Shown here in pieces: positions 1-32,446 of a stretch of DNA of 32,446 nt (the stretch's first letter is position 1; every line of letters starts with the position of its first letter). The translations under genes and the position numbers were made by a program. Origin of the DNA: Bacteroidota bacterium (lineage in GTDB: Bacteria; Bacteroidota; Bacteroidia; Bacteroidales; VadinHA17); contig JADFUQ010000112.1 of NCBI GenBank assembly GCA_015222065.1, positions 1-32,446 on the forward strand. The letters are read 5' to 3'. The notes below the pieces were generated by a model that had not been told where the DNA came from, made no database searches, and was given only the letters and a program-made list of their open reading frames with translations.

Positions 1-63
1 GTGTTGCAGTGGGAAGAGGGATGAAGAGAGGGAGCGAGGGAGCGACTGAGAGAAGAGGCGAAA

Positions 64-95
64 AGGAGATGAGGAGATGAGAAGATGAGAAGATG
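64..95 (+). repeat. AGRAGATG octamer array (4 units)
   Basis: Four exact 8-bp units fit the consensus AGRAGATG (two with G, two with A at the third position) without any phase slip. Two copies of GGGAGCGA at 30-45 precede them. The complementary vocabulary (CTCTCAT) occurs as a heptamer array at 22966-22986. Confidence 0.75.
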
Positions 96-112
96 AGCAA
101 GATATATAGAAA

Positions 113-151
113 GACCTGCCAGAGTGCGCCGAAGGCGTTCCTGGCAGAGTC
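113..151. repeat. REP-like compound hairpin
   Basis: CTGCCAG (116-122) pairs with CTGGCAG (141-147). Inside it CGCC and GGCG pair around a GAA loop, giving a stem, an internal loop and an apical stem. Outer GA/TC bases can extend it. No T-tract follows on the plus strand, so it does not look like an intrinsic terminator. It is more like a palindromic intergenic repeat, but no second copy is seen in the window. Confidence 0.55.
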
Positions 152-252
152 GAAAGGAAGAAGAAAAATGTTCTAAAGTTGAAAGCATATAACTCTTTAG
201 ATCCCATGTTCCGGGATACGGGTTTTTGTTTGTTAAGTATTCATTATAGAAG

Positions 253-325
253 TTTACCCCGTGAAATGCGACGCTTGCCCTGCCTGCCCCGTAAGGAAGA
301 ATGACTATACCGGGGTGCTCCTGCG
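253..325 (+). repeat. Dispersed intergenic repeat, copy A (short form)
   Basis: It contains the ordered blocks TTACCCCGTGAAAT, GCTTGCCCTG and GAATGACTATACCGGGGTGCT. The reverse complement of the window's right end (32341-32446) has the same blocks in the same order, with a few substitutions (TTACCCTGTGAAAT, GCTTGCCCTG, GAATGACTGTACGGGGGTGCT). Copy A lacks the hairpin found in the middle of the right-end copy. The two copies are in inverted orientation about 32 kb apart. Confidence 0.65.
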
Positions 326-392
326 CCTTTGCAGTGAAAAAACATAACAATCTTTTTCTTTATTCCATATCAACAGAAACATCAATTTTTTA

Positions 393-400
393 TATATTTG
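393..400 (+). promoter_or_regulatory. Candidate -7 box upstream of the PPIase gene
   Basis: TATATTTG matches the Bacteroidota -7 consensus TAnnTTTG and lies 41 bp upstream of the ATG at 442. No good -33 TTTG element is seen at the usual 19-21 bp spacing, so the call is tentative. Confidence 0.35.
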
Positions 401-441
401 CTGCCTGAATTTTTGCATCAAACTAAAATCTTAAATAACTC

Positions 442-2556
442 ATGTCAACATTACAAACATTACGTGAAAGAGGAGGAGTTCTTGTAGCAATTATTATAGG
501 ACTGGCACTTTTGGCTTTTATTTTAGGTGATTTTAAAATTGGAAAAGGAGCCGGAGGGAGATCGAAAAAATATTTTGAAATAGCAGAAATTGCCGGAAAA
601 TCCATTACTTACCAGGACTTTGAGAAAAAAATAAATAAACTTACAGAGATCTATAAATTATCGGGCAACGGGGTTATCGATGAAAGCACCTCAGAAAAAA
701 TCAGGGAGCAAAGCTGGCAACAGCTAATCCGCGAAAATATTCTGGATAATGAATATAAGGAACTGGGACTGGGTGTATGTAATGAGGAGTTGTTTGACCT
801 GATACAGGGAAATAACCCTCATCTTTTTATCAGGCAAATGTTTACTGATCCGCAAACAGGAAGAATGAATAAGCCTGCACTGATAAATTTCCTTAAGAAT
901 ATGGATAATGATCCAACCCAGAAAGCTTACTGGTTATTCATGGAAGACGAAATTCTAAATGACAGGTTTTTTATAAAATATACCAACCTTATTCGCAAAG
1001 GGTTATATCCCACACATAATCAAGCTGTAATTGAGTTTAACGAGTCAAATAAAAAGGTTGATTTTAATTATTTTGTTGAACGATTCAATACTATATCTGA
1101 TAGCGCTGTAACAGTAAATTTAAATGACCTTGAAAAATATTACAATGAACATAAAGATGATTATAAACAATCGCCTGCAAGGTCTATTGAATATGTTATA
1201 TTCAGTGTAGAGCCGTCTGAAGCAGATATTGCTGAAAGCGAAAAGTGGATCAATGGTATCAAATCTGAGTTTGAACAAGCTGAAGATGTGAAAGAATTTG
1301 TTAACCTTACAGCCGATACACGGTTTGAGGATATTAACCATACCCCGGATGAATTCCCGGAAATTATCAGGGGGTTTGTTGATACGGCTGAATTAGGAGA
1401 AGTTTACGGACCATATTTTGAAAATGAAACTTACAAACTGGCAAAAATAGCTGAGATAAACTACTTGCCTGATTCTGTACATGTCCGTCATATTCTTATA
1501 TCTGCCGGTCAGAACAGAAGCTTTAGTGAAGCAGAATCTACTGCAGACAGTCTGAAAACACTAATAAGAAACGGCACTAATTTTAACATGATTGCAATAA
1601 CTTTTTCCGACGACCAGGGATCAGCCCAACTTGGTGGTGATCTCGGATGGTTTAGCGAAGGACAAATGGTTAAACCTTTTAATGATACATGTTTTCAAGG
1701 GAAAACCGGTGATCTGACCATAGTTGAAACCCAATTTGGTTTTCACATTATTGAAATACTTGATCAGAGCAGTACTGTAAAAAAATTCAAAGTAGGAATA
1801 GTTGACAGAAAACTGGAACCAAGCTCAACTACATATCAGAACATTTATGCTGAAGCAAGTCGTTTTGCAGGGATGAACAACACATACGAGAAATTCAATG
1901 AAACTATTGTCGGTGAAGGTTATGATAAACGAACAGCTAATGATTTAAACCCCACTGATAAAGAAATTCCCGGTCTTGAGACACCAAGGTATCTTATACG
2001 GTCGGTTTTTGAAAGCAAAGAAAATGAGATTGTTCTTGATTTTAATGAGCAGGCTGTTTTTGAACTGGGTGATCAATTCGTAATTGCATATCTCTCCGAT
2101 GTAAAAAAAGAGGGATATTCTAAGCTTGAAGATGTTGAATCAGATATCCGCCTTAATGTTATGAAGGAGAAAAAAGCTTTGAAAATAATAGAAAATATTA
2201 AAGCCAGGATGAGTGAAACAGAAACCATTGAGGAACTTGGAAGAGACCTGGGGGTAAATATTGAAACTGCAACAGAAATTTCATTTAATTCATTTTCAAT
2301 TCCCGGAGCAGGTATAGAACCACAAGTAATTGCCACCGCAGTTAATAGCGATCAAGGGATACTTACCGGTCCTTTTATTGGAAATAACGGAGTATATGTT
2401 ATTACTGTCACAAACATTACAAATCCGGAAGAGACTGACCTTACAGCAATATTAAACCGTTTAAAAAGCACCTATAATTCCAGAGCCGGTTATGAAGCAT
2501 TTGAGGCATTGAAGGAAAATGCCGATATAGTTGACAGCAGGTCTAAATTCTACTAG
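442..2556 (+). CDS. Membrane-anchored peptidyl-prolyl isomerase, PpiD/SurA-like
   Basis: This is a 704-residue periplasmic folding chaperone with peptidyl-prolyl cis-trans isomerase activity for outer-membrane or secreted proteins. The N-terminus has a short cytoplasmic stretch and one membrane anchor (about residues 13-29, GVLVAIIIGLALLAFILG), followed by a SurA_N-like helical region. A parvulin (PPIC/rotamase) domain runs from about residue 346 to 446. It starts VHVRHIL and includes LGGDLGWFSEGQMVKPF and the closing FGFHIIEI, all typical of the family. A C-terminal region related to the chaperone part follows. The length fits the ~700-residue Bacteroidota members. The ATG at 442 places the anchor right at the N-terminus. 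The gene stands alone and converges on the aminotransferase gene. PpiD-like architecture is clear. The exact orthology (PpiD versus SurA) is inferred. Confidence 0.93.
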   Translation: MSTLQTLRERGGVLVAIIIGLALLAFILGDFKIGKGAGGRSKKYFEIAEIAGKSITYQDFEKKINKLTEIYKLSGNGVIDESTSEKIREQSWQQLIRENILDNEYKELGLGVCNEELFDLIQGNNPHLFIRQMFTDPQTGRMNKPALINFLKNMDNDPTQKAYWLFMEDEILNDRFFIKYTNLIRKGLYPTHNQAVIEFNESNKKVDFNYFVERFNTISDSAVTVNLNDLEKYYNEHKDDYKQSPARSIEYVIFSVEPSEADIAESEKWINGIKSEFEQAEDVKEFVNLTADTRFEDINHTPDEFPEIIRGFVDTAELGEVYGPYFENETYKLAKIAEINYLPDSVHVRHILISAGQNRSFSEAESTADSLKTLIRNGTNFNMIAITFSDDQGSAQLGGDLGWFSEGQMVKPFNDTCFQGKTGDLTIVETQFGFHIIEILDQSSTVKKFKVGIVDRKLEPSSTTYQNIYAEASRFAGMNNTYEKFNETIVGEGYDKRTANDLNPTDKEIPGLETPRYLIRSVFESKENEIVLDFNEQAVFELGDQFVIAYLSDVKKEGYSKLEDVESDIRLNVMKEKKALKIIENIKARMSETETIEELGRDLGVNIETATEISFNSFSIPGAGIEPQVIATAVNSDQGILTGPFIGNNGVYVITVTNITNPEETDLTAILNRLKSTYNSRAGYEAFEALKENADIVDSRSKFY

Positions 2557-2620
2557 AATAAGAATAAACATATGGAGTTGGGAATTGTGATGCAGTATTC
2601 CGGGTATCCTGTTGCGAAAC

Positions 2621-3793
2621 TCAGGAAATATTAAAAAATTTCTCCATCCTGTCGAAAGCCTTGTTTATCATCTCTTCAGGTACACAAAAGGAGAGTCTCA
2701 AGTGACCTTCGCCTTTAAAAGCAACACCGGGTGTTGTAGATACAAGGGCATCAAAAAGTAATTTCTTGCAAAATTCGGCAGAATCTGCACCATCCTCATG
2801 CAATATTTTCGGGAACATGAGATATCCACCCTGTGGTCTTTGATATTTAAATACCGAAGGCATCCGGTCAAGCCGTTCACACATCAGGTTTCTGGCAGAT
2901 AAATAATGTTCGCTGAACTCACTTATGCAATCCTGTGGTCCCCTGAGTGCTTCAATAGCTGCATATTGTGAAACTACCGGTGTGCAAATTGCAAACGGAA
3001 TATGAGCTTTTGTTATCTGGGGTATAATTTCCTCGTCAGCATGAATATAACCTATACGCCAGCCAGTCATTGCATATGTTTTGGTAAATGTAAATGCACT
3101 TATCACATTCTTTGACATTCCAGGAACAGAGGCAATACTAAAATGTATATTTCCATCGAAGGTGAAATATTCGTATGCTTCATCTGTAATAAGCATAAGA
3201 TTATTTTCAAGAGCAATTTCTGCCAGTTGTAATTGTTGTTCTTCACTAAAAACCGAACCGGTAGGATTACCGGGAGTACAATACATAATTGCTTTGGTTT
3301 TTGGCGTTATTGATTTTTTTATGGCTTGTATATCAAGAACAAATCCTTCTTCCTCAATGGTTGGAACCAGAACCGGTTTGCCTAAAGCCATTACAACCTG
3401 CCTGATATGTGTTGAATAAGTCGGGGTAGGGAAAATTACCTCGTCGCCCGGATCTATAATTGCCATAACTGCTGCTGATAATCCTTCAATAGCACCAACA
3501 GTTACAATTATCTGCTCTGGATTAGCATTAATATTATTCTTTGTTTTTAATTTTTTTACTATTTCTTCTCTCAATTCCGGTAAGCCAGCCGACTCGGAAT
3601 ATCCTCCGGCCAGTCCTTTTTCTATTGCATTAATCGCGGCTTTTTTGATATGTCCAGGAGTATCTGAAGTAGGTTTTGCCCAGGACAGGAATGCCACATC
3701 ATCAAATTGTTTAGACAGTCGTGTCATTTCATGAATGGCTGATCTGGGTATTTGTGAAACCCTGTTTGAAATCAATTCTTTTCCTTTTCTCAT
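2621..3793 (-). CDS. Class I/II pyridoxal-phosphate aminotransferase
   Basis: This 390-residue cytoplasmic enzyme of fold type I transfers amino groups between an amino acid and a 2-oxo acid. Visible landmarks are CTPGNPTG around Asn176, ITDEAYE with Asp204 (cofactor pyridine nitrogen contact), and TFTKTYAMTGWRIGY with Lys238 as the Schiff-base lysine. An Arg in the C-terminal LRLSF segment probably binds the substrate carboxylate. The sequence resembles the AspC/PatA-like branch (aspartate or aromatic aminotransferases), but the substrate cannot be assigned from motifs alone. It lies 23 nt downstream of the CGGC-domain gene on the same strand, so the two are probably cotranscribed. No clear terminator separates it from the convergent PPIase gene. 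Confidence 0.92.
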   Translation of the reverse strand: MRKGKELISNRVSQIPRSAIHEMTRLSKQFDDVAFLSWAKPTSDTPGHIKKAAINAIEKGLAGGYSESAGLPELREEIVKKLKTKNNINANPEQIIVTVGAIEGLSAAVMAIIDPGDEVIFPTPTYSTHIRQVVMALGKPVLVPTIEEEGFVLDIQAIKKSITPKTKAIMYCTPGNPTGSVFSEEQQLQLAEIALENNLMLITDEAYEYFTFDGNIHFSIASVPGMSKNVISAFTFTKTYAMTGWRIGYIHADEEIIPQITKAHIPFAICTPVVSQYAAIEALRGPQDCISEFSEHYLSARNLMCERLDRMPSVFKYQRPQGGYLMFPKILHEDGADSAEFCKKLLFDALVSTTPGVAFKGEGHLRLSFCVPEEMINKAFDRMEKFFNIS

Positions 3794-3816
3794 AGTATAT
3801 TTTCCAGGTTATGTTC

Positions 3817-4263
3817 CTAATTATAAGCAAGCCTGATTTCCGGGGTAGCCAGAGTAGGCTTAATATACTCCTGCCATGCAGGATTATCCCATGTTTTTAG
3901 GGCTCTATGTATCACATAATACTTCTCAGGAATTGGATGGGTGCCAACAACTACCTTTAAATTATATTGCTCCTCTATAAACTTCTTAAAAAATGTAATA
4001 CGCGTACATGGAGGATAGCCAACTACCATTCCGGTAGCAAAATGAATGACCTCTGCCCCATTCTTTTTCATTTCCCCCGGAACGTATTCAATATTTCCAC
4101 CAGGACATCCATCACAGGTTGAATACCCAACAAGCTCAACGTCCATGTCTTTGTAAATACTAAAAGCACCTTCCTTGTTTTTCATGGATCTAAAACATTT
4201 ACCACCACCACAAGTATGATAACGGTGACAAATAATAATTCCGATTTTTACTATTTTTTTCAT
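3817..4263 (-). CDS. CGGC-domain cysteine-rich protein
   Basis: This 148-residue protein has no signal peptide. Conserved cysteines form the pattern of the CGGC domain family: Cys12, Cys18 and Cys23 (HTCGGGKC), Cys50 and Cys53 (STCDGCPGG), and Cys86 (PPCTR). The family is small, found in anaerobic bacteria and archaea, and has no established biochemical function. The cysteine arrangement suggests binding of a metal or an iron-sulfur cluster, which is inference. It sits 112 nt after ftsZ and 23 nt before the aminotransferase gene, all on the minus strand. The gap before it carries an AACCAGY heptamer array, so it may have its own promoter. Confidence 0.85.
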   Translation of the reverse strand: MKKIVKIGIIICHRYHTCGGGKCFRSMKNKEGAFSIYKDMDVELVGYSTCDGCPGGNIEYVPGEMKKNGAEVIHFATGMVVGYPPCTRITFFKKFIEEQYNLKVVVGTHPIPEKYYVIHRALKTWDNPAWQEYIKPTLATPEIRLAYN

Positions 4264-4278
4264 TTAAACTTGTTTTTT

Positions 4279-4310
4279 AACCAGTAACCAGCAACCAGCA
4301 ACCAGTAACC
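4279..4310 (-). repeat. AACCAGY heptamer array (4 units)
   Basis: Four exact 7-bp units (AACCAGT, AACCAGC, AACCAGC, AACCAGT) plus a partial fifth lie between ftsZ and the CGGC-domain gene. On the minus strand they read RCTGGTT, the same word as the seven-unit array at 22883-22930 on the plus strand. Confidence 0.8.
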
Positions 4311-4375
4311 AAAAACTCAGGTTAATTATTATGTTTTTCTACGTTTTCTCCTTTTATAGTTTTCTTCTAAGTTCT

Positions 4376-5872
4376 TTAATCAACATTATCATGCAGGTAT
4401 GAATTATTATCTTTCAGTATTGATTTTTTCTTTTTATTATCCTCATTATCCTCCTCATCACCAAGAGAATATCTTGAAACTTTAGATTTAGATGAATAAA
4501 CATCATTCTTTATATTAATATTTCTTCTTATATAAGCAGGTTCATCTTCAAGTTCGTCAATATTATCTTTAACATCCTGATTTTTAAGACCTTTTTCTTT
4601 TATTATAGAATGTGTTTCTTTTATTTTCCTAATCCGTTCAGCATTTTTTTCAGAATTGATTGAATGGTTTTCCGGATTATGATCCGGTTTTTTATTCACA
4701 TCTGCCGGCTCTTCATCCTCCTCCTGCATATTAAAATTAATTGTACGTTGATTATTATTATATTCATCAACACGGTAAGTACCAAGATCTTTATCTTTAA
4801 TTTCAAAAATAGCATCCTGCCATTTTCTCTCATCCGATGAATTTTCAGACAACGTTACACTTTTCCTGGATCTGCTTTTTACATACAATTCAGGGATACT
4901 GTTAGCCTCAAAACCGGTAGCTATTATTGTAACAACTACTTTTTCTTCAAGTGATTCATCAACACCTGTTCCCCATATTAATTGCACATCCTCTGCTGCC
5001 AGTTCATTTAAATAATCGGTTATTTCGCCTACTTCATCCATACTTATTTCATCAGACCCGGAAGAAATGTTGAGTAAAATACTTTTTGCGCCGGTAATAT
5101 CATTCGAATTAAGCAAGGGTGATGTTACTGCCTGTTCAATTGCTTTCAATGCTCTTCCTTCACCTTCAGCTACACCAGTACCCATTATTGCCACACCCGA
5201 ATTAGTCATTACTGTCTGGACATCGGCAAAATCAACATTTATATAACCATGAACTGTAATTATTTCAGCTATTCCTTTAGCGGCAATAGTAAGCACATTA
5301 TCCGCGTGCCCGAATGCTTCAGACAACTTAAGATCTCCAAATATTTCCCTGAGTTTCTCATTATTAATTACCAGGAGTGAATCGACATATTGACTTAATT
5401 CATTAATACCGTCTATAGCCTGGTTAATCCTTTTCTGTCCTTCAAATTTAAAAGGGATTGTAACAATGGCAACTGTAAGAATACCTGCTTCGCGGGCTGC
5501 TTTCGCGATTACCGGTGCAGCTCCCGTTCCTGTTCCTCCGCCCATTCCGGCTGTCAGGAAAACCATTTTTGTATTGCTCGAAATTGCATCTGTTATATCA
5601 TCCATGTTTTCCAGAGCAGCCTGTTTACCTATTTCAGGAATATTTCCTGCTCCTCTTCCTTCAGTAAGAGATTCACCAATTTGTATTTTCACAGGAACCG
5701 GACTGGTATTCAATGCCTGTGCATCTGTATTGCACACCACAAAATTAACATCCTTTATGCCTTTTTGGTACATATAATTTACCGCGTTACTCCCACCTCC
5801 ACCAATACCCAGAACCTTTATAGTTGATGACTTTTCAACAGGCAGATCAAAGTTCATTATTTCGTCAGTCAT
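4376..5872 (-). CDS. ftsZ: Cell division tubulin homologue FtsZ
   Basis: FtsZ is the GTPase that polymerises into the cytokinetic ring. The GTP-binding tubulin signature GGGTGTGAAP is at residues 111-120, and the catalytic T7 loop NVDFAD is at 212-217. Residues 14 to ~325 form the globular core. A long, charged, probably disordered linker follows, and then PAYIRR, which resembles the conserved C-terminal peptide that binds FtsA. A further Lys/Asp-rich tail ends in LHDNVD. At 498 residues it is longer than the ~380 of proteobacterial FtsZ, as is common in Bacteroidota. It is the last gene of the dcw cluster, separated from ftsA by 298 bp that are mostly a repeat element. The start MTDEIMNFDLP at 5872 leaves a typical short N-terminal extension. 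Confidence 0.98.
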   Translation of the reverse strand: MTDEIMNFDLPVEKSSTIKVLGIGGGGSNAVNYMYQKGIKDVNFVVCNTDAQALNTSPVPVKIQIGESLTEGRGAGNIPEIGKQAALENMDDITDAISSNTKMVFLTAGMGGGTGTGAAPVIAKAAREAGILTVAIVTIPFKFEGQKRINQAIDGINELSQYVDSLLVINNEKLREIFGDLKLSEAFGHADNVLTIAAKGIAEIITVHGYINVDFADVQTVMTNSGVAIMGTGVAEGEGRALKAIEQAVTSPLLNSNDITGAKSILLNISSGSDEISMDEVGEITDYLNELAAEDVQLIWGTGVDESLEEKVVVTIIATGFEANSIPELYVKSRSRKSVTLSENSSDERKWQDAIFEIKDKDLGTYRVDEYNNNQRTINFNMQEEDEEPADVNKKPDHNPENHSINSEKNAERIRKIKETHSIIKEKGLKNQDVKDNIDELEDEPAYIRRNINIKNDVYSSKSKVSRYSLGDEEDNEDNKKKKSILKDNNSYLHDNVD

Positions 5873-5942
5873 GGCTATTATTTTTTGTTTTTAAATAAAT
5901 ACATTTTATATCACCGTTTTTTTCAAAAAGAACTGTAGTAAA

Positions 5943-6163
5943 TTAATTAGTGTCCGTCAATAAATCCATCATTTTATTTTATTAAGCACCAAATAACAAA
6001 AAACAAATAACAAATAAATCCCAAATACCAATTATCAAATGTCCGAAACTGTTTTGATTATTGAATTTTTGAATATTGTAATTTATTTGAAATTTGGTGC
6101 TTGTCATTTGTGATTTTTAATTCTTATTTAAACATTCGGACTTTGTAGACGGACTCTAATTAA
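5943..6163. repeat. MITE-like inverted-repeat element, copy 1 (ftsA-ftsZ gap)
   Basis: This ~221 bp element is bounded by TTAATTAGTGTCCGTC (5943-5958) and GACGGACTCTAATTAA (6148-6163), reverse complements with one mismatch. The left arm contains AAATAAC-type heptamers (5991-6018). The right arm contains heptamers ending in TTG (6083-6110), which are broadly complementary to the left arm, so the whole unit can fold as a long imperfect hairpin. Its right 82 bp (6081-6162) match 7690-7771 of copy 2 at 77 positions. It encodes no protein. It fills most of the gap 8 bp from the ftsA stop codon. Confidence 0.8.
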
Positions 6164-6170
6164 CTGTTTG

Positions 6171-7469
6171 CTAATCCATTTTCACGTCATTTTCAGCAAA
6201 CATTTCATTAAATGTTTTCTTCCACTTCTCAAAAAAGCGAGGTTTTTCTCCCTTAATATCATTTTCCTGTTCAAGGAACTCATGTGAGGTTTCTTTTTCA
6301 ACCTCATAAGTATTCAGGTATTCAAACCCCTTAAGCACGAGGCCAACGCTGGTAGCAAATTGTGGCTGGTTAATATCATCGTCTAATTCACCACCTATAA
6401 ATTCATTTGGTAAACCTACTCTCACATCCATTCCTGTTTTAAATTTCACAAGTTGTGAGAGATGTCTGAGTAAAGCACCTCCGCCTGTCAGTACAACACC
6501 GGCAGCAAGTTTCTCAAAATATCCACTGTTTTCTATTTCAAATATTACTGCATCAATTATTTCTTCCATCCTTGATTGGATAATATATGCCAGGCTTTTA
6601 AAAGAAATCTCCTTTGGTTCCCGTCCTGAAATACCCGGAATTGTTACCACCTTATCATCCGGAGAAATATCGCCGAGAGCCGAACCAAACTGGATTTTCA
6701 ACGATTCAGCCTGCCGCTGAAGGATAGCACATCCTTCTTTGATATCTTTTGTAACCACATTACCACCAAAAGGTATCACTGCAGTATGCCTGATAATATT
6801 ATCATAATAAACAGCAACATCAGTTGTTCCTCCACCAATATCCACTAAAACCACACCTGCTTCTTTTTCATCATCAGTAAGTACTGCTTCAGAGGAAGCT
6901 AGTGGTTCCAGGATAAGCTCTCTTATTTGCAGTCCTGTCCTGTTAATACATTTCTCAATATTTTTTGCCGAAGCTATCTGTCCAATTACGATATGGAAAT
7001 TAGCTTCCAGCCTTCTACCATTCATTCCTACAGGATTTTTCACGCCTGTTTCATTATCAACAATAAAATTCTGAGGCAGGACATGAATAATTTCCTCTCC
7101 AACATCAATAGGAATCTTATACATATCCTTTATCAGCCGGATAATATCTTCCCGCGTTATCTCTTCTTCCACGGAATTCCTGTTAATATATCCTCTGTTT
7201 CGCATGCTCCTGATATGTTGGCCGGCGATTCCGACAAAAACCTGGCTGAAATTTATTTCAGAACGTTTTTGAACATCTTCTACGGTTGAGCGGATAGCAT
7301 TCACGGTTTCTTCAATATTCAGGACAACTCCCCGTTTTATACCTTTTGAGGGAGCTTTGCTAAGTCCTAAAATCTCGATTTTACCATTTTCATTTTTCCT
7401 GCCGACTACAGAAACAATTTTTGTTGTTCCAATATCAACAGCCGCAACGATATGGTCTTTTTTGTTCAT
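6171..7469 (-). CDS. ftsA: Cell division protein FtsA
   Basis: FtsA is an actin-fold ATPase that tethers FtsZ filaments to the inner membrane and recruits later division proteins. The 432-residue sequence starts with the phosphate-1 motif VDIGTTKIVSVVG (about residues 11-23). It has the SHS2-type insertion (1C domain) near residues 85-160 and the phosphate-2 segment VLVDIGGGTTDVAVY near residue 207. The adenosine motif VVLTGGGALL is near residue 323. A basic amphipathic stretch near the C-terminus (RFFEKWKKTFNEMF) fits the membrane-targeting helix. Normal dcw spacing is broken on both sides, with 295 bp before it and 298 bp after it, each occupied by a copy of the same inverted-repeat element. 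This could uncouple ftsA and ftsZ expression from upstream genes. Confidence 0.97.
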   Translation of the reverse strand: MNKKDHIVAAVDIGTTKIVSVVGRKNENGKIEILGLSKAPSKGIKRGVVLNIEETVNAIRSTVEDVQKRSEINFSQVFVGIAGQHIRSMRNRGYINRNSVEEEITREDIIRLIKDMYKIPIDVGEEIIHVLPQNFIVDNETGVKNPVGMNGRRLEANFHIVIGQIASAKNIEKCINRTGLQIRELILEPLASSEAVLTDDEKEAGVVLVDIGGGTTDVAVYYDNIIRHTAVIPFGGNVVTKDIKEGCAILQRQAESLKIQFGSALGDISPDDKVVTIPGISGREPKEISFKSLAYIIQSRMEEIIDAVIFEIENSGYFEKLAAGVVLTGGGALLRHLSQLVKFKTGMDVRVGLPNEFIGGELDDDINQPQFATSVGLVLKGFEYLNTYEVEKETSHEFLEQENDIKGEKPRFFEKWKKTFNEMFAENDVKMD

Positions 7470-7540
7470 AGTATTAGATTTTTAATGTGGTTATGTAATA
7501 TTCTCTACTTTTTTACCAATAAATAATTTCCTTTTTAATA

Positions 7541-7769
7541 ATTAGAGTTTGTCCATATACTCTATATTTCGTTTATAAATAACAAATCTCAAAAAACAAA
7601 TAACAAATAATACCCAATGTTTGAAAAAACAAAATCCAAACAGCACATATACAAGAATTTGTTTGATTTTTTATTCATTAGAATTTGAGATTTATTTGAA
7701 ATTTGGTGCTTGTCATTTGTGATTTTTACTATTTATTTAAACTTTCGGACTTTATAGACGGACTCTAAT
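7541..7769. repeat. MITE-like inverted-repeat element, copy 2 (ftsQ-ftsA gap)
   Basis: This ~229 bp element has left end ATTAGAGTTTGTCCATA (7541-7557) and right end TATAGACGGACTCTAAT (7753-7769), inverted repeats with three transition mismatches. Internal heptamers AAATAAC, AAATCTC, AAAAAAC, AAATAAC and AAATAAT tile 7577-7611. The right arm shares 77 of 82 positions with copy 1. The right end runs into ftsQ: the last codons (AAT, TAG) lie inside the terminal repeat, so the element supplies the ftsQ stop codon. Confidence 0.8.
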
Positions 7770-8547
7770 TAGTACGTTTAGTACAAACTATTTGTCCGTC
7801 AAATTTCAGGTTAATTGCTTCATACTTGTTCCACCCCACCTTGTTCAGGCCTTTTTCAAACAATGCGTATAGTTTCCTGAACTTTTCCTGATAACCGTCA
7901 AAGCCTCCAAAAATAATTCTGTAGGCTCCAACACGTGGCACTAGTTCAAGCTCTCCTTTTTTGTTAATATATATCTGTTCAATCTGTGCCTTCCAGAAAT
8001 CATGCGAACTGATGAAACAGCCCAGTTTATGAACTTGTTTGATTATATTGTCAGAATCAATATTTTTTATCATAAGTTCCTGCATAATTTCCTCAGGTTC
8101 ATTAATATAACCACTGGCTATCAGCACCCTGGGAGTGAATTTTTCAGAAAAAGGGACAATTGCACCTTCAGCGTCAATATAATAACTCATTCCCTTATTA
8201 TTTATAATTCTTACAACCGGTACTCTTTGAATTGCCTCAATATGCAACTTTCCCCCAATTGTTTTATATGCTTCTACTTTTTTCAGTGCCGGATGTAAAG
8301 CAAGCCGAATTTCAATTTCGCGGGTATCAAGAGTTCCAATTGGATAACCAAGTAACTGATTATCAGGTTTATTAATAATATTGAGTATATCATCTTGTGT
8401 AACAAACCGGCTGGTAAGCGAATCAGGTAAACTGATATCAATCGAATTACATGGAGTTTTTCCCGACCGATCAACAACAAAACCGGGAACCACAACTATA
8501 TAAGCTATGATAATTACCCAAACAAATATTTTCAGAATCCGCTTCAT
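7765..8547 (-). CDS. ftsQ: Cell division protein FtsQ/DivIB
   Basis: FtsQ is a bitopic inner-membrane division protein linking early (FtsA/Z) and late (FtsL, FtsW, FtsI) divisome components. After a short basic cytoplasmic start, residues 4-24 form one membrane segment (ILKIFVWVIIIAYIVVVPGFV). A periplasmic region follows with a POTRA-like part (SRFVTQDDILNII, with LDTREIEIRLALHPALKKVEAY) and the FtsQ/DivIB beta domain (KGMSYYIDAEGAIVPFS). I take the ATG at 8547 (260 residues). A TTG 21 nt further upstream would add seven residues and overlap murC by 14 nt. The last three residues (RTN) and the stop codon lie at or in the terminal repeat of an inserted element, so the C-terminus may have been changed slightly by insertion. 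Confidence 0.92.
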   Translation of the reverse strand: MKRILKIFVWVIIIAYIVVVPGFVVDRSGKTPCNSIDISLPDSLTSRFVTQDDILNIINKPDNQLLGYPIGTLDTREIEIRLALHPALKKVEAYKTIGGKLHIEAIQRVPVVRIINNKGMSYYIDAEGAIVPFSEKFTPRVLIASGYINEPEEIMQELMIKNIDSDNIIKQVHKLGCFISSHDFWKAQIEQIYINKKGELELVPRVGAYRIIFGGFDGYQEKFRKLYALFEKGLNKVGWNKYEAINLKFDGQIVCTKRTN

Positions 8548-8554
8548 TTTTTCT

Positions 8555-9937
8555 TTATCTCTTCTCAAGCATTTTTTTCACCGGTTCAACAAATTCACCT
8601 ATATCTCCTGCTCCAAGTGTTAACAATACATCCAAATCTTTATTTCCCAACAGATCAACCAGGTTTTCCTTTTTTGCCAATTGTTTATTTTCCATTTTCA
8701 TTTTCTGCAATATCATCTCAGAAGTAACACCGGGGACCGGTTTTTCCCGGGCAGGATAGATATCCAAAAGTATAAGCTCATCCAATTCATCAAGACTACC
8801 GGCAAATTCATTGGCGAAATTTTGTGTACGGGAATAAAGGTGTGGCTGAAATACCCCTGTTATTGATTTGCCGGGAAACATCTCCCTTACAGATGCGATG
8901 CATGCTTTCAATTCTTCAGGATGGTGTGCATAATCGTCAATATAAATCAGCTTATCAGATTTGAATACAATTTCAAACCTGCGTTTGACACCGGAAAAAT
9001 ATAACAATGCTTTTTTAATTGTCTCCTGCTTTACTCCAAGCAATGTAAGAACTGCAACCGCGGCAACTGCATTTTCTACATTCATCCTGCCGGGATAACC
9101 AAAGTGAATATCTTTGATAATTCCATCAGGTGTATGAATATTAAACAGATATAAACCCTCATTGATAGTTACATCTGAACAATAAAAGTCAGCATTTGTT
9201 TTAATTCCATATGTATATATTGATATATCATGCAGGTTTTCAGATTCAAGCGATAGCCCTTTCTTTATCAGTAATATACCTCCCGGTTTTATTTGTCCGA
9301 TAAATTTCATAAAAGCTTTTTCCATTTCATCTTTCCCCCCGTAAACATCCAGGTGATCAGCATCAATAGCTGTCACTACTGCCAACCATGGATGCAATTG
9401 CAGGAATGACCTGTCATATTCATCAGCTTCAAGCACGACCAAATCGCTTTTACCCAGAAGAAGATTTGTATTATAGTTTTTTGAAATTCCTCCAAGGAAA
9501 GCGGAACAATCAAGCTCCGACTGTTTTAATAAATAAGCAATAATAGTTGAAACTGTAGTTTTCCCGTGAGTGCCCGCAACAGCGATACATTTTGTTTTTC
9601 GGGTTATCCATCCAAGTACTTCAGCCCTTTTCACCACCAGGAAATCCTTGTTTCTGAAAAATCTTAGTTCTGTATGTGCCTCAGGAACAGCAGGCGTGAA
9701 TACAACCAGAACCTCCTCCTTTTTATTAATGTCCCTGTATATTTCAGGTATTTTATTGATATTATCAATATAATGAATTAAACTCCCTTCTGCTGACAAT
9801 TGTAAGGTGAGTTTCGATTCAACACGATCATACCCGGCAACTTCAAAACCACCGGCCATAAAATACCTGGCAAGGGCACTCATCCCGATACCTCCGATAC
9901 CGATAAAATAAACCCTTTGTATTTTGTTCAGATCCAT
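8555..9937 (-). CDS. murC: UDP-N-acetylmuramate--L-alanine ligase MurC
   Basis: MurC is the ATP-dependent cytoplasmic ligase adding L-alanine to UDP-MurNAc, the first step of stem-peptide synthesis. The 460-residue protein starts with a Rossmann segment FIGIGGIGMSALA (residues 11-23), which binds the UDP-sugar. The ATP P-loop is AGTHGKTTVST (121-131). The middle domain carries LEADEYDRSFL, and the C-terminal domain contains YIDDYAHHPEE, a MurC hallmark. The length is normal. It begins 1 nt after murG and ends 7 nt before the chosen ftsQ start, consistent with translational coupling in the dcw operon. Confidence 0.98.
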   Translation of the reverse strand: MDLNKIQRVYFIGIGGIGMSALARYFMAGGFEVAGYDRVESKLTLQLSAEGSLIHYIDNINKIPEIYRDINKKEEVLVVFTPAVPEAHTELRFFRNKDFLVVKRAEVLGWITRKTKCIAVAGTHGKTTVSTIIAYLLKQSELDCSAFLGGISKNYNTNLLLGKSDLVVLEADEYDRSFLQLHPWLAVVTAIDADHLDVYGGKDEMEKAFMKFIGQIKPGGILLIKKGLSLESENLHDISIYTYGIKTNADFYCSDVTINEGLYLFNIHTPDGIIKDIHFGYPGRMNVENAVAAVAVLTLLGVKQETIKKALLYFSGVKRRFEIVFKSDKLIYIDDYAHHPEELKACIASVREMFPGKSITGVFQPHLYSRTQNFANEFAGSLDELDELILLDIYPAREKPVPGVTSEMILQKMKMENKQLAKKENLVDLLGNKDLDVLLTLGAGDIGEFVEPVKKMLEKR

Positions 9938-9938
9938 A

Positions 9939-11057
9939 TTAATTTTTTTTCATCAATTTAAGCACTTCATCTGCAATCAGGTCAGCTGAGTTTCTTACAG
10001 TCATTTCTCTGATATTCAATGATAATAACTCTTTCTTTTTCTTATCAGCAGATAATTCCAAAACAGTATTCAACAAAGTTTCCCCGGCTTCACTATCTTT
10101 CACCATAATGGCAGCCCTGTTTTTCACCAGTACCTGTGCGTTTTTTGTCTGATGATCCTCTGCAACATTTGGAGAAGGCACAAGTATAACCGGTTTCCCC
10201 ACAAGGTACAATTCCGAGATAGTTCCTGCCCCTGCTCTCGACACTATCACATCTGCAGCTGAGTAAGCAAGATCCATACGGTTGATAAACGGAAATAACT
10301 TTACATTCTCCACACCACTTGACAACATTGCTTCTTCAGCATTTTTATGATAAAATTCACCTGTTTGCCAAATAATACATACATTTTCATTTTTTATTCT
10401 GCTAAGGCCTGTTTTAATACTCTCATTAATAGTCCTTGCCCCTCCACTACCGCCAAGAATCAGTACTATTTCCGGTTCATTCTCAAGTCCGAAATATTTC
10501 AATGCCTCTTTCTTTTTTTTCTCTAACTTATCAAGATCCTGCCTGACTGGATTTCCGGTAAAAACTATTTTATTTTCAGGAAAATATTTGTCCATGTTTT
10601 CATAGGCAACACAAATTTTTTCAGCTTTTTTCCCCAGGATTTTATTAGTGATACCGGCAAAAGAATTTTGCTCCTGAATCAAAGTTGGAATTCCTTTTTT
10701 CGAGGCGCACCAAAGAACAGGAGCACTGGCATATCCTCCAACTCCTATCACCACAGAGGGCTGAAACCTGCGTATGATCTTTTTAGCAATAAACAAACTG
10801 CGAAAAAGTTTAATTAAAAAACCAACATTTTTAAAAGACAATCCTCTATGTAAGCCCGTTACAGGAAGACCTTCAATAGCATAACCCGCTTCAGGCACCT
10901 TTTCCATTTCCATTTTCCCTTCAGCCCCGACAAACAAAATATCAAGCTCCTGTCTTTTCAATTTCAAAGCGTTTGCAATTGAAATTGCCGGGAATACATG
11001 TCCGCCGGTTCCACCACCGCTGATAATAATTTTGTTATATTGTAACTTCTTCTTCAT
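9939..11057 (-). CDS. murG: Lipid II synthase MurG
   Basis: MurG is the GT28 N-acetylglucosaminyltransferase that converts lipid I to lipid II at the inner face of the cytoplasmic membrane. The N-terminal glycine-rich loop GGGTGGH is at residues 14-20. The second domain has the GGSGGARTINESI loop and the UDP-GlcNAc-binding segment SRAGAGTISELYLVGKP. The length of 372 residues is typical. It overlaps the end of ftsW by 23 nt, so the start ATG lies inside ftsW, a sign of tight coupling. Confidence 0.98.
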   Translation of the reverse strand: MKKKLQYNKIIISGGGTGGHVFPAISIANALKLKRQELDILFVGAEGKMEMEKVPEAGYAIEGLPVTGLHRGLSFKNVGFLIKLFRSLFIAKKIIRRFQPSVVIGVGGYASAPVLWCASKKGIPTLIQEQNSFAGITNKILGKKAEKICVAYENMDKYFPENKIVFTGNPVRQDLDKLEKKKKEALKYFGLENEPEIVLILGGSGGARTINESIKTGLSRIKNENVCIIWQTGEFYHKNAEEAMLSSGVENVKLFPFINRMDLAYSAADVIVSRAGAGTISELYLVGKPVILVPSPNVAEDHQTKNAQVLVKNRAAIMVKDSEAGETLLNTVLELSADKKKKELLSLNIREMTVRNSADLIADEVLKLMKKN

Positions 11058-12192
11058 CCGGTTCTGTTTTGTCCAAATTTCTGCTTATACTTAAAATAAT
11101 TCCAAATGCAATACTTGTAAACAGCATTGATGATCCACCCATACTAACAAGTGGCAATGTCTGTCCGGTAACCGGGAAAATTCCTACTGCCACTGCCATA
11201 TTAACCATTGCCTGAACGACAATCATAAGTGTTAACCCAATTGCAAGGAATGCAGGAAATGTCCGGTCACATTTTCTTACAATAACTCCGGCCCTGAATA
11301 ATAAAAACAAGTAAGCCAATAATATAGGGATCCCCCCGATTATCAGCCCGTATTCCTCAACGATAATTGCGTAAATAAAATCAGAATATGGATTAGGCAG
11401 AAAGTTTCGCTGGACACTTTTCCCGGGATTTTTCCCGAATAATCCACCTGTTGCAATAGCAATTTTTGCTTGCTGGCTCTGGTAACTTTCCTCACCCCCT
11501 TCTTCGAAGTAATTCTCTATGCGATTCTTCCAGGTATTTATTCTTCCTTCCTTTTTAACCAATGTTCCGACTGTAATAAAAAGTGCAAGTAACAATATAG
11601 CAACACCACCTGAGGCAAGAAGATGTTTCATGCTGATCCTGCCAATAAACATCAGCAAAAGTGAAATTCCGAAAATTAAAGCAGCAGTTGACAGGTTTGC
11701 CGGAAGGATCAATACACAAATTATTACAACAGGTATAATAACAGGTAAAAATGCCTCTTTGAAACTCTTTATTTCACCCTGTTTCATTGACAATACTCTT
11801 GCTATGTACATAATAAGAGCCAGCTTGGCAAAGTCAGATGTCTGGATTGTAAATCCCAGTCCCGGCAAAGTAAGCCAACGGGAAGCCTGGTTGAAGTTTG
11901 TACCCAGAAACAGGGTAAGCATTAAAAGAATAATAGCTATCCCAATTAATAATTGAGATAATCTTGAATAGTATTTATAATGAATAAGGTGAGTGATAAA
12001 AATGATCATTATTCCAAAGGCGAGGATAACACCATGACGAACCAGGTAATACAATGTATTCCCGCCCATCTTGTGCATAGCCAGCGTACTGGTTGAGCTA
12101 TATACTGCCAGGAGTGAAAATATACTCAGGACAATAATAACACCCCAGATAATCGGGTCACCTTTCAGATATTTATTTATCTTTTCACCCAT
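11035..12192 (-). CDS. ftsW: SEDS peptidoglycan glycosyltransferase FtsW
   Basis: FtsW is the septal SEDS-family glycan polymerase that works with the transpeptidase FtsI. The protein has 385 residues with about ten membrane segments. SEDS features seen are the region SRWLTLPGLGFTIQTSDFAKLALIMYIAR, the PNPYSDFIYAIIVEEYGLIIGG segment, and the C-terminal TGQTLPLVSMGGSSML motif. FtsW rather than RodA is chosen because of its position between murD and murG and the presence of ftsI in the same operon. It starts 5 nt after murD and overlaps murG by 23 nt. Confidence 0.96.
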   Translation of the reverse strand: MGEKINKYLKGDPIIWGVIIVLSIFSLLAVYSSTSTLAMHKMGGNTLYYLVRHGVILAFGIMIIFITHLIHYKYYSRLSQLLIGIAIILLMLTLFLGTNFNQASRWLTLPGLGFTIQTSDFAKLALIMYIARVLSMKQGEIKSFKEAFLPVIIPVVIICVLILPANLSTAALIFGISLLLMFIGRISMKHLLASGGVAILLLALFITVGTLVKKEGRINTWKNRIENYFEEGGEESYQSQQAKIAIATGGLFGKNPGKSVQRNFLPNPYSDFIYAIIVEEYGLIIGGIPILLAYLFLLFRAGVIVRKCDRTFPAFLAIGLTLMIVVQAMVNMAVAVGIFPVTGQTLPLVSMGGSSMLFTSIAFGIILSISRNLDKTEPDEEEVTI

Positions 12193-12197
12193 TCTTT

Positions 12198-13553
12198 TTA
12201 TAGATTCCTTACTGCTTTCTTAAATTGTCTTCCACGATCCTCATAGTTATCAAACAAATCGAAGCTTGCGCATGCCGGAGAAAGTAAAACCGTATCTCCT
12301 TTTTTTCCATAATAATAAGAAGTACGCACAGCTTCTTCCATTGAACCTGAATCAACAACATCCGTAACTATTTCATCATAAGCCTTATGTATCTTTGAAT
12401 TATCTTTTCCCAGACATATGATAGCCTTTACTTTTTCTTTAACCAATGTGGTAAGCCCCGAATAATCGTTTCCTTTATCAATTCCTCCAACAATCCAAAT
12501 CACCGGCGTTTTCATGCTTTCAAGAGCATACCAGGTTGAATTTACGTTAGTTGCTTTTGAGTCGTTGACAAACCAGATACCATGCACTTTAATAAAAGGT
12601 TCCAAACGATGTTCCACGCCCTGAAAATCACTCAGGCTTTCCCTGATAGTTTCTTTCCTGATATGTAATACCTGGCCGGCAATACTTGCAGCCATGGAAT
12701 TATAAATATTGTGTTTCCCTTGTAAGGCTAATTCATCAATTGATATTTTCATTATTTTGTTTTTTACTGTTTTAATATTTACCATATTGTTATGAATAAA
12801 AGCTGCCTGGTTTTCTGATTTATACAGGGAAAAGGAAAGAGAATTCCCTGCTATCTCCCGTTTTTTCAACTCCCTGAGTATTATCTCATCGTCACCACAA
12901 AAAATAAAAGAGTCATTTTTTTCCTGATTCCGTACTACTCTGAATTTCGAATCCACATATCTGTCAAAGTCATATCCATACCTGTCAAGATGGTCGGGAG
13001 TAATATTCATCAGCACAGCTATATCAGCTTTAAAATTGTACATATTATCCAACTGAAAACTGCTTAATTCAATCACATAATAATCATGATCTTCTATCGC
13101 CACTTGTTTAGCCAGGCTATTCCCGACATTTCCTGCCATCCCTACATTCAACCCTGCTTTTTTCATCATATGAAATATCAGGGAAGTTGTAGTAGTTTTA
13201 CCATTGCTGCCTGTAACACATATTTTTGTGGCATGAGTATATCTCCCTGCAAATTCAATCTCGGAGATTACCGGTGTTTGTTTTTCTTTTAGTCTACTTA
13301 TTAGCTCAATATCATCAGGAATACCCGGACTTTTAATTACTTCATCTGCCAAAAGGATCTTTCCGGGCGAATGTTCTTTCTCTTCATATTCTATCCGGTA
13401 ATTATCAAGCAACTTTTTATACTTATCCTTTATTTTCCCATTATCAGACACGAAAACATCCAGCCCTTTTTTAAGGGCCAGTATTGCAGCTCCTGTGCCG
13501 CTTTCTCCGGCACCAAGCATTACAATTTTTTCATGTTTTCTGTCTACTGACAT
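12198..13553 (-). CDS. murD: UDP-N-acetylmuramoyl-L-alanine--D-glutamate ligase MurD
   Basis: MurD is the cytoplasmic ATP-dependent ligase adding D-glutamate to UDP-MurNAc-L-Ala. The 451-residue sequence has the N-terminal nucleotide-sugar loop VMLGAGESGTGAA, the ATP P-loop VTGSNGKTTTT (residues 113-123), the VIELSSFQLD motif and the NITPDHLDRYG motif of Mur ligases. The C-terminal domain has VNDSKATNVNSTW, a good MurD marker. It sits 5 nt after mraY and 5 nt before ftsW. Confidence 0.98.
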   Translation of the reverse strand: MSVDRKHEKIVMLGAGESGTGAAILALKKGLDVFVSDNGKIKDKYKKLLDNYRIEYEEKEHSPGKILLADEVIKSPGIPDDIELISRLKEKQTPVISEIEFAGRYTHATKICVTGSNGKTTTTSLIFHMMKKAGLNVGMAGNVGNSLAKQVAIEDHDYYVIELSSFQLDNMYNFKADIAVLMNITPDHLDRYGYDFDRYVDSKFRVVRNQEKNDSFIFCGDDEIILRELKKREIAGNSLSFSLYKSENQAAFIHNNMVNIKTVKNKIMKISIDELALQGKHNIYNSMAASIAGQVLHIRKETIRESLSDFQGVEHRLEPFIKVHGIWFVNDSKATNVNSTWYALESMKTPVIWIVGGIDKGNDYSGLTTLVKEKVKAIICLGKDNSKIHKAYDEIVTDVVDSGSMEEAVRTSYYYGKKGDTVLLSPACASFDLFDNYEDRGRQFKKAVRNL

Positions 13554-13558
13554 AGTAA

Positions 13559-14809
13559 TTATCTGATTTTCAACGTAACAATAGTTATGACAGCCAGCAA
13601 GACTGCAATAATCCAGAACCGGGTAACGATTTTCGGTTCGGGATATCCTTTTTTCTGGAAATGATGATGAATAGGTGTCATCAGAAAAACCCGTTTACCC
13701 TGTCCGTATTTCCTTTTAGTCCGTTTGAAAAAGCTTACCTGAATTAACACAGACACACTTTCTACCAGGAATATACCGCAAAGGACAGGGATCAGCAGTT
13801 CTTTTCTTATCAGGATAGCAAAAACTGCAATTATTCCACCCAGCGGAAGACTGCCTGTATCTCCCATAAAAACCTGAGCAGGATAAGAGTTATACCAGAG
13901 GAACCCGATTGTAGCACCGATAAACGCACTTATAAAAATTACTAATTCACCAGTATTGGGGATATACATAATATTCAAATAATCAGCATATATCACATTC
14001 CCTGACAGATATGCCAATATTCCCAGAGTTGTTCCAATAATTGCTGATGTACCTGTAGTCAATCCGTCAAGCCCATCGGTAAGATTTGCCCCATTGGAAA
14101 CCGCTGTAACAATAAAAATGGTTACAATAATAAATATAACCCAACCCCACTGTTTACTCTTTTCACCAAGAAAGCAGACCAGGTATGCATAATCAAACTC
14201 ATTATTCTTTATAAAAGGTATTGTTGTGATGGTACTTTTTACATCCCTGCTAATATATTTCGCTTCTTCATTTTCTCCGGTCACTGCTTCCGGCATTTCT
14301 TCTGTCTGAACAGCCTGATCAATCATCACAATTTCCCTGACTACAACATCATCGTTAAGATAAAGGGTTATCCCAACTATAAGTCCCAGAATTATCTGTC
14401 CTATAATCTTAAATCTACCGGCAAGTCCTTCCTTACTCTTTTTAAAGATTTTTATATAATCATCAATAAATCCTACAAACCCGAGCCAGACGGTAGTAAT
14501 AAGCATCAAGATAACATAGATATTCCCAAGATCACCAAACAGGAGGGTTGGAATAACAATTGATGCCAGGATAATGATACCACCCATGGAAGGAGTACCA
14601 ACTTTGCGATACTGGCCTTCAAGTCCCAGGTCCCTTACCACTTCACCAATCTGTTTTTTCTGCAGATACAATATGATTCGCTTTCCGAACAACAATGAAA
14701 TGACAAGGGAGGTAATTATTGCCATCCCAGACCGGAAAGAAATATACTGAAACATACCCGCTCCGGGTACATCCAGGCTTTCAAGATATCCGAATAAATA
14801 ATAAAACAT
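13559..14809 (-). CDS. mraY: Phospho-MurNAc-pentapeptide transferase MraY
   Basis: MraY is the integral membrane enzyme that transfers phospho-MurNAc-pentapeptide to undecaprenyl phosphate, making lipid I. The 416-residue protein has about ten membrane segments. Active-site motifs seen are [11 protein letters not shown] (Asp-Asp), [21 protein letters not shown] and the cytoplasmic PIHHHFQ histidine motif. It is about 50 residues longer than the E. coli enzyme. The extra sequence is a polar segment near residues 170-220 that contains acidic residues and precedes the [11 protein letters not shown] segment. Such an insertion is characteristic of Bacteroidota. It lies between murE and murD. Confidence 0.98.
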
Positions 14810-14827
14810 ATTCTTTTTTCAATTCGG

Positions 14828-16291
14828 TTACATAGCTAAAACTTCAAACATACCGGCAACTATTTCTCTGTCATCAAAATGATATTTTACACCATTAATC
14901 TCCTGGTATGTTTCATGGCCTTTCCCGGCAATAAGGATTACATCATCTTTTTCTGCTAACATACAAGCGGTTTTTATAGCTTCTTTTCTGTCAATCAGGA
15001 TCAATACTTTCCTTTTTTCATTCTTTTCCACACCCTTATACATATCATCAATGATCTTTTGCGGGTTTTCTGTCCGGGGATTATCAGATGTAAGTATCAC
15101 CTTATCACTTTTATTAACAGCAATGCCGGCCATTACCGGCCGTTTTGACTTATCCCGGTCACCCCCTGCCCCAACCACAGTTATTAATTGCTTTTTTTGT
15201 TTTTTTATTTTTCCCAGTGCATTCAAAATATTCTCCAGGGCATCAGGAGTATGTGCATAATCAACTACAGCAGTCACACCTCCTTCCGACCTGATAATCT
15301 CAAAGCGACCCGGTACCGATTCAGATTCGCTAATCAATCTTATAAGTTCATCTTTTTTCAAGCCAAGGAGATCAGCAGCTGCATAAACAGCAAGCAGATT
15401 ATAAACATTAAACTCCCCAACAAGCCTGCTCCATACTTCCTGGTTATCAATCTTAAGTAATGTACCCTCCTGTAAACTTTCAATTATTTTACCTTTGAAA
15501 TCTGCAAAAGACCTTAGAGCATAGGTGCTGATACCGGCGTCACAGTTTTGTACCATAATCTTTGCATTCCTGTCATCTGCATTTACCAGGGCAAAAGCAT
15601 CTCCCCCCAGATCATCAAAAAATTTCTTCTTAGTATTTAAATATTGCTTGAAATTTTTATGGTAGTCAAGGTGATCATGAGTAATATTGGTAAAAATTCC
15701 TCCTTTAAAAATAAGTCCGGCGGTCCGGTATTGATCAAGAGCATGAGAACTTACTTCCATAAAGACATATTCGCATTCTTTATTGACCATTTCTGTAAGC
15801 AGCCGGTTTGTTTGTAAAATATCAGGGGTTGTATGAGTAGCTGGTATCTCTTTTTCAACAATTATGTTCCCTGTGGTAGAAATCAAACCTGTTTTCTTTC
15901 CGGTTTTCCTGAAAAGATTATAAAGAAGATGTACAATTGTAGTTTTGCCATTTGTACCTGTTACTCCAATAAGTTTGAGTTTTCCGGTAGGATTCCCGAA
16001 AAAATTTGCTGCTATTCTGCCTAAAGCAACGGCAGTGTTATTTACCCGGATGAAAGTTACTCTTTCACCTGTTTTTTCCGGAATTTTCTCACAAATAATT
16101 GCAGATGCGCCATTATTAACAGCCAACGGTATATACTTGTGTCCATCCGTATTTGTGCCTTTTACAGCAAAAAACATATCTCCCGGTTTTACTTCCCTGG
16201 AGTCAAATTGCAATCTTTTAACTTCAGTTTCCCGAGGACCGGTAATTTCCAGGATATTTACCCCGTGTAATATGTCTTTCAGTTTTACCAT
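14828..16291 (-). CDS. murE: UDP-MurNAc-tripeptide ligase MurE (meso-DAP type)
   Basis: MurE adds the third residue to UDP-MurNAc-L-Ala-D-Glu. The 487-residue protein shows the ATP P-loop GVTGTNGKTT (109-118), THTTPD in the substrate site, EVSSHALDQ and THDHLDYH in the middle domain, and VVDYAHTPDALE before the C-terminal domain. DNPR at residues 403-406 is the signature of enzymes that select meso-diaminopimelate rather than L-lysine. This predicts DAP-type peptidoglycan. It follows ftsI by 16 nt. Confidence 0.98.
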   Translation of the reverse strand: MVKLKDILHGVNILEITGPRETEVKRLQFDSREVKPGDMFFAVKGTNTDGHKYIPLAVNNGASAIICEKIPEKTGERVTFIRVNNTAVALGRIAANFFGNPTGKLKLIGVTGTNGKTTIVHLLYNLFRKTGKKTGLISTTGNIIVEKEIPATHTTPDILQTNRLLTEMVNKECEYVFMEVSSHALDQYRTAGLIFKGGIFTNITHDHLDYHKNFKQYLNTKKKFFDDLGGDAFALVNADDRNAKIMVQNCDAGISTYALRSFADFKGKIIESLQEGTLLKIDNQEVWSRLVGEFNVYNLLAVYAAADLLGLKKDELIRLISESESVPGRFEIIRSEGGVTAVVDYAHTPDALENILNALGKIKKQKKQLITVVGAGGDRDKSKRPVMAGIAVNKSDKVILTSDNPRTENPQKIIDDMYKGVEKNEKRKVLILIDRKEAIKTACMLAEKDDVILIAGKGHETYQEINGVKYHFDDREIVAGMFEVLAM

Positions 16292-16307
16292 TTGAAATAT
16301 TCGCTAT

Positions 16308-18428
16308 TTATCCCATACTCATTTCAAGCAACACTTTTGAACCGGGCGATATTTTAGTACCCGGTGCAATTGATTGTTTCCAAACTTTACCATATCCTTT
16401 TATTTCCACTTTCAAAGCCATATTCTCAAGAATATATAGAGCATCCCTAAGTCCCATCTCTTTAACATTCGGCATTATTCCCTTGCGTATATCCAGTGGT
16501 TTTATCATGATAGTTGAATCTTGCTTGACCGTTGCTACCCATTTCGATGAGATATTTTCATTTGTTGTCGCTATATTAAATCGTTCAAAAACCAACTTCA
16601 GATCTTCAAGATTACCGTGCTTTGAATATGGAGGGTCATATGCTTCAGGTATATTCAAATATTGTTGTTCGTCCCGAAACAGGCTGGTGGCATAAACTTT
16701 ATCCGCAATTTCCTTAAAAACAGGTCCTGCAACCAGATTTCCATAGTAGATTGAACTGGTAGGAGAATTAATAACAACAATGCAGGAATATTTTGGATTC
16801 TCTGCCGGAAAATATCCTACAAAAGAAGCCTGGTATGATACTTCTGATCCCTGCTTATAACCATATTTTTCATTTGCAATCTGTGCAGTTCCTGTTTTTC
16901 CTGCTATTTTAAAGTTATCATTCCGGAGATTCTTAGCTGTCCCATTTTCAACAACACCCTCGAGTATTTCGCGGGCTTTCCGAATAGTTTCACCAGAACA
17001 GATTGAAGGATTTAATACTTTAGTATCAAACTTTCGTATTTTTTCCCCGTGGTACCTTATCTCCCTGACAAAACCCGGTTTTACCATTTTGCCATTATTA
17101 GCAACTGCATTATAGAATGTAAGTATCTGTAACGGTGTCATTCTAACTTCATATCCATGAGAAATCATGGGAAGACTTAGCCCCGACCAATACTTATCTC
17201 CCGGATATTGAATATACGGGCTCCCTTCGCCCTTGATTTCAACGTTAAGTTTTTCATTAAGACGCATAGCATAAAGCCTGTTAATAAACTGTCTTTCATG
17301 GCCTTTATAATTTTCATTGATTATTTTTGACATCCCTACGTTTGAAGATAACTCAAAGACCTGTTTGACTGTTATTTTTCCATATCCTCCTTTTTTGGTA
17401 TCTCTTATAGTTTTGTCGTAATACTGTATCTTCCCATTGCCGGTATCAATGGTATCATCCAGACTAACCACTTTGTCTTCCAGGGCAACCATAAGCGCGG
17501 GAAGTTTAAAAGTTGATCCGGGTTCAGTACTTTCGCCGATCCCATAATTGTATAATTCACGATACCTGCCCTCCTTATCCTTCTCCAGATTAACTATTGC
17601 TTTTACCTCACCTGTATGAACTTCCATAAGAATAGCAGTGCCATGATGTGCATTATGCCTGGAAAGTTGTTTATACAGGGCATGCTCAGCCACATCCTGC
17701 AGATTTATATCAATAGTTGTTACTACCTCATTACCATCACGTGGTTCCACTTCATTGTTAGTATTCACAGGCATCCAAACATTACCCGAGAGACGTTGCA
17801 TCAACCTGACTCCAACCACCCCTGAAAGCTCATGATCATACGCTCCTTCAATGCCAACCACATTTCCTGATCTTCCCTTTGTCAGATACCCTATTGTTCT
17901 GGATGCAAGCCCTATATGAGGCAATATTCTTTTATTTTCCTGAACATAAATAAATCCTCCTTTATAACGGCCACGTCTGAACAGGGGAAAAGCTTTCATC
18001 TCTTTCAGTTCATTATAATTCACTCCTTTTTTCAGTAAATGATATCTCTCTCCATTTTGCCTGGCTCGAATAATTTCACGCTTATAGGCAGCTTTTGATC
18101 TATCATTGAATAGTTTTGAAAAACAGAATGCCAGAGAGTCTATTTTTTTCGTGAATATTTCATCCGACATAGCAGTACTCATCAAATCCATCCTAATCTC
18201 ATAATATGGAACAGAACTGGCAAGCAGGCGACCATCATCAGCAAGAATATCCCCACGATTAGGATCGATGGTAACGTACTTCATATTATGTTCTTCAGCT
18301 TTTTCCTCCCATTTGCTGCCTTCAACATAAATAAGGAAAAACAATTTGCCTATTATACCTAATGAAAGAATAAAAATGCCAAGGTACACTACACCTACTC
18401 TCCAAACGATATGTTTTTTCAATGACAT
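16308..18428 (-). CDS. ftsI: Septal transpeptidase FtsI (PBP3-like) with PASTA domain
   Basis: FtsI is the class B penicillin-binding protein that cross-links septal peptidoglycan with FtsW. A single N-terminal membrane anchor lies at about residues 11-34. The pedestal/dimerisation domain follows, including IDPNRGDILADDGRLLA. The transpeptidase domain has the catalytic Ser305 in STFK (305-308), SSN at 361-363 and KTGTAQ at 511-516, so all three active-site motifs are intact. A single PASTA domain occupies roughly the last 70 residues (from GIMPNVKEMGLRDAL), as in many Bacteroidota and Firmicutes division PBPs and unlike E. coli FtsI. The protein has 706 residues. It starts 2 nt after the ftsL-like gene. 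Confidence 0.96.
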   Translation of the reverse strand: MSLKKHIVWRVGVVYLGIFILSLGIIGKLFFLIYVEGSKWEEKAEEHNMKYVTIDPNRGDILADDGRLLASSVPYYEIRMDLMSTAMSDEIFTKKIDSLAFCFSKLFNDRSKAAYKREIIRARQNGERYHLLKKGVNYNELKEMKAFPLFRRGRYKGGFIYVQENKRILPHIGLASRTIGYLTKGRSGNVVGIEGAYDHELSGVVGVRLMQRLSGNVWMPVNTNNEVEPRDGNEVVTTIDINLQDVAEHALYKQLSRHNAHHGTAILMEVHTGEVKAIVNLEKDKEGRYRELYNYGIGESTEPGSTFKLPALMVALEDKVVSLDDTIDTGNGKIQYYDKTIRDTKKGGYGKITVKQVFELSSNVGMSKIINENYKGHERQFINRLYAMRLNEKLNVEIKGEGSPYIQYPGDKYWSGLSLPMISHGYEVRMTPLQILTFYNAVANNGKMVKPGFVREIRYHGEKIRKFDTKVLNPSICSGETIRKAREILEGVVENGTAKNLRNDNFKIAGKTGTAQIANEKYGYKQGSEVSYQASFVGYFPAENPKYSCIVVINSPTSSIYYGNLVAGPVFKEIADKVYATSLFRDEQQYLNIPEAYDPPYSKHGNLEDLKLVFERFNIATTNENISSKWVATVKQDSTIMIKPLDIRKGIMPNVKEMGLRDALYILENMALKVEIKGYGKVWKQSIAPGTKISPGSKVLLEMSMG

Positions 18429-18430
18429 TG

Positions 18431-18820
18431 TTATTGTTCCTTTTCCTTTTCTATAACTATTTTGCTTGGAGGCTCAACCAGTTCTTCCAATCCCAGTTTT
18501 TTCTCCTGAACCATTCTGGCAACTTCAGATTGTTTACTTATGTACATCAGATCGGCAGCCGTTGTTATTGATTCAAATCTTAGCTCTTTCACTTCACGCT
18601 GTATTTTCACAGTTTCTCTTACAACACGTTCGGCATGGTAGCGATTGGCTATATACAGAATTGCAAGAAAGGTGAGAAAAATAATAAAAGGGACCTGTGT
18701 AACTACCCAGTTTCTGGTTAATACCGAACCATCAATCATGCTTTTTACAGAGAATTTTTTTTCTTCCCTGTAATCAGCAGGTTCATCAATAAAATCAATA
18801 TTTTTTCTATCATCATTCAT
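18431..18820 (-). CDS. ftsL: FtsL-like cell division protein
   Basis: This 129-residue bitopic protein has a ~50-residue charged cytoplasmic N-terminus, one membrane segment (about residues 43-60, VTQVPFIIFLTFLAILYIA) and a short periplasmic helical region likely to form a coiled coil (VRETVKIQREVKELRFESITTAADLM). This architecture and its place between rsmH and ftsI fit the FtsL family of Bacteroidota, which has little sequence similarity to E. coli FtsL. FtsL activates the FtsW-FtsI synthase. The gene is 14 nt after rsmH and 2 nt before ftsI. The identification rests mainly on synteny and topology. Confidence 0.88.
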   Translation of the reverse strand: MNDDRKNIDFIDEPADYREEKKFSVKSMIDGSVLTRNWVVTQVPFIIFLTFLAILYIANRYHAERVVRETVKIQREVKELRFESITTAADLMYISKQSEVARMVQEKKLGLEELVEPPSKIVIEKEKEQ

Positions 18821-18834
18821 ATTAACTCAAAAAC

Positions 18835-19731
18835 TCAAATTCTTTCAGCGATACGTAACTTTGCACTACGTGCTCTTTTATTCTTCAATATCTCGTTTTC
18901 ATCAGGTGTTATCACTTTTCGGTTAATTTGTTTAAATGGAACTTTAAAATTCCCATAGATATCTTTCTCTATGTTGCCGGTAAAATTGCCGGCCCTGATA
19001 AAATTCTTTACCAATCTGTCTTCAAGAGAATGATATGTAATTATGACCAGACGCGCACCAGTATCCATGATATCCACAGTTTGTTTTAACATTTGTTTAA
19101 GATTCTCCATTTCCCTGTTCACCTCTATCCTTAATGCCTGAAAAACTTTTGCCATAAATTTATTCTCTCCTTCACGACCAGTTAGCGGTTTCACCAAATT
19201 CACCAGATCAAAAACTCTTTCGATTTTTTTTGTTTTCCTGAATTCGTCAATCCTTCCGGCCAATTGACCTGATCTTCTGATCTCTCCATAATATCTGAAT
19301 ATCTCTGATAATTCCTCAACACTATATTCAGAAAGTATATCTATTGCGGTTTTTTTTGCTGCAGGATTCATTCTCATATCCAACATTGCATCATGGCGAA
19401 AAGAAAAGCCTCTTTCAGGAATATCTATCTGATGCGATGAGATACCCAGATCGGCTATTAATCCATCAATCCCGGGAACTCCATAGAATCGCAAATTGTT
19501 ACTTAAGAATCTGAAATTCTGTATCAGTAACTTAAATCTTTCATCCCTCAATGAATTAGCCATAGCATCAATATCAGCATCGAAAGCAACCAGGCGACCA
19601 TTCTTAAGATGACTTAGAATTTCTCTTGAATGTCCTCCGCCCCCAAAAGTTGCATCAACATAAATCCCGTCAGGTTTTATTTTCAATCCTTCAATGCTCT
19701 TATGTAAAAGAACCGGTATATGATATATCAT
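18835..19731 (-). CDS. rsmH: 16S rRNA m4C1402 methyltransferase RsmH (MraW)
   Basis: RsmH is the SAM-dependent enzyme methylating N4 of C1402 in 16S rRNA. The SAM-binding loop is VDATFGGGGHSREIL (about residues 25-39). Further family motifs are LIADLGISSHQID, RGFSFRHDAMLDMRMN and VITYHSLEDRLVK. The length of 298 residues is normal. Its ATG overlaps the mraZ stop codon in an ATGA-type 4-nt overlap, indicating translational coupling. Confidence 0.98.
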   Translation of the reverse strand: MIYHIPVLLHKSIEGLKIKPDGIYVDATFGGGGHSREILSHLKNGRLVAFDADIDAMANSLRDERFKLLIQNFRFLSNNLRFYGVPGIDGLIADLGISSHQIDIPERGFSFRHDAMLDMRMNPAAKKTAIDILSEYSVEELSEIFRYYGEIRRSGQLAGRIDEFRKTKKIERVFDLVNLVKPLTGREGENKFMAKVFQALRIEVNREMENLKQMLKQTVDIMDTGARLVIITYHSLEDRLVKNFIRAGNFTGNIEKDIYGNFKVPFKQINRKVITPDENEILKNKRARSAKLRIAERI

Positions 19732-20198
19732 TCTTCTTCAGGATCAACAAGTGAACCGCCCATAAGTTTCTCTGCCAGAGCCGGAAAATCTTTTATCTCT
19801 CCACCAGATATTTCATAGCTTTCTCTGGACCAGATCTCAATTTTTCCGTATTGTCCCGCGAGTATTACTTCCTTTTTTATCCCCGCAAATTCCAGCAATC
19901 TTTTTGGGATCAACATACGGTTATTACTATCCGGAACAATTTCAGTCGTACCCCTGTAGAAATTTCTTAGAAACTTGCTTTGTTCCTTATTGTAGGGATT
20001 AATACGACTACGAATTAATTTATTCTGCCGTTCCCACTCGTCCATTGGATAGAGTACAAGACATTTCTCAAAAATATCTTTCTTTATCACGAATCTGTCC
20101 TGCAATATTTTTGACATATGCTTTTTAAAGGCAGATGGAATTAAAATCCTACCTTTGGAATCAACTTTGCACGTATGGTCACCAATGAATGTTGACAT
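19728..20198 (-). CDS. mraZ: Transcriptional regulator MraZ
   Basis: MraZ is a DNA-binding protein with two tandem AbrB-like (MraZ) domains that represses or controls its own dcw operon by binding TGGG direct repeats. Both DxxxR motifs are present: DSKGR at residues 13-17 and DSNNR at 90-94, each followed by ILIP or MLIP. The length of 156 residues is usual. It is the first gene of the cluster, and 33 bp upstream of its ATG lie four 10-bp-spaced boxes that fit the known MraZ operator. Confidence 0.97.
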   Translation of the reverse strand: MSTFIGDHTCKVDSKGRILIPSAFKKHMSKILQDRFVIKKDIFEKCLVLYPMDEWERQNKLIRSRINPYNKEQSKFLRNFYRGTTEIVPDSNNRMLIPKRLLEFAGIKKEVILAGQYGKIEIWSRESYEISGGEIKDFPALAEKLMGGSLVDPEEE

Positions 20199-20512
20199 TT
20201 TACAGTATTAAAATTTGTAAAAATATACAATAATTTACCACAATTTACCACTTTTACCCATTTTTTCCCACTTTGTTAATAACTTTCGTCAAAATTTCCC
20301 ATTTTTTATGAATTATTGAGGTTTAATGAGTACTAATCAGTTGGTTTATTCCCTTTAAAAAGAGATTTACAAGAAAATTAGTAACTAATCAGCCGGCAGT
20401 CAACAGTCCCGTTTACAATTCTCTCATCATAATTTTGCAATATTTTTGCATATTTTTACACTCTTTAACCCTTTACTCATATAGCATGACCAATAGGAAA
20501 TAAAATTCAAAA
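20199..20512. promoter_or_regulatory. Divergent control region between mraZ and glsA
   Basis: This 314 bp non-coding A/T-rich region separates mraZ (-) from the acyltransferase gene (+). It contains the four MraZ boxes (20231-20270) and two related palindromic sites, ATGAGTACTAAT (20326-20337) and ATTAGTAACTAAT (20377-20389), each followed by CAG. Two plus-strand matches to the -7 consensus are also present, TAATTTTG (20430-20437) and TATTTTTG (20441-20448). Neither has a clear -33 element. No heptamer array occurs here, unlike the other long gaps. Confidence 0.6.
20231..20270 (-). promoter_or_regulatory. MraZ operator: four 10-bp direct repeats
   Basis: On the minus strand, reading toward mraZ, the sequence is TGGGAAAAAA, TGGGTAAAAG, TGGTAAATTG, TGGTAAATTA: four boxes with exactly 10 bp periodicity. 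Established MraZ operators consist of three or four TGGGN direct repeats with 5-nt spacers, so the spacing matches exactly. The two boxes nearer the gene have degenerated to TGGT. The site lies 33-72 bp upstream of the mraZ ATG, as expected for autoregulation. Confidence 0.85.
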
Positions 20513-21361
20513 ATGAAAAATGAAGAAAAACGAACTGAGGCGTTTTATATTGATATTGAGAAGGTAATTTCAGATAAAAATCCACGGTTACTTAAATTGT
20601 TACCTGCATTTCTGATCCGGTATCTGAAAAAGATCATCCATCAGGATGAGCTTAATGAATTCCTTAAATTATATGGAGATTTGCCGGGTCTTGATTTTAT
20701 CCATGAGGGTTTAAAATACATGGAAACAAAATATAAAGTGAAAGGATTGGAAAATTTACCTAAGGAAGGACGGTATTTATTTGCATCGAATCATCCATTG
20801 GGGGGACTTGACGGGTTAGTTTTCATCCACGAAGTAGGCAAAATCTGGCCCCGGCTAAAATTTCCCGTCAATGATCTTTTAATGAATATAAAGAATCTTG
20901 ATCCCATTTTCCTTCCTATAAATAAACATGGAAAACAGGATAAGCAAGCTGTTATACAAATTGAAAAATCATACGCTTCAGATGATCAAATCCTCTATTT
21001 CCCTGCAGGTTTATGTTCCAGAAAAAAGAAAGGGAAAATTGAAGACCTTGAATGGAAAAAGCATTTTATTACCAAAGCCGTAAAACATAAGAGGGATATT
21101 GTCCCCGTGCATTTCACAGGCCGCAATTCCAATTTCTTTTATAATCTTGCCAACCTTAGGGTTTTGCTGGGAATAAAAGCCAATATTGAAATGATTTACC
21201 TGGCTGATGAAATGTTTAAACAAAAAAATAAGAAAATCACTGTCAGGTTTGGGGAACCAATATCATACAGAATGTTTGACAAAACATTATCCCCTCAAGC
21301 ATGGGCGGTTAAGGTAAAAAAGATCGTGTATTCTCTTGGTGAAGGAAATGACACATTCTAA
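20513..21361 (+). CDS. glsA: Lysophospholipid-acyltransferase-like protein, probable GlsA
   Basis: This 282-residue membrane-associated acyltransferase belongs to the PlsC/LPLAT superfamily. The catalytic histidine motif is NHPLGGLDG, with His94 and Asp100. It has five residues between His and Asp rather than the four of the classic HX4D box, as in relatives that carry NHPxGGxDG. A second acyl-acceptor motif YFPAG occurs at residues 162-166, followed by a basic patch (SRKKKGK). In Bacteroides, GlsA O-acylates N-acyl glycine made by GlsB to form glycine lipids. A GlsB-like gene follows downstream on the same strand, which supports the assignment. Without that context it could only be called a generic 1-acylglycerol-3-phosphate-type acyltransferase. 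Confidence 0.8.
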   Translation: MKNEEKRTEAFYIDIEKVISDKNPRLLKLLPAFLIRYLKKIIHQDELNEFLKLYGDLPGLDFIHEGLKYMETKYKVKGLENLPKEGRYLFASNHPLGGLDGLVFIHEVGKIWPRLKFPVNDLLMNIKNLDPIFLPINKHGKQDKQAVIQIEKSYASDDQILYFPAGLCSRKKKGKIEDLEWKKHFITKAVKHKRDIVPVHFTGRNSNFFYNLANLRVLLGIKANIEMIYLADEMFKQKNKKITVRFGEPISYRMFDKTLSPQAWAVKVKKIVYSLGEGNDTF

Positions 21362-21393
21362 CAACCTAAAGTTAAGTGTTATAAGTTATTGTT

Positions 21394-21415
21394 GCTTTTA
21401 GCTATTAGCTGTTAG
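21394..21415 (+). repeat. GCTNTTA heptamer array (3 units)
   Basis: GCTTTTA, GCTATTA and GCTGTTA stand in exact 7-bp register, 33 bp downstream of the glsA stop codon. The same word family occurs at 26298-26330 (same strand) and, inverted, at 26730-26764. Confidence 0.7.
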
Positions 21416-21460
21416 CAAGTTAACACGCTTTTTCATTAATCCAATCTTCTCCTGTAAAAT

Positions 21461-21486
21461 AATGACTTCGTCATTTCGCCTGCGAA
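21461..21486. repeat. Twin hairpins
   Basis: AATGAC-TTC-GTCATT (21461-21475) is followed at once by TTCGC-CT-GCGAA (21475-21486). Flanking ATAAT and ATTAT can close an outer stem around both, giving a small three-way structure. There is no T-tract, so an intrinsic terminator is unlikely. Confidence 0.5.
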
Positions 21487-21599
21487 TTATACTGGGCTTA
21501 CACGAAGCTTGTTTTAGTTAAGTTGTTAAATGGTTGAATGCCTCTTCACACTGCAACATTGCATCACCGCAACACTACATCACAATTTTTTTTTCTGCT

Positions 21600-21855
21600 A
21601 TTCCATCTTTCCACTATTCCATTATTCCACTATTCCATCTTTCCATTATTCCAACATTCCATTATTCCAACATTCCATTCTTCCATCTTTCCACTATTCC
21701 ATCTTTCCATTATTCCAACATTCCATTCTTCCATCTTTCCATCTTTCCACTATTCCATTATTCCACTATTCCACTATTCCATTATTCCACTATTCCATTA
21801 TTCCATTCTTCCATCTTTCCACTATTCCATCATTCCATCTTTCCACTATTCCAAA
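21600..21855 (+). repeat. Degenerate octamer array, 32 units of HTTCCAHY
   Basis: The block divides into 32 consecutive 8-bp units, for example ATTCCATC, TTTCCACT, ATTCCATT and ATTCCAAC, with no insertion or deletion across 256 bp. TTCCA is nearly invariant. Variation is confined to the first base and the last two bases (the final unit ends AA). Neighbouring units are not independent: units ending ACT are always followed by one starting with A, and units ending ATC are nearly always followed by one starting with T. No spacers are present, so it is not a CRISPR. Confidence 0.92.
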
Positions 21856-21929
21856 ATAACCAACTCAGCCTTACTTATTCTACATTTTATCTGTATCTTT
21901 ACTTTCCAATAAAATAATTGATTATTTCA

Positions 21930-22877
21930 ATGGAAGCTATTACTCGATCCGTACCACGGGAAAAACTAATAAAAGAGCTTACCTCTGAACGGTTTATCCG
22001 TAAAACCAATTACGGTGACAATGAAGTTTATATTTTCACACATCATGACTCACCAATGCTTATGCAGGAGGTTGGCAGGTTAAGGGAAATGGCTTTCAGA
22101 CTTGCGGGAGGAGGTACAGGGGAAAAAATTGATATTGATGAAATGGACACCCGGGAAGATCCATATCAGCAATTAATTGTCTGGAATCCGGAAGATCAGG
22201 AGATATTAGGGGGTTATCGTTTTTATAAATGCATAGATGCGAAAAAGAATGATTTTGATATTGATAAATTATCAACATCTCATTATTTCAATTTCTCTGA
22301 AAAATTCATTAAAGAGTATCTTCCTCACATGATTGAACTGGGTCGTTCCTTTGTGCAACCTTTTTCTACTTCCGGTAAAAGAAGAAAAAGCTTATTTGCT
22401 CTTGACAATCTCTGGGATGGTTTAGGAGCACTTGTAATTGACAACCCCGGAATGCGTTATTTCTTCGGAAAAGTAACCATGTATCCGCATTTCGACAGGT
22501 TTGCAAGGGATATGATCTTGTATTTCCTCTACAAATACTTTGGAGATCCTGAAAAACTGGCAACTCCTATAGATCCTATGCCTCTTGACCTGGAAAGAGA
22601 GGAGATCACTTCTATATTGACCGGCAAAGATTATATCGAAGATTACAAGTTACTTTCCCAACATGTTCGAAAATTGGGTGAAAATGTCCCGCCTTTAATT
22701 AACTCTTATATGAACCTATCTCCAACAATGAAGACCTTTGGTACTATTATCAATAATGATTTTGGCAATGTAGAGGAAACCGGGATAATGATCACGCTCA
22801 AAGACATGTATATCTCGAAAGTGAACAGGCATCTGGCTTCTTACCGGGAAGATTACCAGTTACCTTCGCATGAATAA
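21930..22877 (+). CDS. glsB: GNAT-like N-acyltransferase, probable GlsB
   Basis: This 315-residue protein is related to the OlsB/hemolysin-like acyltransferases (acetyltransferase_5 family). Family features seen are the region REMAFRLAGGGTGEKIDID, the core beta strand QLIVWNPEDQEILGGYRFYK and the ELGRSFVQP motif. In Bacteroides, GlsB N-acylates glycine with a 3-hydroxy fatty acid, and GlsA then O-acylates the product. The adjacent GlsA-like gene supports this role. I take the ATG at 21930. A TTG 12 nt upstream would add four residues. The reading frame starts 75 bp after the octamer array. The ortholog assignment is inferred from family and context. Confidence 0.82.
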   Translation: MEAITRSVPREKLIKELTSERFIRKTNYGDNEVYIFTHHDSPMLMQEVGRLREMAFRLAGGGTGEKIDIDEMDTREDPYQQLIVWNPEDQEILGGYRFYKCIDAKKNDFDIDKLSTSHYFNFSEKFIKEYLPHMIELGRSFVQPFSTSGKRRKSLFALDNLWDGLGALVIDNPGMRYFFGKVTMYPHFDRFARDMILYFLYKYFGDPEKLATPIDPMPLDLEREEITSILTGKDYIEDYKLLSQHVRKLGENVPPLINSYMNLSPTMKTFGTIINNDFGNVEETGIMITLKDMYISKVNRHLASYREDYQLPSHE

Positions 22878-22882
22878 CACCT

Positions 22883-22930
22883 ACTGGTTGCTGGTTGCTG
22901 GTTACTGGTTACTGGTTACTGGTTACTGGT
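22883..22930 (+). repeat. RCTGGTT heptamer array (7 units)
   Basis: ACTGGTT, GCTGGTT, GCTGGTT, then four ACTGGTT units (the last truncated by one base) lie in exact register, starting 5 bp after the glsB stop codon. It is the reverse complement of the AACCAGY array at 4279-4310. Confidence 0.88.
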
Positions 22931-22935
22931 CTGAC

Positions 22936-23054
22936 CTTGAACTTTGAACCTTGAACTCTTTTCTTCTCTCATCTCTCATCTCTCATCTCTTTCTTCCTCT
23001 TCCTACTCAACTTACTCAACTACTCAAACATTCTTCAAACCTCAAACCTCAAAC
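22936..23054 (+). repeat. Serial heptamer mini-arrays
   Basis: Three further 7-bp words follow each other: YTTGAAC x3 at 22936-22956, CTCTCAT x3 at 22966-22986 and YTCAAAC x3 at 23034-23054. Less regular ACTCAA words occur between the last two. Each array keeps exact 7-bp phase, and most tolerate only a purine or pyrimidine transition at one position. Confidence 0.8.
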
Positions 23055-23117
23055 AATATTATAACTTTCTCTTTTCCCTTCATTCAATATTTTCATAATT
23101 AAAAAAAATAAGAAATA

Positions 23118-23148
23118 CTTGATAAATAAAAAACTTATTATACATTTG
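23118..23148 (+). promoter_or_regulatory. tetR-efflux operon promoter
   Basis: CTTG at 23118-23121 and TACATTTG at 23141-23148 are separated by 19 bp. This fits the Bacteroidota promoter (-33 TTTG/TTG, 19-21 bp, -7 TAnnTTTG) with an exact -7 match. The predicted start of transcription falls just before or within the operator at 23157-23171, about 45 bp upstream of the tetR ATG. Confidence 0.65.
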
Positions 23149-23156
23149 CATAAAAT

Positions 23157-23171
23157 ATGACTACTGGTCAT
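23157..23171. promoter_or_regulatory. Palindromic TetR operator candidate
   Basis: ATGAC-TACTG-GTCAT is a perfect 5-bp inverted repeat with a 5-bp centre. It lies 9 bp downstream of the -7 box and 28 bp upstream of the tetR ATG. Its position over the predicted transcription start is where a TetR-type autorepressor would bind. The link to the adjacent regulator is inferred. Confidence 0.65.
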
Positions 23172-23199
23172 GTATTAAACTAACGTATATTATATTGTT

Positions 23200-23832
23200 A
23201 TGGGTATATCGGAACGTAAAGAACGGGAAAAAGAGCAACGCAGAAATGATATCGTTGATGCTGCAGAAAAAGTATTCTTTAAAAAAGGATTAAACAATTC
23301 AACAATGGATGAAGTCGCCGAAGAAGCCGAGCTTAGTAAAGGTACTTTGTATTTATATTTTAAAAGCAAGGAGGAAATTCATTTTGAAATTAAATCAAGA
23401 GCTTTAATTATTTTAAAAAAAATGTTTCATAAATCTATTTCTGAGAATAAAACCGGTTTTGAGAATTGTGCGGAAATTGGCAAAGCTTACGTGGACTTTG
23501 TAAAAAAACATAGCAACTATTACAAAGCAATAATACATTTCGAAAGTAGCGATTGTAGTATTTGTGAATTTCGAGACAAATGCGAGGATTTTTTCAAGGA
23601 AGATAATCCATTGGAATTTTTCGTACAAATAATTAGCAAGGGAATAGCAGATGGTACAATTAGAAGCGACATTTCTGCAAATGTTCTGGCACAAACGCTT
23701 TGGGCTCAAACTAATGGGATCCTTCAGTTCGTTTCAACTAAACAAAAAATAATTGAATTTGCCGGTGTGAAAGCAGAAGATATTATTAACAGCCAGTTTG
23801 AAATTATAAAAAAAGGAATAAAGAATAAATAA
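23200..23832 (+). CDS. TetR/AcrR-family regulator of the efflux operon
   Basis: This 210-residue repressor-type protein has an N-terminal TetR helix-turn-helix (about residues 15-61: RNDIVDAAEKVFFKKG, STMDEVAEEAELSKGTLYLYFKSKEEI). The C-terminal ligand-binding domain is all-helical and contains an unusual cysteine group, Cys119, Cys122 and Cys128 (CSICEFRDKC), plus Cys90. It is the first gene of the tolC-mfp-rnd operon and is preceded by a good promoter overlapping a palindrome. This predicts that it autoregulates and controls the pump. The cysteine cluster might sense metal, thiol-reactive compounds or redox state, which is inference. Confidence 0.93.
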   Translation: MGISERKEREKEQRRNDIVDAAEKVFFKKGLNNSTMDEVAEEAELSKGTLYLYFKSKEEIHFEIKSRALIILKKMFHKSISENKTGFENCAEIGKAYVDFVKKHSNYYKAIIHFESSDCSICEFRDKCEDFFKEDNPLEFFVQIISKGIADGTIRSDISANVLAQTLWAQTNGILQFVSTKQKIIEFAGVKAEDIINSQFEIIKKGIKNK

Positions 23833-23839
23833 TTGAAAC

Positions 23840-25207
23840 ATGAAAAAAAAGACATTAATATTTATATTTTTTATAACATTAATGAGTTATCTCACGGCTC
23901 AAAACAATGTTTTGGAGAAATATATTCAGGAAGGATTGCAAAGTAACCTTTCATTAAAACAAAAACAATCTTCTTATGAAAAGAGCATACAGATTTTGAA
24001 AGAAGCGAAAGGAATGTTTCTCCCGAATTTAAGTCTCAATGCAAGATACTCATTAGCAGATGGCGGGCGTATAATTGAATTCCCTGTGGGTGATATGATG
24101 AATTCGGTTTATAGCACGCTTAATCAACTAACTCAAACAAATCAGTTCCCTCAATTAGAGAATGAAAGAATTCCTTTTTTAAGGCCGACTGAACAGGAAA
24201 CCAAGTTGCGTCTGGTTCAGCCCTTATTTAATCCACAGATTTATTATAATTCAAAAATAAAATCGGAACTGACAAATGTCGAAAAGGCGGATGTTGAAAG
24301 CTATAAACGGGAATTAGTTGCAGAAATTAAAACAGCTTATTATAACTATTTAAAAACTGTACATGTTCTTAAACTTACGGATAAAACAACCGAACTGCTG
24401 AAAGAAAATATCAGGGTAAATGAACGGCTTTTTGCAAACGATAAAATTACAATTGATAATGTTTACCGTTCAAAAGCAGAGTTAAGCAAACTTGAACAAA
24501 ATATTGCCGAAGCTGTTAAATATAATAAATCATCAAAAGCATATTTTAATTTTCTGTTGAACAAGCCGTTTGAATCGGATATTGAAATATCTGACGAAAC
24601 AAAATTTTCATTCATTGAAACAGAACTTCAAAATTCACAGGAGAATGCAATAAATAACAGGGAAGAATTATACATGCTCAAAAGCTTTGAAAAGGCAAAC
24701 GATTACAATTTAAAGCTGAATAAACTCAACAAAGCTCCGAACTTAACTGCTGTTGTTGATTATGGTTTTCAGGGAGAAGAATACAATTTTACTTCTGATG
24801 ATGATTTTATTATGGCTTCGTTTGTTTTAAGCTGGGATTTATTCAAGGGATTTCAAAATAAGGCAAAAATCCAACAGGCAACTATCGACAAGCAAATAAT
24901 TGAAACACAGTATAACGAGGCGGAAAACCGGGTGAAATTACAGGTCCTCGATTTGTATTACGAAGTTGAAGCTGTTGAAAAAGCAATTTTTGCTGCTCAA
25001 CAGGGAAAATTGAGCGCTACGAAATCGTACGAAATAATTAATAAAAAATACAAGGAAGGACAGGCAAGCCTTATACAATTCATTGACGCCCGAACCACTA
25101 TGACAAATGCCGAATATAACGTAATTATTACAACTTATAATTATAAAATAAAATATGCGGAATTTGAAAAGGCTGCTTGTTTGTATGAATTAAGAATAGA
25201 ACGCTGA
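23840..25207 (+). CDS. TolC-family outer membrane efflux protein
   Basis: This 455-residue protein has a cleavable signal peptide (about residues 1-20, KKKTLIFIFFITLMSYLTAQ). Two OEP repeats follow, with long coiled-coil helices forming the periplasmic tunnel. Recognisable features include LRLVQPLFNPQIYYNSK in the first half, and SFVLSWDLFKGFQNKAKIQQA and KKYKEGQASLIQFIDARTTM in the second. TolC-type proteins trimerise to give the outer-membrane exit of tripartite pumps. It starts 7 nt after tetR and precedes the adaptor gene, so all three probably share one transcript. Confidence 0.95.
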   Translation: MKKKTLIFIFFITLMSYLTAQNNVLEKYIQEGLQSNLSLKQKQSSYEKSIQILKEAKGMFLPNLSLNARYSLADGGRIIEFPVGDMMNSVYSTLNQLTQTNQFPQLENERIPFLRPTEQETKLRLVQPLFNPQIYYNSKIKSELTNVEKADVESYKRELVAEIKTAYYNYLKTVHVLKLTDKTTELLKENIRVNERLFANDKITIDNVYRSKAELSKLEQNIAEAVKYNKSSKAYFNFLLNKPFESDIEISDETKFSFIETELQNSQENAINNREELYMLKSFEKANDYNLKLNKLNKAPNLTAVVDYGFQGEEYNFTSDDDFIMASFVLSWDLFKGFQNKAKIQQATIDKQIIETQYNEAENRVKLQVLDLYYEVEAVEKAIFAAQQGKLSATKSYEIINKKYKEGQASLIQFIDARTTMTNAEYNVIITTYNYKIKYAEFEKAACLYELRIER

Positions 25208-25209
25208 TG

Positions 25210-25236
25210 ACACGGATTACACGGATTTACACAGAT
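25210..25236 (+). repeat. ACACGGATT word repeat
   Basis: ACACGGATT, ACACGGATTT and ACACAGAT stand in tandem directly after the tolC-like stop codon, in the 50 bp before the adaptor gene. It is a short 9-10 bp word array, less regular than the heptamer arrays elsewhere. Confidence 0.6.
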
Positions 25237-25257
25237 AAAAATTAAAATTTGTAAAAA

Positions 25258-26298
25258 ATGAAAAATATAATTAAAACTCTTTCTGCAATAATATTTATCG
25301 CATTGATTTTTAATGCTTGTAAAGAGCAAGTTGAAGAAGAAAAAATCGCGGAAAAAATAAAAGTAAGAACAACAAAGGTTATTGAAAAAGAAATGTCGAT
25401 ACCTGTTCATTGCAGCGGTAAATTATCTTCAAAAACCGAATCGAAATTAAGTTTTAAAACCGGTGGAATTATCAGCAGCATATTTGTTGATGAAGGTCAA
25501 AAAGTGAAAAAAGGACAAGTTTTGGCAAAGCTTAATCTTTCTGAAATTCAGCCACAGGTAAATCAGGCAAGACTTGGTTTGGATAAAGCCGAACGGGATT
25601 TCAGGAGGGCTAATAATTTGTATAAGGACAGTGTTGCTACTCTTGAGCAACTGCAAAATGTTACAACTGCTCTAAATATTGCAAAATCAAATGTGGAAAT
25701 AGCCGAATTTAATCTGCAATACTCAACAATCAAAGCCCCGTCAAACGGTAAAATTTTAAAACGTATTGCCGAAGAAAACGAAATCGTCGGACCCGGCAAC
25801 CCTGTGTTTTTGTTTGGTTCTACTGATAATGACTGGATTGCCAGAGTGAATATTACTGATAAGGATATTTTTTCGCTCCAACTTAATGACAAGGCAGAAA
25901 TACAATTTGATGCTTATCCCGATAAAACTTTCACGGCAATTGTTACCGTAATTGGAAACTTAGCCGACCCATATACAGGAACCTACGAAGTTGAACTTAC
26001 GCTAAAACAAACAGATGCAAAATTTGCTTCAGGATTAATTGCAAGTGTGGATATTTATCCTTCAAAAAAAGAAATATTTAAAATCATTTCTGTTAATGCT
26101 CTTATAGAAGGCAATGAAACGGAAGGTTATATATATCAGGTTATTAATAAAAGCAAGGTTAAAAAGTTAAGAATTAAAATTCACAAGATCTCTGATAACG
26201 ATTTATTTATTAAATCAGGCGTAGAAACCGGAGCCGAGATAATCACCGAAGGAGTGAGTTATGTTAATGGAACGTCTGAAGTTAAAGTAATAAAATAG
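25258..26298 (+). CDS. RND efflux periplasmic adaptor (membrane fusion protein), lipoprotein
   Basis: This 346-residue adaptor joins the inner-membrane RND pump to the TolC channel. The N-terminus has a lipoprotein signal with lipobox FNAC, so Cys21 is probably lipidated. Domain order is typical of the HlyD/AcrA family: first half of the lipoyl domain (GGIISSIFVDEGQKVKKGQVLAKL), an alpha-helical hairpin (ALNIAKSNVEIAEFNLQYS), second lipoyl half (IKAPSNGKILKRIAEENEIV), beta-barrel and membrane-proximal domain. The TAG stop codon runs straight into a GCTKTTR heptamer array. The pump gene does not follow directly: a four-helix-bundle gene lies between. Confidence 0.95.
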   Translation: MKNIIKTLSAIIFIALIFNACKEQVEEEKIAEKIKVRTTKVIEKEMSIPVHCSGKLSSKTESKLSFKTGGIISSIFVDEGQKVKKGQVLAKLNLSEIQPQVNQARLGLDKAERDFRRANNLYKDSVATLEQLQNVTTALNIAKSNVEIAEFNLQYSTIKAPSNGKILKRIAEENEIVGPGNPVFLFGSTDNDWIARVNITDKDIFSLQLNDKAEIQFDAYPDKTFTAIVTVIGNLADPYTGTYEVELTLKQTDAKFASGLIASVDIYPSKKEIFKIISVNALIEGNETEGYIYQVINKSKVKKLRIKIHKISDNDLFIKSGVETGAEIITEGVSYVNGTSEVKVIK

Positions 26299-26330
26299 CT
26301 TTTAGCTGTTGGCTGTTAGCTTTTAGCTTT
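26298..26330 (+). repeat. GCTKTTR heptamer array, left flank of the four-helix gene
   Basis: GCTTTTA, GCTGTTG, GCTGTTA, GCTTTTA and a partial GCTTT are in exact 7-bp register. The first base is the last base of the adaptor gene's TAG stop codon. A matching array in inverted orientation lies at 26730-26764, on the other side of the four-helix gene. Confidence 0.85.
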
Positions 26331-26379
26331 ACTATCATAAATTAATGCTTTATCTATTAAAACCTTTAAAAAATAAATT

Positions 26380-26739
26380 ATGAAAAATTTTAGAAAATTA
26401 ATCATTTGGCAAAAAGGAATTGATTTGGTAATTGACATTTATAAGTTCTCAAATGATTTGCCATCAGATGAAAAATATGGTTTAATAAGTCAAATACGAC
26501 GAGCATCAGTATCAATTCCTTCAAATATTGCCGAAGGTTCTTCGAGGTATAGTGAAAAAGATTTTAAACGTTTTCTTGAAATTGCTATAGGTTCAGCTTT
26601 TGAGTTAGAAACTCAATTACTAATAATCCAAAAGTTATGTTTAATTGACAAAAGCAAGTGTGATATACTTATCCAGTCGTTACAAGAAGAACAAAAAATG
26701 ATCAATAGTTTGATTACTAAAATTAAAACCAACAGCTAA
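26380..26739 (+). CDS. Four-helix bundle protein (23S rRNA intervening-sequence protein family)
   Basis: This 119-residue cytoplasmic protein is of the S23/IVP family. Hallmarks are the opening FRKLIIWQKGIDLVIDIY, the segment GLISQIRRASVSIPSNIAEGSSR and DFKRFLEIAIGSAFELETQL. Members were first found as ORFs in intervening sequences of 23S rRNA genes, but they are widespread as free-standing genes. Their function is unknown, though nucleic-acid binding has been proposed and they form pentamers or other ring-like oligomers. Here it interrupts the adaptor-pump pair, and its last codons (ACC AAC AGC TAA) run into the right heptamer array. The oppositely oriented word arrays on both sides make it look like an inserted cassette. 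Confidence 0.93.
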   Translation: MKNFRKLIIWQKGIDLVIDIYKFSNDLPSDEKYGLISQIRRASVSIPSNIAEGSSRYSEKDFKRFLEIAIGSAFELETQLLIIQKLCLIDKSKCDILIQSLQEEQKMINSLITKIKTNS

Positions 26740-26764
26740 CAGCTAATAACTAACAGCTAATAAA
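26730..26764 (-). repeat. Inverted GCTGTTA heptamer array, right flank of the four-helix gene
   Basis: CAACAGC, TAACAGC, TAATAAC, TAACAGC and TAATAAA are five exact heptamers, the reverse complement of the left-flank family. The array contains the stop codon of the four-helix gene and ends exactly one base before the ATG of the RND pump, so it takes the place of any normal leader. Confidence 0.85.
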
Positions 26765-29700
26765 ATGAAACTACCTAAAATATCGATTAGCAATTATCAA
26801 TTCACAATCATTGTATTTATCCTGATTACAATAGCCGGATTGAATTCGTACCTGAATATGCCCCGTATGGAAAATCCTGAGATGAAAATACCGGGGGCTT
26901 CTGTGGTGGTAATTTATCCGGGCACTAACCCTGTTGATATGGAACAATTGGTTGTTACACCAATTGAAGATGTTCTTAATGAACTGGACGATATTAAAAT
27001 GATTGAAACGAATATTAACGATGGTCTCGCTATAATTAATATTGAATTTTATTATGGAACCGATGCTGATAAAAAATATGATGATGTCGTAGAAAAAGTA
27101 AATACAGTAAGAAATGACCTGCCCGGCGATATTTACGAAATTAATATTCAACAATGGACCGTATCGGATGTTTGTATGATGCAACTTGCCCTTGTTTCCG
27201 ACAGCGTTGAATACAGGATTTTGCAGGAAAAAGCAGAGAAACTTGAAAAAGAGTTAAAAAAAGAAAGCGGTGTTAAAAAAGTGGAAATTTTTGCTTATCC
27301 CGAGCAAGAGGTAAGAATTTCGCTTGATATTGAAAAAATGGCTCAGATGAATATTTCTCTCGATAATATTACCAATGCTATAAAAAGTAATAATGCAAAT
27401 ATTCCAGGTGGAGCTATAACCCTGGATGATAAAAGCTTTAATATAAAAACAAGTGGTTCGTACAATAATCTTGATGAGATACGAAATACGGTAGTCAATT
27501 CATATCAGGGCAGGTTGATTTATCTGAAAAATATTGCAAAAGTAAATTTTGATTATGAAGATACAAGATATCTTGCACGTCTGTCGGGCAAAAGAGCAAT
27601 ATATATTACCCTTAAGCAAAAAGAAGGACGAAACGTTTTTAAAACAACCGAAGGTGTTAAAGCAAAAATAAATAAATTCAAAGAAAGCCTGGATGATGAT
27701 ATTAGTTTGGAATATGTTTATGACCAGTCGGAAGAAGTAGCTACAAAAATCAATAACTTTCAGTCAAATCTTTTGCAAGGGATAATTCTGGTAGGTATAA
27801 TTATTTTGCTTGCGCTGGGTTTTAAATCTGCATTAATTGTAATAATTGCAATTCCTTTATCAATCATTACAGGGCTTGCTTTTGTTGACTGGGCAGGATT
27901 CGGGTTGGAACAAATGTCAATTGCCGGGCTGGTGATTGTTTTAGGCTTGCTGGTGGACAATTCCATTGTTATGACTGAAAATATCAACCGGTTTCTATCA
28001 ATGGGATACAAACCTAAAGAAGCAGCAATAAAAGGAGCCTCCGAAATTGGCTGGCCTATTGTAAGTGCTACAGTTACAACCTTACTGGCGTTCATACCGA
28101 TAATTCTAATACCTGAAAAAGTAGGGCAGTTTATACGTAGTCAGCCTGTAACCATTATGGCGACACTTTCGGTTTCTTTGTTTATAGCTCTTACTTTAAC
28201 TCCGCTTATTGCAAGCAGAATATTTAAGCAAAAATCAAATAATAATTTAATTGAAACAAAAAAGAAAAACAGGCACAGGTATCTGAGACGATTTATTGAA
28301 GGACCTTACAGAAAAATCTTATCCTTTTCATTGTCCCATAAAGTTCTGATACTAATTGGTGCTCTTGCTGTTTTATTTGGCTCTGTGTTTATGGTTAAGT
28401 TTGTCGGGTTTAGCTTATTCCCTAAAGCCGAAAAGCCTCAGTTTCTGATTAAAATAAATCTTCCCGAAGGGACTAATCTTGATAAAACTAACAGCATGGT
28501 CAGTGAAGTTGAAACTATTTTAGATACAATTGAATATGTGAAATATTATGCTTCAAATATTGGTCACGGAAATCCACGCATTTATTATAATGTAATGTCA
28601 AAAAACTATTTGAAAAATTATGGTGATATTTTTGTTTTTTTAAAAGAGTATGATATTGAAAAATTCGATAATTTGATTTCACAATTACGAAAAACTTTCA
28701 ATAATTTTCCAGGAGCTAAAATCAATATTAAAGAATTTGAGCAAGGAACCCCAATAGCTGCGCCTATTATGGTATATATCGAAGGTGATAATATTGACGA
28801 GCTTAAAGAAATTGCATCGAATGTTGAAAAATTTATCGAAAATGAAAAAGGGACTATAAATATTAATAACGAATTAGCAAAATCACGAACCGACCTTTTT
28901 ATTAATATTAATAAAGAAAAAGCTAATTTATTTGGTGTACCGATACACGAAATTGATAAAACTATTAGAACAGCAATTACAGGAATGAACATTTCGAAAT
29001 TTAGAGATAAAGACGGTGAAGAATTTAATATTGTAATGAGATTGCCTTTTGAAGATAAAATTAAAATGAGCGATTTTGATAAGATTTATGTAAAATCAAT
29101 GTCAGGTAAATTAATCCCGTTAAGGCAACTTGCATCTATTGAGTTAAAAAAAGCTCCAAGTTTGATAACACACTACAATCTTAGCAGAACTGCCTTAATA
29201 ACTGCCGACCTTGAAAAGGGGGTAAACCTTGATGAAATAATGGAACCGGTAATTCAAAAGTTAAATCAATATTCTTTCCCAAACGGTTATACATACAGAA
29301 TCGCAGGAGAGTTAGAAAGCCGGGGCGAAGCATTTGGCGGAATGAAAATTGCAATGATAATAGCTTTAATCTCAATATTTGCTGTTCTGGTTTTGCAGTT
29401 CAAATCTTTCACTCAGCCATTGATTATTTTTACTGCAATACCTTTAGCTTTAATCGGCTCAATATGGGCCTTGTTTATTACAGGCAATACCTTCTCGTTT
29501 GCAGCATTAATTGGTTTGTTAAGCTTAATCGGGATAGTAATAAATAATTCAATCATATTGGTTGATTATACAAACAAACTCCGGGACAGCGGCAAATCAA
29601 TAATTGAATCACTGAAAATTGCAGGTGAAATCCGTTTTACTCCAATCATTCTAACAACCCTGACAACAATCGGTGGATTATTACCATTAACATTACGCGG

Positions 29701-29833
29701 CGGCACAATGTGGGCACCAATGGGCTGGGCAATTATCGGGGGATTGCTCGTTTCAACTATGCTTACGCTGATTATTGTACCGGTTTTATATAAGGCTTTT
29801 TCAGTAAAACATTTTGAAAAAAAGGAATCATAA
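26765..29833 (+). CDS. RND efflux pump permease (AcrB/HAE1-type)
   Basis: This 1022-residue inner-membrane proton-driven transporter has twelve predicted membrane segments and two large periplasmic loops. Typical features are the N-terminal PGTNPVDMEQLVVTPIEDVL segment, the TM4 motif GLLVDNSIVMTENI and the TM10 motif GIVINNSIILVDYTNKLR. Compared with E. coli AcrB, Asp407 corresponds to Asp398, but Asp408 is replaced by Asn399 and Lys940 by Asn927. The proton relay is therefore of a different subtype, known from many Bacteroidota and other RND proteins. Substrates (drugs, detergents, lipids) cannot be predicted. It is served by the upstream adaptor and TolC-like genes. Its ATG directly abuts a heptamer array. 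Confidence 0.96.
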   Translation: MKLPKISISNYQFTIIVFILITIAGLNSYLNMPRMENPEMKIPGASVVVIYPGTNPVDMEQLVVTPIEDVLNELDDIKMIETNINDGLAIINIEFYYGTDADKKYDDVVEKVNTVRNDLPGDIYEINIQQWTVSDVCMMQLALVSDSVEYRILQEKAEKLEKELKKESGVKKVEIFAYPEQEVRISLDIEKMAQMNISLDNITNAIKSNNANIPGGAITLDDKSFNIKTSGSYNNLDEIRNTVVNSYQGRLIYLKNIAKVNFDYEDTRYLARLSGKRAIYITLKQKEGRNVFKTTEGVKAKINKFKESLDDDISLEYVYDQSEEVATKINNFQSNLLQGIILVGIIILLALGFKSALIVIIAIPLSIITGLAFVDWAGFGLEQMSIAGLVIVLGLLVDNSIVMTENINRFLSMGYKPKEAAIKGASEIGWPIVSATVTTLLAFIPIILIPEKVGQFIRSQPVTIMATLSVSLFIALTLTPLIASRIFKQKSNNNLIETKKKNRHRYLRRFIEGPYRKILSFSLSHKVLILIGALAVLFGSVFMVKFVGFSLFPKAEKPQFLIKINLPEGTNLDKTNSMVSEVETILDTIEYVKYYASNIGHGNPRIYYNVMSKNYLKNYGDIFVFLKEYDIEKFDNLISQLRKTFNNFPGAKINIKEFEQGTPIAAPIMVYIEGDNIDELKEIASNVEKFIENEKGTININNELAKSRTDLFININKEKANLFGVPIHEIDKTIRTAITGMNISKFRDKDGEEFNIVMRLPFEDKIKMSDFDKIYVKSMSGKLIPLRQLASIELKKAPSLITHYNLSRTALITADLEKGVNLDEIMEPVIQKLNQYSFPNGYTYRIAGELESRGEAFGGMKIAMIIALISIFAVLVLQFKSFTQPLIIFTAIPLALIGSIWALFITGNTFSFAALIGLLSLIGIVINNSIILVDYTNKLRDSGKSIIESLKIAGEIRFTPIILTTLTTIGGLLPLTLRGGTMWAPMGWAIIGGLLVSTMLTLIIVPVLYKAFSVKHFEKKES

Positions 29834-29866
29834 ACAGATAGAAAAAATAATTAAAAAGAAAAATGA

Positions 29867-30502
29867 ATGAGACGGGTTGAAAGATTAACAGCGATCATTA
29901 CTTTTTTACAATCAAGAAAAAATACACCGATTGAAAGGTTGCAGGAAAAATTCAGAGTAAGCAAAAGGACGATATACAGGGACATAACTTCTTTACATGA
30001 AATAGGTGTACCGGTTTCATTTCAGAAAGACAGAGGATATTTTATTCTTGACAGTCATTTTATGCCTCCTGTTTCTTTTTCCGAAAATGAAGCTATTGCT
30101 CTTATTCTTGCCGGAACTCTAATGAAAAGGTTCTCTGACAATAAAACAAACGAGCATTTTGAAAATGCCCTAGACAAAGTTAAATATGCACTCAGCTCAA
30201 CACAAAAAGACACTGTAGAGACAATTGTAGAAAATATAAAAACACCTTCACAGAAAGAACACAGCAAACAAGGAAATTATTTATTCATAGTTCAGAATGC
30301 AATCACTAACAAACAAATCTTAAATATCAAATACAAGGACAGGAAAGACAAGCTTTCGGATAGAGAGATTGAACCAATAGGCTTAACATTTTATGGGAAT
30401 GAATGGCACACAGTTGCATTTTGTTGGAAAAGGAACGAATACAGAGATTATAAAATCAAAATTTCAATGACATACAGTTGTCAGTACGTTGATTTATATT
30501 AG
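29867..30502 (+). CDS. YafY-type HTH/WYL transcriptional regulator, atypical C-terminus
   Basis: This 211-residue regulator has an N-terminal DeoR-like helix-turn-helix (residues 1-60: RRVERLTAIITFLQSRK, SKRTIYRDITSLHEIGVPV). A C-terminal WYL-like domain follows, with IKYKDRKDKLSDREIEPIGLTFYGNEWHTVAFCWKRNEYRDYKI. WYL domains sense small ligands or nucleic acids. After RDYKI the expected final strand and helix are replaced by a short unrelated-looking tail (SMTYSCQYVDLY). One extra A in the AAAA run near 30459 would switch to a frame reading NFNDIQLSVR, so a small frameshift or sequence error is possible. It follows the pump by 33 nt and may be the last regulator of the efflux operon or the first gene of a pair with the membrane protein. 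Confidence 0.85.
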   Translation: MRRVERLTAIITFLQSRKNTPIERLQEKFRVSKRTIYRDITSLHEIGVPVSFQKDRGYFILDSHFMPPVSFSENEAIALILAGTLMKRFSDNKTNEHFENALDKVKYALSSTQKDTVETIVENIKTPSQKEHSKQGNYLFIVQNAITNKQILNIKYKDRKDKLSDREIEPIGLTFYGNEWHTVAFCWKRNEYRDYKIKISMTYSCQYVDLY

Positions 30503-30525
30503 CAAAATAATTTAAATTTATTCAT

Positions 30526-30888
30526 ATGAAAACAAAAAGATTAATTATCGCTACTTTATTGGGAGTCATATTTGGATTCGTCTGTTTTGGTTTTGCCTCT
30601 GGCGGACCAAATGAAATCTCAACATTATTAGCTATAAACATTATTCTTGGCAGAACACTCATTGGTGTTGCTATTGGTATTAGTAGATTTCCAATGAAAC
30701 ATTGGTCTTTACACGGGTTAATTATGGGGTTGGTATTTAGCTTACCTCCAGCTTTTGGTGCAATAACAGGACCTGAAAACCCGGAATTTAATCATACAAT
30801 GATGTTTGTTTCAACAATCGTGATGGGAATGATTTATGGTTTCTTAATTGAATTAATTACTTCTGTTTTGTTTAAAGCAAAAAATTAA
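30526..30888 (+). CDS. Small integral membrane protein, unknown function
   Basis: This 120-residue protein has about four hydrophobic segments: residues 7-25 (IIATLLGVIFGFVCFGFAS), about 32-52 (LLAINIILGRTLIGVAIGIS), about 62-80 (LHGLIMGLVFSLPPAFGAI) and about 93-115 (FVSTIVMGMIYGFLIELITSVLF). Conserved-looking glycines and the FPMKHWSLHG loop are visible. No enzyme motif is seen. Similar small proteins occur next to YafY-type regulators in Bacteroidota, as here (23 nt gap), which suggests coregulation. Function is not known. Confidence 0.8.
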   Translation: MKTKRLIIATLLGVIFGFVCFGFASGGPNEISTLLAINIILGRTLIGVAIGISRFPMKHWSLHGLIMGLVFSLPPAFGAITGPENPEFNHTMMFVSTIVMGMIYGFLIELITSVLFKAKN

Positions 30889-31009
30889 AAACAGATGTTC
30901 CATATTTGTTTTTCAATGTACATAAAAAGTCGAGCATAAATTTTCCGATCTGGAAGTCCTGTAAATAAAGGTGAAAATACCAACAAAGGGCAGAAATTAT
31001 TTTCCAGTT

Positions 31010-31678
31010 TTAATGTGAAGATAAATTTGCCTCAAATGCATTAAGCAAAAATGTATTATTATTATTGTCAATAGCAATTTCCCCATTAGTTATATTGGCA
31101 TCAGCAAAATCCAGGACACTTAACCATACATTAGTATCAAATATAATTGAAATTGAAACCATACTGTTTTCACTTACGGTAACTCCATTATTTACAAGCG
31201 GCAATTGAATTTGTTTTGTAAAATCGGAGCTTAATGTAAAAGGTATTGTACTACTGCCGGCAGTTAAATAGTGGCCGGTAATTATAATACTGTGCCCGTT
31301 AAAAGTTGTACTTTCGCTGGTCTGGAATGTGAGATCAACTTTTTTATACGTTCCGGTAAACAAATCAACCTGATCGAAAGAGACAATCCCATTGCTTATT
31401 TCTTTAGTATAAGGGCCTTGTAATATTACATCATCATTTCCTGAATCTTCCTTGATATGCAAGTTGGAGATATTTATAACCACTGATGAAATATTTAATG
31501 CTTCAGCGAATGACTGATCATCACTAAGTTTGCTTCCTGACTCTTGTAAAGCAGAATCCAACTTTTTTTCTAATGTTGATGAATTTGAATTGCTATTTTG
31601 ACATCCTGTAATGGATACGGATACTAACAGTGCAATCATCATTGTTATAATAAAATAATTATTGCTTTTTGTTTTCAT
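31010..31678 (-). CDS. Putative lipoprotein, unknown function
   Basis: This 222-residue exported protein has a lipoprotein signal peptide (residues 1-25) ending in the lipobox ITGC, so Cys26 is the likely lipidation site. A Ser/Asn-rich linker (QNSNSNSST) follows. The mature part is predicted to be mostly beta strand. The stretch VVINISNLHIKEDSGNDDV with FDQVDLFTGTYKKVDLTFQ loosely resembles the DUF4382 family of beta-sandwich lipoproteins, but this is only a weak impression. It lies downstream of the thioredoxin-like gene, separated by a strong hairpin terminator, and converges on the membrane-protein gene. Confidence 0.8.
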   Translation of the reverse strand: MKTKSNNYFIITMMIALLVSVSITGCQNSNSNSSTLEKKLDSALQESGSKLSDDQSFAEALNISSVVINISNLHIKEDSGNDDVILQGPYTKEISNGIVSFDQVDLFTGTYKKVDLTFQTSESTTFNGHSIIITGHYLTAGSSTIPFTLSSDFTKQIQLPLVNNGVTVSENSMVSISIIFDTNVWLSVLDFADANITNGEIAIDNNNNTFLLNAFEANLSSH

Positions 31679-31699
31679 AAAAAAATGTTTTAAAAATAT

Positions 31700-31741
31700 T
31701 AAACAAGGAAAGCAAGAACCTTATTAAGATCCCTGCTTTCT
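31700..31741 (-). terminator. Intrinsic terminator after the thioredoxin-like gene
   Basis: On the minus strand, 31740-31725 (GAAAGCAGGGATCTTA) can pair along all 16 positions with 31723-31708 (TAAGGTTCTTGCTTTC), using three G-U wobbles and an almost loopless turn. The 3' side continues CTTGTTTAATATTTTT, a T-rich tract. The wobbles work only in the minus-strand transcript (they are A-C mismatches on the other strand), which shows the direction. It ends the thioredoxin-like transcript, or attenuates read-through into the lipoprotein gene. Confidence 0.75.
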
Positions 31742-31788
31742 TTCAATCTTTTTCAAATTCTGTTTGCCTTACAAATAATAATCACAGG

Positions 31789-32199
31789 CTAGAGGTTTTT
31801 AATAATAATGGCAAGCATATCATCAAAAGATTGTTTTGTTGTTAAAATAGCTTTTTCTTCTTTACTTTTTGCATCTACCAATACTACAACGCCAGTTCCC
31901 TGATTGGACTCCAATACATTATTAAGCCCAAGTTTGTTTGCAAGAACCTGAGTCTTTTCTTTTGATTCATTAGTGGAAAAATCGAATTTTACAAATTCCA
32001 CTTTCTCACCTTCCAGTTCGTTTTGTAAGTCTTTAACTTTAGGTACCATCAACTTACTTTCACCACAGTTATCAGCATAGAACATTACAGCATATAGCGT
32101 TGGTGATTCTTTTTCCTGACCAAGAACATTTGAAAATCCCAATCCTGTCAGGAAGATTAATACTAGAGTAAGATTTATTACTTTTTTTACATTTTTCAT
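31789..32199 (-). CDS. Exported thioredoxin-fold protein with CGES active site
   Basis: This 136-residue protein has a signal peptide (about residues 1-27, ending VLGQ). The mature part has a thioredoxin fold: strand LYAVMFYADN, active-site position Cys45-Gly-Glu-Ser48, helix KLMVPKVKDLQNEL, strand VEFVKFDFS and a later strand GVVVLVDA. The typical WCxxC is replaced by NCGES, so the resolving cysteine is missing and a normal disulfide cycle is not possible. It may act as a monothiol reductase, isomerase or binding protein, or the family may be non-catalytic. The cis-proline region is also unclear. A strong terminator follows the gene. Confidence 0.85.
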   Translation of the reverse strand: MKNVKKVINLTLVLIFLTGLGFSNVLGQEKESPTLYAVMFYADNCGESKLMVPKVKDLQNELEGEKVEFVKFDFSTNESKEKTQVLANKLGLNNVLESNQGTGVVVLVDAKSKEEKAILTTKQSFDDMLAIIIKNL

Positions 32200-32304
32200 A
32201 ATACTGATTTTTTAAAATAATTTAAATTAATTAAATTGCTAATAGACGTCTGTATTAAAGATTAACTTAGTTGAAAAAGGTTGGGTCAATAATTGAATTT
32301 ATTA

Positions 32305-32329
32305 ATAATTAGTGCTTGTCCATAAAGTC
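32305..32329 (+). repeat. Solo end of the MITE-like element
   Basis: ATAATTAGTGCTTGTCCATA matches ATAATTAGAGTTTGTCCATA at the left end of copy 2 with two mismatches, and the following AAGTC matches the complement of the right end (GACTTTATAG). The heptamer interior found in copies 1 and 2 is absent here, so this is a remnant or a partner end lying beyond the window. Confidence 0.55.
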
Positions 32330-32340
32330 AAACAAAGATT

Positions 32341-32446
32341 ACATAAGCACCCCCGTACAGTCATTCCCTGTTAAATATTGCCCGCCCTGTGTAATTGCGT
32401 TGCACCACTTCGTGGATTACACAGGGCAAGCAATTTCACAGGGTAA
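32341..32446 (-). repeat. Dispersed intergenic repeat, copy B (long form with hairpin)
   Basis: This is the reverse-oriented relative of the repeat at 253-325. It contains a perfect 12-bp inverted repeat, GCCCTGTGTAAT (32384-32395) and ATTACACAGGGC (32416-32427). The 20-nt loop includes a smaller CCAC-TTC-GTGG hairpin. Flanking blocks ACCCCCGTACAGTCATTCC and GCTTGCCCTG-type sequence match copy A. It runs up to the window end and may continue. Confidence 0.7.

Follow-up and report, generated by a model that had tools for sequence, protein, structure and literature searches.

Miniature inverted-repeat transposable elements beside ftsA and ftsZ in a Bacteroidales division gene cluster, and their likely ISNCY_1-type parent

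Two related elements in a division gene cluster

In the division gene cluster of a Bacteroidota bacterium of the VadinHA17 group, the gaps on either side of ftsA each hold a non-coding, hairpin-forming sequence. What these two sequences are, how they came to lie among essential genes, and whether they influence the expression of ftsA and ftsZ are the questions considered here. An earlier note on this DNA read them as related elements resembling miniature inverted-repeat transposable elements (MITEs), one in each junction, and we find both at nearly the positions it gave. The analysis makes it very probable that the two, here termed E1 and E2, are non-autonomous MITEs belonging to one family of this Bacteroidales genus, most likely moved in trans by an ISNCY_1-type transposase and tolerated as passengers.

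The window (the whole 32,446-nucleotide stretch that was analysed) is contig C410 of a fragmented genome bin, G000, comprising 3.9 Mb in 612 contigs. On its minus strand the genes run murD, ftsW, murG, murC, a gene in the ftsQ position, ftsA and ftsZ. FtsZ, FtsA, MurC, MurG, FtsW and MurD are supported by profiles, whereas the gene in the ftsQ position (7765–8568, minus strand) has no profile match and takes its name only from its place between murC and ftsA. Of the ftsQ-ftsA-ftsZ segment named earlier, ftsA (6171–7469, minus strand, TIGR01174) and ftsZ (4376–5872, minus strand, TIGR00065) are thus the members identified by profile. E1 (5950–6156) lies in the 298-bp gap between ftsA and ftsZ, and E2 (7545–7765) in the 295-bp gap between the ftsQ-position gene and ftsA, so that ftsZ is downstream of E1, ftsA is between the two and the ftsQ-position gene is upstream of E2. 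At 207 and 221 bp without their duplications, they are slightly shorter than the 220–230 bp first estimated. Read from the flanks, each element sits between perfect 6-bp TAATTA duplications, at 5944–5949 and 6157–6162 for E1 and at 7539–7544 and 7766–7771 for E2. Both have inserted into gaps between division genes without breaking any gene.

Terminal inverted repeats of 15–18 bp, G(A/T)GTCYRTCYATAAAGTC, occur at both ends of the elements; E1 begins with GTGTCCGTCAATAAATCC and its last bases, as reverse complement, read GAGTCCGTCTACAAAGTCC. The ends had previously been described as TAATTAG-A/T-GTCCGTC; their similarity on the two elements stands, while TAATTA is the target duplication. The cores are AT-rich, fold back on themselves and are made of heptamer repeats, as the earlier description of heptamer-filled arms implied: among lags 2–15, lag 7 gives the strongest autocorrelation in all four arms, and TRF reports period-7 arrays in both elements. 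The right arms of E1 and E2 are alike, with 85% identity over 110 nt; the ungapped alignment gives 74/83 identical positions where 77/82 had been stated. The E2 core represents a different subtype from that of E1, and this subtype is likewise dispersed in the genus. Neither element contains an ORF of at least 90 aa, in keeping with the lack of coding capacity already proposed for them.

Heptamer arrays also occur elsewhere in the window, in intergenic gaps at 4278–4311, 22882–22930, 22965–22990, 23035–23054, 26296–26330 and 26731–26760, with units such as TAACCAG, TACTGGT, TCTCTCA, TCAAACC, TAGCTTT and AACAGCT. Of the 19 tandem arrays in the window, 8 have a period of 7, more than any other period; two of these 8 belong to E1 and E2. 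In this small sample the density of period-7 arrays is about 25 per 100 kb in the window versus 7 and 5 in two congeners and 0–3 in three other genera. An inverted pair of heptamer arrays of the TAGCTGT type (26291–26345 and 26710–26760) surrounds a 119-aa ORF at 26380–26739. A tandem array of 8- and 16-bp units (CTATTCCA / TATTCCATCTTTCCAT) at 21549–21853, with 32 copies of the 8-mer, occupies the gap upstream of 21918.

Dispersed copies, target and family

A BLAST search with E1 against its own genome gives about 60 matches, and a 20-base terminal repeat pattern, TAGNGTCYRTCYATAAAGTC, occurs at 73 sites there, versus none for the reversed control. The genome-wide search for copies that the earlier note proposed thus yielded many. 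Each of the seven species in the genus has the pattern. In the wider family it is patchy, with 23 of the 117 genomes and 6 of the 15 genera positive. The ends were placed from 39 complete copies of 142–519 bp as G(A/T)GTC...GAC(A/T)C, and the target is the palindrome TAWWTA, whose 6 bp are duplicated on insertion. Target-site duplications, also proposed as a check, are perfect for E1 and E2, and identical left and right 6-mers flank 17 of the 39 complete elements, versus 5.3 expected by random re-pairing of flanks; duplication lengths other than 6 bp gave no signal in this set. The motif GTCCGTC alone is not above chance within the window, which indicates that the whole terminal repeat is the meaningful unit. 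The spaced pattern GTCCGTC N{130,160} GACGGAC had no match in the genome, its spacing being too short for the family and the core of the repeat being variable.

The same terminal repeats also bound a second, unrelated hairpin core of about 150 bp (AACAAGGAACACCGATTAACGATT...; AACAAGGAACACCGATTAACGATTTGCGAAGTG... AATCGTTAATCCTTGTTCG), seen in the copies at L156 1369–1518, L157 1369–1518, L158 413–563 and L020 539–689. Since this second core bears the same ends, the mobile unit is defined by its ends rather than by its core. Some MITEs contain nested, GC-richer repeats (CCCCCGTACGGTCATGCTTCCCTACGGGGCAGG and others; L152 1503–2021, L016 1332–1618 and L164 1377–1518), which look as if another small repeat family had inserted into them. 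Most classified elements (26 of 34) lie in gaps between tandem genes, a preference that is not significant relative to the tandem share of gap length (63%, P = 0.08).

Taken together, the elements are short (below about 600 bp) and non-coding, carry terminal inverted repeats and target duplications, occur as dispersed copies opposite empty sites in relatives, and have ends in common with an autonomous element. These are the features by which MITEs are recognised, and the initial reading of E1 and E2 as MITE-like is borne out by copies, duplications, empty sites and a likely parent insertion sequence (IS).

A likely parent insertion sequence

We searched for a parent among transposases of the genus with a DDE_Tnp_1 domain (PF01609), and then for a matching terminal repeat beside the gene. 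Two loci in the genus have such a repeat adjoining a transposase, L187 (in G005) and L189 (in G001); both are cut by a contig end and retain one matching end each. Their transposases are 70% identical and score 369.7 and 379.8 bits, above the curated cut-off of 325 for ISNCY_1 (NCBIfam NF033593). A complete IS is found in G008, a member of another genus (L209, 1409–3047). It is 1,639 bp long, has a single transposase ORF of 444 aa, ends in GAGTCTGTCTATAAACTA and GTGTCTGTCTATAAAGTC, and is flanked on both sides by the duplication TATTTA. The G000 bin itself yielded no ISNCY_1-type transposase; the bin is fragmented, so a repeated IS could be absent from it. A weak DDE hit in that bin (PF01609, contig C508) was considered as a parent and set aside, as terminal repeats are absent.

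Unlike ISNCY_1 insertion sequences, E1 and E2 encode no transposase, and what the MITEs have in common with the presumed parent is confined to terminal repeats and target, so that an origin of the MITEs by internal deletion of such an IS would be hypothetical. Because both ends and target are shared, the ISNCY_1-type IS is a likely source of the transposition machinery and, judged by sequence, the likely autonomous parent of the MITE family. We found no earlier report of a MITE-ISNCY parent pair in Bacteroidales in the open literature searched.

Element junctions and stop codons

The least expected feature of the family is that the first base of an element can complete the stop codon of the preceding gene. 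The target TAWWTA is followed by the element's first base, G, and each junction therefore reads TAWWTAG, which spells TAG. At E2 the ftsQ-position gene has this TAG as its stop codon (7765–7767, minus strand), formed on the gene strand by TA from the duplication and G from the first base of E2. Congeners with an empty E2 site have the same stop TAG, within TTATTAG.

The pattern extends beyond this locus. In the genus, 168 element ends have enough flank to be read, based on ORF calls rather than curated genes; 19 complete a TAG that terminates, in frame, an ORF at least 100 codons long. At 7 more a stop codon lies where the duplication begins, and at only 2 does an ORF of that minimum length continue into the element. 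In a distant genus (G019 and G028), 3 of 56 ends complete a stop, 2 have one at the duplication start and 1 is read into. Of the initial 39 elements, 11 lie at a stop codon in the TAG register; sampled DNA of the genus contains 199 TAWWTA targets that are not in gene interiors, and 9 of these lie at a stop in the same register. At two sites, element-free orthologues mostly end in TAA and those with the element in TAG at the same codon, the protein being unchanged or nearly so, and at a third site the final residues are changed and the stop is supplied by the element.

Stop-codon completion is thus an observed pattern with two possible causes. The excess at stop codons could stem from selection against damaging insertions after insertion at random. 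More tentatively, and with the balance of probability somewhat against it, the parent transposase and its MITEs may have adapted to land on stop codons, the 3' ends of genes serving as safe entry sites into tight operons, including the division cluster, at little damage. The open literature, as far as it was searched, gave no report of stop-codon completion or targeting by such an element; this is weak evidence that none exists.

Empty sites and the history of the two insertions

The earlier note also called for a search for empty sites. Both gaps are empty in four of the six congeners (G005, G002, G004 and G001), in which the ftsQ-ftsA gap measures 35–102 bp and the ftsA-ftsZ gap 41–86 bp. 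The latter is also empty in G003 and G006, so that it is 41–86 bp in all six congeners versus 298 bp in G000. E1 is accordingly present in one species of seven, G000, whereas the E2 site is occupied in three of seven (G000, G003 and G006) by the same core subtype, the G003 copy having decayed ends. Further empty orthologous targets were found in relatives at two other sites. A long ftsA-ftsZ gap (387 bp) in the distant relative G028 (L131) holds unrelated sequence with GTTATAA heptamers, which suggests that insertions in this gap are tolerated in further lineages.

The element between the ftsQ-position gene and ftsA may have entered this genus once or more than once. If a single ancestral insertion had later been excised cleanly in several species, through slippage from one duplication to the other, the copies in G000, G003 and G006 would be expected to share site, orientation and core subtype, as they do, and the two intact copies are mutual best matches in a global alignment (95% identity). 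A three-gene tree, however, nests G000 among species whose E2 site is empty and would require at least three clean losses. The G000 and G006 copies also diverge by only 5%, much less than the flanking genes do (13.5% divergence, 86.5% identity), and an E2-like copy elsewhere in G006 (contig C60) is nearly as close (93.5% vs 94.4% by BLAST). In a tree, orthology of the three copies has a support of 46%. We therefore regard a single ancestral insertion as somewhat doubtful, and the evidence favours young copies hitting the same target more than once. A search around E2 for a tract of recombination between G000 and G006 showed none; the occupation of this site in three species may reflect insertion on several occasions, transfer, or an old insertion kept under constraint.

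Regulators or passengers

The earlier note had suggested that the elements insulate, terminate or independently regulate ftsA and ftsZ. This part of its reading is unsupported: promoter and terminator signals are at chance level, and four of six congeners do without both elements. The promoter scan, which lacks Bacteroidetes-type promoters, gave 8 promoter-like sites versus 7.9 expected from shuffled sequence, and the terminator scan found none after E1 or E2, its single terminator-like site lying inside ftsA on the other strand. The transcripts of E1 and E2 have predicted folds of greater stability than those of shuffled sequences (z -3.3 and -4.9), as expected from the complementarity of the arms. 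An effect on mRNA stability through a long, weak hairpin in the transcript is possible as far as such folding models go.

Two regulatory accounts can be weighed against these observations. One holds that the elements are ordinary conserved leader or regulatory sequences of the two genes and not mobile DNA; in its favour is their place in the gaps immediately preceding ftsA and ftsZ. Dispersed copies and duplications argue against this, no Rfam family matches the window, and empty sites in close relatives contradict it. The earlier note had named a lack of further copies, together with conservation of both gaps in all relatives as ordinary leader sequence, among the outcomes that would overturn its reading; most congeners in fact lack both elements, and the leader account can be set aside with near certainty. 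The other suggestion is that the MITEs have been co-opted, their transcribed hairpins setting how stable or how abundant the division mRNAs are relative to one another. The predicted folding is in line with it, as is the behaviour of ERIC and Correia elements, which alter the stability of mRNAs or undergo RNase III cleavage (PMC2229807), and so is an ftsQ-ftsA element that occupies three of seven species with G000 and G006 copies closer to each other than their flanking genes are. Such a role nonetheless fits poorly with an E1 confined to one species and an E2 to three, with a G003 copy that has lost its ends and with scans at chance level. Since closely related copies also occur at unrelated sites, the conservation between G000 and G006 needs no function, and co-option appears improbable. 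E1 and E2 are probably tolerated passengers, which is the simplest account.

Relation to known elements

MITEs are already known in Bacteroidota; what distinguishes the present family is its presumed ISNCY_1-type parent, its heptamer arms and its stop-completing junction. MITECca01 of Cardinium (Bacteroidota) is about 240 bp long, present in high copy, mostly intergenic and shares its ends with a resident IS (PMC9769881). The E1/E2 family resembles it in short size, high copy number, mostly intergenic location and IS-shared ends, whereas the parent of MITECca01 belongs to the IS982 family and that presumed here is of ISNCY_1 type with a TAWWTA duplication. BrickBuilt of Porphyromonas gingivalis (Bacteroidales) has an interior of short tandem repeats and is always intergenic, and has 23-bp minisatellite units; its abstract reports promoter elements with bidirectional transcription (PMC4596501). 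This contrasts with the heptamers in two complementary arms and the chance-level promoter scan found here. ERIC and Correia (NEMIS) elements are likewise hairpin MITEs in transcribed intergenic gaps, from other hosts, and it is there that effects on mRNA have been studied, which makes them a possible model for such effects. For ERIC, Correia and BrickBuilt alike, the check on family membership was a search of Rfam, which gave no family matching the window. Chunjie of Geobacter uraniireducens (cited in PMC10969869), at 178–235 bp, is similar in size and from another host. Heptamer repeats are known from Beggiatoaceae, Cyanobacteria and a few Bacteroidetes (PMC4679880), and no matching report of heptamer-containing MITEs in Bacteroidetes was found in the open literature searched.

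Mechanism and significance

The direct observations are the dispersed copies, their target duplications, the empty sites, the terminal repeats of the parent and the junctions at stop codons. From these we infer a mechanism in which the DDE transposase of an ISNCY_1-type IS with the same terminal repeats would move the MITEs in trans. Insertion into the palindrome TAWWTA duplicates six bases, and with the terminal G creates a TAWWTAG junction, so that an insertion at the end of a gene keeps or supplies a TAG stop. Such a TAG-preserving junction helps explain how the family may have entered tight operons, among them the division cluster, and left them undamaged. Next to ftsA and ftsZ, the two insertions would be co-transcribed as weak hairpins, as passengers rather than regulators.

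The locus shows how a compact operon of essential genes can take up miniature elements and keep its genes intact, and it offers a concrete, testable rule, namely that the target TAWWTA and a terminal G together make TAG. It also links a MITE family to a likely ISNCY_1-type parent in Bacteroidales. Finally, the clean presence and absence of elements around ftsA and ftsZ among close species constitutes a natural experiment on gene spacing.

Follow-up and report, generated by a model that had tools for sequence, protein, structure and literature searches.

The window, by which we mean the whole 32,446-nucleotide stretch of Bacteroidota DNA analysed here, carries a long octamer array between two lipid-synthesis genes, and the assignment of these genes to a glsA-glsB pair in a first-pass annotation agrees with their Pfam matches (Acyltransf_2 and Acetyltransf_5). 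The features of this locus are:

20513 to 21361, + strand: glsA-like acyltransferase gene (PF19576), the host gene upstream of the array, from Pfam (Acetyltransf_5 / Acyltransf_2 pair)
21395 to 21416, + strand: remnant of a second, heptamer array [NNTTAGC]n, as in the arms of the window's IVP gene
21542 to 21557, + strand: interior motif CTCTTCACACTGCAAC, common to the inserted copies L154 and L141 and to L167, the G005 locus
21601 to 21853, + strand: octamer array, 32 x TTCCA with a variable triplet NYH, read below as the overgrown TTCCA (3') arm of an element
21854 to 21883, + strand: putative decayed right end, AAAATAAC then 23 bp, from comparison with G005 and other copies
21930 to 22877, + strand: glsB-like N-acyltransferase gene (PF13444), the host gene downstream of the array, from Pfam

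All 31 spacings between successive TTCCA cores from 21601 to 21853 measure exactly 8 bp, with one contiguous variable triplet between cores, which bears out the perfect 8-bp phase described at first pass. The triplets are CTA (9), TCT (8), TTA (7), ACA (3), TTC (3), TCA (1) and AAA (1, at the array end). With units cut as HTTCCAHY, the first-pass annotation had proposed a neighbour grammar in which the start of each unit depends on the end of the one before; its counts hold (ACT is followed by A in 9 of 9 cases, ATC by T in 8 of 9, AAC by A in 3 of 3), and in that frame the dependence exceeds that of shuffled units (mutual information 0.81 versus 0.17, p=5e-5). The apparent rule arises, however, mainly because the HTTCCAHY cut falls inside the triplet, so that a "neighbour" is one unit split in two; it amounts to a restatement of the triplet set CTA, TCT, TTA, ACA, TTC and TCA. 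When units are instead cut as TTCCA followed by NNN, the dependence of the first base of a triplet on the last base of the preceding one gives only p=0.10, and no transition rule common to the other arrays of the genome was found (MI p=0.38). We therefore reject a grammar between units as the main effect; selection on overlapping dinucleotides is likewise not supported, the effect coming mostly from the chosen unit frame. The order of whole triplets does depart from shuffling (1.09 versus 0.61 bits, p=0.0009), and repeated two- and three-unit words are in excess (p=0.004 and 0.008), a signal of the kind that block duplication gives and weaker than the framing effect. Units are more alike within one array than between arrays (0.238 versus 0.119), and of 25 long TTCCA arrays drawn from many genomes, with that of the window among the 25, 11 show unit-order dependence; order in long arrays takes the form either of single-unit runs or of strict alternation or blocks of at least three units, which is what slippage or unequal exchange by one or several units gives. 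Copying of a few unit variants, also suggested at first pass, is thus upheld by block duplication, by within-array likeness and by unit numbers that vary between congeners. These results carry the caution that the choice of unit frame alone can create "grammar" between repeat units. Open frames of 109 to 127 aa that run across the array were rejected as coding, because a stop-free period-8 repeat opens all three frames of a strand. The 32-unit size itself may have been mis-set by assembly, the genome being a 612-contig draft in which several contigs end near arrays.

The same array recurs throughout the genome from which the window comes (3.9 Mb, 612 contigs). A four-unit pattern gives 240 matches there and its reversed control none, and in the window together with 40 further stretches of this genome 270 TTCCA pairs lie 8 bp apart, against at most 11 at any other distance below 40; the sharp 8-bp peak and the empty reversed control exclude chance or composition as the origin of the arrays. 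The triplet conforms to NYH almost without exception. A device local to glsA-glsB, as had been put forward, is not supported, since the array stands in dozens of unrelated intergenic places, and it is neither unique in the genome nor invariant among relatives: across species of the genus the unit number at glsA-glsB is 32, about 7, about 2 or none. The octamer pattern occurs in all seven genomes of the genus (in one as a single match), is patchy in the rest of the family and is hardly found beyond the family in the order; among the matches listed in GTDB genomes, record titles name Bacteroidota, Calditrichia, Poribacteria, Verrucomicrobiota, Lentisphaerae, Ignavibacteria, Planctomycetes and others. 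A phage origin was rejected, with only 3 stretches in 2.9 million viral contigs. G016, which belongs to a different genus within the family, matches the reversed control pattern 61 times (ACCTT/AAGGT octamers), so that another lineage has another, independent octamer family. Five contigs of the window's own genome (G000; C14, C26, C93, C98 and C105, with loci L125, L126 and L140-L142) end within or near octamer arrays; the draft assembly therefore probably breaks there and undercounts the arrays.

Arrays on opposite strands of one gap always run [TGGAANNN]n ... [NNNTTCCA]n, that is, [TGGAA]n...[TTCCA]n, in 13 of 13 pairs from this genome and 17 of 17 foreign pairs. Copies with paired arms fold better than shuffled sequence (z -2.7 to -4.0), and complementary ends capable of forming a stem, as in known intervening sequences, are thus a property of the family, with one arm only at the window copy. 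By eye, TGA/TAA/TAG triplets abound in the TGGAA arm of two-arm copies and ATA/ACA triplets in the TTCCA arm; paired arms would therefore keep about one mismatch per octamer. Many array copies are bordered by two conserved end sequences, GGTTCATCCGGAAAATGAATAGG and GGTTCTTCAGGATAATGCATAG, which are imperfect inverted repeats of each other, and terminal repeats of the form GGTTC[AT]TC[AC]GGA[AT]AATG are found beside arrays. The two sequences occupy opposite ends and give 51 matches, some weak ones of which look like chance hits in genes, versus 3 for a reversed control. The family therefore has the terminal inverted repeats of a miniature inverted-repeat transposable element (MITE), and at the window copy these ends are decayed. 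In eight copies with both ends (seven from this genome and one in L014), the flanks agree at a length of 8 only when lengths of 4 to 12 are tried, with at least 7 of 8 bases matching in 8 of 8 copies versus 4 of 56 cross-pairs, which points to a DNA transposase as the most likely agent of their insertion. The 8-bp target-site duplication, likewise characteristic of MITEs, is thus observed in the family, and none is recognisable at the window glsA-glsB copy. ISL3 elements are known for 8-bp duplications. Because the only ISL3-family relic of the genome, at a contig end, ends in the same 10 bp, GGTTCATCCG, an ISL3-type transposase plausibly placed these copies, a tentative assignment that rests on 10 bp of one contig-end relic. 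We rejected the ISL3 transposase of relatives as the source of the ends, as one of 12 relatives (G005) has such a transposase and its intact gene lacks GGTTCATCCG-type ends.

Comparison of orthologous glsA-glsB gaps among congeners suggests that the window copy belongs to this family. In the window the gap is 556 bp long and contains 32 units. That of G001 (243 bp) has a shorter array, followed by the 3' flank seen in the window, and that of G005 (330 bp) a short relic with a recognisable right end; those of G002 (88 bp) and G006 (less than 100 bp) have no array. Directly after the window array stands ATTCCAAAATAAC, the junction seen in other copies, and this junction with its following flank is common to the G001 locus (92% over 75 bp). 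The 23-bp stretch that follows has the length of the right terminal repeat of G005 (AAAATAACTACACGTTATCCTGAAAAATTTT) and of other copies (AAAATAACTACGTATTATCCTGAAGAACC) with a diverged sequence, a relic matched more by position and length than by sequence. Upstream of the array, the stretch from 21393 (TTAGC units, then AAGTTAACACG) recurs elsewhere in the genome beside TTCCA arrays, with 89% identity over 46 bp to L140 and 89% over 44 bp to L158. The gap also contains a small palindrome, AATGACTTCGTCATT, at 21463-21477, and no IVP remnant was found in it. The ATTCCAAAATAAC junction, the badly decayed right end and the heptamer and interior motifs together suggest that the window copy is an inserted, decayed element of which one overgrown arm is left.

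A plain microsatellite, seeded by chance and extended on the spot by replication slippage without any mobile element, would account for the unit order, for the likeness of units within an array and for array lengths that vary between congeners. We nevertheless judge it unlikely as the origin of the array, because the TTCCA octamer recurs across dozens of unrelated gaps of this genome and is often paired there in inverse orientation with a constant polarity, because some copies carry terminal repeats and 8-bp duplications, and because orthologous gaps are either shorter than 100 bp without an array or a few hundred bp long with a shared flank. Slippage, disfavoured as the origin, is the likely cause of array growth after insertion.

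The window also contains a second, intact element, which carries the gene for an intervening-sequence protein (IVP):

26296 to 26330, + strand: 5' arm of the window IVP element, [NNTTAGC]n, with the stop codon of the upstream gene in its first bases
26380 to 26739, + strand: PF05635 gene of the intact IVP element (23S rRNA intervening-sequence protein, four-helix bundle; E=1.3e-38)
26729 to 26763, + strand: 3' arm of the window IVP element, inverted [GCTAANN]n, which ends at the start codon of the next gene

All five complete IVP copies examined (that of the window at 26380-26739 and L195-L198) have inverted arrays, each with its own unit, and in L198, from the same genome, this unit is TGGAA/TTCCA. 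An IVP gene likewise lies between TGGAA and TTCCA arms in L020, L064, L094 (a Chitinophagaceae copy), L265 and L267, and L014 is laid out as terminal repeat, [TGGAA]7, IVP gene, [TTCCA]2, terminal repeat. A PF05635 gene within the element, as in 23S rRNA intervening sequences, is thus observed in L198, L014, L020, L064 and L094, and is absent from the window glsA-glsB copy. The genome has 21 PF05635 matches, and IVP sequence is left in 5 of its 40 array loci. Among 65 IVP genes drawn from this genome, Bacteroidota loci and loci of other phyla, inverted 6-9-mer arrays with at least 2 units on both sides flank 35, compared with 3 of 61 control genes (p=9e-10), and in two broad samples inverted arrays occur in 50% of true flank pairs versus 7-9% of pairs in which the upstream flank of one IVP gene was combined with the downstream flank of another. 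About half of the IVP genes have no inverted array by this automatic test, and several show short ones by eye. Across 60 relatives, PF05635 is present in 20 of 20 with arrays versus 30 of 40 without (Fisher p=0.02), and array and PF05635 counts are correlated (Spearman 0.47, p=1.5e-4), both tests being weakened by shared ancestry.

The window IVP element (26296-26763) lies between HlyD-like and RND transporter genes and fills the space between the stop codon of one operon gene and the start codon of its successor. In G024 this junction lacks an IVP gene and is occupied by a different inverted remnant; more distant homologues have the two genes overlapping or almost adjacent. A search for an empty site through RND transporter orthologues found true orthologues absent from most congeners, with G024 as the sole useful comparison (92% over 59 aa, at a contig end). 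In this genome the TGGAA arm of octamer copies often begins at the stop codon of the gene before it: of 32 cases, 10 have a stop that doubles as an array triplet, and in 10 more the stop is at most 20 bp away. A 23S_rRNA_IVP gene has been reported between cmr3 and cmr2 in Pleurocapsa (PMC3936711), a placement that fits the pattern of insertion between operon genes. By eye, IVP genes of several genera (L219, L221, L223, L230 and L215, L225, L244) are closely followed by a thiolase-like gene, which suggests that this insertion place is conserved or has been used repeatedly. The window contains further 7-8-mer arrays at 4278-4311, 22882-22930, 22965-22990 and 67-103, with units TAACCAG/CTGGTTA, TACTGGT, TCTCTCA and AGATGAGA; those at 4278-4311 and 22882-22930 come shortly after a stop codon.

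Many arrays of the genome lie just downstream of a stop codon, and the window array strand has no G, is predicted on its own to be unstructured (0 kcal/mol) and presents a CC-bearing core once every 8 bases. Such G-free, C-bearing RNA could serve the host as a Rho loading site or as a platform for an RNA-binding protein, once per octamer, and so insulate glsA from glsB. As an explanation of the array we regard this as distinctly improbable, since the sense strand after stop codons is usually TGGAA, not TTCCA, and since congeners have the same gene pair without the array and the gap; a secondary use of the array is possible. A phase-variable spacer, in which changes in unit number would switch glsB expression, draws on the variation in unit number among species of the genus and is scarcely credible, because the differences are seen between species only and the array lies outside any coding frame or recognised promoter, with the nearest start codon more than 60 bp off.

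We therefore favour, with a probability of about 0.77, the reading that the window array represents a single arm, now expanded, of an inverted-repeat element of IVP type that has since decayed and that inserted between glsA and glsB in an ancestor of some members of the genus; the insertion may also affect glsB. In the family, dispersal, inverted pairing, insertion polymorphism, terminal repeats with 8-bp duplications and an IVP gene between the arms are all observed. Its members share the anatomy [TGGAANNN]n, interior, [NNNTTCCA]n, with the interior of complete copies formed by the gene for the PF05635 four-helix-bundle protein and this gene deleted in most copies of the genome; some copies are bounded by imperfect terminal inverted repeats and most likely owe their position to a DNA transposase with 8-bp target duplications. 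The arm of the window copy probably grew to 32 units once inserted, through slippage or through unequal exchange in steps of one or more units, and such lengthening would leave a small set of variants and a weak unit-order signal. In transcripts of complete copies, pairing of the arms is predicted to form a long hairpin whose loop contains the IVP gene and which RNase III could cut by analogy with the IVP-bearing intervening sequences of 23S rRNA, whose complementary ends are known and whose excision is by RNase III (PMC4990558). Under the best-supported model, processing of its RNA would make a hairpin element tolerable between operon genes. A resemblance of PF05635 to Avd, an accessory protein of diversity-generating retroelements, has also been reported (PMC10053308), and an RNA-based route of mobility may thus be open.

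Beyond this locus, we put forward at even odds the proposal that PF05635 (S23/IVP) genes of many phyla are the cargo of widespread selfish intergenic elements that have degenerate 7- or 8-base units in inverted arrays as their ends and settle exactly from stop to start between operon genes, and whose decay accounts for many of the so far unexplained short tandem arrays in bacterial genomes, that of the window included. Foldback transposons of eukaryotes have long inverted ends of short tandem repeats, a layout in which they resemble the array elements. The intervening sequences of 23S rRNA, for example in Coxiella burnetii and Leptospira, share the PF05635 family and a sporadic distribution but lie in rRNA, whereas the copies described here lie between protein genes, have tandem 7-8-mer arrays as stem arms and have RNase III excision only as a candidate process (PMC4990558). 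BrickBuilt, a MITE with a minisatellite in Porphyromonas gingivalis, is likewise an intergenic element of Bacteroidota with inverted-repeat ends and internal tandem repeats of variable copy number, but its repeats are 23 bp long and form one head-to-tail array, and the accessible part of the report describes neither inverted octamer arms nor an IVP gene (PMC4596501). The TAACTGA heptamer direct repeats of Beggiatoaceae, Cyanobacteria and Bacteroidetes are also short, intergenic, tandem and patchy across phyla, with indels in unit steps, but they consist of one fixed heptamer that in the Beggiatoaceae genome stands mostly just upstream of start codons, and the portions of that study available to us report neither inverted pairing nor an IVP gene (PMC4679880). 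Already known, then, are S23/IVP genes in intervening sequences, minisatellites inside MITEs and heptamer arrays between genes; a search of the open-access literature turned up no account of IVP elements whose ends are inverted 7-8-mer arrays, and within that literature the IVP-array association appears undescribed.

Our findings link two orphan observations, the scattered short degenerate tandem arrays and the abundant S23/IVP proteins, four-helix bundles for which the Coxiella study gives no known function (PMC4990558). Should the arrays prove to be the ends of such elements, direct tests would become possible of where the arrays come from, what the IVP proteins do and how insertion affects operon mRNA.
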